From assembly GCF_000426365.1 (NCBI RefSeq), contig NZ_KE384525.1:44072-108071 (forward strand): 64,000 nt of DNA, given 5' to 3'. Shown one piece after another: positions 1-64,000 of the stretch; the stretch's first letter is position 1, and each line of letters begins with the position of its first letter. Under the pieces are notes generated by a model, which was given only the letters and a program-made list of their open reading frames with translations, was not told the DNA's origin and did no database searches. Made by a program: the position numbers and the translations under genes. The DNA is from Arenimonas composti TR7-09 = DSM 18010. Lineage in GTDB: Bacteria > Pseudomonadota > Gammaproteobacteria > Xanthomonadales > Xanthomonadaceae.

Positions 1-40
1 CGCGACTCGTGGCGCCACACGCGCCTTCCTTTTCCCTGCA

Positions 41-70
41 GGCAATTAGTTGCCCTTGCAATTATTGCAA
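41..70. promoter_or_regulatory. Twin palindromic operator upstream of marR
   Basis: Two adjacent dyads lie in an AT-rich patch of this GC-rich sequence: GGCAATTAGTTGCC (41-54, 5-bp arms) and TTGCAATTATTGCAA (56-70, perfect 7-bp arms around one base). They end about 20 bp before the chosen marR start at 92, where a promoter should lie (TTGCCC at 50-55 and TACTAA at 75-80 are possible weak elements). MarR dimers bind such palindromes and usually repress their own operon, so autorepression relieved by a drug-like ligand is inferred. Confidence 0.6.
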
Positions 71-91
71 AGGCTACTAAAATGCCGCCGC

Positions 92-538
92 ATGACCCCC
101 TCCCGCCCCACCGGTTCCCAGCTCGGCCTGCTCGTCCGCCAGGTACGCGACGCGATGCGCGAACGCTGGGAGCACGAGCTCATCGGGGCCGGCCACGACC
201 TGAACTTCAGCCAGTTCCTGACGATCAAGAAGCTCGCCGACGGCGTCGCCGGTGCCACCGAGCTGGCGCGCATCGCCGAGCTCAGCGGCGGCGCGATGAC
301 CCGCCTGCTGGACCGGCTGCAGGAACGCGGCCTGGTCGAACGGGTCCCCGACCCCGACGACCGGCGCGCCCTGCGCATCCACCTGACCGCCGCCGGCCGC
401 GCGATCGCCGCCGACATCGCCGAATGCGGCGAACGCGTCCGCGACGCCGCCCTCGCCGGCCTCGGCGTCGACCAGCAGCGGCAATTCGTCGCGCTGCTCG
501 AACACGTCCGCGACAACCTTTCCTCCCGGGACGCCTGA
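92..538 (+). CDS. MarR-family transcriptional regulator of the efflux operon
   Basis: A winged-helix repressor of the MarR/EmrR type, 148 residues from the ATG at 92. An upstream start at 50 would add 14 residues but would place coding sequence over the operator palindromes, so 92 is preferred. The recognition-helix region reads LARIAELSGGAMTRLLDRL, and the wing carries the family signature DPDDRRALR. It is the first gene of a four-gene operon; its stop is one base before the outer-membrane factor ATG at 540. By family knowledge it should bind hydrophobic phenolic or uncoupler-type ligands and release the promoter. The identity of the ligand cannot be read from the sequence. Confidence 0.88.
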   Translation: MTPSRPTGSQLGLLVRQVRDAMRERWEHELIGAGHDLNFSQFLTIKKLADGVAGATELARIAELSGGAMTRLLDRLQERGLVERVPDPDDRRALRIHLTAAGRAIAADIAECGERVRDAALAGLGVDQQRQFVALLEHVRDNLSSRDA

Positions 539-539
539 C

Positions 540-1991
540 ATGTCCGCCCGCACCTTCGGTCGCCGCACGTCCGCGGCGACGATCGCCGCCTTCGTCACCC
601 TGCTGACCGCGGGCTGCGCGAGCACCGGCGGCCTGGCCCCCGCCGCCACGCTGCACGACGCCGATGCCGCCGGCCTGCGCCGCAGCGTCGGAGACATCGT
701 GTTGGCCGACGCCGGCTTTCCGGATCTCGCCTGGTGGCGCGGTTTCGCCGATCCCCAGCTCGACGCCCTCGTCGACGAGGCGCTGCGCGGCAGCCCTTCG
801 CTGGCCGCCGCCGACGCCCGCCTGCGCCGGGCTCGCGCCCAGGCCGGTCTCGCCGACGCCGCGCGCCGCCCCGCCGCCAGCGCCAGCGGCCAGTACGCGC
901 TGGCGCAGCTGCCGGGCTCGCTCGCCGGCGACGGGCCGATGCACAACGCCGTGCTGATGGTGAACTTCGCCTGGCCGCTGGACCTCTGGGGCGGGCACCG
1001 CGCCGATTACGCCGCCGCACTCGGTGAGGCCCGCGCGGTCGAGGTCGAGGCACAGGCGGCCAGGCTCGAACTCGCCGCTGCGGTCGTCCGTGCCTACGTC
1101 GGATTCGCGCAGGCTTGTGCGGCCGAAGACATCGCCGGCCGCGAACTCGCCCGCGCCGGGGAAGTGCGCCGGCTCGTGCAGCAGCGCGTCGATGCCGGCA
1201 TCGACGGCAGCCGCGGGCTGCGCGATGCCGAGGCGACCGTCGCGGCGGTGCAGGCGCGCCATCACGCCACGCAGCAGCGCATCGAGAGCGCCCGCAACGC
1301 CATCGCCGCCCTGCTCGGCGCCGGTCCCGACCGCGGCCTTGCCCTGGAGCGGCCGCGCCTGCTCGCCGCCGCCCCGCCGGCGCTGCCCGCTTCCTTGCCG
1401 AGCGACCTGCTCGGCCGCCGGCCCGATGTGGTCGCCGCGCGCTGGCGCGCCGAGGCCGCGGCGCAGCGCATCCACGCGGCCGAGGCGAAATTCCGCCCGA
1501 ACGTCGACTTCAGCGGTCTGATCGGGCTGGTCGGCGGCGATCCCGCCGCGCTGTTCGCCAGCGACGCCCTGCTCGGTTTCGGCGGCCCGGCGGTCACGCT
1601 GCCGGTATTCGAGGGGCGCCGCCTGCGTGGCGAGCTCGACGGCCGCGATGCCGACTACGACCTCGCGGTGGCGACCTACGACGGCCGCGTCGCGACCGCG
1701 CTGCAGCAAGTGGCGGACGCGGTGCAGGCCGTCGCGGCGCTGCAGGCCCAGGACGAAGCGCTGCGCCGTGCCCGCGACGCGGCGTCCGAGGCGCTGGCGC
1801 TGGCGGAAGCGCGCCAGCGCTCGGGCGTCGGCTCGCGCCTGGACGTGCTCGCCGCGCACCGGCCCCTGCTCGACCTCGAACAGCAGCTCGCGACCCTGCA
1901 GGCACAGCGCTATCTCGCCGCGGTCGACCTCGACCAGGCGCTCGGCGGTGGCCTCCGGTTCGCGACGCCGCCGGCCACGAACTCCCCCTGA
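540..1991 (+). CDS. Outer-membrane efflux factor (NodT/TolC-like lipoprotein)
   Basis: A 483-residue outer-membrane channel subunit of a tripartite exporter. The N-terminus has a lipoprotein signal ending in the lipobox LTAGC, so the mature protein should be lipidated on Cys and anchored in the outer membrane. Two OEP repeats follow. The segment containing PVFEGRRLRGELDGRDADYD and the C-terminal coiled-coil region (AEARQRSGVGSRLDVLAAHR) are typical of the NodT group. It lies between the regulator and the HlyD/EmrB genes, so it probably serves them. E. coli emrAB borrows TolC, whereas here the channel gene is part of the operon. Confidence in the family is high; the substrate is unknown. Confidence 0.9.
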   Translation: MSARTFGRRTSAATIAAFVTLLTAGCASTGGLAPAATLHDADAAGLRRSVGDIVLADAGFPDLAWWRGFADPQLDALVDEALRGSPSLAAADARLRRARAQAGLADAARRPAASASGQYALAQLPGSLAGDGPMHNAVLMVNFAWPLDLWGGHRADYAAALGEARAVEVEAQAARLELAAAVVRAYVGFAQACAAEDIAGRELARAGEVRRLVQQRVDAGIDGSRGLRDAEATVAAVQARHHATQQRIESARNAIAALLGAGPDRGLALERPRLLAAAPPALPASLPSDLLGRRPDVVAARWRAEAAAQRIHAAEAKFRPNVDFSGLIGLVGGDPAALFASDALLGFGGPAVTLPVFEGRRLRGELDGRDADYDLAVATYDGRVATALQQVADAVQAVAALQAQDEALRRARDAASEALALAEARQRSGVGSRLDVLAAHRPLLDLEQQLATLQAQRYLAAVDLDQALGGGLRFATPPATNSP

Positions 1992-2013
1992 TTCCCGCCT
2001 GACGGCAGCGACC

Positions 2014-3204
2014 ATGACCACCGAAATCACTCCGCATCCCGTCCCCGCGCCGGCGCCCGCCAGCAACGGCCGACGCCGGCGCGCCCTGCTGGGCGTGCTC
2101 GCCCTCGTCGTCGCCGGCATCGCCGGCTGGGGCGGCTGGTATCTGCTGCACGGCCGCTGGCATGTCGACACCGACGATGCCTACGTGCAGGGCAATGTCG
2201 TCGACGTCGTGCCGCAGACCGGCGGCACCGTCGTCGCGATCGCCGCCGAGGAAGGCGACCGCGTCGAGGCCGGCCAGGTGCTGGTCCAGCTCGACGCCGA
2301 CGACGCCCGGGTCGCCTACGACCAGGCCGTCGCCGACCTCGCCGCCAGCGTGCGCCAGGTGCGCGGCTTCTTCAGCGCGGTGGATGCCGGCCAGGCCGAG
2401 CGCCGCGCGCGCGAGATCGCCGTGCGCCAGGCGAGGGAGGACGTGCGCCGCCGCGAGGACCTGGTCGCCAGCGGAGCGATTTCCGGCGAAGAGCTCGCGC
2501 ATGCCCGCGAGCTCCTCGCGTCCGCCGAAGCGGCGCTGGCCGGAGCGGAAGGCGACCTGGCCCGCAGCCGCGCCCTCGTCGACGCGGTGACCCTGCGCGA
2601 GCATCCGCAGGTCGCGGCCGCCGCGGCGCGCGTCCGCCAGGCCTGGCTGGACCTGCAGCGCACGAAGATCGTCGCGCCGGTCTCGGGTCATGTCGCGCAG
2701 CGCCACGTGCAGCTCGGCCAGCGCGTGTCGGCCGGCACCGCGCTCGCCACCGTGGTGCCGCTGGAGCAGGTGTGGGTCGAGGCCAACTTCAAGGAGACCC
2801 AGCTCGCCGACATGCGTCTCGGGCAGCCGGTGCGCCTGCATGCCGACCTCTACGGTGGCGACGTCGAATACACCGGCCGGGTCGTCAGCCTGGGCATGGG
2901 CACCGGCGGCGCGTTCTCGCTGCTGCCGGCGCAGAACGCGTCCGGCAACTGGATCAAGATCGTGCAGCGGGTGCCGGTGCGCATCGAACTCGATCCCGCG
3001 TCGCTGGCCGAACACCCGCTGCGCCTGGGCCTGAGCATGCACGTCGACGTCGACGTGCACGATGCCAGCGGGCCGGTGCTGGCGGCGCCGCGCGCGGAAG
3101 CCGCCCCCCACCTCAGCACCGCCGCCTACGGCGGCCAGCTCGAGGCGGTGGACGCCGTGATCGCCGACATCATCGAACGCAACCTGCCGCCGGCGCACGG
3201 CTGA
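2014..3204 (+). CDS. emrA: HlyD-family periplasmic adaptor (EmrA-like)
   Basis: Membrane-fusion protein of 396 residues. The start at 2014 (MTTEITPHP) precedes one transmembrane helix (ALLGVLALVVAGIAGWGGW, about residues 25-43). Then come the DTDDAYVQGN segment typical of EmrA, a biotinyl-lipoyl half-motif, a long alpha-helical hairpin with many Ala/Arg/Glu residues, the second lipoyl half (APVSGHVAQRHVQLGQRVSA) and a beta-barrel domain. It should bridge the inner-membrane EmrB pump to the outer-membrane factor encoded just upstream. It starts 22 bases after the stop of the preceding gene and is followed at 11 bases by emrB, so one mRNA is likely. Confidence 0.92.
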   Translation: MTTEITPHPVPAPAPASNGRRRRALLGVLALVVAGIAGWGGWYLLHGRWHVDTDDAYVQGNVVDVVPQTGGTVVAIAAEEGDRVEAGQVLVQLDADDARVAYDQAVADLAASVRQVRGFFSAVDAGQAERRAREIAVRQAREDVRRREDLVASGAISGEELAHARELLASAEAALAGAEGDLARSRALVDAVTLREHPQVAAAAARVRQAWLDLQRTKIVAPVSGHVAQRHVQLGQRVSAGTALATVVPLEQVWVEANFKETQLADMRLGQPVRLHADLYGGDVEYTGRVVSLGMGTGGAFSLLPAQNASGNWIKIVQRVPVRIELDPASLAEHPLRLGLSMHVDVDVHDASGPVLAAPRAEAAPHLSTAAYGGQLEAVDAVIADIIERNLPPAHG

Positions 3205-3215
3205 CGGCGTCGGCG

Positions 3216-4790
3216 ATGGCCTCTCCCACGCCTGCCACCGGCAAGCCGGCGGCGCCGTCGGCGCCCGCCGCGTTCCGGCCGCCGAGCCTGGCGCTCGCGA
3301 CCGTCGGCCTCGCGCTGGCGTCGTTCATGCAGGTGCTCGACACCACGATCGCCAACGTCTCGCTGCCGACCATCTCGGGCACGCTCGGCGCAAGCGCCAA
3401 CCAGGCCACCTGGGTCATCACCTCGTTCGCGGTCAGCAATGCGATCGCACTGCCGTTGACCGGCTTCCTGACCCGCCGTTTCGGCGAGACGAAGATCTTC
3501 ATATGGGCGACGCTGGCCTTCGTGGTCGCCTCCTTCCTGTGCGGCATCGCCCAGAGCATGGGCATGCTCGTCGCGGCGCGCGCGCTGCAGGGCTTCGTCT
3601 GCGGGCCGATGTATCCGGTGACGCAGGCGCTGCTGCTGTCGATCTATCCAGCGAACAAGCGCGGCCAGGCGCTGGCGCTGCTGGCGATGGTGACCGTGGT
3701 GGCGCCGATCGCCGGGCCGATCCTCGGCGGCTGGATCACCGACAACTACAGCTGGGAATGGATCTTCTTCATCAACGTGCCGATCGGCGTGTTCGCCGCC
3801 TGGATCGTCGGCACGCAGTTGCGCGGGCGGCCCGAGCAGCCGCAGCGGCAGAAGATGGACTACATCGGCCTGGCGACCCTGGTGCTCGGCGTCGGCGCGC
3901 TGCAGATCGTGCTCGACCTCGGCAACGAGCACGACTGGTTCGCGTCGACGCAGATCGTGATCCTGTCGGTGATCGCGGTGGTGGCGCTGACGGTGTTCGT
4001 GATCTGGGAACTGACCGAAAAGGACCCGATCGTCGACCTGCGCCTGTTCCGCCACCGCAACTTCGCCGCCGGCACGCTGGCGATGGTCGTGGCCTACGCG
4101 GCCTTCTTCTCGATCAGCCTGATGGTGCCGCTGTGGCTGCAGCGCAATCTCGGCTACACGGCGATCTGGGCCGGTTTCGCGACCGCGCCGATCGGCGTGC
4201 TGCCGGTGCTGCTGGCGCCGGCGGTCGGCAAGTACGCGCACCGCGTCGACCTGCGCGTGCTCGCCAGCATCGCCTTCGTGGTGATGGCCTCGACCAGTTT
4301 CCTGCGCGCCGGCTTCAACCTCGACGTCGACTTCGCGCGCGTCGCCGAGCTGCAGCTGGTGCAGGGCCTCGGCGTGGCGCTGTTCTTCATGCCGATGCTG
4401 TCGATCCTGCTGTCGGACCTGGAACCGCACGAGATCGCCGCGGGTTCCGGACTGGCGACCTTCGTGCGCACGCTCGGCGGCAGCTTCGCGGCGTCGCTGA
4501 CGACCTGGGCCTGGAACCAGCGCAGCACCGTGCACCACGCGCGCCTGACCGAGCACATCGGCGCCCACGATCCGTCGACGCAGGCGCTGCTGCTGCAGCT
4601 CGGCCAGGGCGACCTGCAGCGCGGGGCGATGGTCCTCGACCAGCAGATCGGCCAGCAGGCGGCGCAGCTCGGCTTCAACGAGATGTTCCACCTGCTCGGA
4701 ATGATCTTCCTCGCGGTGATCGCCTTCGTCTGGATCGCGAAGCCGCCGTTCACCGCCAAGGGCGCGCGGCCGCCCGGCGGCGATCACTGA
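3216..4790 (+). CDS. emrB: DHA2-family MFS multidrug exporter (EmrB-like)
   Basis: A 524-residue proton antiporter of the 14-helix DHA2 group. The first helix carries the signature LDTTIANVSLPTI, and the loop between helices 2 and 3 contains GFLTRRFGETKIF. The start at 3216 follows the emrA stop closely; the long in-frame extension further upstream lies inside emrA and is not coding. With the adaptor and channel genes it makes a complete tripartite pump for hydrophobic toxic compounds. The gene ends 12 bases from the end of the convergent ffh gene and no hairpin terminator is visible between them. Confidence 0.93.
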   Translation: MASPTPATGKPAAPSAPAAFRPPSLALATVGLALASFMQVLDTTIANVSLPTISGTLGASANQATWVITSFAVSNAIALPLTGFLTRRFGETKIFIWATLAFVVASFLCGIAQSMGMLVAARALQGFVCGPMYPVTQALLLSIYPANKRGQALALLAMVTVVAPIAGPILGGWITDNYSWEWIFFINVPIGVFAAWIVGTQLRGRPEQPQRQKMDYIGLATLVLGVGALQIVLDLGNEHDWFASTQIVILSVIAVVALTVFVIWELTEKDPIVDLRLFRHRNFAAGTLAMVVAYAAFFSISLMVPLWLQRNLGYTAIWAGFATAPIGVLPVLLAPAVGKYAHRVDLRVLASIAFVVMASTSFLRAGFNLDVDFARVAELQLVQGLGVALFFMPMLSILLSDLEPHEIAAGSGLATFVRTLGGSFAASLTTWAWNQRSTVHHARLTEHIGAHDPSTQALLLQLGQGDLQRGAMVLDQQIGQQAAQLGFNEMFHLLGMIFLAVIAFVWIAKPPFTAKGARPPGGDH

Positions 4791-4802
4791 CGGCGGCGCG
4801 CC

Positions 4803-6176
<1,374 letters not shown>

Positions 6177-6207
6177 GGGATTCCGGGGTGCAGCGGTAGG
6201 GCCGCGA

Positions 6208-6213
6208 AGTATA
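6208..6213 (-). promoter_or_regulatory. Likely -10 box of ffh
   Basis: The minus strand reads GCTATACTTC here, giving a TATACT hexamer 32 bases upstream of the ffh ATG. The -35 region is GC-rich and has no good hexamer at 17 bases. It is the only AT-rich motif in the 115-bp divergent gap. Confidence 0.45.
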
Positions 6214-6291
6214 GCGCCGCGGCGTGAGCGGCCCGTGCCAGCCGGCGCGTGCGGGTCGAGAACGGTTCGCAGCGTGTGCGAAACTCGCCGC

Positions 6292-7101
6292 ATGTCCGTC
6301 GCCCTCGTCCTGTCCCTGCTCGCCGCCCTGCTCTACGCCACCGCCAGCCCGCAGCTGGCCGGCGCGATCGCGGCCGCGGCGTCGTCGCCGGCCGGTTCCC
6401 GTCGCTGGCTGCCGCTGGCGCTGGCCGCGATCGGCCTGCACGTGGCCGTGCACGCGCTGGCCTGGCAGCGGCTCGGCGGCCCGGACCTGCACTTCTTCGC
6501 GGCGCTGTCGCTGGTCGGGCTCGGCATGGCCGCGCTGACGACGGCCTTCGGTCCGGGGCAGCGGATCGAAGCGCTCGGCATCCTCGTGTTCCCGCTGGCG
6601 GCGGTCTCGCTGGTCGCCTATGCCGCCAGCGGCGGCGGCCGCGCCCAGGGCGCGCTCGGCTGGCCGCTGCAGCTGCACGCGCTGCTCGCCCTGCTCGCCT
6701 ACGCGACGCTGGCGGTGGCGGCGCTGGTGGCACTGATGCTGTGGTTCCAGCACCGGGCGTTGCGCCGGCGCAATCTCGGCGGCTGGCTGCGCCTGCTGCC
6801 GCCGCTGACCCAGACCGAGACCCTGCTGTTCCGCAGCCTCGGCGTCGGCTTCGTGCTGCTGAGCCTGACCCTGCTGACCGGCGTCGTCTTCGTCGCCGAC
6901 CTGTTCGCCCAGGACCTCGGCCACAAGACGGTGTTGTCGATCCTGTCCTGGATCGTGCTCGCGGTGCTGCTGTTCGGGCGCCGGCGCTGGGGCTGGCGTG
7001 GGCCGCGCGCGGTGAAGCTGACCCTGGTGGCGATGGCCCTGCTGCTGCTCGCCTTCTTCGGCAGCAAGTTCGTCTACGAACTGGTGTTGCACCGCCTGTA
7101 G
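6292..7101 (+). CDS. CcsA/YpjD-family inner-membrane protein
   Basis: A polytopic membrane protein of 269 residues with about eight hydrophobic helices. It belongs to the cytochrome c assembly (CcsA/CcmC-related) superfamily in the short YpjD-like form that commonly sits divergent to ffh. The C-terminal part (LGHKTVLSILSWIVLAVLLF followed by FGSKFVYELVL) is typical of YpjD. The tryptophan-rich haem-handling WWD motif of true CcsA/CcmC proteins is not evident, so haem delivery should not be assumed. The start at 6292 gives a clean first helix. No accessory cytochrome biogenesis genes lie nearby. Confidence 0.8.
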   Translation: MSVALVLSLLAALLYATASPQLAGAIAAAASSPAGSRRWLPLALAAIGLHVAVHALAWQRLGGPDLHFFAALSLVGLGMAALTTAFGPGQRIEALGILVFPLAAVSLVAYAASGGGRAQGALGWPLQLHALLALLAYATLAVAALVALMLWFQHRALRRRNLGGWLRLLPPLTQTETLLFRSLGVGFVLLSLTLLTGVVFVADLFAQDLGHKTVLSILSWIVLAVLLFGRRRWGWRGPRAVKLTLVAMALLLLAFFGSKFVYELVLHRL

Positions 7102-7107
7102 GCGGGC

Positions 7108-8142
7108 TCAGCAGGCGGCCGGGGGCGCCGGCGGCAGCGATCCGAAGGCGCCGATCGGCCGTTCCGCCGCCGGCGCCGGATCCACCGGCGCCCAGGTGTC
7201 GAAGTCGAGTTCGAGCTGGCGGGCACGCTGCAGCTCTTCGGGCGTCAGCGCGTGTTCGAGCTGCTCGATCTGCTGCGAGATGTCCGACACCAGCGTGCGC
7301 GCCCGGTGCGCGTCGACGCCGCTCGCGGCGGCCAGCGCGCGCCGGTAGAGCGCCAGCGAGCGGGCGCCGTCGCTGCCCATCACCTGCGCGAGCAGGCCGC
7401 GCCAGTCGTCGCGCAGCGGCGAATGCGCCGCCGCCAGCAGCAGCGTCGCCTCGAGATCGCCGTCGCGCGCCAGCGCCTGCAGCATCGGCCCGGCCTCGCG
7501 GCGGTAATCGGGGATCGCGGCAGCGTTCTCGACGATGTCGGCCCAGGAGAACACGCGGCCACCGGCGTACTGGCGGATCGCGGTCGGATCGCCGAGCCGC
7601 GCCGCCGTCCGCCAGCGTTCCAGGCGCGCGGTCACCGGCGTTTCCGGAACACCGGCGCAATGGCGCTCCATCTCGGCGAGCACGCCTTCCCGCCGCGCCA
7701 GTTCGGCCTCGAACGCGGCGGCGAAGTCGCGGGCGGCCGCGGCGTTCTCGCCGACGCGGGCGAGTTCGAGCGCCTGCCGGCGTTCGGCCAGCCAGCGGTC
7801 GTGCTGGTGTTGCGCGACCGGGAGTGCGGCGCAGCGTTCGAGTTCGGCCGCCAGCCGACAGGCGGCGCGGGGATGGCCCTGCCTTGCCAGGGACTCCAGC
7901 GTCGGCAGCGTGCTGGCGAGCGGGGTGTCGAGCGGCGGCAGGCTCGCCATCGCGACCTCCGGCGCGAGCGCCGGCCGCCGTTCGGCGGATTCTGCAGCCG
8001 GAGGCGATGCCGGCGCCGACGGCCCTTCCGCGGCGACCGGCGGCGTGTCGCCACCGGTCGCCCACCCACCCCACCAGACGAGCGCGGCGAGCGCCGCGGC
8101 CACGGCGGCCGCGAGCGCCGGACCGACCTGCCGGCGGGTCAC
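7108..8142 (-). CDS. Membrane-anchored protein of unknown function
   Basis: Not recognised. The GTG at 8142 lies one base after the stop of the upstream gene, which indicates translational coupling; longer in-frame starts would overlap that gene. The 344-residue product has a short cytoplasmic N-terminus (VTRRQ), one membrane helix (about residues 7-25), a Pro/Ala-rich linker, and a helical domain. In that domain short stretches such as ARQGHPRAACRLAAEL and ARDGDLEATLLLAAAHS resemble degenerate Sel1/TPR-like alpha-alpha repeats. It ends in a Pro/Ala-rich tail with a terminal Cys. It is the last gene of a three-gene unit of exported proteins starting at 9387. The function is unknown. Confidence 0.6.
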   Translation of the reverse strand: MTRRQVGPALAAAVAAALAALVWWGGWATGGDTPPVAAEGPSAPASPPAAESAERRPALAPEVAMASLPPLDTPLASTLPTLESLARQGHPRAACRLAAELERCAALPVAQHQHDRWLAERRQALELARVGENAAAARDFAAAFEAELARREGVLAEMERHCAGVPETPVTARLERWRTAARLGDPTAIRQYAGGRVFSWADIVENAAAIPDYRREAGPMLQALARDGDLEATLLLAAAHSPLRDDWRGLLAQVMGSDGARSLALYRRALAAASGVDAHRARTLVSDISQQIEQLEHALTPEELQRARQLELDFDTWAPVDPAPAAERPIGAFGSLPPAPPAAC

Positions 8143-8143
8143 G

Positions 8144-8596
8144 TCAGAGGATCCGCAGCGTGCGCGGCCGGCCTTCGAACAGCACGGAGATGTTCTGGTT
8201 GGCCGCGTCCAGGCAATCACCCGGTTCGATGCTTTCGGGACGGAACACCTGCAGCGAAACGCGCACGTTCTCGCCACTGCAGGCCGCCGAGGCGGCCGTG
8301 AGGCGGCCGGTACCGACGAAGTCGTTCACTTCCGAAACGCGCTCGGCGTCCAGCGCCACGCCGTCGACCGAGAGCGCGACCAGCCGCGACGCGTAATCGC
8401 CGGGCCCCTTCGCGTCGAGCGCATACGTGACCTCGATGCGCACGTCCGGACCGTGCCCGGGCGTGCACTGGAACACGTCGGTCGTCGCCCGGCTCGCCGG
8501 CAGGAAGTTCTGCAGCATCACGTCGTCGCCGGCGGCGGCAGGCGCCGCCAGCAGGGCCGCGACGAGCGCGGCGGAAAGGCAATGGAGGATCTTCAT
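8144..8596 (-). CDS. Exported protein of unknown function
   Basis: A 150-residue protein from the ATG at 8596 with a clear Sec signal peptide (MKILHCLSAALVAALLAAPA then AAGDD). The mature part is mostly beta-predicted and has three cysteines that could pair in the periplasm. No family was recognised. The start lies 12 bases after the stop of the JAMM-motif gene, and its stop abuts the start of the next gene, so the three are almost certainly cotranscribed. It probably works with the JAMM-like protein, but this is inferred only from the operon. Confidence 0.65.
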   Translation of the reverse strand: MKILHCLSAALVAALLAAPAAAGDDVMLQNFLPASRATTDVFQCTPGHGPDVRIEVTYALDAKGPGDYASRLVALSVDGVALDAERVSEVNDFVGTGRLTAASAACSGENVRVSLQVFRPESIEPGDCLDAANQNISVLFEGRPRTLRIL

Positions 8597-8607
8597 CGGC
8601 GGACGGC

Positions 8608-9387
8608 TCACGGGCAGGGGGTGGCGACGAGGTTCGTCGGGACCTTGTCCCCGGGCGTCACGCCATAGCCCTGGGGAGTCCGACGCGGCTCGTAGGCAGC
8701 GCGGTTATTGTAGTCGAACTCGCGCAGCGCCCCGTCGGTGCCGACGACGTAGAGCTGCAGCACGTTGGGGTTCGCACCGTGCGCGACCATCTCGGCGGCG
8801 GTGTTCCAGTCGCCCACCGAAGGATTCAGGTTGATCTGCAGTTCCTGCGGGCTCGTGTTGTACACGTTGTACGGATGGTTGTGGACGATCCCGACGATGC
8901 TCGATGCGGTCACGCCGAGCTGGGAGAGGCTGAAGGTCACCGACGTCGCGGTGCCCGGCACCAGCGCGGTCATCCGCAGCGCACCGCCGGCGTCGCGGTA
9001 GATCAGTGCGCCGTATTCGCGGTTGCGGTAGTCGGGGCGCGACTTGATGTCGGTCGACGCCGATACCGCGAGGGCGTCGGTATGCGTGTTCGCGACCGCC
9101 GGATCGGTGGAGCGGCAGGCGGGCGTCGCCGGACCGGTGCCGCCGCCGCTGCCGGGGGCGCTGAAGTCGTAGTCGAAGCCGGCACCGGGGTTGGCGGTGC
9201 AGCTGACCCCGTCCACTTCCCAGGCACTGCCGATGTATTCGCCGTTGCTGAAGTAGTCGTAGAGCGAGTAGTTGTTGGAACAGGTCTGGCCACCGATGTC
9301 GACCGACTGCGCGGCGGCATCGAGTGACGTCGCGAACATCGCCGCGACCGCGAGCAGCATCGTGCTGCGAAGGTTTGCGCGCTTCAT
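8608..9387 (-). CDS. Exported DUF4329-like protein with JAMM metalloprotease motif
   Basis: A 259-residue secreted protein; the ATG at 9387 is preceded by GGGGAGATGCA, and residues 1-27 form a signal peptide. The C-terminal domain resembles DUF4329, a member of the JAB/MPN superfamily: NREYGALIYRD (Glu124), then VHNHP (His169, His171, Pro172) and SVGD (Ser190, Asp193). This fits the E...HxHP...SxxD metal site of JAMM isopeptidases, although 17 residues separate HxHP from SxxD, against the usual seven or so. The N-terminal half has a Gly-rich linker and three Cys. It is the first gene of a three-gene unit. A zinc hydrolase acting outside the cytoplasm is a reasonable inference; the substrate is unknown. 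Confidence 0.7.
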   Translation of the reverse strand: MKRANLRSTMLLAVAAMFATSLDAAAQSVDIGGQTCSNNYSLYDYFSNGEYIGSAWEVDGVSCTANPGAGFDYDFSAPGSGGGTGPATPACRSTDPAVANTHTDALAVSASTDIKSRPDYRNREYGALIYRDAGGALRMTALVPGTATSVTFSLSQLGVTASSIVGIVHNHPYNVYNTSPQELQINLNPSVGDWNTAAEMVAHGANPNVLQLYVVGTDGALREFDYNNRAAYEPRRTPQGYGVTPGDKVPTNLVATPCP

Positions 9388-9571
9388 TGCATCTCCCCGT
9401 TGTTGAAGGCGCGCGGAGTATAGGGAGATGGAAAACGCCGACTTCGCGATCGTGCGCGCGGCATCGCTCAAGGACGCTTACATCGGCGCGATGCGGGCGT
9501 GGAATTCCCGCCACCGCCACGAAGGGCGTCAGTGATTCGCTACCAGTTTCGCGACGTCACGAAGACGCGCT

Positions 9572-10969
9572 TCAGCCGCCTTCGGCGGCCGCATCGAGCG
9601 CTTCGGACAGACGCTCGACCGCGATCACCTCGAGGTCCTTGTAGGCGCCTTTCTTCGGGGCGTTCGCGCGCGGCACGATCGCGCGGCGGAAGCCGTGCGT
9701 CGCCGCTTCCTTCAGGCGCTCCTCGCCGTTGGGCACCGGGCGGATCTCGCCGGAGAGGCCGACCTCGCCGAAGGCGACGGTCTTCTCGGCGAGCGGCCGG
9801 TCGCGCAGCGAGGACAGCACGGCCAGCAGCACCGGCAGGTCGGCCGCGGTTTCCTGCACGCGGATGCCGCCGACGACGTTGACGAACACGTCCTGGTCGC
9901 CGGTGACGACTCCGCCGTGCCGGTGCAGCACCGCCAGCAGCATCGCCAGCCGGTTCTGCTCGAGGCCGAGCGCGACCCGGCGCGGATTCGACAGGGACGA
10001 ATCGTCGACCAGGGCCTGCACCTCGACCAGCAGCGGCCGCGTGCCCTCGCGGGTCACCATCACCGCGCTGCCGGGCTGGGCGGTGCTGGCGCCGGAGAGG
10101 AAGATCGCCGAGGGATTCGGCACCTCGCGCAGGCCCTTGTCGCCCATCGCGAACACGCCGAGTTCGTTGACCGCGCCGAAGCGGTTCTTGAACGCGCGCA
10201 GCACGCGGAAGCGTGAGCCGGACTCGCCCTCGAAATACAGCACCGCGTCGACCATGTGCTCGAGCACGCGTGGACCGGCGATGCCGCCCTCCTTGGTCAC
10301 GTGGCCGACGAGGAAGACCGAGGTGCCGGTCTCCTTCGCGTAGCGCACCAGCTTCGCGGCGCTCTCGCGCACCTGGCTGACCGAGCCCGGGGCGGCGGTC
10401 AGCAGTTCGCTCCACAGGGTCTGGATGGAGTCGGCGACCAGCAGCCGCGGCGTCGGCTTCGCGGCCGCCGCCAGCGCCAGGATCGATTCGATGCCGGTCT
10501 CGGCCAGCGCATGCAGGTTGTCCAGCGGCAGGCCGAGGCGCTGCGCGCGGCCGGCGACCTGGGCCAGCGATTCCTCGCCGGTGACGTAGAGCGCCGGCAC
10601 CTGCGCCGCCATCGCCGCCAGCGCCTGCAGCAGGAGCGTCGACTTGCCGATGCCCGGGTCGCCGCCGACCAGCACCACCGAGCCGGCGACCAGGCCGCCG
10701 CCGAGCACGCGGTCGAGTTCGCCGATGGTCGTCGACAGCCGCACCTCGGCGTCCTGGCTGACGTCCTTCAGCGCGGTGACCCCGGCGGCTTGCGGACGCC
10801 CGGCCCAGCCGGCGTGGCGGGCCGGGGCGGCGGCCTTGCCCGGACCGGCCGGCTCGACCACGAACTCGCTCATCGTGTTCCACGCGCCGCATTCGCCGCA
10901 CTGGCCCTGCCACTTGTTCGAGGAGGCGCCGCAGTCGCTGCAGACGTAGGCGGTTCGGGCCTTGGCCAT
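9572..10969 (-). CDS. radA: DNA repair protein RadA
   Basis: The RecA-like branch-migration helicase of homologous recombination, 465 residues from the ATG at 10969. It has an N-terminal C4 zinc finger (CSDCG...CGECG), the Walker A motif GGDPGIGKST, the RadA signature KNRFG and a C-terminal Lon-protease-like domain (FVNVVGGIRVQETAADLPVL) that lacks the protease dyad. The gene stands alone: a 184-bp gap separates it from the exported-protein unit, and lexA diverges upstream. No SOS-like operator was recognised in front of it. Confidence 0.97.
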   Translation of the reverse strand: MAKARTAYVCSDCGASSNKWQGQCGECGAWNTMSEFVVEPAGPGKAAAPARHAGWAGRPQAAGVTALKDVSQDAEVRLSTTIGELDRVLGGGLVAGSVVLVGGDPGIGKSTLLLQALAAMAAQVPALYVTGEESLAQVAGRAQRLGLPLDNLHALAETGIESILALAAAAKPTPRLLVADSIQTLWSELLTAAPGSVSQVRESAAKLVRYAKETGTSVFLVGHVTKEGGIAGPRVLEHMVDAVLYFEGESGSRFRVLRAFKNRFGAVNELGVFAMGDKGLREVPNPSAIFLSGASTAQPGSAVMVTREGTRPLLVEVQALVDDSSLSNPRRVALGLEQNRLAMLLAVLHRHGGVVTGDQDVFVNVVGGIRVQETAADLPVLLAVLSSLRDRPLAEKTVAFGEVGLSGEIRPVPNGEERLKEAATHGFRRAIVPRANAPKKGAYKDLEVIAVERLSEALDAAAEGG

Positions 10970-11082
10970 CGGTTCCGGGGTCCTTGGTCGGGGAAGTGAA
11001 TTTAGCCCGCCGGCGGTCTCAGGCCCTGAGCCGGCGTCGGCACAGGCTGTCGGCATTCGCCTCTGGCGGACGTCAGGAATAC

Positions 11083-11098
11083 CACATATATTTGTGCC
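11083..11098 (+). promoter_or_regulatory. lexA promoter with overlapping dyad; possible leaderless start
   Basis: CACATATATTTGTG (11083-11096) is a dyad with 4-bp arms CACA/TGTG enclosing TATATT (11087-11092), the only good -10 hexamer here. Its end is six bases from the ATG at 11099, so transcription would begin at or beside the start codon, and no Shine-Dalgarno site is present. The dyad over the -10 is a candidate LexA operator for autorepression. The operator sequence of this LexA type is not known to me. Confidence 0.5.
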
Positions 11099-11704
11099 AT
11101 GACAGCCCTCACCGCCCGCCAGCAGGCCATCCTCGACTTCGTCACCGCCCAGGTCGCGCGCCACGGGCTGCCGCCGACCCTGGCCGAGATCGCCCGCGAG
11201 TTCGGCTTCTCGCAGCCGCGCTCGGCCCAGGCCCACCTGCAGGCGCTGGAGGCCAAGGGGGTGCTGAGCCTGCTGCCCGGCAAGTCGCGCGGCATCGTGC
11301 TGCGCGACGCACCGGCGCCGGCGAATGGGCTGGCCCTGCCGGTGCTCGGCCGGGTCGCCGCCGGCGAGCCGATCGGCGACGCCGAGTTCGAGGGCCACCT
11401 GCTGCTCGACCGCGCCCTGTTCTTCCCGCGCCCCGATTACCTGCTGCGGGTGAAGGGCGATTCGATGCGCGACGACGGCATCTTCGACGGCGACCTGATC
11501 GCCGTGCACCGCACCCCCGACGCCCAGGACAACCAGATCGTCGTCGCCCGCCTCGACGGCGAACTGACGGTGAAGCGGCTCAAGCGCCGCCGCGACCGCA
11601 TCACCCTGCTGCCGCGCAATCCCGAGCACGCACCGATCGAGGTCCCGGCCGGCAGCGTGTTCGCGATCGAGGGCGTGTACTGCGGCCTGCTGCGGCGGGG
11701 TTAG
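11099..11704 (+). CDS. lexA: LexA-type SOS repressor of the mutasome operon
   Basis: A self-cleaving repressor of 201 residues. The N-terminal winged helix (TARQQAILDFVTAQVARHG and SQPRSAQAHLQALEAKG) is joined to the S24 peptidase domain. That domain has the cleavage site Ala88-Gly89 in RVAAGEP, nucleophile Ser122 in KGDSM and general base Lys159 in LTVKRL. After DNA damage, RecA filaments trigger self-cleavage and derepression. The gene heads lexA-imuA-imuB-dnaE2, with imuA starting two bases after its stop. It is the lexA2-like copy typical of such cassettes; a separate main lexA may exist elsewhere. Confidence 0.95.
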   Translation: MTALTARQQAILDFVTAQVARHGLPPTLAEIAREFGFSQPRSAQAHLQALEAKGVLSLLPGKSRGIVLRDAPAPANGLALPVLGRVAAGEPIGDAEFEGHLLLDRALFFPRPDYLLRVKGDSMRDDGIFDGDLIAVHRTPDAQDNQIVVARLDGELTVKRLKRRRDRITLLPRNPEHAPIEVPAGSVFAIEGVYCGLLRRG

Positions 11705-11706
11705 GC

Positions 11707-12510
11707 ATGAACGCCGTGGTGTCCCTCGAACCGCTGCTGGCCAGTCGCCAGCTCTGGCGCGGCCAGGTGTCGGCGAACGCGCCGGCGCGGCTGCCGACCG
11801 GCTTCGCCGCACTCGACGCGGTGCTGCCCGGCGGCGGCTGGCCGGAGGCGGCGTTGAGCGAACTGCTGCCGGACCTCGACGGCCTCGGCGAACTGTCCCT
11901 GCTGCTGCCGGCGCTGGTGCGGCTGACGGCGGCCGGGCGCGAGATCGTCTGGGTCGACCCGCCCTACCGCCCCTGCCTGCCGGCGCTGCTGCGGGCCGGC
12001 CTCGATCCGACCCGGCTGCACCTGGTCGACAGCGGCGGCGAGACCGCCTGGGCGCTGGAGCAGTGCCTGCGCAGCCAGGCCTGCGGCGCCGTCGTCGGCT
12101 GGCTGCCACGTGCCGACGACCGCTGCCTGCGCCGCCTGCAGGTCGCCGCCGAAACCGGCCAGGCGCCCGGCTTCCTGTTCCGTCCGCCGACCGCCGTTCG
12201 GCAGCCCTCGCCGGCGGCGCTGCGGCTGCAGGTCGCGGCGGGCGGGCGGGTGCGGGTGGTGAAGTGCCGGGGGGGGCGGGCGGGCGACGAGATTCGAGTA
12301 ACGAGTGGAGAGGAACGAGTAACGAGTGAGGGCGCGCGCGGCGCGGCCACTCATCACTCGCGCGCCGCGCGCCGCGCCGAAGGCGCGACTCGTTTCCCGT
12401 TCCTCGTTTCTCGTTTCTCGCCGGCCGGGGAAACCACCGGAATCAGCGCCCTTTTCCCGCTCGCGAGGCCGGCCGAAGGCGGGGTGTCCCATGCGGGAAA
12501 AGGGATCTGA
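11707..12510 (+). CDS. imuA: ImuA mutasome protein (3' end altered by repeats)
   Basis: RecA/SulA-like component of the ImuA-ImuB-DnaE2 translesion mutasome, 267 residues as read. The core, up to about residue 190, looks normal: LPTGFAALDAVLPGGGWPEA, EIVWVDPPYRP and the terminal RVRVVKCRGG. After that the frame enters a GC-rich linker and then a heptad hairpin (12288-12421), giving about 75 residues (for example VTSGEERVTSEGARG) that are translated repeat. A run of eight G at 12269-12276 precedes this. One G fewer would end the protein at the TAA at 12299-12301, close to the usual ImuA length. The C-terminal extension is therefore either a sequencing slip, a phase-variable tail, or a real readthrough. 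Confidence 0.88.
   Translation: MNAVVSLEPLLASRQLWRGQVSANAPARLPTGFAALDAVLPGGGWPEAALSELLPDLDGLGELSLLLPALVRLTAAGREIVWVDPPYRPCLPALLRAGLDPTRLHLVDSGGETAWALEQCLRSQACGAVVGWLPRADDRCLRRLQVAAETGQAPGFLFRPPTAVRQPSPAALRLQVAAGGRVRVVKCRGGRAGDEIRVTSGEERVTSEGARGAATHHSRAARRAEGATRFPFLVSRFSPAGETTGISALFPLARPAEGGVSHAGKGI
12288..12421. repeat. Heptad hairpin element A (AAACGAG type)
   Basis: Left arm 12293-12328 and right arm 12387-12421 are complementary and each is built of 7-bp units: left TAACGAG, GAACGAG, TAACGAG; right, read on the minus strand, AAACGAG, AAACGAG, GAACGGG, AAACGAG. The loop holds nested GCGCGCC palindromes. The unit is nearly the same as in the element after the porin gene at 41.8 kb. Here it lies inside the frame of imuA, just before imuB. 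Confidence 0.85.
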
Positions 12511-12515
12511 CCCCG
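12437..12515. repeat. GGGGTCAGAT-type hairpin across the imuA/imuB junction
   Basis: Inner arms CCCTTTTCCCGC (12449-12460) and GCGGGAAAAGGG (12493-12504) pair perfectly, and the pairing continues imperfectly outward to CCGGAATCAG and CTGACCCCGG. The core GGGGTCAGATCCC (minus strand) recurs as GGGGTCAGATTCC in the element after dnaE2. The imuB ATG (12491) and the imuA stop (12508-12510) both lie in or beside the right arm. Confidence 0.75.
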
Positions 12516-13954
12516 GCCAGCTCTGGGCTGCCCTGCACCTGCCGCACCGCAGCCTCGACGCGGCGCTGCGCCGGCAGGCGGATCCGGCGGCGCCGCTGGT
12601 GCTGGCGGCCGGGCCGCCGCAGCGGCGACGGGTGGTGCTGGCGAATGCCGGCGCACGTGCGGCCGGGGTCGCACCGGGGCAGGCGCTGGCGGCGGCGACG
12701 GCGCTGTGTCCGGGCCTGGTCGTGGTGCCCTGGGACGCCGCCGAAGCCGAGCGCCTGCTCGGACTGGTCGCCGCCTGGGCCTACCGCTATTCCGGCCAGG
12801 TCTGCAGCGACGGCGCCGACACCGTCTGGCTCGAGGTCGGCGGCTCGATGGGCCTGTTCGGCCCCTGGCCCCGCTTCGAGCGCCTGCTGCGCGCCGACCT
12901 GCACGAACTGCAGCTCGCGCACACCCTGGCGGTGGCACCGACGCCGCTGGCGGCGCAGGCCCTCGCCCGCGCCCACGATGGCCTGGCGGTCGGCGACCAC
13001 GAAACGATGCGGCGCGCCCTCGCCGCGCTGCCGCTGGCGCTGGCGCCCTTCGACACCGCCAGCCGCGAGGCCCTCGCCGGCATGGGCGTGCGCCGGCTGC
13101 GGCAGCTGTTCGCGCTGCCGCGGGCCGGCCTGCAGCGCCGTTTCGGCGCCGGCTTCCTCGAGGTCCTCGACCGCCTGACCGGCGACGCCCCCGACCTGCG
13201 CAGCTACTGGCAGCCGCCGGACGTGTTCGCCGCCCGCTTCGAGTTCGACGACGAGATCCACTACAGCACCGGCCTGCTGTTCCCGCTGCGCCGCCTGCTC
13301 GCCGACCTCGCGGTCTTCCTCGCCGGCCGCGATGGCGGCGTCGCCCGCTTCAGCCTGGTGTTCGAACACGATCTGCGGCCGCCGAGCGAGCTGAGCGTCG
13401 GCCTGGTCGAACCGGAACGCGAGCCGGCGCGGCTGTTCGAGCTGGCGAAGCTGGCGCTGGAACGGCAGGCGGTGGCGGCGCCGGTGCGCGCGCTCGGCCT
13501 GCGCGCCGACGAGCTGCCGGCCTTCGTGCCGGCCAGCCGCGACCTGTTCGAACAGCGCCCGGCCAGCGCGCTCGACTGGCCGGCACTGCAGGCGCGGCTG
13601 CAGGCGCGGCTCGGTGCGGCGGCAGTCATGCGGCTGGAACTGGCGCCCGACCATCGCCCGGAACGGGCACAGCGCCCCGCCTCCCCCGCGCCCTCGACCC
13701 GCCACCCCGCCCTGCCCGACCCGGCGACGCTGCCGCCGCGCCCGACCTGGCTGCTGCCGCGACCGATCCCGCTGCGTGGACCGTCGCCGCGGGTGCTGGC
13801 CGGACCGGAGCGCATCGAGAGCGGCTGGTGGGACGACGGCGACGTGCGCCGCGACTACTACGTGGTCGAAACCGCCAGCGGGCAGCGCGCCTGGGCCTTC
13901 CGCGCCGCCGGCGATCGCGACGGTCCCTTCCTGCTGCACGGCTGGTTCGCGTGA
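12491..13954 (+). CDS. imuB: ImuB, catalytically inactive Y-family polymerase homologue
   Basis: Scaffold of the mutasome that links ImuA and DnaE2 to the beta clamp, 487 residues from the ATG at 12491, overlapping the imuA stop by 20 bases. The polymerase-like region begins at [16 protein letters not shown], where the catalytic acidic residues of true Y-family polymerases are replaced, as expected for ImuB. A C-terminal region carries [16 protein letters not shown], which resembles the ImuB tail. The first nine residues (MREKGSDPG) are encoded by the right arm of a repeat hairpin, so the natural N-terminus may be altered. An in-frame start at 12326 lies wholly in repeats and was rejected. 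The stop overlaps the dnaE2 GTG. Confidence 0.93.
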
Positions 13955-16900
13955 GCGCCGCGCTTCCGCCGCCGCCGCGTCCGGCGGCGCCGTCGGCGTC
14001 GCTGCCCGGTTACGCCGAACTGCATTGCCTGAGCAGTTTCAGCTTCGGCCGTGGCGCCTCCAGCGCGCGCGAGCTGTTCGAGCGTGCGCGGCAGCAGGGC
14101 TATACGGCACTGGCGATCACCGACGAATGCACGCTCGCCGGCATCGTGCGCGCCTGGGAATCGGCGAAGCAGACCGGAGTGAAACTGATCACCGGCGCCG
14201 AGTTCACCCTCGACGACGGCCTGCGCTGCGTGCTGCTGGTCGAGGACCTCACCGGTTACCGCAACCTCGGCCGGCTGATCACCCGCGGCCGCCGGCGCAG
14301 CGAGAAGGGAAACTACCGGATCGACCGTGGCGATTTCGCCGCCGATGCAGGCGATGGCGGCGACGCCGGTGGCCGCCGAGACGGTGACGACGGCGACCCG
14401 TGCGCCGGCCTGCTCGCCCTGTGGCTGCCCGGTGCCGAACCCGAACCGGAGCAGGCACGCTGGCTGCAGCAGCATTTCCCCGACCGCTGCTGGCTGGCGG
14501 TGGAACTGCACCGCGGTCCCGACGACGACGCCCGCCTGGCGCAGCTGCTGGCGCTCGCGGAAGAACTGGCGATGCCGCCGGTCGCCGCCGGCGACGTGCA
14601 CATGCACGTGCGCGGCCGGCGCGCGCTGCAGGACGTGCTGAGCGCGACCCGCCACCACGTGACCGTCGCCGAGGCCGGAGCGCTGCTGTTCCCGAACGGC
14701 GAACGCCATCTGCGCACGCGCCGCGCGCTGGCGGCGATCCATCCGCCGGCACTGCTCGCGGAGACGCTGCGCATCGCCGAACGCTGCCGCTTCGACCTCG
14801 GCAGCCTGAAGTACGACTACCCGCGCGAGCTGGTACCGGCCGGACACACGCTGCGCAGCTGGCTGCGCCGGCTCAGCTTCCGCGGCCTGCGCCGGCGCTG
14901 GCCCGATGGCGTGCGCGCCGATGTCGTGCGCCAGGTGCGCGCCGAGTTGCGGCTGATCGCGGAGCTGCAGTACGAGGCCTTCTTCCTGACCGTCGAGGAC
15001 ATCGTCCGCTTCGCCCGCGAGCAGGGCATCCTCTGCCAGGGCCGCGGCTCGGCGGCCAATTCGGCGGTCTGCTACGCGCTGCACATCACCGAGGTCGACC
15101 CGACCCATACCCGCCTGCTGTTCGGCCGCTTCCTGTCGAAGGAGCGCGACGAGCCGCCGGACATCGACGTCGACTTCGAGCACGAGCGGCGTGAGGAAGT
15201 GATCCAGTACGTCTACCGAAAATACGGCCGCGAACGCGCGGCGCTGGCGGCGACGGTGATCTGCTACCGCGGCAGGAGCGCGGTGCGCGACGTCGCGAAG
15301 GCGCTCGGGCTGCCGCCGGATCAGGTCGACGAGCTGGCGCGTTCGCTGAGCTGGTGGGACGACCTCGACGACGCCGCCACACGCGTGCGCGAACGCGGCT
15401 TCGATCCCGAGTCGCCGCCGATCCGCCGGGTGCTGGCCCTGGCCGCGGAACTGGTCGGCATGCCACGCCACCTGAGCCAGCACGTCGGCGGCTTCGTGAT
15501 CTCCGACGCGCCGCTGTCGCGGCTGGTGCCGCTGCAGAACGCGGCGATGCCCGAACGCACGATCATCGAATGGGACAAGGACGACCTGGAATCGCTGGGC
15601 CTGCTGAAGGTGGACTGCCTCGCGCTCGGCATGCTGACCGCGGTGCGCAAATGCCTGCAGCTGCTGCGCGACACGCATGCGCTCGAACTCACGCCGTCGG
15701 CGATCCTGCTCGCGCAGGACGACGCGCCGGAACGCGCGGCGGCGGCGAAGCAGGCGACCTACGCGATGATCCGCGCCGCCGACACCGTCGGCGTGTTCCA
15801 GATCGAGTCGCGGGCGCAGATGGCGATGCTGCCGCGGCTGCAGCCACGCGATTTCTACGACCTGGTGATCCAGGTGGCGATCGTGCGTCCCGGGCCGATC
15901 CAGGGCGACATGGTGCATCCCTATCTCGCGCGCCGGCAGGGCAAGGAAGCGGTCGACTATCCGAAGGACGAACTGCGGCCGGTGCTGGAGCGCACGCTCG
16001 GCATTCCGCTGTTCCAGGAACAGGTGATGGAGCTGACGATGGTCGCCGGTGGCTTCACTGCCGGCGAGGCCGATGCGGTGCGCCGTGGCATGGCGGCCTG
16101 GAAGCGCCGCGGCGGCCTCGGCGAGTTCCGCGACAAGCTCTTCGCCGGCATGCAGGCGCGCGGTTACGAGCGCGCCTTCGCCGAACGCATCTATTCGCAG
16201 ATCGAGGGCTTCGCCGATTACGGCTTCCCGGAATCGCATGCGGCGAGCTTCGCGCTGCTGACCTACGTCAGCGCCTGGCTGAAGTGCCGCTTCCCGGCCG
16301 CCTTCGCCTGCGCACTGCTGAACGCGCAGCCGCTGGGTTTCTACAGTCCCTCGCAGATCGTGCAGGACGTGCGCCGGCACGGGGTCGGCGTGCGTCCGGT
16401 CGATGTGCGGCACAGCTTCTGGGACAACACGCTGGAAGCGGTGGCGGTGGGCGAACGCGGCGCGCGGGCACGGCCGCCGGGCCAGGACCCGCGCGATGCG
16501 CGGACGCTGCTGCGGCTGGGCATGCGCCAGGTCGCCGGGCTCGCGCAGGCGGTCGCCGAACGCATCGTCGCGGCGCGGGCGGCGCAGGCCTTCGCCGGCG
16601 TCGAGGATCTGTGCCGGCGGGCGCAGCTCGATGCGCGTTCGCGCACCCTGCTCGCCGAGGCCGGGGCGCTGCAGGGGCTCGCCGGGCACCGGCATCGCGC
16701 GGCCTGGGCGGTGGCCGGTGTCGAGAAGCAGACGGATCTGTTCGCCGGCTCGCCGGAAGAGGACGCGGTGACGCTGCCGGTCCCGGCGGTCGGCGAGGAT
16801 GTGCTCGCCGATTACGCGCGCACCGGGCTGTCGCTCGGGCCGCATCCGCTGCGCCTGCTGCGGCCGCGGCTGCGTGCGCGCCGCTACCGCGCCTCCTGCG

Positions 16901-17205
16901 AACTTGAGAACACGCGCCACGGCAGCGCGGTGCGCTTCGCCGGCCTGGTCACCGGGCGGCAGCGGCCGCAGACCGCCAGCGGCGTCACCTTCGTCACCCT
17001 CGAGGACGAGCACGGCATGGTCAATGTCGTCGTCTGGCATGCCCTCGGCGAACGCCAGCGGCGGGTGCTGGTCGAATCGACGCTGATGGGGGTCGAGGGA
17101 CGCTGGGAAACCGTCGACGGCGTCCGCCACCTGATCGCCACCCGCCTGCTCGACGAAAGCGCCCTCGCCGGCGGCCTGCACGCCCCCTCCCGCGACTTCC
17201 GCTGA
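13951..17205 (+). CDS. dnaE2: Error-prone DNA polymerase III alpha subunit DnaE2
   Basis: Translesion C-family polymerase, 1084 residues. The GTG at 13951 overlaps the imuB stop (GTGA), so translation is coupled. It has an N-terminal PHP domain ([22 protein letters not shown]), the palm with [12 protein letters not shown], the fingers region ([19 protein letters not shown]) and a C-terminal OB fold ([20 protein letters not shown]). The beta-clamp-binding tail of replicative DnaE is reduced, as in other DnaE2 proteins; ImuB supplies clamp binding. It is the last gene of the SOS cassette and is followed by a long inverted repeat. Confidence 0.96.
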
Positions 17206-17214
17206 GCGCTTCGC

Positions 17215-17339
17215 AACTGGGGTTAACAACTGGGTTAACAACTGGGGTCAGATTCCTTCGTTAAGACGGCCGCAGACACTCGGGTTCCCGAGCCGCCCCC
17301 CCGTCTTAACGAAGGAATCTGACCCCAGTTGTTAACCCC
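17215..17339. repeat. 38-bp perfect inverted repeat between convergent genes
   Basis: Arms 17232-17269 and 17301-17338 are perfectly complementary over 38 bp around a 31-base loop. The core is GGGGTCAGATTCCTTCG followed by TTAAGACGG. On the left, AACTGGGGTTAAC is followed by AACTGGGTTAAC and AACTGGGG, a 12-13 bp tandem repeat. The element fills the gap between dnaE2 (stop 17205) and the convergent phosphoesterase gene (stop 17345) almost exactly. It is AT-richer than its surroundings and could act as a two-way terminator. Confidence 0.9.
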
Positions 17340-17344
17340 GGCGG

Positions 17345-18142
17345 TCAACCCGCGGTTTGCAGGTCGTGGCGGTCGACGACCCCGAAGCCCGCTCCCGCCC
17401 GGAAATCGAAGCGTTCGACCACCACCCGCCCGTCGCCGTGGGTCGTGATCAGGTTCAGCGAATTGCCGACCTGCATGCGCACGCGCGACGACACCGCGGT
17501 GCCGGCCGACACCGCCCACGCCGACCGCCGCAGCTGCGGGAAGGAGGCCGACAGCGGCCGCACGAAGGGCCAGTGGATGTGGCCACCGAGCACGAGGTCG
17601 GCGCCCGCCTCGACCCAGGCCGGCACCGCCCGCTCGCGCCCGCGCAGCAGGTTCTTCGGATCGCGCTCCGGCGGCAGGTCGACGGGTTGGTGGGTCACGA
17701 CGATCCGCACCTGCTCGGGCCGCGCCGCCCGCAGCCGCGCCGCCACCGCCGCGACCTGCGCCGCCGACACCTCGCCATGCTTGTGCCGGTAGCGGCGTGT
17801 CGTGTTGACGCCGATCACCAGCACGTCGTCGAGGTCGAGCTCCGGCGCGAAGTCGGCCCCGAAGCGGCGCACGAAGCCGCGGTACGGCGCGAACGCGCGG
17901 GTGAACACGTCGAACAGCGGGATGTCGTGGTTGCCCGGCAGCACCAGCCAGCGCGGCACCGCCAGCCGCTCGCAGAAACGCAGCGCCGCCGCGAACTGCC
18001 GCCGGCGCGCGCGCTGGGTCAGGTCGCCGGACAGCACCAGCACGTCCGGCCGCCGCTGCTGCGCCAGTGCGACCACCGCCTCGACCACTTCCGGCTGCTC
18101 GGTGCCGAAGTGGGTGTCGGACACGTGCAGCAGCAGGCTCAT
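17345..18142 (-). CDS. Metallophosphoesterase (calcineurin-like)
   Basis: A 265-residue dinuclear-metal phosphoesterase with the full motif set: SDTHFG, SGDLT, PGNHD, THQPVD and GGHIH. It starts at the ATG at 18142 (MSLLLHVSDTHFG), which overlaps the stop of the upstream lipid-kinase gene as ATGA, so the two are coupled. Family members hydrolyse cyclic nucleotides, UDP-diacylglucosamine or other phosphate esters. The coupling to a diacylglycerol-kinase-like gene hints at lipid metabolism, but the substrate cannot be told from the sequence. Confidence 0.9.
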   Translation of the reverse strand: MSLLLHVSDTHFGTEQPEVVEAVVALAQQRRPDVLVLSGDLTQRARRRQFAAALRFCERLAVPRWLVLPGNHDIPLFDVFTRAFAPYRGFVRRFGADFAPELDLDDVLVIGVNTTRRYRHKHGEVSAAQVAAVAARLRAARPEQVRIVVTHQPVDLPPERDPKNLLRGRERAVPAWVEAGADLVLGGHIHWPFVRPLSASFPQLRRSAWAVSAGTAVSSRVRMQVGNSLNLITTHGDGRVVVERFDFRAGAGFGVVDRHDLQTAG

Positions 18143-19101
18143 TCCGGCGCCACCCGGTCCGCCGGGGCCGGCAGCAGCAGGCGCAGCGGCCGTGGCGACA
18201 CGTCGAAGACCAGCGGCGCCTCCATGTGCAGGATCTCGCCGTCCAGCGCCAGCTTGCAGCGACGCGGCCCCCGCGGCACGACGGTGAGCCGGCGGAAGGC
18301 GAAGGTCTCGATGTTCTCCGCGTCGCCGAGGCGTCCGAGCGCCCCGCGCAGCGCCAGCCACAGCAGCGACCACCAGCCGCAGGGCTTCACCAGCACGCCG
18401 GTCAGCTCGTGGTCGCGCTGCGGATCGGCGTCTTCGATGCCGACCATGTCGAGCTGCAGCCGGTTGTTGCCGACGAACAGCGAGGGCGTGCGCACGCGCC
18501 GCGAACCGCCCTCGCCCTCGATATCGAGTTCCAGCAGCACCCGTTCCCGCAGCAGGGTCACCAGGCCGGAGAAATAGGCGACGGCGCGGTGGCGCCCGAA
18601 ACGCTGTTTGTCGTCCTCGCGGCGCTCGAGCAGCTCGGGATAGAGACCGAGGCTGGCATTGACCAGGAAGGGCCGGCCATTGACGCGGCCGACCTGCACC
18701 GGCGCCGGCTGCGCCCGCAGCAGCGCCCGCGCCGACTCCGCGGCTTCGAGCGGAATGCCGTGCTCGCGCCCGAACAGGTTGAAGGTGCCTTGCGGCAGCA
18801 CCGCGTAAGGCAGGTCGTCGGCGAGCGCACGCCGCGCGACCGCGTTCAGGGTGCCGTCGCCACCGGCGGCGACCAGCACCCCGTTCGACGCCTGCACCTG
18901 CCGGGCCGCGTCGGCGACCGTGGCCTCGATGCCCGCCGGATCGGTGATTTCGACGAAGGCGTGCCGGCGGCCGGCAGCGTCGAGCACGCCGGCGATCGCC
19001 CGCCGCGCCTCGTCGGCGTCGCCGTGGCCGGAACCGGCATTGATCACGATGACGAAAGGCGCGTCCGCCGCCGGCGGCGCGCTCCGGGTGCGAGCGTCCA
19101 T
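18139..19101 (-). CDS. Diacylglycerol/lipid kinase family protein
   Basis: A 320-residue member of the DAGK catalytic family (YegS/LCB5-like). The nucleotide site appears as VIVINAGSGHG near the N-terminus and AAGGDGTLNAV at about residues 78-88. The C-terminal beta-sandwich domain includes VNASLGLYPELL and the terminal LDGE segment (KLALDGEIL) typical of bacterial lipid kinases. It should phosphorylate a lipid hydroxyl group at the inner membrane. Its stop overlaps the start of the phosphoesterase gene. Confidence 0.88.
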   Translation of the reverse strand: MDARTRSAPPAADAPFVIVINAGSGHGDADEARRAIAGVLDAAGRRHAFVEITDPAGIEATVADAARQVQASNGVLVAAGGDGTLNAVARRALADDLPYAVLPQGTFNLFGREHGIPLEAAESARALLRAQPAPVQVGRVNGRPFLVNASLGLYPELLERREDDKQRFGRHRAVAYFSGLVTLLRERVLLELDIEGEGGSRRVRTPSLFVGNNRLQLDMVGIEDADPQRDHELTGVLVKPCGWWSLLWLALRGALGRLGDAENIETFAFRRLTVVPRGPRRCKLALDGEILHMEAPLVFDVSPRPLRLLLPAPADRVAPE

Positions 19102-19170
19102 CGCGGCACTGTGGCGGCGGTGGTGTCAGCGGCGGATCAAGGTGGCCGCACCCTGGGTGCCCGGCGCCGG

Positions 19171-19200
19171 AAAAGCGAAGCCCCGCCGGAGCGGGGCTTC
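19171..19200 (-). terminator. Rho-independent terminator of tRNA-Thr
   Basis: GAAGCCCCGC-CGGA-GCGGGGCTTC (19177-19200) forms a 10-bp stem. On the minus strand it is followed by GCTTTTCC. It ends seven bases downstream of the tRNA 3' end. Confidence 0.85.
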
Positions 19201-19206
19201 GTGACC

Positions 19207-19282
19207 TGGTGCCGGAAACAGGAGTCGAACCTGCGACCTACGCATTACGAATGCGCCGCTCTACCAACTGAGCTATTCCGGC
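19207..19282 (-). tRNA. tRNA-Thr(CGU)
   Basis: A 76-nt tRNA on the minus strand with encoded CCA. Acceptor GCCGGAA pairs with TTCCGGC. The D arm is GCTCAGTTGGTAGAGC, the anticodon loop TTCGTAA gives anticodon CGU (Thr, ACG codons), and the T arm contains GTTCGAC. It is flanked by a good promoter and a terminator, so it is a single-gene transcript. Confidence 0.97.
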
Positions 19283-19293
19283 GTGGGCCGCGG

Positions 19294-19323
19294 ATTCTAC
19301 GGGGAGGGTGCGGGGCGGGTCAA
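19294..19323 (-). promoter_or_regulatory. Sigma-70 promoter of tRNA-Thr
   Basis: On the minus strand, TTGACC (19323-19318) and TAGAAT (19299-19294) are 18 bases apart and end 12 bases before the tRNA 5' end. Confidence 0.8.
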
Positions 19324-19338
19324 TTTGGAGCGTGCGCA

Positions 19339-19361
19339 TCGCGCCTGAAGGCGCTCCTACA
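19339..19361. repeat. REP hairpin
   Basis: TCGCGCCTGAAGGCGCTCCT followed by ACA: stem GCGCC/GGCGC with the flanking TGTAGGA tail of the family. It lies just downstream of the ispH stop, between ispH and tRNA-Thr. Confidence 0.8.
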
Positions 19362-19372
19362 GCAGGCATCGC

Positions 19373-20323
19373 TCAGTCCACGAGGGCGATGCGGAGTTCC
19401 TTGGGGAGGGCGAAGACGACGTTTTCCGGCTCGCCTTCCAGCGACTCGACGCGGGCGGCGCCGAGCTCGCGCAGGCGGCTGATGACGCCTTCGACCAGCA
19501 CCTCGGGGGCCGAGGCGCCGGCGGTGACGCCGACCCGTTGCGCGCCGGCGACCCAGGTCGGGTCGATGTGTTCGGCGCCGTCGACGAGGTAGGCGCGGGC
19601 ACCCATCTTCTCGGCGACGTCGCGCAGGCGGTTGGAGTTCGAGCTGTTCACCGAGCCGACGACCAGCACCACGTCGCAGCGCTGCGCCAGCTGGCGTACC
19701 GCGTCCTGGCGGTTCTGGGTGGCGTAGCAGATGTCGTCGTGGCGCGGGCCCTGGATGTTGGGGAAGCGCGCCTGCAGCGCCGCGATGATCTCGCGGGTGT
19801 CGTCGACGCTCAGCGTGGTCTGGGTCGTGTACGCGAGGTTGTCCGGCTGCGTCGGCTGCAGGTGGGCGACACCGGCGACGTCCTCGACCAGGTGGATGTG
19901 GTTGTCGCCGTGCTCGCGCCGCCACTGCCCCATCGTGCCCTCGACCTCGGGGTGGCCGGCATGGCCGATCAGCACGACGTCACGGCCGGCGCGGCAATGC
20001 CGGGCGACCTCGATGTGCACCTTGGTCACCAGCGGACAGGTCGCGTCGAACACCTTCAGCCCGCGCCGCTCGGCCTCGGCGCGCACGGCCTGCGAGACGC
20101 CGTGGGCGCTGAAGATCACCGTCGCGCCGGCCGGCACCTCGTCCAGTTCCTCGACGAAGATCGCGCCGCGCTGGCGCAGGTCCTCGACGACGAAGCGGTT
20201 GTGCACGACCTCGTGGCGCACGTAGATCGGCGCGCCGAGCTGTTCGATCGCGCGCTTGACGATCTCGATCGCGCGGTCGACACCGGCGCAGAAACCACGG
20301 GGATTGGCGAGCAGGACGTCCAT
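19373..20323 (-). CDS. ispH: 4-hydroxy-3-methylbut-2-enyl diphosphate reductase IspH
   Basis: Last enzyme of the MEP isoprenoid pathway, an iron-sulfur reductase making IPP and DMAPP; 316 residues. The three cluster cysteines are in [19 protein letters not shown] and a later NSSNSNR region; an additional CYATQNR segment is present. The start at 20323 ([11 protein letters not shown]) matches the family. An ATG at 20335 overlaps the lspA stop, but the GGAGG site would then have no spacing, so the second ATG is preferred. The fkpB gene that lies between lspA and ispH in E. coli is absent here. Confidence 0.96.
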
Positions 20324-20331
20324 GGCCGCGA

Positions 20332-20891
20332 TCATCCTCCTTTCGCCGCGCCGCTGTCGGCGCGGAAGCTGAACAGCACCAGCAGGATCGCGCCGACGAC
20401 GATCGCGCTGTCGGCGACGTTGAAGGCCGGCCAGTGGTGCTCGCCGATGTACCAGTCGACGAAGTCGACGACCTTGCCGATGCGCACGCGGTCGATGAGG
20501 TTGCCGAGCGCACCGGAGATCACCAGCGCCAGCGGCAGCGCGGTGCGCCAGTCACCACGCGGCGTGACCCGCAGCCACAGCGACAGCGCGACGCTGATCG
20601 CGACCGCGAGGCCGCCGAACAGCCAGATCTGGGCGCCACCGGCGTCCGCGAGCATCCCGAACGAGGCGCCGGGGTTGAAGTGCAGCGTCCAGTTCCAGAA
20701 ACCGTCGATCACCGGAATGCGCTCGCCGGGCGCGAGGTGCTTCAGCGCCAGCAGCTTCGTCCACTGGTCGATACCGATCAGCAGCGCCGACAGCAGCAGC
20801 CAGGCCAGCGCGTCGGGCCGCGGCGGCGCCTGCAGCGCGGCGCGGAAACGGGCGAAATCGCCGCGCAGGCCGCCCTGTCCGGTCGCCGCCA

Positions 20892-20892
<1 letters not shown>
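20332..20892 (-). CDS. lspA: Lipoprotein signal peptidase LspA
   Basis: Aspartyl membrane protease that removes signal peptides of prolipoproteins after lipidation; 186 residues with four membrane helices. The catalytic aspartates lie in [15 protein letters not shown] and [11 protein letters not shown]. The ATG at 20892 overlaps the ileS stop (ATGA). The N-terminus has a hydrophilic extension of about 25 residues before the first helix ([19 protein letters not shown]), longer than in E. coli. It is part of murJ-ribF-ileS-lspA-ispH. Confidence 0.95.
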
Positions 20893-23719
<2,827 letters not shown>

Positions 23720-23723
<4 letters not shown>

Positions 23724-24673
23724 GCCGAAACTCCGGGTTGCCCGTCCGCGCGCAGGATCCGTCGGGCCTGCGCGCTGTCTTCATCCATCTGCCGGACCAG
23801 CGCCGGCAGGTCTGCGAACTTCATCTCGTCGCGCAGCTTCGCGACGAACTCGACCTCGATGCGGCGGCCGTAGAGGTCGCCGTCGAAGTCGAACAGATGG
23901 GCCTCGAGCAGCGGCTCGACGCCGTCGACCATCGGCCGGGTGCCGAGGCTGGCGACGCCGGCCCGCGGCGCCTCGCCGACGCCGTGCACCCACACCGCGA
24001 AGATGCCGCCGAGCGGCGGCCGCTTGCCGCCGAGGCGGAGGTTCGCCGTAGGGTAGCCGAGCCGGCGCCCGAGCTGGGCGCCGCGCACGACCTTGCCGGC
24101 GATCGCGTAGCGGCGGCCGAGGCCGCGCGCGGCGGTCTCGAGCTCGCCGGCCGCCAGCGCGGCGCGCAGCGCGCTCGCCGACACCCGGCCACCGTCGACG
24201 CAGACCGGCGCCAAAACCTGCGCGCTGAAGCCGAGCTCGGCGCCGAGTTCGCCGAGCAGGGCGACATCGCCGGCGCGGCGGTGGCCGAAGCGGAAGTCGT
24301 GGCCGACCCAGACCTCGCGCGCCGCCAGCCGGCGCACCAGCACCCGCTCGACGAACTCGCGCGCCGGCATCGCCGCCATCGCGCGATCGAAGCGCAGCAG
24401 GCCGACGACGTCGATGCCCAGGTCGCGCAGGCCCTCGAACTTGGCGCGCGGCAGGCTCAGCCGGGTCGGCGGATCGGCGGGGGCGAAGAACTCGCGGGGC
24501 AGCGGTTCGAAGCTCACGGCGGCGGCCGCCAGCCCGGTCGCGGACGCACGTTCGCGAACGCGGCCGACCAGCGCCCGATGACCCCGATGGAGGCCGTCGA
24601 AGGCGCCGATGCACACCACGCTGCCGTGCGGGCAAGGAGACTCGCCCTCGACGTCCCGGAACAGCCTGCTCAT
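23720..24673 (-). CDS. ribF: Bifunctional riboflavin kinase/FAD synthetase
   Basis: Makes FMN and then FAD from riboflavin; 317 residues. The N-terminal adenylyltransferase domain has [16 protein letters not shown] (the GxFDGxHxGH nucleotidyl site) and ASALRAAL. The C-terminal kinase domain has LGYPTANL and the GGIFAVWV segment. The start at 24673 ([11 protein letters not shown]) fits the family; a longer frame upstream overlaps murJ and was rejected. The stop overlaps the ileS ATG. It is 40 bases downstream of murJ. Confidence 0.96.
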
Positions 24674-24713
24674 AGACGCGGAATTATGCCAGCCGCGACG
24701 CGCCCGCGCCGGC

Positions 24714-26282
24714 TCACTGCAGCCCACGCAGCTCGCGCGGACGCCAGCCCAGCGCCAGCAGCGCCAGGCCGTAGGCGCCGGCGCCGGCGGCGACCACCGC
24801 CAGCAGCAGGCCCCACTGCGCGGCCCCGGCCCAGGCCCGCCAGTCGCCGACCGCCTGCGAGGCCGCGAGCACCGCGGTCGCCAGTGCCACGCTGGCCACC
24901 GCCAGCCGCAGCAGGTGCCGGCCCCAGCCCGGCCCGAGCCGGAAGCCCCGGTCCCGGCGCAGGTAGCGCCACAGCAGCCAGGCATTGGTGAGGCCGGCCA
25001 GGGCCGTCGCCAGGGCGATGCCCGCATGCGCCCCGGGCACGTCGCCGAGCCACAGCGGCGTGGTGATCGCCACCGTCAGGCCGACGTTGACGAACACGGT
25101 GATCACCGCTGCCCGCATCGGCGTTTTCGTGTCCTGGCGGGCGTAGAAGGCCGACAGCAGCACCTTGCTGGCCATGAAGCCGGGAATGCCCAGGCTCATC
25201 GCCGTCATCGCGAGCGCGGTCATCCGGCTGTCGTCGGCGGCGAAGGCGCCGCGTTCGAAGATCGTGATCGCCATCGGCTCGGCCAGCAGGGCCATGCCGA
25301 GCGCCGCCGGCACCGCCAGCAGCAGCACCGTGCGCAAGCCCCAGTCCAGGGCCGCGGCGTAGCCGGCGTCGTCGGTGTCGGCATGGCGGCGCGACAGGTG
25401 AGGCAGGATCACCGTACCCAGCGCCACCCCGAACACGCCGAGCGGGAACTCGATCAGGCGGTCGGAGTAGTACAGCCAGCTCTGGCTGCCGACGACCAGC
25501 CAGGAAGCGAACATCGTGCCGACGATCAGGTTCAGCTGCGCCACCGAGGACGAGAACAGGGTCGGCAGCATCAGCCTGCCGACCCGGCGCACGCCCTCGT
25601 GCCGGAGCGAAAAGCGCAGCCGCGGCCGCAGTCCGAGCCGGCCCATCGCCGGCCACAGCAGCACGAGCTGAAGTACCCCGGCGGCCAGCACGCCCCAGGC
25701 CAGGGCGTAGACCGGGCGCTCGAGCAGCGGCGCCAGCCACAGCATCGCCGCGATCACCGCCAGGTTGTGCAGCACCGGCGTCACTGCCGGCAGGCCGAAG
25801 CGCTGGAAACTGTTCAGCACGGCGCCGGCCAGTGCCGTCATCGATACCAGCGCCAGGTAGGGGAAGACGATGCGCAGGAGGTCCGCGGTCAGCGCGAACT
25901 TCGCGGGCTCGTCGAGCACGCCGGGGGCGATCGCCGCGACCACCAGCGGCGCCGCCAGCAGACCCAGGCCGCTGACCAGCAGCACGGTCGCGCACAGGGC
26001 GCCGGCGACGTGGTCGAGGAAGTCCTTCAGCGCCGCCGCGTCGCCCTTCTGCCGCAGTTCCGACAGCACCGGCACGAAGGCCGACGCGAACGAACCCTCG
26101 GCGAAGATCCGCCGCAGGTAGTTCGGGATCCGGTAGGCGATCGCGAAGGCGTCGACCAGGGCGCCGGCCCCGAACAACTGGGCCTGCACGACGTCGCGGA
26201 CGAAGCCGGCGACCCGGCTCAGCAGGGTCATCGCGCTGAAGACGGCGGTGGAGCGGAGCAGGCCGCCGCCGCGACGGCTCAT
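24714..26282 (-). CDS. murJ: Lipid II flippase MurJ
   Basis: MOP-superfamily transporter that moves lipid II across the inner membrane for peptidoglycan synthesis; 522 residues, about 14 helices. The N-terminus ([19 protein letters not shown] and [16 protein letters not shown]) is diagnostic. First gene of the murJ-ribF-ileS-lspA-ispH operon and divergent from rpsT, a conserved arrangement. The rpsT -35 box starts only 33 bases from the murJ ATG, so the two promoters may overlap. Confidence 0.97.
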
Positions 26283-26314
26283 CGGCTCACCCCGGCGGCG
26301 GGCCGAGGCATGGT

Positions 26315-26343
26315 TTGACTCGGCGGCGCCGCTCGCCCATAAT
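26315..26343 (+). promoter_or_regulatory. Sigma-70 promoter of rpsT
   Basis: TTGACT (26315-26320) and CATAAT (26338-26343) with a 17-bp spacer, the best promoter in this region. Transcription would start near 26350, giving a leader of about 75 nt, which could carry the S20 autoregulatory site. Confidence 0.8.
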
Positions 26344-26425
26344 TCCGGGTCTTTCGCGCACCACCCCTCTTTTTTCGCCGCGCCCGTCCGGGCCGGCCGT
26401 CAACTTCAGATTCCAGGATCCCGCC

Positions 26426-26698
26426 GTGGCCAACATCAAGTCCGCCAAGAAGCGCGCCAAGCAGACCGTCGTCCGCAACGCCCGCAACTCCGCCCAGCGC
26501 TCCATGCTGCGCACCGCCGTCAAGAAGGTCATCAAGGCCCTCGATGCGAAGGACGTGGCCGGCGCCGAAGCCGCCTACACGACCGCCGTGCCGATCCTGG
26601 ACCGCTTCGCGGCCCGTGGCCTGATCCACCGGAACAAGGCTGCCCGCCACAAGAGCCGCATCAGCGCCCGCATCAAGGCCCTGAAGCAGGCCGCCTGA
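26426..26698 (+). CDS. rpsT: Ribosomal protein S20
   Basis: Small-subunit protein of 90 residues that binds 16S rRNA. It is very basic, with the typical start [12 protein letters not shown] and end [14 protein letters not shown]. It begins with GTG (26426). S20 genes in E. coli and relatives use a weak UUG start that serves autoregulation, so the non-ATG start here may have a similar role. It has its own promoter and terminator. Confidence 0.97.
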
Positions 26699-26724
26699 GC
26701 CGACGCGCTCCAGGCAGTTCGAGG

Positions 26725-26750
26725 AAAAGCCGGCGCAAGCCGGCTTTTCT
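26725..26750. terminator. Bidirectional terminator between rpsT and obg
   Basis: AAAAGCCGGC-GCAA-GCCGGCTTTT (26725-26748), a perfect 10-bp stem with A and T runs on the two sides. It can end transcription of rpsT and of the convergent obg gene. Confidence 0.92.
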
Positions 26751-26777
26751 GCTTTCGGGGCCCGGGAAATCCGCGGC

Positions 26778-28001
<1,224 letters not shown>

Positions 28002-28262
28002 TCACTCCGCCGGGACGACGCTCACGGTGCGGCGCTTCTTCGGGCCCTTGATCGAGAACTCGACCTTGCCGTCGACCAGCGCAAACAGGGTGTGGTCGCG
28101 GCCGAGGCCGACGCCCATGCCCGGGTGGAACTCGGTGCCACGCTGACGGACGATGATGTTGCCCGCCTCGATGGCCTGGCCGCCGTAGATCTTGACGCCC
28201 AGGTACTTCGGGTTGGAATCGCGGCCGTTGCGCGACGAGCCTACGCCCTTTTTCTGTGCCAT
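28002..28262 (-). CDS. rpmA: Ribosomal protein L27
   Basis: Large-subunit protein of 86 residues near the peptidyl-transferase centre. The N-terminus ([20 protein letters not shown]) and [20 protein letters not shown] are diagnostic. Family knowledge: the flexible N-terminus reaches the tRNA acceptor ends. It is cotranscribed with rplU, 18 bases downstream, and followed by a terminator. Confidence 0.98.
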
Positions 28263-28280
28263 GACGTTGTCTCCTCTGCC

Positions 28281-28592
28281 TTAGCCGGCGATGCCGGTGA
28301 TTTCGATTTCGGTGTAGTACTGCCGGTGGCCCATCTGCTTGCGATGGTGCTTGCGGCGACGGAACTTCACGATCCGGATCTTCTCCAGGCGACCGTGGGA
28401 CTTGATGGTGGCCGAGACGGTGGCGCCGGCCACGGTCGGCGCGCCGACGGTGACGGACTCGCCGTTGCCGACCAGCAGCACCTTGTCCAGGGTGATGGCC
28501 GAACCCACTTCGGCGTCGAGCTTCTCCACGCGCAGGGTTTCGCCCTGCATCACGCGGTACTGCTTGCCGCCGGTGACGATGACTGCGTACAT
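28281..28592 (-). CDS. rplU: Ribosomal protein L21
   Basis: 23S rRNA-binding protein of 103 residues: [18 protein letters not shown] at the start and [15 protein letters not shown] near the C-terminus. The start is the ATG at 28592, preceded by AGAGGAA; an in-frame extension upstream covers the promoter and is not coding. First gene of rplU-rpmA. Confidence 0.98.
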
Positions 28593-28654
28593 GACCGGGA
28601 TTCCTCTGTAGTTATTTTTGCGAAACCTGCCCGAGGTCGGCGGACAGAAGCGGG

Positions 28655-28684
28655 ATTGTAGGTGGGACGGAGCCTTCGGGTCAA
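28655..28684 (-). promoter_or_regulatory. Sigma-70 promoter of rplU-rpmA
   Basis: Minus strand TTGACC (28684-28679), 18-bp spacer, TACAAT (28660-28655). The predicted leader is about 55 nt and contains an AT-rich stretch (AAAAATAACTA) just before the ribosome-binding site. Confidence 0.8.
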
Positions 28685-28909
28685 CCTGGAACACCTTTCC
28701 GGACGGGGGATGAACGGATTCCGGGGCGTGGGTTGTGCATGGGCGCGGGGGCGCCACTTCGGGTGGGCGCTGCGGACCCGGGCGCATATCGCGGCTGAAG
28801 CCGCTCCTACACGAGGCGGTCGGCGGGGCGCTGTCTGGACCTGCGGGTCGGACGCGGGGCCCCTGATAGACTGCCTTGTTCCTCCTCCCCCAGGAGTCGC
28901 CCCCGGCGC
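28685..28909. other. rplU-uvrA divergent gap
   Basis: Together with the rplU leader and promoter this is a 317-bp gap without a gene. It holds one REP hairpin (28789-28811) and, near uvrA, CAGGAG at 28892-28897 as a weak ribosome-binding site 12 bases before the ATG. No clear SOS-type operator was seen. The rest is GC-rich with no visible feature. Confidence 0.6.
28789..28811. repeat. REP hairpin
   Basis: TCGCGGCTGAAGCCGCTCCT followed by ACA: 5-bp stem GCGGC/GCCGC around TGAA. This is the GCGGC form of the family; the other clear copies in the window have GCGCC. Confidence 0.85.
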
Positions 28910-31824
<2,915 letters not shown>

Positions 31825-31828
<4 letters not shown>

Positions 31829-32220
31829 ACCCGGTGTTCCGCATGGACGCAGACGTCCGCTGGCGCGACATGGACGCCTTCGGCCACGTCAACAACGCGG
31901 CCTTCCTCGGCTATGTCGAGGAAGCGCGCGTGCAGTGGTTCAAATCGCTGAGCAGCGACTGGGCCGCGGAAACCTCGGCGCCGATCATGGCGGCGGTGAC
32001 GATGAACTACCGCCGGCCGATCGTGTGGCCGGAGACCCTCACGGTCGAACTGCTGGCCGAACGGGTCGGCAACAAGAGCCTGACCCTCGCCCATCGCATC
32101 GTCTCGGCGGGCGATCCGTCGGTGGTCTACGGCGACGGCAATACGGTGCTGGTGTGGGTGGACCGGGCGGGGCAGTCCGTGGTGTTGCCGGAGGGCGTGC
32201 GGGCCGCTTGTTCCCTCTGA
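31825..32220 (+). CDS. Acyl-CoA thioesterase (4-hydroxybenzoyl-CoA thioesterase family)
   Basis: A 131-residue hot-dog-fold protein of the YbgC/FadM type. The active-site region [20 protein letters not shown] has the catalytic Asp and the HVNN motif. It hydrolyses acyl-CoA thioesters; chain-length preference is not readable. The ATG overlaps the uvrA stop (ATGA), so it is coupled to uvrA. A heptad hairpin begins three bases after its stop. Confidence 0.92.
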
Positions 32221-32223
32221 AAA

Positions 32224-32301
32224 GGCAAGTAGTGAATAGCAATCAGGAAGTAGAAGTGGCGACGCCCCCTCTACCTGCTGCTTCCTAATCACTATTTCCT
32301 G
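32224..32301. repeat. Heptad hairpin element D (GGAAGTA type)
   Basis: Left arm 32224-32257 reads GCAAGTA GTGAATA, then GCAATCA GGAAGTA; right arm 32270-32301 on the minus strand reads GGAAATA GTGATTA, then GGAAGCA GCAGGTA. About 24 of 32 positions pair. It fills the gap between two convergent genes and its right arm encodes the last residues and the stop codon of the PCu(A)C gene (32285). Confidence 0.8.
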
Positions 32302-32788
32302 CAGAGGGCGCATCACGCCGGACGGGGAACGCCGCGAACACCCGGCGTCCGTCTTCCAGCACCAGGCGCACACGCGCCACCTCGCCCTCGGCCAGCGGCC
32401 GTTCCGGGCGCATCAGCATCAGGTGCAGGCCGCCGGGTTCGAAGCGCAGTTCGCCGCCGGCCGGCACGCGCAGTTCGCCGGCATCGCGCATGCGGCTGAC
32501 GCCGTCGACGAGTTCGGTGCGATGGATCATCGGCATGGCGAAATCCAGGCTCTCGATTCCGGTCACCGTGACCGCCGTCGCGCAGCGGTTGCGCAGCACG
32601 CCGTAGCCGGCCAGCGACGCCGCGCCCGGTGGTGCCGCGCGGATCCAGGTTTCCTCCAGCACCGGCGCGCAGGCGGCGTCGTAGGCGCGGCCCGCCGTCG
32701 GCGCGAGCGCCGCGAGCAGCGCCAACCCAACCGCGGCTGAAGCGCGCCGGACGCGCTCCAACCCCATGCAAACCGGCGTCACGTTCAT
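32285..32788 (-). CDS. Periplasmic PCu(A)C copper chaperone
   Basis: A 167-residue exported copper-binding protein of the PCu(A)C/DUF461 family that delivers Cu(I), for example to cytochrome oxidase. The metal motif is complete: His in MIHRT, ten residues, Met, 21 residues, then HLM, which matches H-x10-M-x21-HxM. The signal peptide follows an ATG at 32788 (an alternative ATG at 32767 is possible). Residues about 9-20 (LERVRRASAAVG) are encoded by a REP-like palindrome. The last residues (SAGNSD) and the stop come from a heptad hairpin. Thus both ends of the gene have been shaped by repeats. Confidence 0.9.
   Translation of the reverse strand: MNVTPVCMGLERVRRASAAVGLALLAALAPTAGRAYDAACAPVLEETWIRAAPPGAASLAGYGVLRNRCATAVTVTGIESLDFAMPMIHRTELVDGVSRMRDAGELRVPAGGELRFEPGGLHLMLMRPERPLAEGEVARVRLVLEDGRRVFAAFPVRRDAPSAGNSD
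32731..32761. repeat. Degenerate REP inside a signal-peptide region
   Basis: CCGCGGCTGAAGCGCGC then CGGACGCGCTCCAA keeps the REP outline (CGCGGCTGAAG...CGCTCC) with an expanded GCGCGCCGGACGCGC stem. It lies within the 5' coding part of the PCu(A)C gene. Confidence 0.6.
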
Positions 32789-32827
32789 GTGCCTATCTTA
32801 GCCCGCGCCCCCTGAAGGAGCTGAACG

Positions 32828-34294
32828 ATGCGCCCCGCCCTGCTCGCGATCGCCACCGCCGCCGTCTTCGCTGCCGGCGCTGCCACCGCCGCCGATACGC
32901 CGCGCCTGACCGTCTACAGCGGCGACTTCGACGCCGTCGCGCGTTCGATGCCGATGCCGGGCGGCGCCGGCTTCGCGCTCTATGACGCCACCCTCGAATT
33001 CCAACTGCGTGCCGGCGAGGACATGGTGTCGCTCGGCGGCCTGCCGGCGGCGCTCGACGCCGGCAGCGTGCGCCTGCGGCCGCGCGGCGATGCGCGCGTG
33101 CGCGGCCAGCGTTACGACTTCGCGGTGGCCGGCCAGTCCGAACTGCTGGAGCGGGCGATCGGCAGCACGATCACCGTCGAACAGGATGTCGGTGGCCAGC
33201 GCCGCACCGTCAGCGGCGTCCTGCTCGCCGCCGGCGACGGCCTCACGCTGCGCCTGCCCGATGGCCGCATCAAGGTGCTGTCGCAGTACACCGCCTTCGA
33301 TCTGGATGCGTTGCCGGCCGGCGTCGTCGCCGAACCGACCCTGACCTGGTCGATCGCGTCGGCGCGCGGCGGCCGCCAGGCCTTCGATTTCGCTTATGCC
33401 ACGTCGGGCCTGGGCTGGCGTGCCGAATACGTCGCCGAGCTGAGCGGCCAGGGCCGAGGCTGCCGCATGGATTTCGAAGGCGCGGCGATGGTCGCCAACC
33501 GCTCCGGCACGGCCTTCGAGGGCGTGCAGCTGACGCTGGTCGCCGGCGAACCGAACCGGCAGCAGAAGGGCTACGCCGGCACCCCGCGGATGGCGCGCGC
33601 GGAAATGATGGTCGCCGACGCCGCGGTCGCCCCGGAGGCCTCCGGCGAATATCACGCCTACCGGCTGCCCGGCACCGGCGACCTGCCGCAGGACAGCGTG
33701 CAGCGGCTGCCGCTGATCGCCCCGGCGTCCGGCGTCGCCTGCGAGCGCCGCTACGAGACGCGGGCCCCGCAGGGCGGCTGGGTGCCGCCGCAGCCGATGC
33801 TCGATCCGGACTTCACCAATGTCGCGGGCAAGCAGCCCGTGACGGCGATGCTCGGATTCGCCAACCGCGAGGCCGACGGCCTCGGCCTGCCCTTGCCCGC
33901 CGGGCGCGTGCGCGTGTTCACCGGCGGCGACCTGCTCGGCGAGGCGTCGCTGGCGCATACCGCGCTCGGGCAGAAGGTCGAACTCGCGCTCGGCACCGTG
34001 TTCGACCTGGATGCGGAGCGCAGCCGCCTCGACTTCCAGGTCGACCGCGCCGGCCGCACGATGACCGAACGCGTGCGCGTGACCCTGCGCAACGCCAAGG
34101 CGGAGGCGGCGACGGTGCACGTCGTCGAGACCCTGCCGCGCTGGAGCGACTGGGAGATCGTCGCGAGCACCGTCGCCGCGAAGAAGCTCGATGCCACCAG
34201 CGCCGGGTTCGACGTCGCGGTTCCGGCCGGCGGCGAGACCCACCTCGAATACACGGTGCGCTATCGTTGGGCTCCCGACGTCCGCATCGACTGA
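32828..34294 (+). CDS. DUF4139 domain-containing exported protein
   Basis: A 488-residue protein with a signal peptide (residues 1-21, cut after ATA-A) and the DUF4139 architecture. An N-terminal beta domain (LTVYSGDFDAV) is followed by the C-terminal part with YATSGLGWRAEYVAEL, which is the hallmark of the family, and the end HLEYTVRYRW. DUF4139 proteins are found in many bacteria without a settled function. AAGGAG lies eight bases before the ATG. It is divergent from the copper chaperone with only 39 bases between, and 9 bases upstream of a crotonase gene. Confidence 0.88.
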   Translation: MRPALLAIATAAVFAAGAATAADTPRLTVYSGDFDAVARSMPMPGGAGFALYDATLEFQLRAGEDMVSLGGLPAALDAGSVRLRPRGDARVRGQRYDFAVAGQSELLERAIGSTITVEQDVGGQRRTVSGVLLAAGDGLTLRLPDGRIKVLSQYTAFDLDALPAGVVAEPTLTWSIASARGGRQAFDFAYATSGLGWRAEYVAELSGQGRGCRMDFEGAAMVANRSGTAFEGVQLTLVAGEPNRQQKGYAGTPRMARAEMMVADAAVAPEASGEYHAYRLPGTGDLPQDSVQRLPLIAPASGVACERRYETRAPQGGWVPPQPMLDPDFTNVAGKQPVTAMLGFANREADGLGLPLPAGRVRVFTGGDLLGEASLAHTALGQKVELALGTVFDLDAERSRLDFQVDRAGRTMTERVRVTLRNAKAEAATVHVVETLPRWSDWEIVASTVAAKKLDATSAGFDVAVPAGGETHLEYTVRYRWAPDVRID

Positions 34295-34303
34295 GAGCGC
34301 CCC

Positions 34304-35053
34304 ATGATCGAGCTGCACCGCCATGCCGACATCCAGGAAATCCGCCTCGCCCGGCCGCCGGTGAACGCGCTGACGCCGGAACTGCTGAAGGCGCTGGCGG
34401 CGGCGGTGCGGGCGGCGCCGCAGGACGGGGCCCGCGGCATCATCCTGACCGGCGGCGGCACGATCTTCTCGGGTGGCATGGACGTGCCGCACCTGATGTC
34501 GCTCGATCGCGAGGCGCTGCAGGCCGGCTGGATGTCGCTGTTCGATGCGGCCCGCGCCCTGGTCGGCTCGTCGATCCCGGTGGTCGCGGCGATCAACGGC
34601 CACAGCCCGGCCGGTGGCTGCGTGCTGGCACTCTGCTGCGACTATCGGGTGATGGCGCGCGGCCCGTTCCGCATCGGCCTGAACGAGGTGCAGGTCGGGC
34701 TGGTGGCGCCGGACTGCATCCAGCACCTGATGCGTCGCGTCGTCGGTGGCTACCGCGCCGAACGCCTGCTGGTCGCCGGCGCGATGGTCGACTCCGAACA
34801 GGCGGCGGCGATCGGCCTGGTCGACGAGATCACCGACGCCGAACACGTCGGCGTGCGCGCCCGCCACTGGCTCGAGGAACTGCTGAAGCTGCCGCCGGCG
34901 GCGATGCTGGCCACGCGCCGCATCGCCCGCGCCGATGCCATCGACGCGCTCGCCGCGTTCGGTGACGCCGAGCTCGCCGGCTTCGTCGACGAGTGGTACC
35001 GGCCGCAGACCCAGGCCGCGCTGCAGGCGCTGGTCGCCCGCCTGAAGAAATGA
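34304..35053 (+). CDS. Enoyl-CoA hydratase/isomerase family protein
   Basis: A crotonase-fold enzyme of 249 residues. The oxyanion-hole regions are FSGGMDVPHL and HSPAGGCVLAL, and the N-terminus IRLARPPVNALTPELL is typical. The catalytic glutamates of true hydratases are not both clear (NEVQVGLVAPD contains one), so an isomerase or another activity is possible. The stop overlaps the start of the following lipoprotein gene. No other fatty-acid oxidation genes lie beside it. Confidence 0.85.
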   Translation: MIELHRHADIQEIRLARPPVNALTPELLKALAAAVRAAPQDGARGIILTGGGTIFSGGMDVPHLMSLDREALQAGWMSLFDAARALVGSSIPVVAAINGHSPAGGCVLALCCDYRVMARGPFRIGLNEVQVGLVAPDCIQHLMRRVVGGYRAERLLVAGAMVDSEQAAAIGLVDEITDAEHVGVRARHWLEELLKLPPAAMLATRRIARADAIDALAAFGDAELAGFVDEWYRPQTQAALQALVARLKK

Positions 35054-35448
35054 GCCGACGGCTCGTGTTCCGCCCCGCGCCACGGCGTCCCGCGGCGGTG
35101 CCGGCGGCGACCCTGTGCATGCTCGCGGTACTGCTGCTGGCGGCCTGCAGGCAGCCGGTGCCGGGGGACTATGCCGACTACATCGGCCACTGGCGCGGCG
35201 ACGGCGTGCGCCTCGTCATCACCGCCGACGGCCGCGGCGATTTCGAACGCGTGCGCGGGCAGCAGCGGCAGACGGTGGTCGGGCCGGTCCGCGGCTTCGA
35301 CGCCACCGGCTTCGAGATCGGCCATCCCGGGCTCGCGACCCGCTTCGCGGTGACCCGGCCGCCCGAACTCCGCGACGGCCGCTGGCGGATGGTGATCGAC
35401 GACTTCGAGCTGTCGCGGGTCGAGATCCTGCCTACCCCGGGCCGCTGA
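35050..35448 (+). CDS. Small lipoprotein of unknown function
   Basis: A 132-residue protein starting at an ATGA overlap with the crotonase stop. It has a lipoprotein signal (lipobox LLAAC, Cys near residue 33). The mature part begins with YADYIGHWRGDGVRLVITAD and looks like a small beta-barrel of the lipocalin-like kind, but no family was recognised. The last 17 bases overlap the 3' end of the convergent sulfurtransferase gene. Confidence 0.7.
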   Translation: MSRRLVFRPAPRRPAAVPAATLCMLAVLLLAACRQPVPGDYADYIGHWRGDGVRLVITADGRGDFERVRGQQRQTVVGPVRGFDATGFEIGHPGLATRFAVTRPPELRDGRWRMVIDDFELSRVEILPTPGR

Positions 35449-36334
35449 CCGGGCCTGGAGCGGTCGCGACCGGACGCGCCGGGTCCGCGATCCAGCCGCT
35501 CCACGATGCCGCATGCACACGCGCCCCCGGCAACCCCGCGTGTTCCATCGCCAGCAGATTGTGGCAGGCGGTGACCCCGGAACCGCAGCCGAGCACGACC
35601 TCGTCCGGCCGCCGCCCGGCCAGCAGCGCCTGGAACTCCGCGCGCAACTCCTCCGGCGCACGGAAGCGACCGTCGACGAGATTGGCGGTGAACGGCCGGT
35701 TGCGGGCGCCGGGAATGTGGCCGGCGACGGGGTCGATCGGTTCGACCTCGCCGCGGAAGCGCTCCGGCCCGCGGGCGTCGAGCAGCCAGCCGGGGGCCTC
35801 CTGCAGGCGCGCCTGCACTTCCGCGTGATCGGCGATCGCGGCGCGGTCGAAGTGGCCGGGATAGGCCCCTGCGGCCGCCTCCGTGCGCGCCGGCGGCGGC
35901 GTCCGCTCGAGCGGCAGTCGCAGCGCCGACCAGCGCGCGAAGCCGCCGTCGAGTACGGCGACCGCGCGATGTCCGAGCAGCTTCAGCAGCCACCAGAAAC
36001 GCGCCGCTGCCATCGCGCCGTCACCGGCGTCGTAGGCGACGACCTGGCGGTCCGGATCGATGCCGAGCCCGGCGACGAAACGGCGGAATCCGGCCTCCTC
36101 AGGCAGCGGATGCCGCCCTTCCGCGGCCGCGCGCGAATGATCGGAGAGGTCGCGGTCGAGGTGGGCGTAGCGCGCGCCCGGCAGCCGCGCCGCACGCCAG
36201 GCGGCCTCGCCGGCGGCCGGGTCGGCGAGCTGGAAGCAGCAGTCGACGAGCACCGGGCCGTCGGGACCGAGGACGGCGGCGAGCGCTTCCGCATCGACCA
36301 GGGTCGTCCACGGGGTCGGATTCGCGGTGTCCAT
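35432..36334 (-). CDS. sseA: 3-mercaptopyruvate sulfurtransferase (rhodanese family)
   Basis: Two-domain rhodanese of 300 residues. The active loop CGSGVTACH matches the CGSGVTA form of mercaptopyruvate sulfurtransferases (thiosulfate enzymes usually have CRKGVT). The N-terminal inactive domain includes YDAGDGAMAAARFWWLLKLLG, and the second domain LLDARGPERFRGE and GHIPGARN. AGGAG lies nine bases before the ATG. It is 31 bases downstream of the Nudix gene and probably in one transcript with it. Confidence 0.93.
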   Translation of the reverse strand: MDTANPTPWTTLVDAEALAAVLGPDGPVLVDCCFQLADPAAGEAAWRAARLPGARYAHLDRDLSDHSRAAAEGRHPLPEEAGFRRFVAGLGIDPDRQVVAYDAGDGAMAAARFWWLLKLLGHRAVAVLDGGFARWSALRLPLERTPPPARTEAAAGAYPGHFDRAAIADHAEVQARLQEAPGWLLDARGPERFRGEVEPIDPVAGHIPGARNRPFTANLVDGRFRAPEELRAEFQALLAGRRPDEVVLGCGSGVTACHNLLAMEHAGLPGARVHAASWSGWIADPARPVATAPGPVSGPG

Positions 36335-36365
36335 CGTCGGCTCCTCGCGGCCGCGACGGCCGCCG

Positions 36366-37010
36366 TCAGTGCGATTGTTCCAGCCGCGTCCGCAGGTTCA
36401 CCAGCATCGCCGCGGTGGCGCCCCAGATGCGCTGGCCGGAATGGTGGAACTCGAGCAGGTGGCGCGGGCGGCCGGCCCATTCGATCTCGCGTTCGCGCAC
36501 GTTCGCCGGATCGAGCAGGAAGGCCAGCGGCACCTCGAAGGTCGCCGCGACTTCGGACGGATCCGGGCGCGGCACGAAGTCCGCGGCGAGCGTCGCGACG
36601 ACCGGGAACACATGGAAGCCGGAAATCGTCACGAGCGGGTCGAGATAGCCCAGCGGCTGCGCCTGGGGGAGCGCGAGGCCGATCTCCTCGTTCGCCTCGC
36701 GCAGCGCGGCGGCGACGGGGTCGGTGTCGGTGGCTTCGATGCGGCCGCCGGGAAAACTCACCTGGCCGGCATGGTGACGCAGCACGTCGGTGCGGCGGGT
36801 CAGCAGGACGTGAGCGCCGTCGGCGCGGGACACCAGGCCGACCAGCACGGCGGCCGGTTGCAGCGGGGCGTCGGCGGGAAGCAGTTCGGCGACTTCGGCG
36901 TGGTTCCAGCCCGGGCCGGCCGGCGGCCGCGAGAGCGGATGCAGGGCGCGGTCGAGCCGCACGATCAGGGAGGCGTCGGCGCCGTCGGGCGCTGCGCGGG
37001 AAAACGTCAT
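36366..37010 (-). CDS. Nudix hydrolase, CoA pyrophosphatase-like (NudL/YeaB)
   Basis: A 214-residue Nudix protein. The Nudix box runs from GGRIEATD through ALREANEEIGL, in the Gx5Ex7REUxEExGU pattern, preceded by LLTRRTDVLRHHAGQVSFPG, which is characteristic of CoA pyrophosphatases. Likely role: hydrolysis of CoA or its oxidised forms to phosphopantetheine and ADP. It is 53 bases downstream of an FKBP gene and upstream of the sulfurtransferase. Confidence 0.9.
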   Translation of the reverse strand: MTFSRAAPDGADASLIVRLDRALHPLSRPPAGPGWNHAEVAELLPADAPLQPAAVLVGLVSRADGAHVLLTRRTDVLRHHAGQVSFPGGRIEATDTDPVAAALREANEEIGLALPQAQPLGYLDPLVTISGFHVFPVVATLAADFVPRPDPSEVAATFEVPLAFLLDPANVREREIEWAGRPRHLLEFHHSGQRIWGATAAMLVNLRTRLEQSH

Positions 37011-37063
37011 GGCAGAAACCGGATCGCCGCGCCGGAAACCGGCGCGGCGATCGGGAGGCTTGC

Positions 37064-37783
37064 TTACTGGATCGAAACGACCTTGATGTCGAAGACCAGC
37101 GCGGTGCCCGGGCCACCCGGCGCACGCGGGTCGTTGCCGTAGGCCTGATCCGGCGGCAGGAAGATTTCCCAGCGCGCGTTCAGCGGCATCATCTGCAGCA
37201 CTTCCTTCAGGCCGGCGAGCGGCAGCTCGTCGATCTTCATCGTGATCGGGGTCGGATTCGCCTGGTTGTAGGTGCTGGCGTACTCCTGACCCGTGTGCAG
37301 CGAGGCGCGGAACAGCACCTGCACCGCGCTGGTCGGGCCCGGACGCGCACCGGCGCCCGGCTCGATCACGCGGTACTGCACGCCGCTCGGCAGCTGGGTC
37401 ACGCCCGGCTTGCCGCGGTTGGCGGCCATGAAGGTGTCGGACTTCTGCTTGTTCTCGGCGGCGACGCGCTGCAGTTCGGCCTGGGCGCGCTCCATCATGC
37501 GGCGGGTGAGGCCGGCGAGCTGCGCTTCCATGTCCTGCTGCGAGTACGGCGCGGCCTTCTTCGCGAAACCTTCCTGCAGGCCACGCACGACGGCATTGAT
37601 GTCGACGTCGACGTTGTTGTTCGCCAGATCCGAACCGAGATCGTGACCGATCGCGTAGCTCAGCACCGGCTTGTTGACCGGCGGCGGCGGCGGCTGGTTG
37701 TTCGCGGGGGCAGTCTGGGCCAGGGCGACGCCGGCGGTCAGACCAAAGGCCGCCACGGCGGCAGCCAACAGACGCAACTTCAT
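37064..37783 (-). CDS. Periplasmic FKBP-type peptidyl-prolyl isomerase (FkpA/Mip-like)
   Basis: A 239-residue exported protein: signal peptide (residues 1-22), a Pro-rich linker (QPPPPPVNKP), an N-terminal dimerisation domain (LSYAIGHDLGSDLA), a helical stalk and a C-terminal FKBP domain ending in AYGNDPRAPGGPGTALVFDI. The usual active-site parts FDSS and GVIPGW are replaced by YASTY and DELPLAGL, so isomerase activity may be weak and a chaperone role is plausible. It is monocistronic or heads the Nudix-sulfurtransferase unit. Confidence 0.87.
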   Translation of the reverse strand: MKLRLLAAAVAAFGLTAGVALAQTAPANNQPPPPPVNKPVLSYAIGHDLGSDLANNNVDVDINAVVRGLQEGFAKKAAPYSQQDMEAQLAGLTRRMMERAQAELQRVAAENKQKSDTFMAANRGKPGVTQLPSGVQYRVIEPGAGARPGPTSAVQVLFRASLHTGQEYASTYNQANPTPITMKIDELPLAGLKEVLQMMPLNARWEIFLPPDQAYGNDPRAPGGPGTALVFDIKVVSIQ

Positions 37784-37935
37784 AGGTATCTCCGGTTGGG
37801 GGATGCAGGTGCCCTGCTGGGAGGGCCCCCGAAGGCCGCGCTAGGATAGCGGCGGGCGGGCTGAACCGCTACTGACATTTCCCGCCGATAACAAGTTCCT
37901 AACGTCGGCGATCATCCCATCATCACGGAGCTCCA

Positions 37936-38718
37936 ATGGCGTTCACCAACCTGCTGGTCGAGGACCGCGGCAGTGTCCGCGTCGTCACCGTCAACCGACC
38001 GGAAAAACTCAATGCGCTGAACCGCGCGACCGTCGCCGAACTCGACGCCGCGTTCGCCGCGGCGGGCAGCGACGCCGGCGTGCGCGTGGTCGTGCTCACC
38101 GGTGCCGGCCCGAAAGCCTTCGTCGCCGGCGCCGACATCGCCGAGATGCACACGCAGACGGTGATCGAGGCGCGCGATTTCGGCCGCGCCGGCCAGGCGC
38201 TGATGCGCCGCATCGAAACGCTGGGGAAGCCGGTGATCGCGATGGTCAACGGCTTCGCGCTCGGCGGCGGTCTCGAACTGGCGATGGCCTGCCACCTGCG
38301 GATCGCCGCGGACACGGCGAAGGTCGGCCAGCCGGAAGTGAAGCTCGGCCTGATTCCCGGCTTCGGTGGCACCCAGCGCCTGCTGCGCCTGTGCGGTCGC
38401 GGCCCGGCGCTCGAGCTGTGCCTGCTCGGCGCGCCGGTCGATGCGGCGCGTGCGCTCGCGCTCGGCGTGCTGACGAAGGTCGTGCCGGCAGCGGAACTCG
38501 CGGCGGAGACGATGAAGCTCGCCGAACAGCTCGCGGCCTCGGCGCCGCTGGCACTGCGCGGCGTGCTCGATGCGGTCGTGCTCGGCGGCGAAGCGCCGCT
38601 GGAGACCGGCCTGGACTACGAGGCGCAGGCGTTCGCGCTCGTGTTCGCCAGCGAGGACATGAAGGAAGGCACCGAGGCCTTCCTCGCCCGCCGCGAGGCC
38701 GTGTTCAAGGGTCGATGA
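37936..38718 (+). CDS. Enoyl-CoA hydratase (crotonase)
   Basis: A 260-residue short-chain enoyl-CoA hydratase. It has the standard pattern: [43 protein letters not shown] with oxyanion glycines, and both glutamates in [17 protein letters not shown]. It adds water to trans-2-enoyl-CoA in beta-oxidation or an amino-acid/polyhydroxyalkanoate route. CGGAGC precedes the ATG. Its stop overlaps the ATG of the ferredoxin-like gene, so it is the first gene of the rnf-like/nth unit, an unusual partner. Confidence 0.94.
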
Positions 38719-39152
38719 GCGCCCTGCCCGCCGCGCCAGCCGGCGCCGACGCGCCCTGCATCCGCTGTGGCGACTGCAGCGCCGCCTGTGCGGCCGGGTT
38801 GCAGCCGGCGCTGATGCTGTTGCACCTGCGCGCCGGTCGCGACGACCTCGCCGCCGCCGGCGGGCTGGCCGCCTGCAGCGGCTGCGGCCGCTGCGACGCC
38901 GCGTGCCCGACCGCGATCCCGCTGCATGCGCTGTTCGCCGACGCGATCGCCGCGCAGGCGGCGCGTGCCGAGGCGCGCGCGCGCGCCGATGCCGCCCGCG
39001 AGCGTTTCCTCGCACGCAAGCGCCGCCTGCAGCGCTGGGCCGAGGAGAAGGAAGCCGCCGACCGCCGGCGCGCGACCGCCGTGTCCAGCGCCGATGCGGT
39101 GGCGGCGGCACTGGCGCGGGCGCGCGCGAAGCGCTCCGGGGGCGGCGCGTGA
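38715..39152 (+). CDS. RnfC C-terminal-like 2x[4Fe-4S] protein (truncated RnfC)
   Basis: A 145-residue iron-sulfur protein with two CxxCxxCxxxC clusters (Cys15, 18, 21, 25 and Cys54, 57, 60, 64), the second followed by Pro. The spacing, the segment LMLLHLRAGRDDLAAAGGLA between clusters, and the Ala/Arg/Glu-rich coiled coil after them match the C-terminal third of RnfC/RsxC. The NADH- and FMN-binding front part of RnfC is missing entirely. The ATG overlaps the crotonase stop, and its stop overlaps the next GTG. It presumably passes electrons to an unknown partner. Confidence 0.8.
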   Translation: MSALPAAPAGADAPCIRCGDCSAACAAGLQPALMLLHLRAGRDDLAAAGGLAACSGCGRCDAACPTAIPLHALFADAIAAQAARAEARARADAARERFLARKRRLQRWAEEKEAADRRRATAVSSADAVAAALARARAKRSGGGA

Positions 39153-39949
39153 GAGCGCTGCCGGAACGCGCGGCGTGGACGCTGTTCGCGCTGCTGCCGG
39201 GAACCGTGTTGCTGGGGCTGGCCGAGCCGGGGCGCGGAAGCGTGCTCGTGCTCGCGGTGCTGCTCGCCGTCGCGATCGAAGCGGTGGCACTGCGGCTGGC
39301 CGGACGTCCCGCGCGCGAACTGCGTGACGGCGGTGCCGTGCTCACCGGCCTGCTGATCGCCCTGCTGATTCCGCTCGCGACGCCCATGTGGCTGATCGCG
39401 ACGGCGGTGCTGGTCGCGGTGCTGGGCAGCCGGGTTGCCTTCGGCGGCGCCGGTGGGATCGTGCTGCATCCGGCGATGCTCGGGCTCGCGGTCGCGGCCC
39501 TCGCGCCACTCACGGCGCCGCCACCGGCAGTCGCCGCGGTCGTCGCCGGGTTCCCGATCGATGCGCGGCACGTGGCCGCCGCCTTCGCCGCCGGTGGCCT
39601 GCTGCTGCTCGCGCTGCGCATCCTGCGCTGGCAGGCGCCGCTGGCCCTGCTCGCGACGCTGGCGCTCTTCGCCACGCTGGCCGGCGGCGAGCTGCATGCC
39701 GCGTTCTCGCCACTCGCGGCCGCCGGCACCTGGCTGGTCGCGATCTTCGTCGCCGGCGACGGCGCCAGCGGCTGCGTCGGCAGTCGGGGCCGGCTCGCCT
39801 TCGGTACCGGCGTCGGCGCACTCGCGCTGCCGCTGCTGCAGCCGGGCGACGTCGTCGGGGGACTGGTGCCGGCAGTGCTGCTGATGAATCTGCTGGCACC
39901 GGCGCTCGACCGCTGGCTGGCGCCGGCGCCGCCGCAGGTGGACGCATGA
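39149..39949 (+). CDS. Reduced RnfD/RsxD-like membrane protein
   Basis: A 266-residue polytopic membrane protein, GTG start at 39149 (GTGA overlap). Family marks of RnfD/NqrB are ELRDGGAVLTGLLIALLIPL, VLHPAMLGL, then SRGRLAFGTGVGALALPL and VPAVLLMNLLAPALDRW. It is about 85 residues shorter than E. coli RsxD. The loop that should carry the covalent-FMN threonine (S-x-A-T) is absent and the later SGAT site is replaced by AAGT, so it should not bind covalent flavin. The rnfA, B, G and E genes are not in the window. nth follows with an ATGA overlap, as at the end of the E. coli rsx operon. Confidence 0.78.
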   Translation: MRALPERAAWTLFALLPGTVLLGLAEPGRGSVLVLAVLLAVAIEAVALRLAGRPARELRDGGAVLTGLLIALLIPLATPMWLIATAVLVAVLGSRVAFGGAGGIVLHPAMLGLAVAALAPLTAPPPAVAAVVAGFPIDARHVAAAFAAGGLLLLALRILRWQAPLALLATLALFATLAGGELHAAFSPLAAAGTWLVAIFVAGDGASGCVGSRGRLAFGTGVGALALPLLQPGDVVGGLVPAVLLMNLLAPALDRWLAPAPPQVDA

Positions 39950-40581
39950 AGCCGGCCCATCGGCGCGAGATGTTCGCGCGACTGGCGGAACTGAATCCGC
40001 ACCCGACCACCGAACTCGAGTACTCGACACCGTTCGAGCTGCTGATCGCGGTGATGCTGTCGGCCCAGGCCACCGACGTCGGCGTCAACAAGGCGACGCG
40101 CAGGCTGTTCCCGGTCGCGAACACGCCGGCGGCGATCCTCGCGCTCGGCGAAGACGAACTGAAGCGCCATATCTCGACGATCGGCCTGTTCAACACCAAG
40201 GCGAAGAACGTCATCGCCACCTGCCGCATCCTGCTCGAGCGGTACGGCGGCGAGGTGCCGCGCGACCGCGATGCGCTGGAAGCGCTGCCCGGCGTCGGCC
40301 GCAAGACCGCCAACGTCGTGCTCAACACCGCGTTCGGCGAGGAGACGATCGCGGTGGACACCCACATCTTCCGCGTCGCCAACCGCACCGGGCTGGCGCC
40401 GGGCGCGAACGTTCGCGTCGTCGAGGACGCCCTGCTGAAGCGCGTGCCGCGTGAATTCCGCCGCGACGCCCACCACTGGCTGATCCTGCACGGCCGCTAC
40501 GTCTGCGTGGCGCGCAAGCCGAAATGCCCGGAATGCGTGATCCGCGACCTGTGTGCGTACCGGCCGAAAACCCCTCCCTAG
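39946..40581 (+). CDS. nth: Endonuclease III (DNA glycosylase/AP lyase)
   Basis: Base-excision repair enzyme removing oxidised pyrimidines, 211 residues. The helix-hairpin-helix is LPGVGRKTANVVLN with catalytic Lys in GRKTA, the catalytic Asp is in VDTHIFRVANRTGL, and the C-terminal [4Fe-4S] loop is CVARKPKCPECVIRDLC. It is the last gene of the rnf-like unit. A possible Pho box begins six bases after its stop. Confidence 0.97.
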   Translation: MKPAHRREMFARLAELNPHPTTELEYSTPFELLIAVMLSAQATDVGVNKATRRLFPVANTPAAILALGEDELKRHISTIGLFNTKAKNVIATCRILLERYGGEVPRDRDALEALPGVGRKTANVVLNTAFGEETIAVDTHIFRVANRTGLAPGANVRVVEDALLKRVPREFRRDAHHWLILHGRYVCVARKPKCPECVIRDLCAYRPKTPP

Positions 40582-40586
40582 CCGCC

Positions 40587-40604
40587 TTGTCACACAATCG
40601 AAAC
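40587..40604 (+). promoter_or_regulatory. Possible weak Pho box before the porin
   Basis: TTGTCAC-ACAA-TCGAAAC: two 7-bp half-sites with 4-bp spacing. The first matches the PhoB consensus CTGTCAT at five of seven positions; the second fits the CTGTAAC form at about four. It lies 54 bases before the porin ATG. Confidence 0.45.
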
Positions 40605-40657
40605 GCGCGAACCGGAGCATGCGTGCATCCCGTCCACTCCGCACCCGCAGGAATGCC

Positions 40658-41791
40658 ATGACTTCCGCCCGCAAGCTCCTCGCCACGGCCGTACTCGCCG
40701 CCCTTTCCGCCCCCGCCTTCGCCGAAGTCACGATCGACGTGGCCGGTGGCTCCGAGATCTCTCTCGAGGGCCTGGTGCAGTTCGACTACAACGACTTCGA
40801 CAACGACGGCATCAACCTCAACGGCGACGCCCTCGACGGCAGCAGCAGCGACAACGAGCTGCGCCGCGCCGAGATCGTGCTGAAGGGCAAGGGGCCCGGC
40901 ATGTGGAACTGGGTCGTGGGCTACGACGCCAAGGCCGACAAGTACCTGGACGTCAACCTCGGCTATCGCTTCAGCGGCAGCACGTCGATGGTGTTCGGCC
41001 AGTTCAAGCAACCCAACAGCCTCGAAGAGCTGTCGAGCACGAAGAACAACGACTTCATCTCCAAGGCCGCGGCCACGAACACGTTCGCCGTCGCGCGCCG
41101 GCTCGGCGTGGGCATCACGTTCAGCGGCGACGACTGGACGCTGACCGGCAGCGCGTTCGGGCGCGAACTCACCCGCAACCAGGGCGAGGGCGACGGCTTC
41201 GGCGCGCGCTTCACCTGGGCGCCGCTCAACGAGAGCGGCCGCCTGCTGCACCTGGGCCTGTCCGCCGCGCACCTGGACGCCGCCGACGGCAACCTGCGCC
41301 TGCGGGCCCGGCCGCAGGCCGACCTCGCCGGCGTGCGCCTGGTCGACACCGGCACCCTCGCCGCCGACGCCCAGACCACCCTGGGCCTGGAAGGCGTGTG
41401 GGTGCAGGACAGCTTCAAGCTGCAGGGTGAATACCTGCAGTCGACCGTCGACCGCGGCGGGCTGCCGGACTTCTCGGGCAACGCGTGGTACGTCTCCGGC
41501 CTGTGGAACGTGACCGGCGAAAGCTGGGGTTACCGCAACGGCGTGATCACCACGGGCCTGCCCGGCGAACCCGCACGCGGCATGGTCCAGCTCGGCCTGC
41601 GCTACGACGCCATCGACCTCGACGACGGCCCGGTCAACGGCGGCCAGTTCGACGCCTGGACCGCCGGCATCAACTGGTACTGGCGCTCCAACACCAAGTT
41701 CGCGCTGAACTACGTGGCGGTGGATTCGGAGCGCAACGGCGTGTCCGACAGCCCGAACATCCTGGAAGCGCGCGTCCAGTTCTTCTGGTGA
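40658..41791 (+). CDS. OprP/OprO-type phosphate-selective porin
   Basis: An outer-membrane beta-barrel of 377 residues. The signal peptide [20 protein letters not shown] ends at AFA, and the start at 40658 has AGGA upstream. The barrel shows ISLEGLVQFDYNDFDND, NELRRAEIVLKGKGPGMWNW, GQFKQPNSLEELSS (typical of phosphate porins) and a C-terminal Phe-Trp. It should let phosphate or polyphosphate through the outer membrane. It stands before pstSCAB-phoU, and both have Pho-box-like sites, so induction by phosphate starvation is likely. A terminator and a heptad hairpin follow. Confidence 0.92.
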   Translation: MTSARKLLATAVLAALSAPAFAEVTIDVAGGSEISLEGLVQFDYNDFDNDGINLNGDALDGSSSDNELRRAEIVLKGKGPGMWNWVVGYDAKADKYLDVNLGYRFSGSTSMVFGQFKQPNSLEELSSTKNNDFISKAAATNTFAVARRLGVGITFSGDDWTLTGSAFGRELTRNQGEGDGFGARFTWAPLNESGRLLHLGLSAAHLDAADGNLRLRARPQADLAGVRLVDTGTLAADAQTTLGLEGVWVQDSFKLQGEYLQSTVDRGGLPDFSGNAWYVSGLWNVTGESWGYRNGVITTGLPGEPARGMVQLGLRYDAIDLDDGPVNGGQFDAWTAGINWYWRSNTKFALNYVAVDSERNGVSDSPNILEARVQFFW

Positions 41792-41865
41792 GGAACGGAA
41801 GGCGAGAAACGAGAAACGAGGAACGAGAAACGAGTGGGGCGGCCGACGCCCCGCTCGGCACACGG

Positions 41866-41907
41866 AAGCCCGCGTCGCCGCAAGGCGCGCGGGCTTTCTT
41901 TCTTTCC
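41866..41907 (+). terminator. Rho-independent terminator of the porin gene
   Basis: AAGCCCGCG (41866-41874) pairs with CGCGGGCTT (41888-41896), followed by TCTTTCTTTCC. It separates the porin from pstS and lies inside the loop of the heptad hairpin. Confidence 0.8.
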
Positions 41908-41919
41908 GACACAAGGGAT

Positions 41920-41942
41920 TCGCGCCTGAAGGCGCTCCTACA
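41920..41942. repeat. REP hairpin
   Basis: TCGCGCCTGAAGGCGCTCCT followed by ACA, identical in its 23-base core to the copy at 19339. It lies in the loop of heptad element B. Confidence 0.85.
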
Positions 41943-41986
41943 GCCCTTCTCTCGTTTCTCGTTCCTAGTTTCTCGTTTCTCGCTGG

Positions 41987-42004
41987 CTGTAACGACGCTG
42001 TAAC
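41987..42004 (+). promoter_or_regulatory. Pho box of pstSCAB-phoU
   Basis: CTGTAAC-GACG-CTGTAAC: two identical 7-bp half-sites with 4-bp spacing, the classical PhoB-site layout. It lies 46 bases before the pstS GTG, immediately after the end of the heptad hairpin. The second half-site takes the -35 position, as in PhoB-activated promoters. Confidence 0.92.
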
Positions 42005-42050
42005 ACGCCTCCCCGATCCTTGCGCCATCCCCAGCAAGGAGCTGATCCCC

Positions 42051-43070
42051 GTGTCCCGATTCCCCACGCTTCGTCTCGTCACCCTCGCCCTCGCGGCGAC
42101 GTTCGCGGCCGGCACCCAGGCCGCCGAAGTCACCGGCGCCGGCGCCTCCTTCGTCTATCCGGCGATGTCGCGCTGGTCGGCCGACTACAACGAGGCCACC
42201 GGCCATCGCGTGAACTACCAGTCGATCGGCTCCGGCGGCGGCATCGCGCAGATCAAGGCGGCGACCGTCGACTTCGGCTCGTCCGACGCGCCGCTGTCGC
42301 CGGCGGATCTCGAGGCGGCCGGCCTGGCGCAGTTCCCGTCGGTGGTCGGCGGCATCGTTCCGGTCGTGAACCTCGAAGGCGTGGCGCCCGGCGGCATCCG
42401 CTTCACCGGCGAACTGCTCGCCGACATCTTCCTCGGCAAGATCCGCACCTGGAACGACCCGGCGATCGCCGCGGTGAACCCGGGCGTGACCCTGCCGGCG
42501 ACGCGCATCACGGTCGTGCACCGCTCCGACGGTTCCGGCACCACCTTCAACTTCGTCAACTATCTCTCCAAGGTCAGCGACGAGTGGAAGACCAAGGTCG
42601 GCGAAGGTACCTCGGTGCGCTGGCCGACCGGCGTCGGCGGCAAGGGCAACGAGGGTGTCGCGGCCTACGTGAAGCAGATCAAGGGCTCGATCGGTTACGT
42701 CGAGCTGAGCTACGCGCTGGTCAACGACCTCAGCTACGGCGCGCTGCGCAATGCCGCCGGCGAGTTCGTGCAGCCGAGCAACGCGTCGATCGCCGCCGCC
42801 GCCGCGAGTGCCGACTGGGCGGGCGTCGAGGACTTCTCCCTGGTGCTGACGAATGCGCCGGGCGCGGACGCCTGGCCGATCGCCGCGACCAACTTCATCC
42901 TGATGCACCGCCAGCCGAAGGACGCGGCCCGCAGCGCCGGCGCCCTGGCCTTCTTCGAGTGGGTGTACGCCAACGGCGACGAAGCGGCGACCACCCTCGG
43001 CTACGTGCCGCTGCCGGACACCCTGGTGACCCGCATCACCACGTACTGGGATGGCCGCATCGCGGACTGA
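42051..43070 (+). CDS. pstS: Periplasmic phosphate-binding protein PstS
   Basis: High-affinity phosphate receptor of the Pst ABC importer, 339 residues with a signal peptide (cut after TQA-A). Phosphate-site motifs: TGAGASFVYPAMSRW, GSGGGIAQI, FGSSDAPL and VVHRSDGSGTTFNFVNYL. It starts with GTG (42051) and has AAGGAG ten bases upstream. First gene of pstSCAB-phoU, under the Pho box at 41987. Confidence 0.97.
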   Translation: MSRFPTLRLVTLALAATFAAGTQAAEVTGAGASFVYPAMSRWSADYNEATGHRVNYQSIGSGGGIAQIKAATVDFGSSDAPLSPADLEAAGLAQFPSVVGGIVPVVNLEGVAPGGIRFTGELLADIFLGKIRTWNDPAIAAVNPGVTLPATRITVVHRSDGSGTTFNFVNYLSKVSDEWKTKVGEGTSVRWPTGVGGKGNEGVAAYVKQIKGSIGYVELSYALVNDLSYGALRNAAGEFVQPSNASIAAAAASADWAGVEDFSLVLTNAPGADAWPIAATNFILMHRQPKDAARSAGALAFFEWVYANGDEAATTLGYVPLPDTLVTRITTYWDGRIAD

Positions 43071-43073
43071 CGG

Positions 43074-44048
43074 ATGAATGCGATCCCCGCCCAGGCCGGC
43101 TCCGCGCTGGCCGAACGCAATCGCCTCGACAGCCGCAACGACCGCCTCTTCCGGGGGGCGGTCGCCGCGGCGGGGCTGTTCGTGCTGGTCACGCTGCTCG
43201 CCGCCGCGCTGTCGATGGCCTGGGGCGGTCGGGAGGCGTTCCAGGAGTTCGGCTTCGGCTTCCTCGTGTCGACCGAATGGAACCCGGTGACCCGGGAGTT
43301 CGGCGCCCTGGTGCCGATCTACGGCACGCTCGTCACTGCGCTCATCGCGATGCTGATCGCGGTGCCGGTGAGCTTCGGCATCGCGGTGTTCCTCACCGAA
43401 GTGGCGCCGCCGTGGCTGCGCACGCCGGTGGGCGCGGCGATCGAGCTGCTCGCCGGCATCCCGTCGATCATCTACGGCATGTGGGGCCTGTTCGTGCTGG
43501 TCCCGTGGCTCGGCGAGAACGTGTTCCCGTGGCTGGACGAGAACGTCGGCACGCTGCCGGTGATCGGGCGCCTGTTCCAGGGCCCGCCGCTCGGCATCGG
43601 CATGGGCACCGCCGGGCTGGTGCTGGCGATCATGGTGATCCCCTTCATCGCCTCGGTGATGCGCGAGGTCTTCCTGACCGTGCCGGCGCGGCTGAAGGAA
43701 TCGGCATACGCGCTCGGCTCCACCACCACGGAAGTGGTCTGGAACATCGTGCTGCCGTACACGCGTTCGGCGGTGCTGGGCGGCGTCTTCCTCGGCCTGG
43801 GCCGCGCGCTCGGCGAGACGATGGCGGTCACCTTCGTGCTCGGCAACGCGCACTACCTCACCGCCTCGCTGCTGGAACCGGGCAACTCGATCGCCGCGAC
43901 CATCGCCAACGAGTTCGCCGAGGCCGACTCGCCGATGTACCTCAGCTCGCTGATCGCGCTCGGCTTCCTGCTGTTCGTCGTCACCTTCATCGTGCTCTCG
44001 ATCGCCCGCCTGATGCTGCGCGGCCTGAACAAGCAGGAGGGCGCATGA
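43074..44048 (+). CDS. pstC: Phosphate ABC transporter permease PstC
   Basis: Inner-membrane permease of 324 residues, six helices plus an N-terminal extension. The periplasmic region has REFGALVPIYGTLVTALIAM, and the EAA loop is RLKESAYALGSTTTEVVWNI. It pairs with PstA. It begins three bases after the pstS stop and overlaps pstA by ATGA. Confidence 0.96.
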   Translation: MNAIPAQAGSALAERNRLDSRNDRLFRGAVAAAGLFVLVTLLAAALSMAWGGREAFQEFGFGFLVSTEWNPVTREFGALVPIYGTLVTALIAMLIAVPVSFGIAVFLTEVAPPWLRTPVGAAIELLAGIPSIIYGMWGLFVLVPWLGENVFPWLDENVGTLPVIGRLFQGPPLGIGMGTAGLVLAIMVIPFIASVMREVFLTVPARLKESAYALGSTTTEVVWNIVLPYTRSAVLGGVFLGLGRALGETMAVTFVLGNAHYLTASLLEPGNSIAATIANEFAEADSPMYLSSLIALGFLLFVVTFIVLSIARLMLRGLNKQEGA

Positions 44049-44908
44049 ACGCGACCGCCGACCGGCTCTACGCGCGCCGCCGGCTGCGCAACGGCGTGGT
44101 GCTCGCCCTGAGCGGCGCGGCGACCCTGTTCGGGCTGTTCTGGCTGGTGTGGATCCTGTGGACCACGCTCAGCCGCGGCATGGCTGCGTTCGGGCCGCAC
44201 CTGTTCACCGCGATGACGCCGCCGCCGGGCCAGGAAGAAGGCGGCCTGCTCAACGCGCTCGCCGGCTCGCTGATCATGTGCCTGCTCGCGGTCGCGATGG
44301 CGACGCCGGTCGGCATCGCCGCCGGCACCTGGCTGGCCGAGTACGCGAACCGGCGCGCGCTCGGCGAGACGGTGCGCTTCGTCAACGACATCCTGCTGTC
44401 GGCGCCGTCGATCGTGCTGGGCCTGTTCGTCTACACGCTGGTGGTGGCGCCGATGGGCGGCTTCTCCGGCCTGTCGGGCGCGATCGCGCTGGGTTTCATC
44501 GTGCTGCCGGTGGTCGTCCGCACCACCGACGAGATGCTGCGGCTGGTGCCGGCGCAGATGCGCGAGGCGGCGCTGTCGCTGGGCATCCCGCGCTGGAAGG
44601 TCGACGTGCAGATCCTGTGGCGCGCGGCGATGCCCGGCATCGTCACCGGCGTGCTGCTGGCGCTGGCGCGCATCAGCGGCGAAACCGCGCCGCTGCTCTT
44701 CACCGCCCTCAACAACCAGTACTGGAGCACCGACCTGGGCAAGCCGATGGCGAGCGTCCCGGTGGTGATCTTCCAGTTCGCGATGAGTCCCTTCGAATAC
44801 TGGAACCAGCTCGCCTGGGCCGGCGCCTTCGTGGTCACGATGTTCGTGCTCGCGATCGGCCTGCTCGCCCGCTGGCTGCTGCTGCGCAACCGGATGAGCC
44901 ATGACTGA
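44045..44908 (+). CDS. pstA: Phosphate ABC transporter permease PstA
   Basis: Second permease subunit, 287 residues with six helices. The EAA loop is [19 protein letters not shown], and the end of the pore region is [15 protein letters not shown], typical of PstA. It overlaps pstC at its start and pstB by eight bases at its end. Confidence 0.96.
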
Positions 44909-45758
44909 GCCGATGAATGCGACCACGATGCCCCCCCTGACCGCCGTCGCCGGCGCCGCGACGATCCACCGCGCCGCCGGTGCCGCGACGGACACGGTTC
45001 CGGCCGAAGCGCGCATCGCCGCGCGCGGGCTGGGCTTCCACTACGGCGACAGCCAGGCGCTGCGCGGCGTCGACCTCGACGTGCTCGACCGCAAGGTCAC
45101 CGCGCTGATCGGCCCGTCGGGCTGCGGCAAGTCGACGCTGCTGCGGATCTTCAACCGCATCTACTCGATCTATCCGGGCCAGCGCGCGAGCGGGCAGGTG
45201 CTGCTCGATGGCGAAGACGTGCTCGACCCCAGGTACCCGCTCAACCGGCTGCGCAGCAAGGTCGGCATGGTGTTCCAGAAGCCGGTGCCGTTCCCGATGT
45301 CGATCCGCGACAACATCGCCTACGGCATCGGCCACTACGAGAAGCTCTCGAAGGCCGACATGGCGGTGCGCGTCGAACACGCGCTGCGCCAGGCGGCGCT
45401 GTGGGACGAGGTCAAGGACAAGCTCGACAAGTCGGCGCTCGGGCTGTCCGGCGGCCAGCAGCAGCGGCTGTGCATCGCCCGGGCGGTGGCGCTGAAGCCG
45501 CAGGTGATCCTGTTCGACGAGCCGACCTCGGCGCTCGACCCGATCGCCACCGGCCGCATCGAGCAGCTGTTCGCCGAGCTCAAGCAGCAGTTCACGATCC
45601 TGATCGTCACCCACAACATGCAGCAGGCGGCGCGCTGCTCGGACTACACCGCGTTCATGTACCTCGGCGAGCTGGTCGAGTACGGGCCGACGCCGACGAT
45701 CTTCACCCGGCCGGCGAAGCAGCAGACCGAGGACTACATCACCGGCCGCTTCGGCTGA
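44901..45758 (+). CDS. pstB: Phosphate ABC transporter ATPase PstB
   Basis: ATP-binding subunit, 285 residues. Walker [10 protein letters not shown], signature [14 protein letters not shown], Walker [14 protein letters not shown] and the switch His in [13 protein letters not shown]. The N-terminal 38 residues before the ABC fold ([20 protein letters not shown] and on) are longer than in E. coli PstB; an internal start at MNATTM is possible. The start at 44901 overlaps the pstA stop. Confidence 0.97.
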
Positions 45759-45785
45759 GCCCCGCCGCACTCCCTCCCCGCTCCC

Positions 45786-45807
45786 GTAGGAGCGCCTTCA
45801 GGCGCGA
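45786..45807. repeat. REP hairpin in the phoU leader
   Basis: GTAGGAGCGCCTTCAGGCGCGA, read in the inverse direction to the copies at 19339 and 41920. It ends four bases before the phoU ATG. No separate Shine-Dalgarno site exists; the only AGGAG is the REP's own, brought near the ATG if the stem folds. Confidence 0.85.
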
Positions 45808-45811
45808 TTCC

Positions 45812-46501
45812 ATGCAAGCCCACATCGTCCAGAGTTACGACACCGAACTCTCCCGCCTCGACGCCGAGATCCGCCGGATGGGCGAACTGGCCGTCGCCCA
45901 GCTCGACGCCGCCATGGACGCACTGCAGCGACAGGATCGCGCCGCCGCCGAGCGCGTGGTCGCCGGCGACGACGCCGTCGATGCGCTCGAGCACGCGATC
46001 GGCCACGACGTGCTGCAGCTCCTGGCGCTGCGCCAGCCGCTCGCGCGCGACCTGCGCGAGGTTTACGCGACGCTGCGCATCTCCGCCGACATCGAACGCA
46101 TCGGCGACCTCGCGGCCAATGTCGCCAAGCGCGGCATCGTGCTCGCCGACGGCCCGCCGGTACCGCTCGCGCACGGCGTCACCGCCCTCGCGAACCTCGC
46201 CGGCGAGCTCGCCCGCGACGCGCTCGATTCCTGGAACGCCCGCGACGGCGAACGCGCGATCGCCGTCCGCGGCCGCGACGTCGCCCTCGACGCCGCCTAC
46301 ACCGCGCTGTTCCGCGAGCTGCTGACCTACATGGCCGAGGATCCGCGCCGGATCACCGCCTGTACTCACCTGCTGTTCGTGGCCAAGAACCTCGAACGGA
46401 TCGGCGACCATGCCACCAACATCGCCGAGGCGACCTGGTTCGTCGTGAACGGCGAATTCCCCGGCGAGCGGATGAAGGGCGACGCGATCCTCGCCGGCTA
46501 A
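45812..46501 (+). CDS. phoU: Phosphate signalling protein PhoU
   Basis: Negative regulator that links PstSCAB to the PhoR/PhoB two-component system, 229 residues made of two three-helix bundles. Metal-binding motifs are ISADIERIGDLAANVAKR and VAKNLERIGDHATNIAEA (the E/DxxxD pattern). The ATG at 45812 lies next to a REP hairpin; the longer in-frame region upstream overlaps pstB. phoB and phoR are not in the window. Confidence 0.96.
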   Translation: MQAHIVQSYDTELSRLDAEIRRMGELAVAQLDAAMDALQRQDRAAAERVVAGDDAVDALEHAIGHDVLQLLALRQPLARDLREVYATLRISADIERIGDLAANVAKRGIVLADGPPVPLAHGVTALANLAGELARDALDSWNARDGERAIAVRGRDVALDAAYTALFRELLTYMAEDPRRITACTHLLFVAKNLERIGDHATNIAEATWFVVNGEFPGERMKGDAILAG

Positions 46502-46836
46502 TCGACCGATTCCAGGGCGATGGCACGCATCATCAGCTCCTCCTGCGAGAATCGGCGCTCGAGATCGCGGCGGTAGGCGCCCCACCAGGCGCGGTCGAGC
46601 TCCGCGCAGACGACTTCGACCAGCACGACGTCGTCGTGCTGGACCAGGCCGACGCCATCTTCCCAGGCACCGAGGGCCGGCGAGCGCAGGAAGGCGGTGC
46701 TGCCGCCGAACTTTTCCGTGAGCTCCGCGCGCACCGCCTCGAACTGCACCTTGGTGCAGGGGCGGCCGGCGTTGTCGCGCAGCGGCAGGAACAGCTGCAC
46801 CAGGTACTGGTCGGCGACGGGGATGGTCTGCGGCAT
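46498..46836 (-). CDS. Conserved hypothetical protein
   Basis: A 112-residue cytoplasmic protein from the ATG at 46836 (MPQTIPVADQYLVQLFLPLR). It shows an alternating beta/alpha pattern with AELTEKFGGSTAF, GVGLVQHDDVVLVEVVCAEL and WWGAYRRDLERRF, the look of a small ferredoxin-like (dimeric alpha-beta barrel) fold; I did not recognise a named family. Its stop overlaps the convergent phoU stop by four bases. No operon partner is seen. Confidence 0.65.
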   Translation of the reverse strand: MPQTIPVADQYLVQLFLPLRDNAGRPCTKVQFEAVRAELTEKFGGSTAFLRSPALGAWEDGVGLVQHDDVVLVEVVCAELDRAWWGAYRRDLERRFSQEELMMRAIALESVD

Positions 46837-47003
46837 CTGTGCTCTCCGGGGTCGGCGGGAGCTTGCGCGGCGACGCGTGGAGGCACCGTCGACCGACGGA
46901 CATGGCGTCGTGAAGCCGCGCCGCACGATCATCGATCGTCGACACGCCGGTCCCGACGATTGTGGTTACCGCGGCGCCTGCCGCGCATGCCTCGGAGACC
47001 ACG

Positions 47004-47471
47004 ATGGGACTGTTCCGCAACATCCTCGACAAGCTCGGGCTCGGCAAGGACCGCGACGCCTACGGCACCCGCCCCTACGAGCAGGCGCCCGGCAAGCCGG
47101 CGACCCCGGGCCCGCTGAGCGGCCAGGCGCCCGGCAGCGGTGGCAGCGGCGGTACCGGCAGCCCGGCTCCGGCGACCCCGACCGCCGGAACCACCCCGGC
47201 GGCGATGCCCCGCGTCGACGTGATGGCGAAGCTCGAAGCGATGTCGGCGAGCGCCGGCCAGAAGCTCAACTGGAAGACCTCGATCGTCGACCTGCTGAAG
47301 CTGCTGGACCTGGATCCGAGTCTCGCCGCGCGCCGGGAGCTCGCCGATGAACTCGGCGCCCCGTCGCACCTGCCGGACGGCTCCGCGGAGATGAACCAGT
47401 GGCTGCACCGCGAGGTGCTGCGGCGGATCGCCGAGAACGGCGGCGACCTGCCGAAGGAACTGCTGGACTGA
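47004..47471 (+). CDS. DUF3597 domain-containing protein
   Basis: A 155-residue protein from the ATG at 47004 (MGLFRNILDKLGLG) with CGGAGACC upstream. A Pro/Gly/Ser-rich linker (about residues 30-70) precedes the conserved domain: LEAMSASAGQKLNWKTSIVD, LLKLLDLDPSLAARRELADE, MNQWLHREVLRRIAENGGD. The domain is LysM-associated in some bacteria and has no assigned role. It lies upstream of the glycine riboswitch with its own transcript. Confidence 0.88.
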   Translation: MGLFRNILDKLGLGKDRDAYGTRPYEQAPGKPATPGPLSGQAPGSGGSGGTGSPAPATPTAGTTPAAMPRVDVMAKLEAMSASAGQKLNWKTSIVDLLKLLDLDPSLAARRELADELGAPSHLPDGSAEMNQWLHREVLRRIAENGGDLPKELLD

Positions 47472-47494
47472 GGCGGCCGCCGCCCGGCTTCGGG

Positions 47495-47500
47495 TAGAAT
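47495..47500 (+). promoter_or_regulatory. Likely -10 box of the gcvP riboswitch transcript
   Basis: TAGAAT 14 bases before the first riboswitch stem. The -35 region is GC-rich with no clear hexamer. Confidence 0.5.
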
Positions 47501-47513
47501 CGCCGGGCTCGAT

Positions 47514-47684
47514 GCGCGGTGCGGGAGAGGGCGGCCACGGCCGCCGCCGAAGGCGTAACGCCCGTAATCGCTCAGGACCCAGGAACCGCACCGCGCGAGC
47601 GACTCTGGAGAGACCGGTTCACCGGCGCCGAAGGGGCAAGGACGGCAGGACGCCGCCCCAAACTCTCAGGCAAAAGGACAGAGG
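47514..47684 (+). promoter_or_regulatory. Tandem glycine riboswitch
   Basis: Two glycine aptamers in series. Aptamer 1 spans 47514-47596: P1 GCGCGGTGCGG pairs with CCGCACCGCGC, and the core shows GGGAGAG, CGCCGAAGGCG and AATCGCTCAGGACC. Aptamer 2 spans about 47601-47684: CTCTGGAGAGACC, GCGCCGAAGGGG, AAACTCTCAGGCAAAAGGAC and closing AGAG. Downstream, CCGCGC (47692-47697) pairs with GCGCGG (47704-47709) before CCCCCTTT, a possible expression platform that glycine would disrupt. The switch should turn gcvP on when glycine is high. Confidence 0.95.
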
Positions 47685-47735
47685 GGCATTCCCGCGCCGC
47701 CGTGCGCGGCCCCCTTTCCAATGCCCGGACCCGCC

Positions 47736-50621
<2,886 letters not shown>

Positions 50622-50643
50622 GGCGGCGGGGGCGGGCTCCGGG

Positions 50644-51060
50644 GTGAAGGCGTTCCTGCTGGTCCTGGTTCGGCCGGACGTGGACGTCGCCGACGAGGCG
50701 GCGCTGCGCGCCGCGGTCGCCGCGGCGATGGCCCCGCATGCGGAGGCGAGCGACGACCCCGGCGAAGACGCCGGCGACCACGGTCGTGCGCGGCGGTGGG
50801 ACTATTACCTGCTGTGCACGCGGGACATCCTTCCGGAATGGCCGGATCCCGCGTTCACCGCCCGCGCCCCGGATGGTCCGCGCGTGGCCCGCGCCGGCGA
50901 CGTTCGCGCATGGCCGCATGCCTTGCTGACACCCGACGGGCGCTGGCACGAGAGCCGCGCGACGTACCAGGCCACGGATCCGCACTGGCCGGCGACCGCC
51001 GCCGGGCTGGTCGCGCCTTACGCGGACCATCACGCGCTCCTCGTGCTCTACCACGCGTGA
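50644..51060 (+). CDS. Hypothetical protein
   Basis: Not recognised. A 138-residue product from a GTG at 50644 (KAFLLVLVRPDVDV), 22 bases after gcvP, with no strong Shine-Dalgarno site. It appears to be cytoplasmic and soluble: no signal or membrane helix. Trp- and Asp-rich segments (RRWDYYLLCTRDILPEW, WHESRATYQATDPHWPATAA) are the main marks. Codon use fits the neighbours. It lies between gcvP and the metallophore cassette, with 88 bases to the next start; any link to either is unknown. Confidence 0.55.
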   Translation: MKAFLLVLVRPDVDVADEAALRAAVAAAMAPHAEASDDPGEDAGDHGRARRWDYYLLCTRDILPEWPDPAFTARAPDGPRVARAGDVRAWPHALLTPDGRWHESRATYQATDPHWPATAAGLVAPYADHHALLVLYHA

Positions 51061-51148
51061 GCCGGCGGGTGACATCCGCCGCCGCCCGGTCCATGCTCGC
51101 CCCACCCGCGCGGCGCGCGGGCACCCCACCGCCATCCGGAGGCGTTCC

Positions 51149-51595
51149 ATGTCCAGCAAGACCCTGACCCCCGTCGTGGTCGCCGGCGCCGTCGCGCTCG
51201 GCAGCCTCGTCCTCGCCGGTTCCGCCTTCGCGATGACGCCGCTCGCGCAGGGCTATCTGCTCGCCGCGGGCAGTGGCGACGACAAGGCGGAGGAGGAAGG
51301 CAAGTGCGGCGAAGGCCGCTGCGGCGAAGGCGGTTGCGGTGCGGCCGCGGCCACGGAAGGCGCCGAGGACAAGGCCGCCGAAGGCAGGTGCGGCGAAGGC
51401 GGTTGCGGCGAGGGCCGCTGCGGCGCCGGCCACGACCACGACGACGACCACGACGACGACCACGACGACGACCACGACGCCGCCCACGACGCCGCCCACG
51501 ACCATGACGCGTCGCACGACGACGACGCGTCCCGCGACCGCGGCAGCGACGAGGCCGAAGACAAGGCGGCGACGGAAGGCACCTGCAACGGCTGA
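51149..51595 (+). CDS. hvfA: HvfA-like metallophore RiPP precursor with EGxCG repeats and His/Asp tail
   Basis: A 148-residue exported precursor. Residues 1-28 are a signal peptide, followed by [12 protein letters not shown], typical of HvfA. The core has six EGxCG pentapeptides: [15 protein letters not shown] (50-64) and [15 protein letters not shown] (78-92). A degenerate seventh (EGTCNG) is at the C-terminus; each group is preceded by D-K-A. Residues 95-123 hold nine His in HDDD/HDAA periods. In studied HvfA the EGKCG cysteines are changed by the MNIO enzyme into oxazolone-thioamide groups that bind copper. GGAGG precedes the ATG. The His/Asp tail suggests an additional, unmodified metal site. 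Confidence 0.9.
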
Positions 51596-51602
51596 CCGCG
51601 TC

Positions 51603-52439
51603 GTGGCATCGCCCGTGACCGCGCGCGCCGCCGGCCTCGGCTTGCGGCGCGCGCTGATGGCGCAACTGCGCGACGCGCCGGACGGCGGCGTCGACTTCCT
51701 CGAGTGCGCGCCCGAGAACTGGATCGGCGTCGGTGGCCGCTGGCGCGAGCAGCTGCGCGAACTGGCCGCGCGCGTGCCGCTGACCTGCCACGGGCTCTCG
51801 CTCTCGCTGGGTGGCGCCGATCCGCTCGACCGTACGCATCTGCGCCGCGTCCGCGCCTTCCTCGACGAATACGACGTCGCGCTCTACAGCGAGCACCTCT
51901 CGTACAGCAGCGACGGTGGGCAGCTCTACGACCTGCTGCCGCTGCCGTTCACCGAGGAAGCGGTGGCGCATGTGGCCGCGCGCATCGGCGCCGTGCAGGA
52001 CGCGCTCGGGCGGCGGATCGCGGTCGAGAACGTCAGCTACTACGCGGCGCCGTTCCAGGCGATGGACGAGCGCGACTTCATCGGCGCGGTCCTCGCCGAG
52101 GCCGATTGCGACCTGCTGCTCGACGTCAACAACGTCGTCGTGAACGCCACCAACCACGGCTACGACGCCGATGCCTTCCTGCGCGCGCTGCCGGGACCGC
52201 GCATCGTCGGCCTGCATGTCGCGGGACACCACGACGAGGCCCCGGACCTGAAGATCGACACGCACGGCGCGCCGGTCGCGGATCCCGTCTACGCGCTGCT
52301 CGAACGCGCGTGCGCGCTGTTCGGGCCGCGGCCGACGGTGGTGGAGCGCGACTTCGACTACCCGCCGCTCGCCGACCTGCTCGCGGAGGTCGCCCGCGTC
52401 CGCGCGATCCTCCGCACCGCACCCGGCGGCCATGCCTGA
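51603..52439 (+). CDS. hvfB: MNIO (DUF692) multinuclear iron oxidase, HvfB-like
   Basis: The tailoring enzyme expected to oxidise the cysteines of the precursor; 278 residues from the GTG at 51603, seven bases after the hvfA stop (a GTG at 51614 is an alternative). TIM-barrel with candidate iron ligands His63 ([10 protein letters not shown]), His98 (YSEHLSYSS), Glu142 (VENVSYY), Asp174 ([16 protein letters not shown]), His205/His209 (LHVAGHH), Asp219/His221 (IDTHG) and Glu248 (VVERD). DUF692 proteins include MbnB of methanobactin synthesis. The stop overlaps the hvfC ATG by eight bases. Confidence 0.93.
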
Positions 52440-53211
52440 GCACGCCGCGCTGCGCGAACAGTTGCGCGCCTTCGCCGCGCATCTGCGCGATCCGGAGGCG
52501 GCGCCGGTTCCGGACGGCGTGGATGTGCGCGGGGCCGGCGTCTACCGCCGCCTGGTCTTCGACAATCTCGGCGGGTTGCTCGGCGGTGTTTTCCCGGTCG
52601 CGCGCCGCCTGCTCGGCAAGGCGGCATGGCAGGCGCTGGTCGCGGACTTCCTGCGCGAGTGGCGTTGCCGCACGCCGCTGTTCCCCGGGATCGGCGGCGA
52701 GTTCCTGCAGTACCTCGCGCAGCGCGGCGACGCGGCGGGAGATCCGCCGTGGCTGCAGGAGCTCGCGCACTACGAGTGGATCGAACTCGCGCTCGACCTG
52801 AGCGACGCCGATCCCGGCGCCATCGCGCACGACCCCGACGACGACCTGCTCGCCGGCCGCCCGCTGCTGTCGCCGCTCTGTCGCGTGCTCGCCTACGCCT
52901 GGCCCGTGCACCGCCTGCGCCCGGACGCCGTCCCGGCGACGCCGCCGCCCCGGCCCACCTTCCTCCTCGTGCGCCGCGACGAGACCCAGCGCGTGCGTTT
53001 CGACGAGATCAGCGCACTCACCTTCCGCCTGCTGCAGTCGATCGCCGACGACACCGGCGCCACCGGGCACGCGCTGCTCCTCGCCCTCGCCGCCGAAGCC
53101 CGGGCCGCCGACACGGATGCATTCGTCGCCGAGGGCGCGGTGATGCTGGCGCGGCTGCGCGAGGCGCGCGTCGTGGGGTGCAGGAGTCAGGAGGTAGGAG
53201 GTAGGAGGTAG
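52432..53211 (+). CDS. hvfC: DUF2063 partner protein, HvfC-like
   Basis: A 259-residue protein whose N-terminal DUF2063 domain ([45 protein letters not shown]) is the standard partner of DUF692 enzymes; it probably recognises the precursor leader. The C-terminal domain looks like a winged-helix remnant ([20 protein letters not shown]). The last ten or so residues ([10 protein letters not shown]) and the stop are encoded by a heptad hairpin, so the natural C-terminus may have been cut. No DoxX-type fourth gene follows. The start overlaps hvfB. Confidence 0.9.
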
Positions 53212-53285
53212 CAATGCGGTGCGCGGCGGACGTGCCGGTCACGACGCACTGCTTCACTACCTCTTACCTCCTACCTCCTACCTCC
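53190..53285. repeat. Heptad hairpin element C (GGAGGTA type)
   Basis: Three exact GGAGGTA copies at 53190-53210 (preceded by GGAGTCA) face TACCTCT and three exact TACCTCC copies at 53258-53285. The 47-base loop has further pairing (GTGCG/CGCAC). The left arm encodes the end and TAG stop of hvfC. The right arm ends 21 bases before the RNase T start. Confidence 0.92.
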
Positions 53286-53306
53286 TGCTCCAAGTATCCT
53301 GCCGGC

Positions 53307-53948
53307 ATGGACGCCCCCCACCCCCGCATGGCCGAGCGCTTCCGCGGATTCCTGCCGGTGGTCGTGGACGTGGAGACCGGCGGTTTCGACTGCAACCGGC
53401 ACGCGCTGCTGGAGATCGCCGCGCAGCCGATCGAGCTGGACGACGACGGCTATTACCGCCCCGGCGAACTGGTCTCGACCCATGTCGAGCCGTTCCCCGG
53501 CGCCGAAATCGATCCGCGCTCGCTCGAAGTCACCGGCATCCGCCTCGACAGCGCGCTGCGCGGCGCGGTCGACGAACGCACGGCGCTCGACCGGGTATTC
53601 GTGCCGGTGCGGGCGGCCGCGAAGCGGCACGGCTGCCAGCGGGCGATCCTGGTCGGCCACAACGCCAGCTTCGACCTGGGCTTCCTCAATGCCGCGGTCA
53701 CGCGGGTCGGGCACAAGCGCAACCCCTTCCACCCGTTCAGCACCTTCGACACGGTGACCCTGGCCGGCATGGCCTACGGGCAGACCGTGCTGAGCCGGGC
53801 CGTGCAGGCCGCCGGCATTTCCTGGGACGGCGGCCAGGCCCATTCGGCGGTCTACGACACCGAACGTACCGCCCTGCTGTTCTGCACGGTGCTCAACCGC
53901 TGGCGCCAGTGCGTCCGCGCCGGCCCCGCCATCGCGTCAAGGGAATGA
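53307..53948 (+). CDS. rnt: Ribonuclease T
   Basis: DEDDh 3'-5' exoribonuclease that trims tRNA and other small RNA 3' ends; 213 residues from the ATG at 53307 ([20 protein letters not shown]). Catalytic motifs: VDVETGGFD (Exo I), [16 protein letters not shown] (Exo II) and [15 protein letters not shown] (Exo III). An in-frame start at 53214 would translate the heptad hairpin and is rejected. Basic patches typical of RNase T are present ([15 protein letters not shown]). Confidence 0.95.
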
Positions 53949-53970
53949 CCCCCACCCCCGGAGCCTCCCC

Positions 53971-54927
53971 ATGATCCACGACAGCATCCTCGGCACCGTC
54001 GGCGACACCCCGATCGTGCGCATCAACCGGCTGGCGCCGGAGGGCGTGCGGATGTACGCCAAGCTCGAGTTCTTCAACCCGATGTCGTCGGTCAAGGACC
54101 GCCTGGCGCTGGCGATCATCCTCGACGCCGAGCGCAGCGGCGCGCTGCAGCCCGGGCAGATGGTGGTCGAGGCGACCAGCGGCAACACCGGCATCGCCCT
54201 GGCGATGGTGTGCGCGGCGCGCGGCTATCCCTTCGTCGCGTTCATGACCGAAACCTTCTCGGTCGAACGCCGCAAGCTGATGCGCGCCCTCGGCGCCAGG
54301 GTGATCCTGACCCCGGCCGCCGAGCGCGGCAGCGGCATGGTGCGCGCGGCTGCCGCCTTCGCCGAGAAGCACGGCGCCTTCCTCGCCCGCCAGTTCGAGA
54401 ACGAGGCGAACCCGGCCTGGCATCGCAACACCACCGGCCCGGAAATCCTGCGCGACTTCGCCGGGAAGCGGCTGGACTGGTTCGTGACCGGCTACGGCAC
54501 CGGCGGCACGCTGACCGGCGCCGGGCAGATGCTCAAGCTCGCCCGGCCGGACCTGAAGATCGCCGCCTGCGAGCCGGAAGTGGCCTCGCTGCTGGCCGGC
54601 AAGGAATGGAGCCCGCACAAGATCCAGGGCTGGACGCCGGACTTCATCCCCGCGGTGCTCGACCGCAAGGTCTACGACCTGATCACGCCGGTATCGGACG
54701 TGCTGGCGCGCGACACCGCGCGGGCGCTGGCGCAGCAGGAAGGCATCTTCTGCGGAATTTCCGGCGGCGCGACCTTCGCGGCCGCGCTCGAGGTCGCGCG
54801 CACGCTCGACCCGGGCAGCGTGGTGCTGGCGATGATCCCGGACACCGGGGAGCGCTACCTCAGCACGTTCCTGTTCGAGGGGATCGCCGAGGGCAGCGAC
54901 GACGAGTGGCTCGCTACCCTCGGCTGA
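53971..54927 (+). CDS. cysK: Cysteine synthase (O-acetylserine sulfhydrylase)
   Basis: PLP enzyme making cysteine from O-acetylserine and sulfide, 318 residues. PLP lysine in NPMSSVKDRLA, substrate loop EATSGNTGIALA, phosphate loop GYGTGGTLTGAG, and GISGGATFAAALEVA. The CysK/CysM distinction is not certain from the sequence; the length and VKDR context favour CysK. It starts 22 bases after rnt and is probably transcribed with it. It ends ten bases from the convergent DUF1036 gene. Confidence 0.93.
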   Translation: MIHDSILGTVGDTPIVRINRLAPEGVRMYAKLEFFNPMSSVKDRLALAIILDAERSGALQPGQMVVEATSGNTGIALAMVCAARGYPFVAFMTETFSVERRKLMRALGARVILTPAAERGSGMVRAAAAFAEKHGAFLARQFENEANPAWHRNTTGPEILRDFAGKRLDWFVTGYGTGGTLTGAGQMLKLARPDLKIAACEPEVASLLAGKEWSPHKIQGWTPDFIPAVLDRKVYDLITPVSDVLARDTARALAQQEGIFCGISGGATFAAALEVARTLDPGSVVLAMIPDTGERYLSTFLFEGIAEGSDDEWLATLG

Positions 54928-54936
54928 CCGCGGGCC

Positions 54937-55416
54937 TCAGGGATCGAGGTTCCAGGTGAAGGTGCCCGCCTCGGTGGCGGTCAGCACGACGAAGTCGCGG
55001 GTGTCCTGGCTGGCCGTGCAGTAGCCGTCGCGGGCCGTATAGAAGGTGTATGGCCCCGGATACTCGACGCAGAGGGTGTGGTTGCCGCCCCAGAAGCGGT
55101 CGGTGCCCTCGACGTCGGCATAGCCGTAGAAGGTTGCGTTGTCGGTCTGGCCGAGGATCTTGCACTCGCCGGCGCGCACGGTGAACCAGCCGCGATTGAT
55201 GAATTCGGTATCGCCCGGCTCGATGAACGACAGCGCGACCGAGGCGCCCTGGCGGCTGCGGTTGCAGACCTGGATCTTCAGCAGGCCCTCGCTGGAGCGT
55301 GCCGCCGGTGCGCTGCTGCCCTTGAACCGCTTGTTCTGGGCGTCGGCGGATTCCGGCGCGATGGCGAGGCCCGCGAGCAGCACCGAGGCGGCAGCGAGGA
55401 TGGCGGTTCTGGACAT
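54937..55416 (-). CDS. Exported DUF1036 domain-containing protein
   Basis: A 159-residue secreted protein from the ATG at 55416, with GGGGA nine bases upstream and a signal peptide ending SADA-Q. The DUF1036 domain follows: LLKIQVCNRSRQGASVALSF, INRGWFTVRAGECKIL and a cluster of Cys and aromatic residues (YTFYTARDGYCTASQDTRDF). Family members are small beta-proteins of unknown role in the periplasm or outside. It is monocistronic. Confidence 0.86.
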   Translation of the reverse strand: MSRTAILAAASVLLAGLAIAPESADAQNKRFKGSSAPAARSSEGLLKIQVCNRSRQGASVALSFIEPGDTEFINRGWFTVRAGECKILGQTDNATFYGYADVEGTDRFWGGNHTLCVEYPGPYTFYTARDGYCTASQDTRDFVVLTATEAGTFTWNLDP

Positions 55417-55534
55417 GGCGATTCCCCTGGTTGAAAGACCGGCGCTTCCGGTCGTAGTGGCAATTTGCGCCAAGCCCGCCGGGCATTTCAATCGGGCCGT
55501 GGCCGCCCCCGCCGATACGAAGGCCGACGCGCGA

Positions 55535-55843
55535 TCAGGACAGGCCGTTCCCGGGCGGGGAGCGCCGTGTGCGGAATCCGCTGATGCGCCGGCGCAGGCC
55601 CCGCACCAGCCCGTACAGACTGATCGCGATCCATGCAAGCTGCATGATCGTCGTCGAGATCACGTCGCTCAGCGCCGGCCCGGGGCCGAAGATCGACACC
55701 AGGATGAAGACCGCGCCGAACAGGTTCGCGCACTGGTAGCCGAGCGATTCGCCGCCGAGGCGGCCGGCCTGCAGCAGGAAGAAGGCGCCGAGCACCAGGC
55801 CGACGCCCGCCAGGCCGACCAGGTCGAACCACTGCAGGCTCAC
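55535..55843 (-). CDS. Small membrane protein, CBU_0592-like
   Basis: A 102-residue inner-membrane protein with three hydrophobic helices: LVGLAGVGLVLGAFFLLQAG, NLFGAVFILVSIFGPG and MQLAWIAISLYGLVRGL. The middle part LGYQCANLFGAVFILVS is characteristic of the CBU_0592 domain. The GTG at 55843 overlaps the rlmB stop (GTGA), so it is coupled to rlmB. The C-terminus is basic (RRRISGFRTRRS). The function is unknown. Confidence 0.82.
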   Translation of the reverse strand: MSLQWFDLVGLAGVGLVLGAFFLLQAGRLGGESLGYQCANLFGAVFILVSIFGPGPALSDVISTTIMQLAWIAISLYGLVRGLRRRISGFRTRRSPPGNGLS

Positions 55844-56592
55844 GCCGCGTTTCCGCGCTGGCGCACCGCCTCGAACAGGGCGATGCCGGTGGCGACCGAC
55901 ACGTTCAGGCTTTCCATCTCGCCGGGCATCGGGATCGCGACGAGGCCGTCGCAGGTTTCGCGGGTCAGCCGGCGCATGCCCTCGCCTTCGCCGCCCAGTA
56001 CCAGGGCGACGTTGCCGCGCAGGTCGGTGGCGTGGATCGTCGCCGCCGCGTCGCCGGCGAGGCCGTAGATCCAGACGCCGAGCTTCTGCAGCTCGCGCAG
56101 GCTGCGCGCGAGGTTGGTGACGCTCACCACCGGCACGCGGTCGGCGGCGCCGGCCGAGGTCTTGCGCACGGTGGCGTTGACCGGCGCGGCCTTGTCCTTC
56201 GGGATCAGCACCGCCGTGACCCCGGCGGCGGCGGCGGTGCGCAGGCAGGCGCCGAGGTTGTGCGGGTCCTGCACGCCGTCGAGCACCAGCACCAGGGCGC
56301 GACCTTCCGCGGCCTCGATCAGGCCCGGCAGCTCCTTCTCGTCGACGCCTTTCGCCGCCTCGTAGCGGGCGATCGCGCCCTGATGGCGCAGGCCGCCGGC
56401 GATGCCCTCGAGCGCCTGCAGCGCGACCCGGCGCACCGGGACGTCGCGACGGCGCGCGGTCTCCTCGATCTCGACGATGCGCGGGTTCTTCGCGCCGGCC
56501 TCCAGCAGCACCTCGCGCACGTGTTCGACATCGTGCTCGAGCGCCGACGCGACGGCGTTGATGCCGGCGATCCACTGGTCTTTCCTGCTCAT
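55840..56592 (-). CDS. rlmB: 23S rRNA (guanosine-2'-O-)-methyltransferase RlmB
   Basis: SPOUT-family methyltransferase for Gm2251 of 23S rRNA, 250 residues. An N-terminal L30-like substrate-binding domain is followed by the knotted domain with LDGVQDPHNLGACLRTAAAA, VLGGEGEGMRRLT and MPGEMESLNVSVATGIALFE, which bind SAM. It is downstream of rnr, an order conserved with E. coli (rnr-rlmB). A REP lies in the 42-bp gap between them. Confidence 0.96.
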   Translation of the reverse strand: MSRKDQWIAGINAVASALEHDVEHVREVLLEAGAKNPRIVEIEETARRRDVPVRRVALQALEGIAGGLRHQGAIARYEAAKGVDEKELPGLIEAAEGRALVLVLDGVQDPHNLGACLRTAAAAGVTAVLIPKDKAAPVNATVRKTSAGAADRVPVVSVTNLARSLRELQKLGVWIYGLAGDAAATIHATDLRGNVALVLGGEGEGMRRLTRETCDGLVAIPMPGEMESLNVSVATGIALFEAVRQRGNAA

Positions 56593-56604
56593 CCGCGCCT
56601 TTCC

Positions 56605-56626
56605 GTAGGAGCGCCTTCAGGCGCGA
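56605..56626. repeat. REP hairpin
   Basis: GTAGGAGCGCCTTCAGGCGCGA, same sequence and orientation as the copy before phoU. It lies between the rnr stop and the rlmB start, inside a presumed operon, 12 bases before the rlmB ATG. Confidence 0.85.
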
Positions 56627-56634
56627 TCCGCATT

Positions 56635-59043
56635 TTACCGCGGGGGAACGAGCTTGAAGTCGATCCGCCGGTCCTCGACGCTGGCCTTCAGCACCAGCAC
56701 CCGCACCGGGTCGCCGAGGCGGAAGCGGCGGCCCTGACGCTCGCCGGTCAGCGAACGGCGCAGCGGGTCGAAGTGGTAGAAGTCGTGCGGCAGCTGGGTC
56801 ACGTGCACCAGGCCGTTGACCTTCGACTCGGCGAGCTCGACGAACAGGCCGAAGTTGGTGACGCCGCTGATCACGCCGTCGAACTCGTGGCCGACGTGCT
56901 TCTCCATCCAGGCACTGCGGTAGCGTTCGTCGACCTCGCGCTCGACCTCGTCGGCGCGGCGTTCCAGTTCGGAGCAGCGCAGCGTCAGCGCCGCCATCTC
57001 GGCCTCGCTGTAGGTGTAGCCGTCGTCGCCGATCTCGAGCGCATGCTTGATCGCGCGGTGCAGCAGCAGGTCCGGGTAACGACGGATCGGCGAGGTGAAG
57101 TGGCCGTAGTGGCGCAGCGCGAGGCCGAAATGGCCGGTCTCGGAATCGGTCGAATACACCGCCAGGCTCTGCGAGCGCAGCAGCACGGTTTCCAGCAGCG
57201 CCGCGTCGGGACGCAGCCGGATCGCCTTAAGCAGCTGGGTGAAGTCCTTCGGCCGCACGCGACCCCAGGACGGCAGGCTCAGGCCGAACTCGGCGAGGTA
57301 TTCGAGCAGGTCGGCGTACTTGGCCTCCGGCGGCTTCGCATGCACGCGGTACGGCGCCGGCACGCCCTTGCTGCTGATGTATTTCGCGGCTTCGACGTTC
57401 GCCGCGATCATGCATTCCTCGATCAGCTTGTGGGCGTCGTTGCGCGCCAGCATGCCGGCCTGCACGACCTCGCCGGTGTTGTCGAGCACGAAGCGCACCT
57501 CGCTCGACTCGAACTCGATCGCGCCGCGCTGGGCACGCGCCTTCGCCAGCACCTGGTAGAGCTGGTGCAGGCGCTGCACCTGCGGCAGCAGGCTGCCGAT
57601 GCGGGCGATCGCGGCCTTGCCGTCCTCGGTGTCGGCTTCGCCGACCGCCTGCCAGACCTGGGTGTAGGTGAGCCGCGCATGCGAGCGCATCACCGCCTCG
57701 TAGAAGCGCGAGCGCGTCACCAGGCCGTCGAATCCGACCTGCATGTCGCAGACGAAGCACAGGCGGTCGACCTTGGGGTTCAGCGAGCAGATGCCGTTCG
57801 ACAGCACCTCCGGCAGCATCGGCACGACGAAGCCGGGGAAGTACACCGAGGTGCCGCGCTTCTGCGCCTCGTCGTCGAGGTCGCTGCCGGGACGCACGTA
57901 ATGCGAGACGTCGGCGATCGCGACGATCAGGCGGAAACCTTCGGGATTCGGCTCGCACCAGACCGCGTCGTCGAAGTCCTTGGCGTCCTCGCCGTCGATC
58001 GTCACCAGCGGCATGTCGCGCAGGTCGACGCGGCGCGCGGCCTCGGCGGCGGGCACTTCCAGCGGCACCTCGGCGGCTTCGACGAGCACCGGCTTCGGGA
58101 ACTCGTGCGGCAGGTCGTGGCCGTGGATCGCGGCCTGCACGACCAGCGACGGCGTCAGGCGATCACCGAGCACCAGCAGCACGCGGCCGATCGGCGGCCG
58201 GCCGTTCTGCGGCGGATCGGTGACCTCGACGACGACCAGCTGGCCTTCTTTCGCGCCGTTGCGTTCGTCCGGCGGGATCAGCACCTCGGTCAGCACGCGG
58301 CGGTCGTCGGGCACGACCATGCCGATCCGGGAGCGTTCCTCGTAGCGGCCGGTGAGGCGGGTCAGGCGGTGTTCGAGCACGCGCACGATCGCGCCCTCGC
58401 GGCGGCCGCGGCGGTCGACGCCGGTGATGCTGGCGAGTACGCGGTCGCCGTGCAGGGCCTTGCGCATCTCGTGCGGCGGCAGGAACAGGTCCTCGCCGCC
58501 GTCCTCGGCCTTCAGGAAGCCGAAGCCGTCCGGATTGGCGATCACGTTGCCGGTGATCATGTCGAGCTTGCGCGCGGCCGCGTAGCCGCCGCGGCGGTTC
58601 ACCAGCAACTGGCCGTCGCGCAGCATCGCCGCGAGGCGCCGGCCCAGCGCCTCGAAACGGTCGTCGGCGGTGAGGTCGAGGCGGCGGGCGATTTCGTCGG
58701 CCGACAGCGGGCCGGGACTGTCGCCCAGCAGTTCGAGGATCGCCTCGCGGCTGGCGATCGGCTGTTCGTAGCGCTGCGCCTCGCGGGCGGCGTGCGGGTC
58801 GGTGATCTCGCCGAAGCGGGCGGCGGCGCCGCGCTTCGGTGCACGCGCGGGGCGCCCGGCGGCGGCCGGCGCGCTGCGCGTGGCCTTCTTGCCCGGACGG
58901 GCTGCGGCCGACGCCGGTTTCGCGGCTTTCGTGGCCTTCTTCTTCGCGCCACCCCCCGGACCGGACGGGGCCTCGGCGTTGCGCAGGTTTTCCGGCATCC
59001 AGCCCGGCAGGCTGGTCCCTTTCTTCTTTGCGGGCTTTTTCAT
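56635..59043 (-). CDS. rnr: Ribonuclease R
   Basis: RNB-family processive 3'-5' exoribonuclease that can degrade structured RNA; 802 residues. Order: a Lys/Ala/Pro-rich N-terminal stretch (about residues 1-80, with KKPAKKKG and GAKKKATKAAKP), a winged helix, two cold-shock domains (GNVIANPDGFGFLKAEDGG), the RNB core with catalytic GEDAKDFDDAVW, and S1 (HEFDGVISGVTNFGLFVEL). It ends right after S1 (DFKLVPPR), so the basic C-terminal tail of E. coli RNase R is absent while the N-terminus is basic. The start is the ATG at 59043. Confidence 0.96.
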   Translation of the reverse strand: MKKPAKKKGTSLPGWMPENLRNAEAPSGPGGGAKKKATKAAKPASAAARPGKKATRSAPAAAGRPARAPKRGAAARFGEITDPHAAREAQRYEQPIASREAILELLGDSPGPLSADEIARRLDLTADDRFEALGRRLAAMLRDGQLLVNRRGGYAAARKLDMITGNVIANPDGFGFLKAEDGGEDLFLPPHEMRKALHGDRVLASITGVDRRGRREGAIVRVLEHRLTRLTGRYEERSRIGMVVPDDRRVLTEVLIPPDERNGAKEGQLVVVEVTDPPQNGRPPIGRVLLVLGDRLTPSLVVQAAIHGHDLPHEFPKPVLVEAAEVPLEVPAAEAARRVDLRDMPLVTIDGEDAKDFDDAVWCEPNPEGFRLIVAIADVSHYVRPGSDLDDEAQKRGTSVYFPGFVVPMLPEVLSNGICSLNPKVDRLCFVCDMQVGFDGLVTRSRFYEAVMRSHARLTYTQVWQAVGEADTEDGKAAIARIGSLLPQVQRLHQLYQVLAKARAQRGAIEFESSEVRFVLDNTGEVVQAGMLARNDAHKLIEECMIAANVEAAKYISSKGVPAPYRVHAKPPEAKYADLLEYLAEFGLSLPSWGRVRPKDFTQLLKAIRLRPDAALLETVLLRSQSLAVYSTDSETGHFGLALRHYGHFTSPIRRYPDLLLHRAIKHALEIGDDGYTYSEAEMAALTLRCSELERRADEVEREVDERYRSAWMEKHVGHEFDGVISGVTNFGLFVELAESKVNGLVHVTQLPHDFYHFDPLRRSLTGERQGRRFRLGDPVRVLVLKASVEDRRIDFKLVPPR

Positions 59044-59098
59044 GCGCGGAGGATACACCCCGGCTTCTTCGCGCCCGGGTGAAATCAACGACGCGGCG

Positions 59099-59127
59099 TT
59101 GACAATCGCCGGGCCGATCTTTAGATT
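59099..59127 (+). promoter_or_regulatory. Sigma-70 promoter of tRNA-Leu
   Basis: TTGACA (59099-59104), 17-bp spacer, TAGATT (59122-59127): a near-consensus promoter 33 bases before the tRNA. A GC-rich discriminator (ACGCGGCTCCC) follows, as in stringently controlled stable-RNA promoters. Confidence 0.88.
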
Positions 59128-59160
59128 ACGCGGCTCCCACGCCCCCGGCGTCGGACACCT

Positions 59161-59245
<85 letters not shown>

Positions 59246-59251
59246 TCTTCG

Positions 59252-59280
59252 AAAGCCCCGCTCCGGCGGGGCTTTTCTTT
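59252..59280 (+). terminator. Rho-independent terminator of tRNA-Leu
   Basis: AAAGCCCCGC-TCCG-GCGGGGCTTT (59252-59275) followed by TCTTTT. The stem is nearly the same as that behind tRNA-Thr. Confidence 0.93.
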
Positions 59281-59353
59281 TGCGCTTCCGCAGCCCTGCC
59301 GCTTCCGGCGAAGCCTGGCCTAGACTGGCGCCACCTCGGGGAGGAGGCGTTCG

Positions 59354-61411
59354 ATGGGCCATCTGCTGTCACGACTCGGCTGGGCACTGCTGGCGCTGCT
59401 CGGTGCCTTCGCGCTCGGCACGATCGCGCTGCGCCGCGGCGAGGCGATCAGCGCGCTGTGGATCGTCGCCGCGGCGGTCTGCTGCTACCTGGTCGCCTAC
59501 CGTTACTGGGCGAAGTTCATCGCCGAGCGGGTGCTGCGCATCGACCCGGCGCGGCCGACGCCGGCGGTGACGCGCAACGACGGGCTCGACTTCGTGCCGA
59601 CCCATCGGCACGTGCTGTTCGGCCACCACTTCGCGGCGATCGCCGGTGCCGGTCCGCTGGTCGGCCCCGTGCTCGCCGCGCAGATGGGCTACCTGCCGGG
59701 CACGCTGTGGCTGATCGCCGGCGTCGTCTTCGCCGGTGCGGTGCAGGATCTGGTGATCCTGTTCTTCTCGACCCGCCGCGACGGCCGTTCGCTCGGCGAC
59801 ATCGTGCGCAGCGAGATGGGCGCCGGCGCCGGCAACCTGGCGCTGTTCGGCTGCTTCGCGATCATGGTGATCCTGCTCGCGGTGCTCGCGCTGATCGTGG
59901 TCAAGGCGCTGGCCGGCAGCCCCTGGGGCATGTTCACGGTGATCGCGACGATTCCGATCGCGGTGCTGATGGGCGTGTACATGCGCTTCCTGCGCCCGGG
60001 CCGCGTGCTCGAGGTGTCGCTGCTCGGCGTGGTGCTCCTGGTCGCCTCGATCTGGCTCGGTGGCCACGTCGCCGCCGATCCGGTCTGGGGACCCCGCTTC
60101 AGCTTCACCGGCGTGCAGATCACGGTGATGCTGGTCGGGTACGGCTTCGTCGCCGCGGTGCTGCCGGTGTGGCTGCTGCTGGCGCCGCGCGACTACCTGT
60201 CGACCTTCCTGAAGGTCGGCACCATCGTCGCGCTCGCGGTCGGCATCCTGGTGCTGAACCCGGACCTGAAGATGCCGGCGCTGACCCAGTTCACCGACGG
60301 CACCGGCCCGGTGTGGAAGGGACCGCTGTTCCCCTTCCTGTTCATCACCCTCGCCTGCGGCGCGGTCAGCGGCTTCCACGCGCTGATCGCCAGCGGCACC
60401 ACGCCGAAGCTGCTCGCGACCGAGACCGACATGCGCTACATCGGTTACGGCGGCATGCTGATGGAATCCTTCGTCGGCATCATGGCGATGGTCGCGGCGG
60501 CGGTGATCGAGCCCGGCGTCTACTTCGCGATGAACTCGCCGGCGGCGGTGATCGGTGCCGACGTGCAGGCCGCCGCGGCGACGATCTCCTCCTGGGGCTT
60601 CACGGTGACGCCGGAGATGCTCACCGCCACCGCTGCCGACGTCGGCGAATCGACGATCCTCGGCCGCGCCGGCGGCGCGCCGACGCTGGCGGTCGGCATC
60701 GCGCAGATCTTCCACCAGCTGATGCCCGGCGGCGCGTCGATGGCGTTCTGGTACCACTTCGCGATCCTGTTCGAGGCGCTGTTCATCCTCACCGCGATCG
60801 ACGCCGGCACCCGCGTCGGCCGCTTCATGCTGCAGGACCTGCTCGGCCAGTTCGTGCCGGCGCTGCGCCGTACCGAATCCTGGAGCGCGAACCTGCTCGC
60901 GACCGCCGTCTGCGTCGGCGCCTGGGGCTGGCTGCTCTACCAGGGCGTGATCGATCCGCTCGGCGGCATCAATACGCTGTGGCCGCTGTTCGGCATCAGC
61001 AACCAGATGCTCGCCGGCATCGCGCTGATGCTCGCCACCGTGCTGCTGTTCAAGATGAAGCGCGACCGCCATGCCTGGGTCACCGCGCTGCCGGCCGCCT
61101 GGCTGCTGATCTGCACGACGGTCGCCGCGCTGTACAAGCTGTTCGACCCGAACCCGGCGGTCGGCTTCATCGCCCAGGCGCGGCGTTATGCCGATGCCGC
61201 CGCGGCCGGCGAACTGCTGGCCCCCGCGAAGGACATGGCGCAGATGCGGCACGTGATCTTCAATTCCTGGCTCGATGCCGGGCTCTGCCTGCTCTTCCTC
61301 GTGATCATGCTCGGCATCCTCGCCTGCTCGCTGCGGGCCATCGCTCAAGCCCGGCGCCGCGAAGGACGCAGCGATCAGGAAGCCGCCGTGCCGGCGGGAG
61401 CGCTCTCATGA
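59354..61411 (+). CDS. cstA: Carbon starvation protein CstA (peptide/pyruvate transporter)
   Basis: A 685-residue inner-membrane transporter with about 18 helices, in the CstA/BtsT family that imports pyruvate or peptides. Typical parts: RPTPAVTRNDGLDFVPTHRH, FGHHFAAIAGAGPLVGPVLA, GAVSGFHALIASGTTPKLLA and ITAIDAGTRVGRFMLQDLLG-like (LTAIDAGTRVGRFMLQDLL). GGGGAGGAGG precedes the ATG. Its stop overlaps the start of ybdD, the usual partner. No BtsS/R-type regulator is beside it. Confidence 0.95.
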   Translation: MGHLLSRLGWALLALLGAFALGTIALRRGEAISALWIVAAAVCCYLVAYRYWAKFIAERVLRIDPARPTPAVTRNDGLDFVPTHRHVLFGHHFAAIAGAGPLVGPVLAAQMGYLPGTLWLIAGVVFAGAVQDLVILFFSTRRDGRSLGDIVRSEMGAGAGNLALFGCFAIMVILLAVLALIVVKALAGSPWGMFTVIATIPIAVLMGVYMRFLRPGRVLEVSLLGVVLLVASIWLGGHVAADPVWGPRFSFTGVQITVMLVGYGFVAAVLPVWLLLAPRDYLSTFLKVGTIVALAVGILVLNPDLKMPALTQFTDGTGPVWKGPLFPFLFITLACGAVSGFHALIASGTTPKLLATETDMRYIGYGGMLMESFVGIMAMVAAAVIEPGVYFAMNSPAAVIGADVQAAAATISSWGFTVTPEMLTATAADVGESTILGRAGGAPTLAVGIAQIFHQLMPGGASMAFWYHFAILFEALFILTAIDAGTRVGRFMLQDLLGQFVPALRRTESWSANLLATAVCVGAWGWLLYQGVIDPLGGINTLWPLFGISNQMLAGIALMLATVLLFKMKRDRHAWVTALPAAWLLICTTVAALYKLFDPNPAVGFIAQARRYADAAAAGELLAPAKDMAQMRHVIFNSWLDAGLCLLFLVIMLGILACSLRAIAQARRREGRSDQEAAVPAGALS

Positions 61412-61617
61412 GCGGCGAATTCGTGGCTTCCGTGAGCGCTTTCTGGCGGCGGGCCGCGCAGAGCGCGCGGCTGATGGTCGGCCTGCCCGATTACGACAGC
61501 TACCTCGCACACGTGCGCGCAGCGCATCCGGAACGCACACCGATGAGCCGCGCGGAATTCTTCCGCGTGACCCAGGAGGCGCGTTACGGCGGACGTGGCG
61601 GCGGGCGCTGCTGCTGA
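61408..61617 (+). CDS. ybdD: YbdD/YjiX-family small protein
   Basis: A 69-residue cytoplasmic protein always found next to cstA-type genes; it is thought to be needed for transporter function. Signature: LMVGLPDYDSYLAHVRAAHP and MSRAEFFRVTQEARYGG. The ATG at 61408 overlaps the cstA stop (ATGA). The Gly/Cys-rich end (GRGGGRCC) is usual for the family. Confidence 0.95.
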   Translation: MSGEFVASVSAFWRRAAQSARLMVGLPDYDSYLAHVRAAHPERTPMSRAEFFRVTQEARYGGRGGGRCC

Positions 61618-61626
61618 GCCGAGCGC

Positions 61627-61977
61627 TCAGCGCAGGATCTTCTCCAGCGCCTTGCCCTTGGCGAGTTCGTCGACCAGCTTGTCCATGGCCCGGATCTGCC
61701 GCATCAGCGGGTCCTCCACCGCCTCGACGCGCACACCGCAGACGACCCCGGTGACTTTCGCGGCATTCGCCTCCGCGGCCGGCGCCTGCGCGAAGAAGCC
61801 CTGCAGGTCGGTCTTCGCATCGACATGCGCCTGCAGCTGCGCGGCGTCGTAGCCGGTGAGCCAGCGGATCACCGCGTCGACCTCGTCGGTACTGCGGCCC
61901 TTGCGCGCCGCCTTCTGCAGGTACATCGGGTAGACGCCGGCGAAGGGCATCCGGAATACGCGTTCGTTCGTCGCCAT
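61627..61977 (-). CDS. DUF2200 family protein
   Basis: A 116-residue soluble protein: RVFRMPFAGVYPMYLQKAAR, TDEVDAVIRWLTGYDAAQL, VTGVVCGVRVEAVEDPLMRQ and a Lys-rich end MDKLVDELAKGKALEKILR. These are the conserved blocks of DUF2200, whose function is not known. GGGAGG upstream lacks good spacing, but the ATG at 61977 matches the family N-terminus. It is convergent with ybdD and divergent from the TPR gene. Confidence 0.9.
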   Translation of the reverse strand: MATNERVFRMPFAGVYPMYLQKAARKGRSTDEVDAVIRWLTGYDAAQLQAHVDAKTDLQGFFAQAPAAEANAAKVTGVVCGVRVEAVEDPLMRQIRAMDKLVDELAKGKALEKILR

Positions 61978-62033
61978 GCTGTTCCCTCCGGGCAGCCTGC
62001 GCGTATCGTAGGCGCGAATCGGAGGCGATACGA

Positions 62034-62462
62034 ATGGATACCGGCGCGCTGCTGCAGGAACTGGTACTGATCCGCTGGCTGCTGCTGTTCACCGCCGTGG
62101 CCGCCGCGGTCGGTGCGCTCGCCTTCCTGGTCATCGCCGTGAACGTCGTCGGCATGGCGCGCGAGGTGCGCACGATGCGCCGTTCCGAATTCCGTCGCGC
62201 CGAGATGGAAACCCTGCTCGCCTCCGGCCACTCGCGGGCGGCGAAATCCTCGGCGCTGGACTGGATCGTCGAACAGCCGCACAGCGCCGAGGCGCACTGG
62301 GCCCTGGCGAAGGCGCATGCCCAGCTCGGCGAGCTGACCGAGGCCAAGCAGGTGCTCGACGATCTGCGCCGGCTGGCCCCGGACGAGGACTACCGCATCG
62401 ATGCCTGGCTGGACCGCCTCGACAGCGAGTTCCAGGAGCGCCGGCCGCGGCCGGTGCCCTGA
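62034..62462 (+). CDS. Membrane-anchored TPR-like protein
   Basis: A 142-residue protein. One N-terminal membrane helix (WLLLFTAVAAAVGALAFLVI, about residues 15-34) is followed by a linker and roughly two TPR-like repeats (SALDWIVEQPHSAEAHWALA and AQLGELTEAKQVLDDLRRLA). It probably is a small scaffold at the cytoplasmic face. No family was recognised. It ends eight bases from the convergent purA stop. Confidence 0.72.
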   Translation: MDTGALLQELVLIRWLLLFTAVAAAVGALAFLVIAVNVVGMAREVRTMRRSEFRRAEMETLLASGHSRAAKSSALDWIVEQPHSAEAHWALAKAHAQLGELTEAKQVLDDLRRLAPDEDYRIDAWLDRLDSEFQERRPRPVP

Positions 62463-62469
62463 TCAGGCA

Positions 62470-63834
<1,365 letters not shown>

Positions 63835-63840
63835 TTAAAG

Positions 63841-63935
63841 CAGTTCGTAGTTCGTACGAGGCAGGAGGTAGTCGTCGCGGCCTTCGCGGCGTCCCGCCGG
63901 CCAACTACCTCGTACCTCGTACGAACTACGAACTC
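63841..63935. repeat. Heptad hairpin element E (GTTCGTA/GGAGGTA type)
   Basis: Left arm 63841-63872: GTTCGTA GTTCGTA, then CGAGGCA GGAGGTA. Right arm 63903-63935 on the minus strand: GTTCGTA GTTCGTA, then CGAGGTA CGAGGTA. About 29 of 31 positions pair. The right arm supplies the TAG stop of the DUF2065 gene. Confidence 0.88.
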
Positions 63936-64000
63936 GTCTTCACCAGGTACAGCGCTGCCAGCCCGATCAGCAGCAGCACGGCGCCGACCCGGCGCAGCCG
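63926..64000 (-). CDS. DUF2065 (YjeT-like) membrane protein, 3' end only
   Basis: The last 24 codons before the window edge: RLRRVGAVLLLIGLAALYLV then KTSS and TAG. A basic start of the helix followed by one hydrophobic segment is the C-terminal half of DUF2065 proteins such as YjeT. Its place before purA agrees with the hflC-yjeT-purA order of relatives. The last residues (TSS) and the stop fall in a heptad hairpin. Confidence 0.75.
   Translation of the reverse strand, partial: RLRRVGAVLLLIGLAALYLVKTSS

Follow-up and report, generated by a model that had tools for sequence, protein, structure and literature searches.

The locus described here raises the question of whether a single exported peptide may combine the cysteine motifs of a copper-binding product with a second metal-binding module made of histidine and aspartate. 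It lies in a stretch of 64,000 nucleotides from Arenimonas composti TR7-09 = DSM 18010 (contig NZ_KE384525.1, positions 44,072 to 108,071), and this whole stretch is referred to as the window. A sequence-only reading of the DNA had placed an HvfABC-like metallophore cassette at positions 51149-53211, consisting of a precursor gene followed by a DUF692 (MNIO) gene and a DUF2063 gene, and family searches bear this out. The precursor, HvfB and HvfC each score above the curated NCBIfam cut-off (HvfA, HvfB and HvfC families), and the two downstream proteins match PF05114 and PF09836. These matches assign the region to the HvfABC-type cassettes (Buf_EGKCG / oxazolin / captophorin). The coordinates of the cassette, its neighbours and the features discussed below are collected in Table 1.

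Table 1. Features of the hvfABC locus and of a related stretch elsewhere in the genome (window positions unless another sequence is named).
Feature	Position	Strand	Evidence or remark
138-aa ORF	50644..51060	+	site of ECF sigma gene in most genus relatives
GGAGG, ribosome-binding-site-like, 5' of hvfA	51138..51142	+	sequence reading
hvfA-like precursor gene, 148 aa	51149..51595	+	above the cut-off of NF050137, HvfA family (26.6 against 19.5 bits; 3 stretches)
Segment resembling a signal peptide (residues 1-28, the last four SAFA)	51149..51232	+	sequence reading; N-termini alike in genus relatives
First EGxCG triplet	51296..51340	+	sequence reading
Second EGxCG triplet	51380..51424	+	sequence reading
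His/Asp insert, 33 aa (17 Asp, 9 His, 6 Ala, 1 Ser)	51431..51529	+	12-bp tandem repeat beneath; unique among 277 precursor ORFs
Degenerate terminal motif EGTCN (EGTCNG)	51575..51589	+	sequence reading
hvfB, MNIO (DUF692) maturase, GTG start	51603..52439	+	NF003818 398 bits, cut-off 360; PF05114 338 bits
hvfC, DUF2063 plus NGO1945_C/RRE partner	52432..53211	+	NF050145 271 bits, cut-off 142; PF09836 and PF22106 above cut-off
Hairpin of AGGAGGT/ACCTCCT repeats, hvfC/rnt junction, spanning the hvfC stop codon	53180..53288	.	fold z = -10.8
rnt (RNase T), conserved right neighbour	53307..53948	+	TIGR01298 323 bits; synteny
ZnuD-like TonB-dependent receptor, open frame, part of gene	L338 2-1600 = G000:C4:203901-205499		best NCBIfam match ZnuD, NF038289, 313.5 bits, under cut-off 950; best solved match ZnuD 4rdr

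The three genes had also been described as an overlapping operon. An overlap of 8 nt between hvfB and hvfC was found, but it is the only one in the cassette, and hvfA and hvfB lie 7 nt apart provided that the GTG start of hvfB is correct. For rnt, the ATG at 53307 is the likelier start as read from the sequence. Prediction of sigma-70-type promoters and intrinsic terminators returned none, and a search of RNA families gave no known family at gathering score. The precursor has no Pfam match at an E-value of 1 or better, including DUF2282 (BufA1 bufferin) and EF-hand, and it scores far under the cut-off of the Haemophilus-type HvfA equivalog NF050188 (13.3 bits, cut-off 95). The scores for methanobactin MbnB (TIGR04159; 55.2 bits, cut-off 325) and ZrgA (NF047873; 10.3 bits, cut-off 185) are likewise under the cut-offs. 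Among solved structures the best match to HvfB is 3bww, and the sole match to HvfC at an E-value of 0.001 is 3dee. The 138-aa ORF upstream of the cassette has no NCBIfam or Pfam match at an E-value of 1 or better.

It had been assumed that HvfB and HvfC turn the motif cysteines into oxazolone-thioamide groups. This part of the sequence-only reading has been superseded, as the oxazolin groups are reassigned to 5-thiooxazoles in PMC13419390 and PMC13097082, which describe the conversion of the motif cysteines by HvfB and HvfC with a loss of 4 Da each. Captophorin-type products are described as binding copper, and fontiphorin as precipitating upon copper loading (PMC13097082). The window's cassette resembles the oxazolin HvfABC system of non-typeable Haemophilus influenzae in having an EGKCG-type repeat precursor with a putative Sec signal, an MNIO HvfB, an RRE partner HvfC and six putatively modifiable motif cysteines, but it differs in its mixed motif types, its His/Asp insert and the absence of DoxX beside hvfC. 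The captophorins (fontiphorin FonABC and gonophorin) share with it an MNIO enzyme and DUF2063 partner as well as EGxCG repeats, and a 5-thiooxazole would be expected in the window's product; in contrast to the window's precursor, they have no His-rich segment as they are presented in the main text of PMC13097082. A related EGKCG operon of Microbulbifer is reported to show no detectable expression with or without added copper (PMC12538549), so copper induction of the window's operon should not be assumed.

The six EGxCG motifs, in two triplets with one degenerate copy behind them, were read just as had been noted before. The residue at position 3 of the six motifs is Lys in one (EGKCG), Arg in three and Gly in two. 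Lys stands at this position in 1642 of the 1826 EGxCG motifs present in 277 precursor ORFs, which makes the window's motifs atypical. FonBC accepts Arg, Ala and Thr at position 3 (PMC13097082), which makes EGRCG a plausible substrate, and by analogy EGRCG should be processed by the window's enzymes. Gly at position 3 is absent from the motif variants described for FonBC in section 12 of the same paper; on the same analogy, EGGCG would probably be processed. The Gly after the Cys can be replaced by Ala only in FonBC substrates (PMC13097082), and EGTCN is probably not processed. A natural precursor with Arg or Gly before most of its motif cysteines would be a useful probe of HvfB specificity.

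The enzymes that would act on these motifs keep most of their near-invariant positions. Near-invariant columns were defined as those with one residue in at least 98% of the relatives (96 for HvfB, 95 for HvfC). HvfB keeps 104 of its 106 near-invariant columns (98.1%), and since L247V and N252D are the sole changes, every near-invariant His, Asp, Glu and Cys column is kept. HvfC keeps 33 of 35 (94.3%), the changes being R34G and A150C. When relatives were left out one at a time, the median share was 100% and the lowest values were 96.3-97.2% for HvfB and 81.6-94.6% for HvfC.

The histidine-rich part of the precursor had been described as a separate tail with nine His in HDDD/HDAA periods. The count of nine His is confirmed, but the stretch is not a separate tail. 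It is an internal insert of 33 residues between the last EGxCG block and the degenerate terminal repeat, and the frame 3' of it is open, so that the precursor ends in a sequence resembling the C-terminal repeat of relatives. From GHD to the C-terminus the net charge is -20 (K, R, D and E counted). The binomial probability of at least nine His in 30 residues is 3e-8 if His is assumed to make up 2.5% of residues. The insert is known from a single assembly and its repeat length may be imprecise, with the frame continuing correctly through the repeat.

The search of HvfA homologues for such tails that had been proposed was carried out on 277 distinct EGxCG ORFs, which came from 305 of 316 loci, the other 11 loci giving none; the 277 include two fragments shorter than 60 aa and some second ORFs from one locus. 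The loci were drawn from a genus sample (27 genomes searched with HvfB, 21 matched), a family sample (297 genomes searched with NF050137, 199 matched), a class sample (369 genomes, 97 matched), a phylum sample (398 genomes searched with the HvfB family, 135 matched at an E-value of 1e-60) and a named-locus sample (80 loci, the best 80 of 183 relatives). Not every match contributed a locus, the choice falling mainly on those with the highest scores, and the sample sets overlap. The window's ORF stands alone in exceeding 5 His per 30 residues: it reaches 9, and the other 276 ORFs reach at most 5 (5 in three ORFs, 4 in six). For His and Asp together the maximum per 30 residues is 24 in the window and at most 11 in the other 276. 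The insert is thus rare, with a sampling that is biased toward close relatives and strong EGKCG matches. A strict DNA pattern (two tandem motifs with a His/acid run no more than 30 nt further on) gave 0 matches in 84,980 species genomes, which is weak evidence of absence, given how strict the pattern is and that the window's own genome is perhaps outside that set. Of the three other ORFs that reach 5 His, one comes from a Pseudoxanthomonas suwonensis MAG (L192) and has EGNCG/EGRCG motifs, an EF-hand pair and extra His clusters (HHADGGHH); it is possibly an intermediate type.

It had also been considered that the stretch could be a rare assembly artefact absent in close relatives. The absence holds for the 18 other genus loci read (L003-L020, with L007 a fragment; L021-L023 have no EGxCG ORF), but a frame that runs on without a stop as far as a recognisable C-terminal repeat does not indicate an artefact.

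The earlier remark that a described precursor joining both kinds of site was not known holds only in part. PMC12452194 describes fusions of EGKCG precursors with two EF-hand_5 domains, so that a two-module EGKCG precursor is already known; these Buf_EGKCG / EF-hand_5 fusions resemble the window's precursor in that a second putative metal-binding module is joined to the EGKCG motifs, but the module is an EF-hand (Ca) module in the fusions and consists of His/Asp repeats in the window. A His-rich EGxCG precursor is not described among the literature matches listed (supplementary tables and most subscription papers lay outside the scope), and the words histidine and His-rich are absent from the main texts of PMC12452194, PMC13097082 and PMC12538549. 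The His/Asp module is therefore new as a module seen once, and it may already be tabulated somewhere.

We think it fairly likely that this HvfABC-type cassette makes a Cu(I)-binding 5-thiooxazole peptide in which the insert serves as a disordered, acidic segment that binds divalent ions weakly and helps to keep the peptide in solution. We infer that the precursor would be made with a Sec-like signal peptide and presented by HvfC to HvfB, which would oxidise the six EGxCG cysteines (four electrons and -4 Da each) to 5-thiooxazoles. The modified peptide would be exported and would bind Cu(I) in the periplasm. The position of the insert is comparable to that of the EF-hand pair found in many relatives. 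The insert would be disordered and strongly acidic and may bind divalent ions weakly, with Zn(II) the first candidate and Cu(II), Ni(II) and Ca(II) the alternatives, while its acidity would keep the copper-loaded peptide soluble. A bolder form of this proposal, which we consider doubtful, is that an EF-hand-type module was replaced by the His/Asp module and that a soft Cu(I) thiooxazole array and an unmodified borderline divalent array cooperate in one exported peptide. In such a case the insert might, for example, take up Cu(II) or Zn(II), and the copper, once reduced, would be handed to the thiooxazoles.

Zn(II) is the first guess for the insert because a similar run occurs in a ZnuD-like receptor encoded in the same genome, which is an analogy and not a test. 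The 18-base unit of the insert has 15 near-matches in the genome, 6 inside the insert and 9 elsewhere, compared with 73 for a reversed control pattern. Two adjacent near-matches lie at G000:C4:204624-204653, on the same contig but outside the window, and encode the His/Asp run HSHDPDDDDDHDAGHDEHDHEAH in the open frame of the TonB-dependent receptor. A protein search with the insert and the C-terminus, made to see whether the insert had been copied from another gene, found only the precursor itself and missed this run; a shared origin of the two stretches is conceivable. In ZrgA, a disordered loop rich in His, Asp and Glu is described as adding mostly low-affinity zinc sites, and as not being essential for function (PMC9820375). 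Both ZrgA and the ZnuD-like receptor have a His/Asp-rich stretch as in the window, but the proteins are unrelated to the precursor.

The DNA beneath the insert bears on its origin. A unit of 12 bp is repeated 5.9 times with a 96% match over 71 bp (51432-51502), and the regularity of the insert is largely explained by recent slippage in this low-complexity, near-perfect repeat. With such a repeat in one species only, there is no sign of selection on the insert. It is quite possible, though we hold this more tentatively, that the insert is a recent GAC/CAC repeat expansion from a spacer such as AGH, tolerated and with no metal role of its own. Its absence from the other 276 ORFs is in keeping with this, and the AGHE or AGH spacers of some genus relatives could have been the seed. 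However, the insert leaves the reading frame intact as far as the recognisable C-terminal repeat, the unit is not especially common in the genome, as the counts given above indicate, and outside the precursor no region of the whole window has a TRF score above 78. The confidences that we attach to these explanations do not sum to one, as neutral slippage concerns the insert only and is compatible with the reading of the locus as a working copper-peptide cassette.

The weakly binding acidic segment that we favour occupies a position with a history in the relatives. EF-hand-like loop motifs occur in 96 of the 277 ORFs, and two or more in 85; these are motif counts only, and at least one of the single-loop rows (L257) looks like chance. 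In an HvfB tree of 39 rows, the window's HvfB forms a long branch (0.47) on an open fork, flagged by the tree program as unsure in its placement, and does not belong to a clade of 17 rows, supported at 100/98, that holds 16 other genus loci and a named duplicate of one. The first two branches of this clade, L016 and L018, have an EF-hand pair between EGKCG blocks, and the other 14 genus loci in it lack EF loops (L007 being a fragment). Five further genus loci (L019-L023) stand elsewhere in the tree on long branches. Among the non-genus Lysobacteraceae rows of the tree, 11 of 12 have EF loops, sited between EGxCG blocks. From this distribution it is plausible that the ancestral precursor had an EF module at the position of the insert.

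One could accordingly ask whether an ancestral EF-hand pair decayed in place and was rebuilt as a His/Asp module, the second ion changing from Ca(II) to a transition metal. The shared position, the EF loops of the Lysobacteraceae rows and of the two earliest genus branches, and the placement of the window's HvfB outside the other genus members would agree with such a swap. A profile built from 88 EF modules gives the insert and C-terminus 15.6 bits, a value reached by 9 of 1000 shuffles. However, true modules score 70.3-107.3 bits, the whole precursor as a query gives only 12.3 bits, and no EF-hand family is found at an E-value of 1 or better. Shuffling also destroys the register of the repeat, so that the weak signal may be one of composition, and the tree placement carries the uncertainty of a long branch on an open fork. 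The profile signal is suggestive only, no EF-hand remains in the window's precursor, and we regard the swap as unlikely.

The surroundings of the cassette have changed as well. The order in the window is gcvP, the 138-aa ORF, hvfABC and rnt. Relatives of an ECF sigma protein (query L150) are encoded upstream in 14 of the 16 other genus loci L003-L018, and relatives of a DoxX protein (query L132) downstream of hvfC in 15 of these 16; the identity of both queries was confirmed with Pfam. The ECF sigma gene is missing from L007, where the contig breaks off, and from L003, which is not truncated in this way. DoxX, which is frequent but not universal beside hvfABC, has no match at positions 46001-56000 of the window, and the one DoxX match of the genome is on another contig. 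The gcvP gene lies on the upstream side of the ECF gene in L010 and L016, while rnt is found downstream in L003, L007, L009 and L013; most of the remaining genus loci end too early to show these flanks. The cassette is thus at the ancestral gcvP-rnt site but has lost its ECF sigma and DoxX neighbours. That it arrived by horizontal transfer was considered and is unlikely, since the gcvP-rnt site is as in the genus relatives, though HvfB branches outside the other genus members.

The missing ECF sigma and DoxX genes, the long HvfB branch and the two lost HvfC columns may reflect relaxed constraint. The nearest HvfB within the genus (72%) is that of G001 (locus L003), which is without the ECF sigma and DoxX genes; its precursor nevertheless carries 12 EGxCG motifs and lacks an insert, so that the loss of these neighbours alone does not bring about an insert. 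That the cassette is decaying outright, its operon left uninduced by the loss of ECF sigma and DoxX and its precursor drifting (loss of Lys from the motifs, gain of the insert, a broken last motif and a changed HvfC end), is quite improbable, because the lost neighbours, the long HvfB branch and an HvfC C-terminus altered by a repeat element are set against three open frames, the near-invariant columns kept in both enzymes and the precursor of G001.

A functional cassette with an acidic insert, as we prefer to read the locus, suggests that EGxCG precursors are modular, with Cys arrays joined to EF-hand pairs in many species and to a His/Asp array here. A single genus that holds precursors of three kinds, one bearing an EF-hand pair, one a His/Asp insert and one lacking both, would permit a direct test of the role of the second module.

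The repeat element that touches HvfC is the hairpin at the hvfC/rnt junction. It encodes the last residues of HvfC, and this C-terminus is unlike that of the 10 relatives compared. A BLAST search gave 25 pieces of the element in the genome, of which 2 are its own place and the others are spread across several contigs. From this sequence and distribution, a dispersed REP/MITE-like element seems to have rewritten the C-terminus of HvfC. A weaker inverted pair of AGGAGGTAG-like sites, with 2 mismatches each, lies near the end of the window at 63856-63920 and is perhaps another copy of this element.
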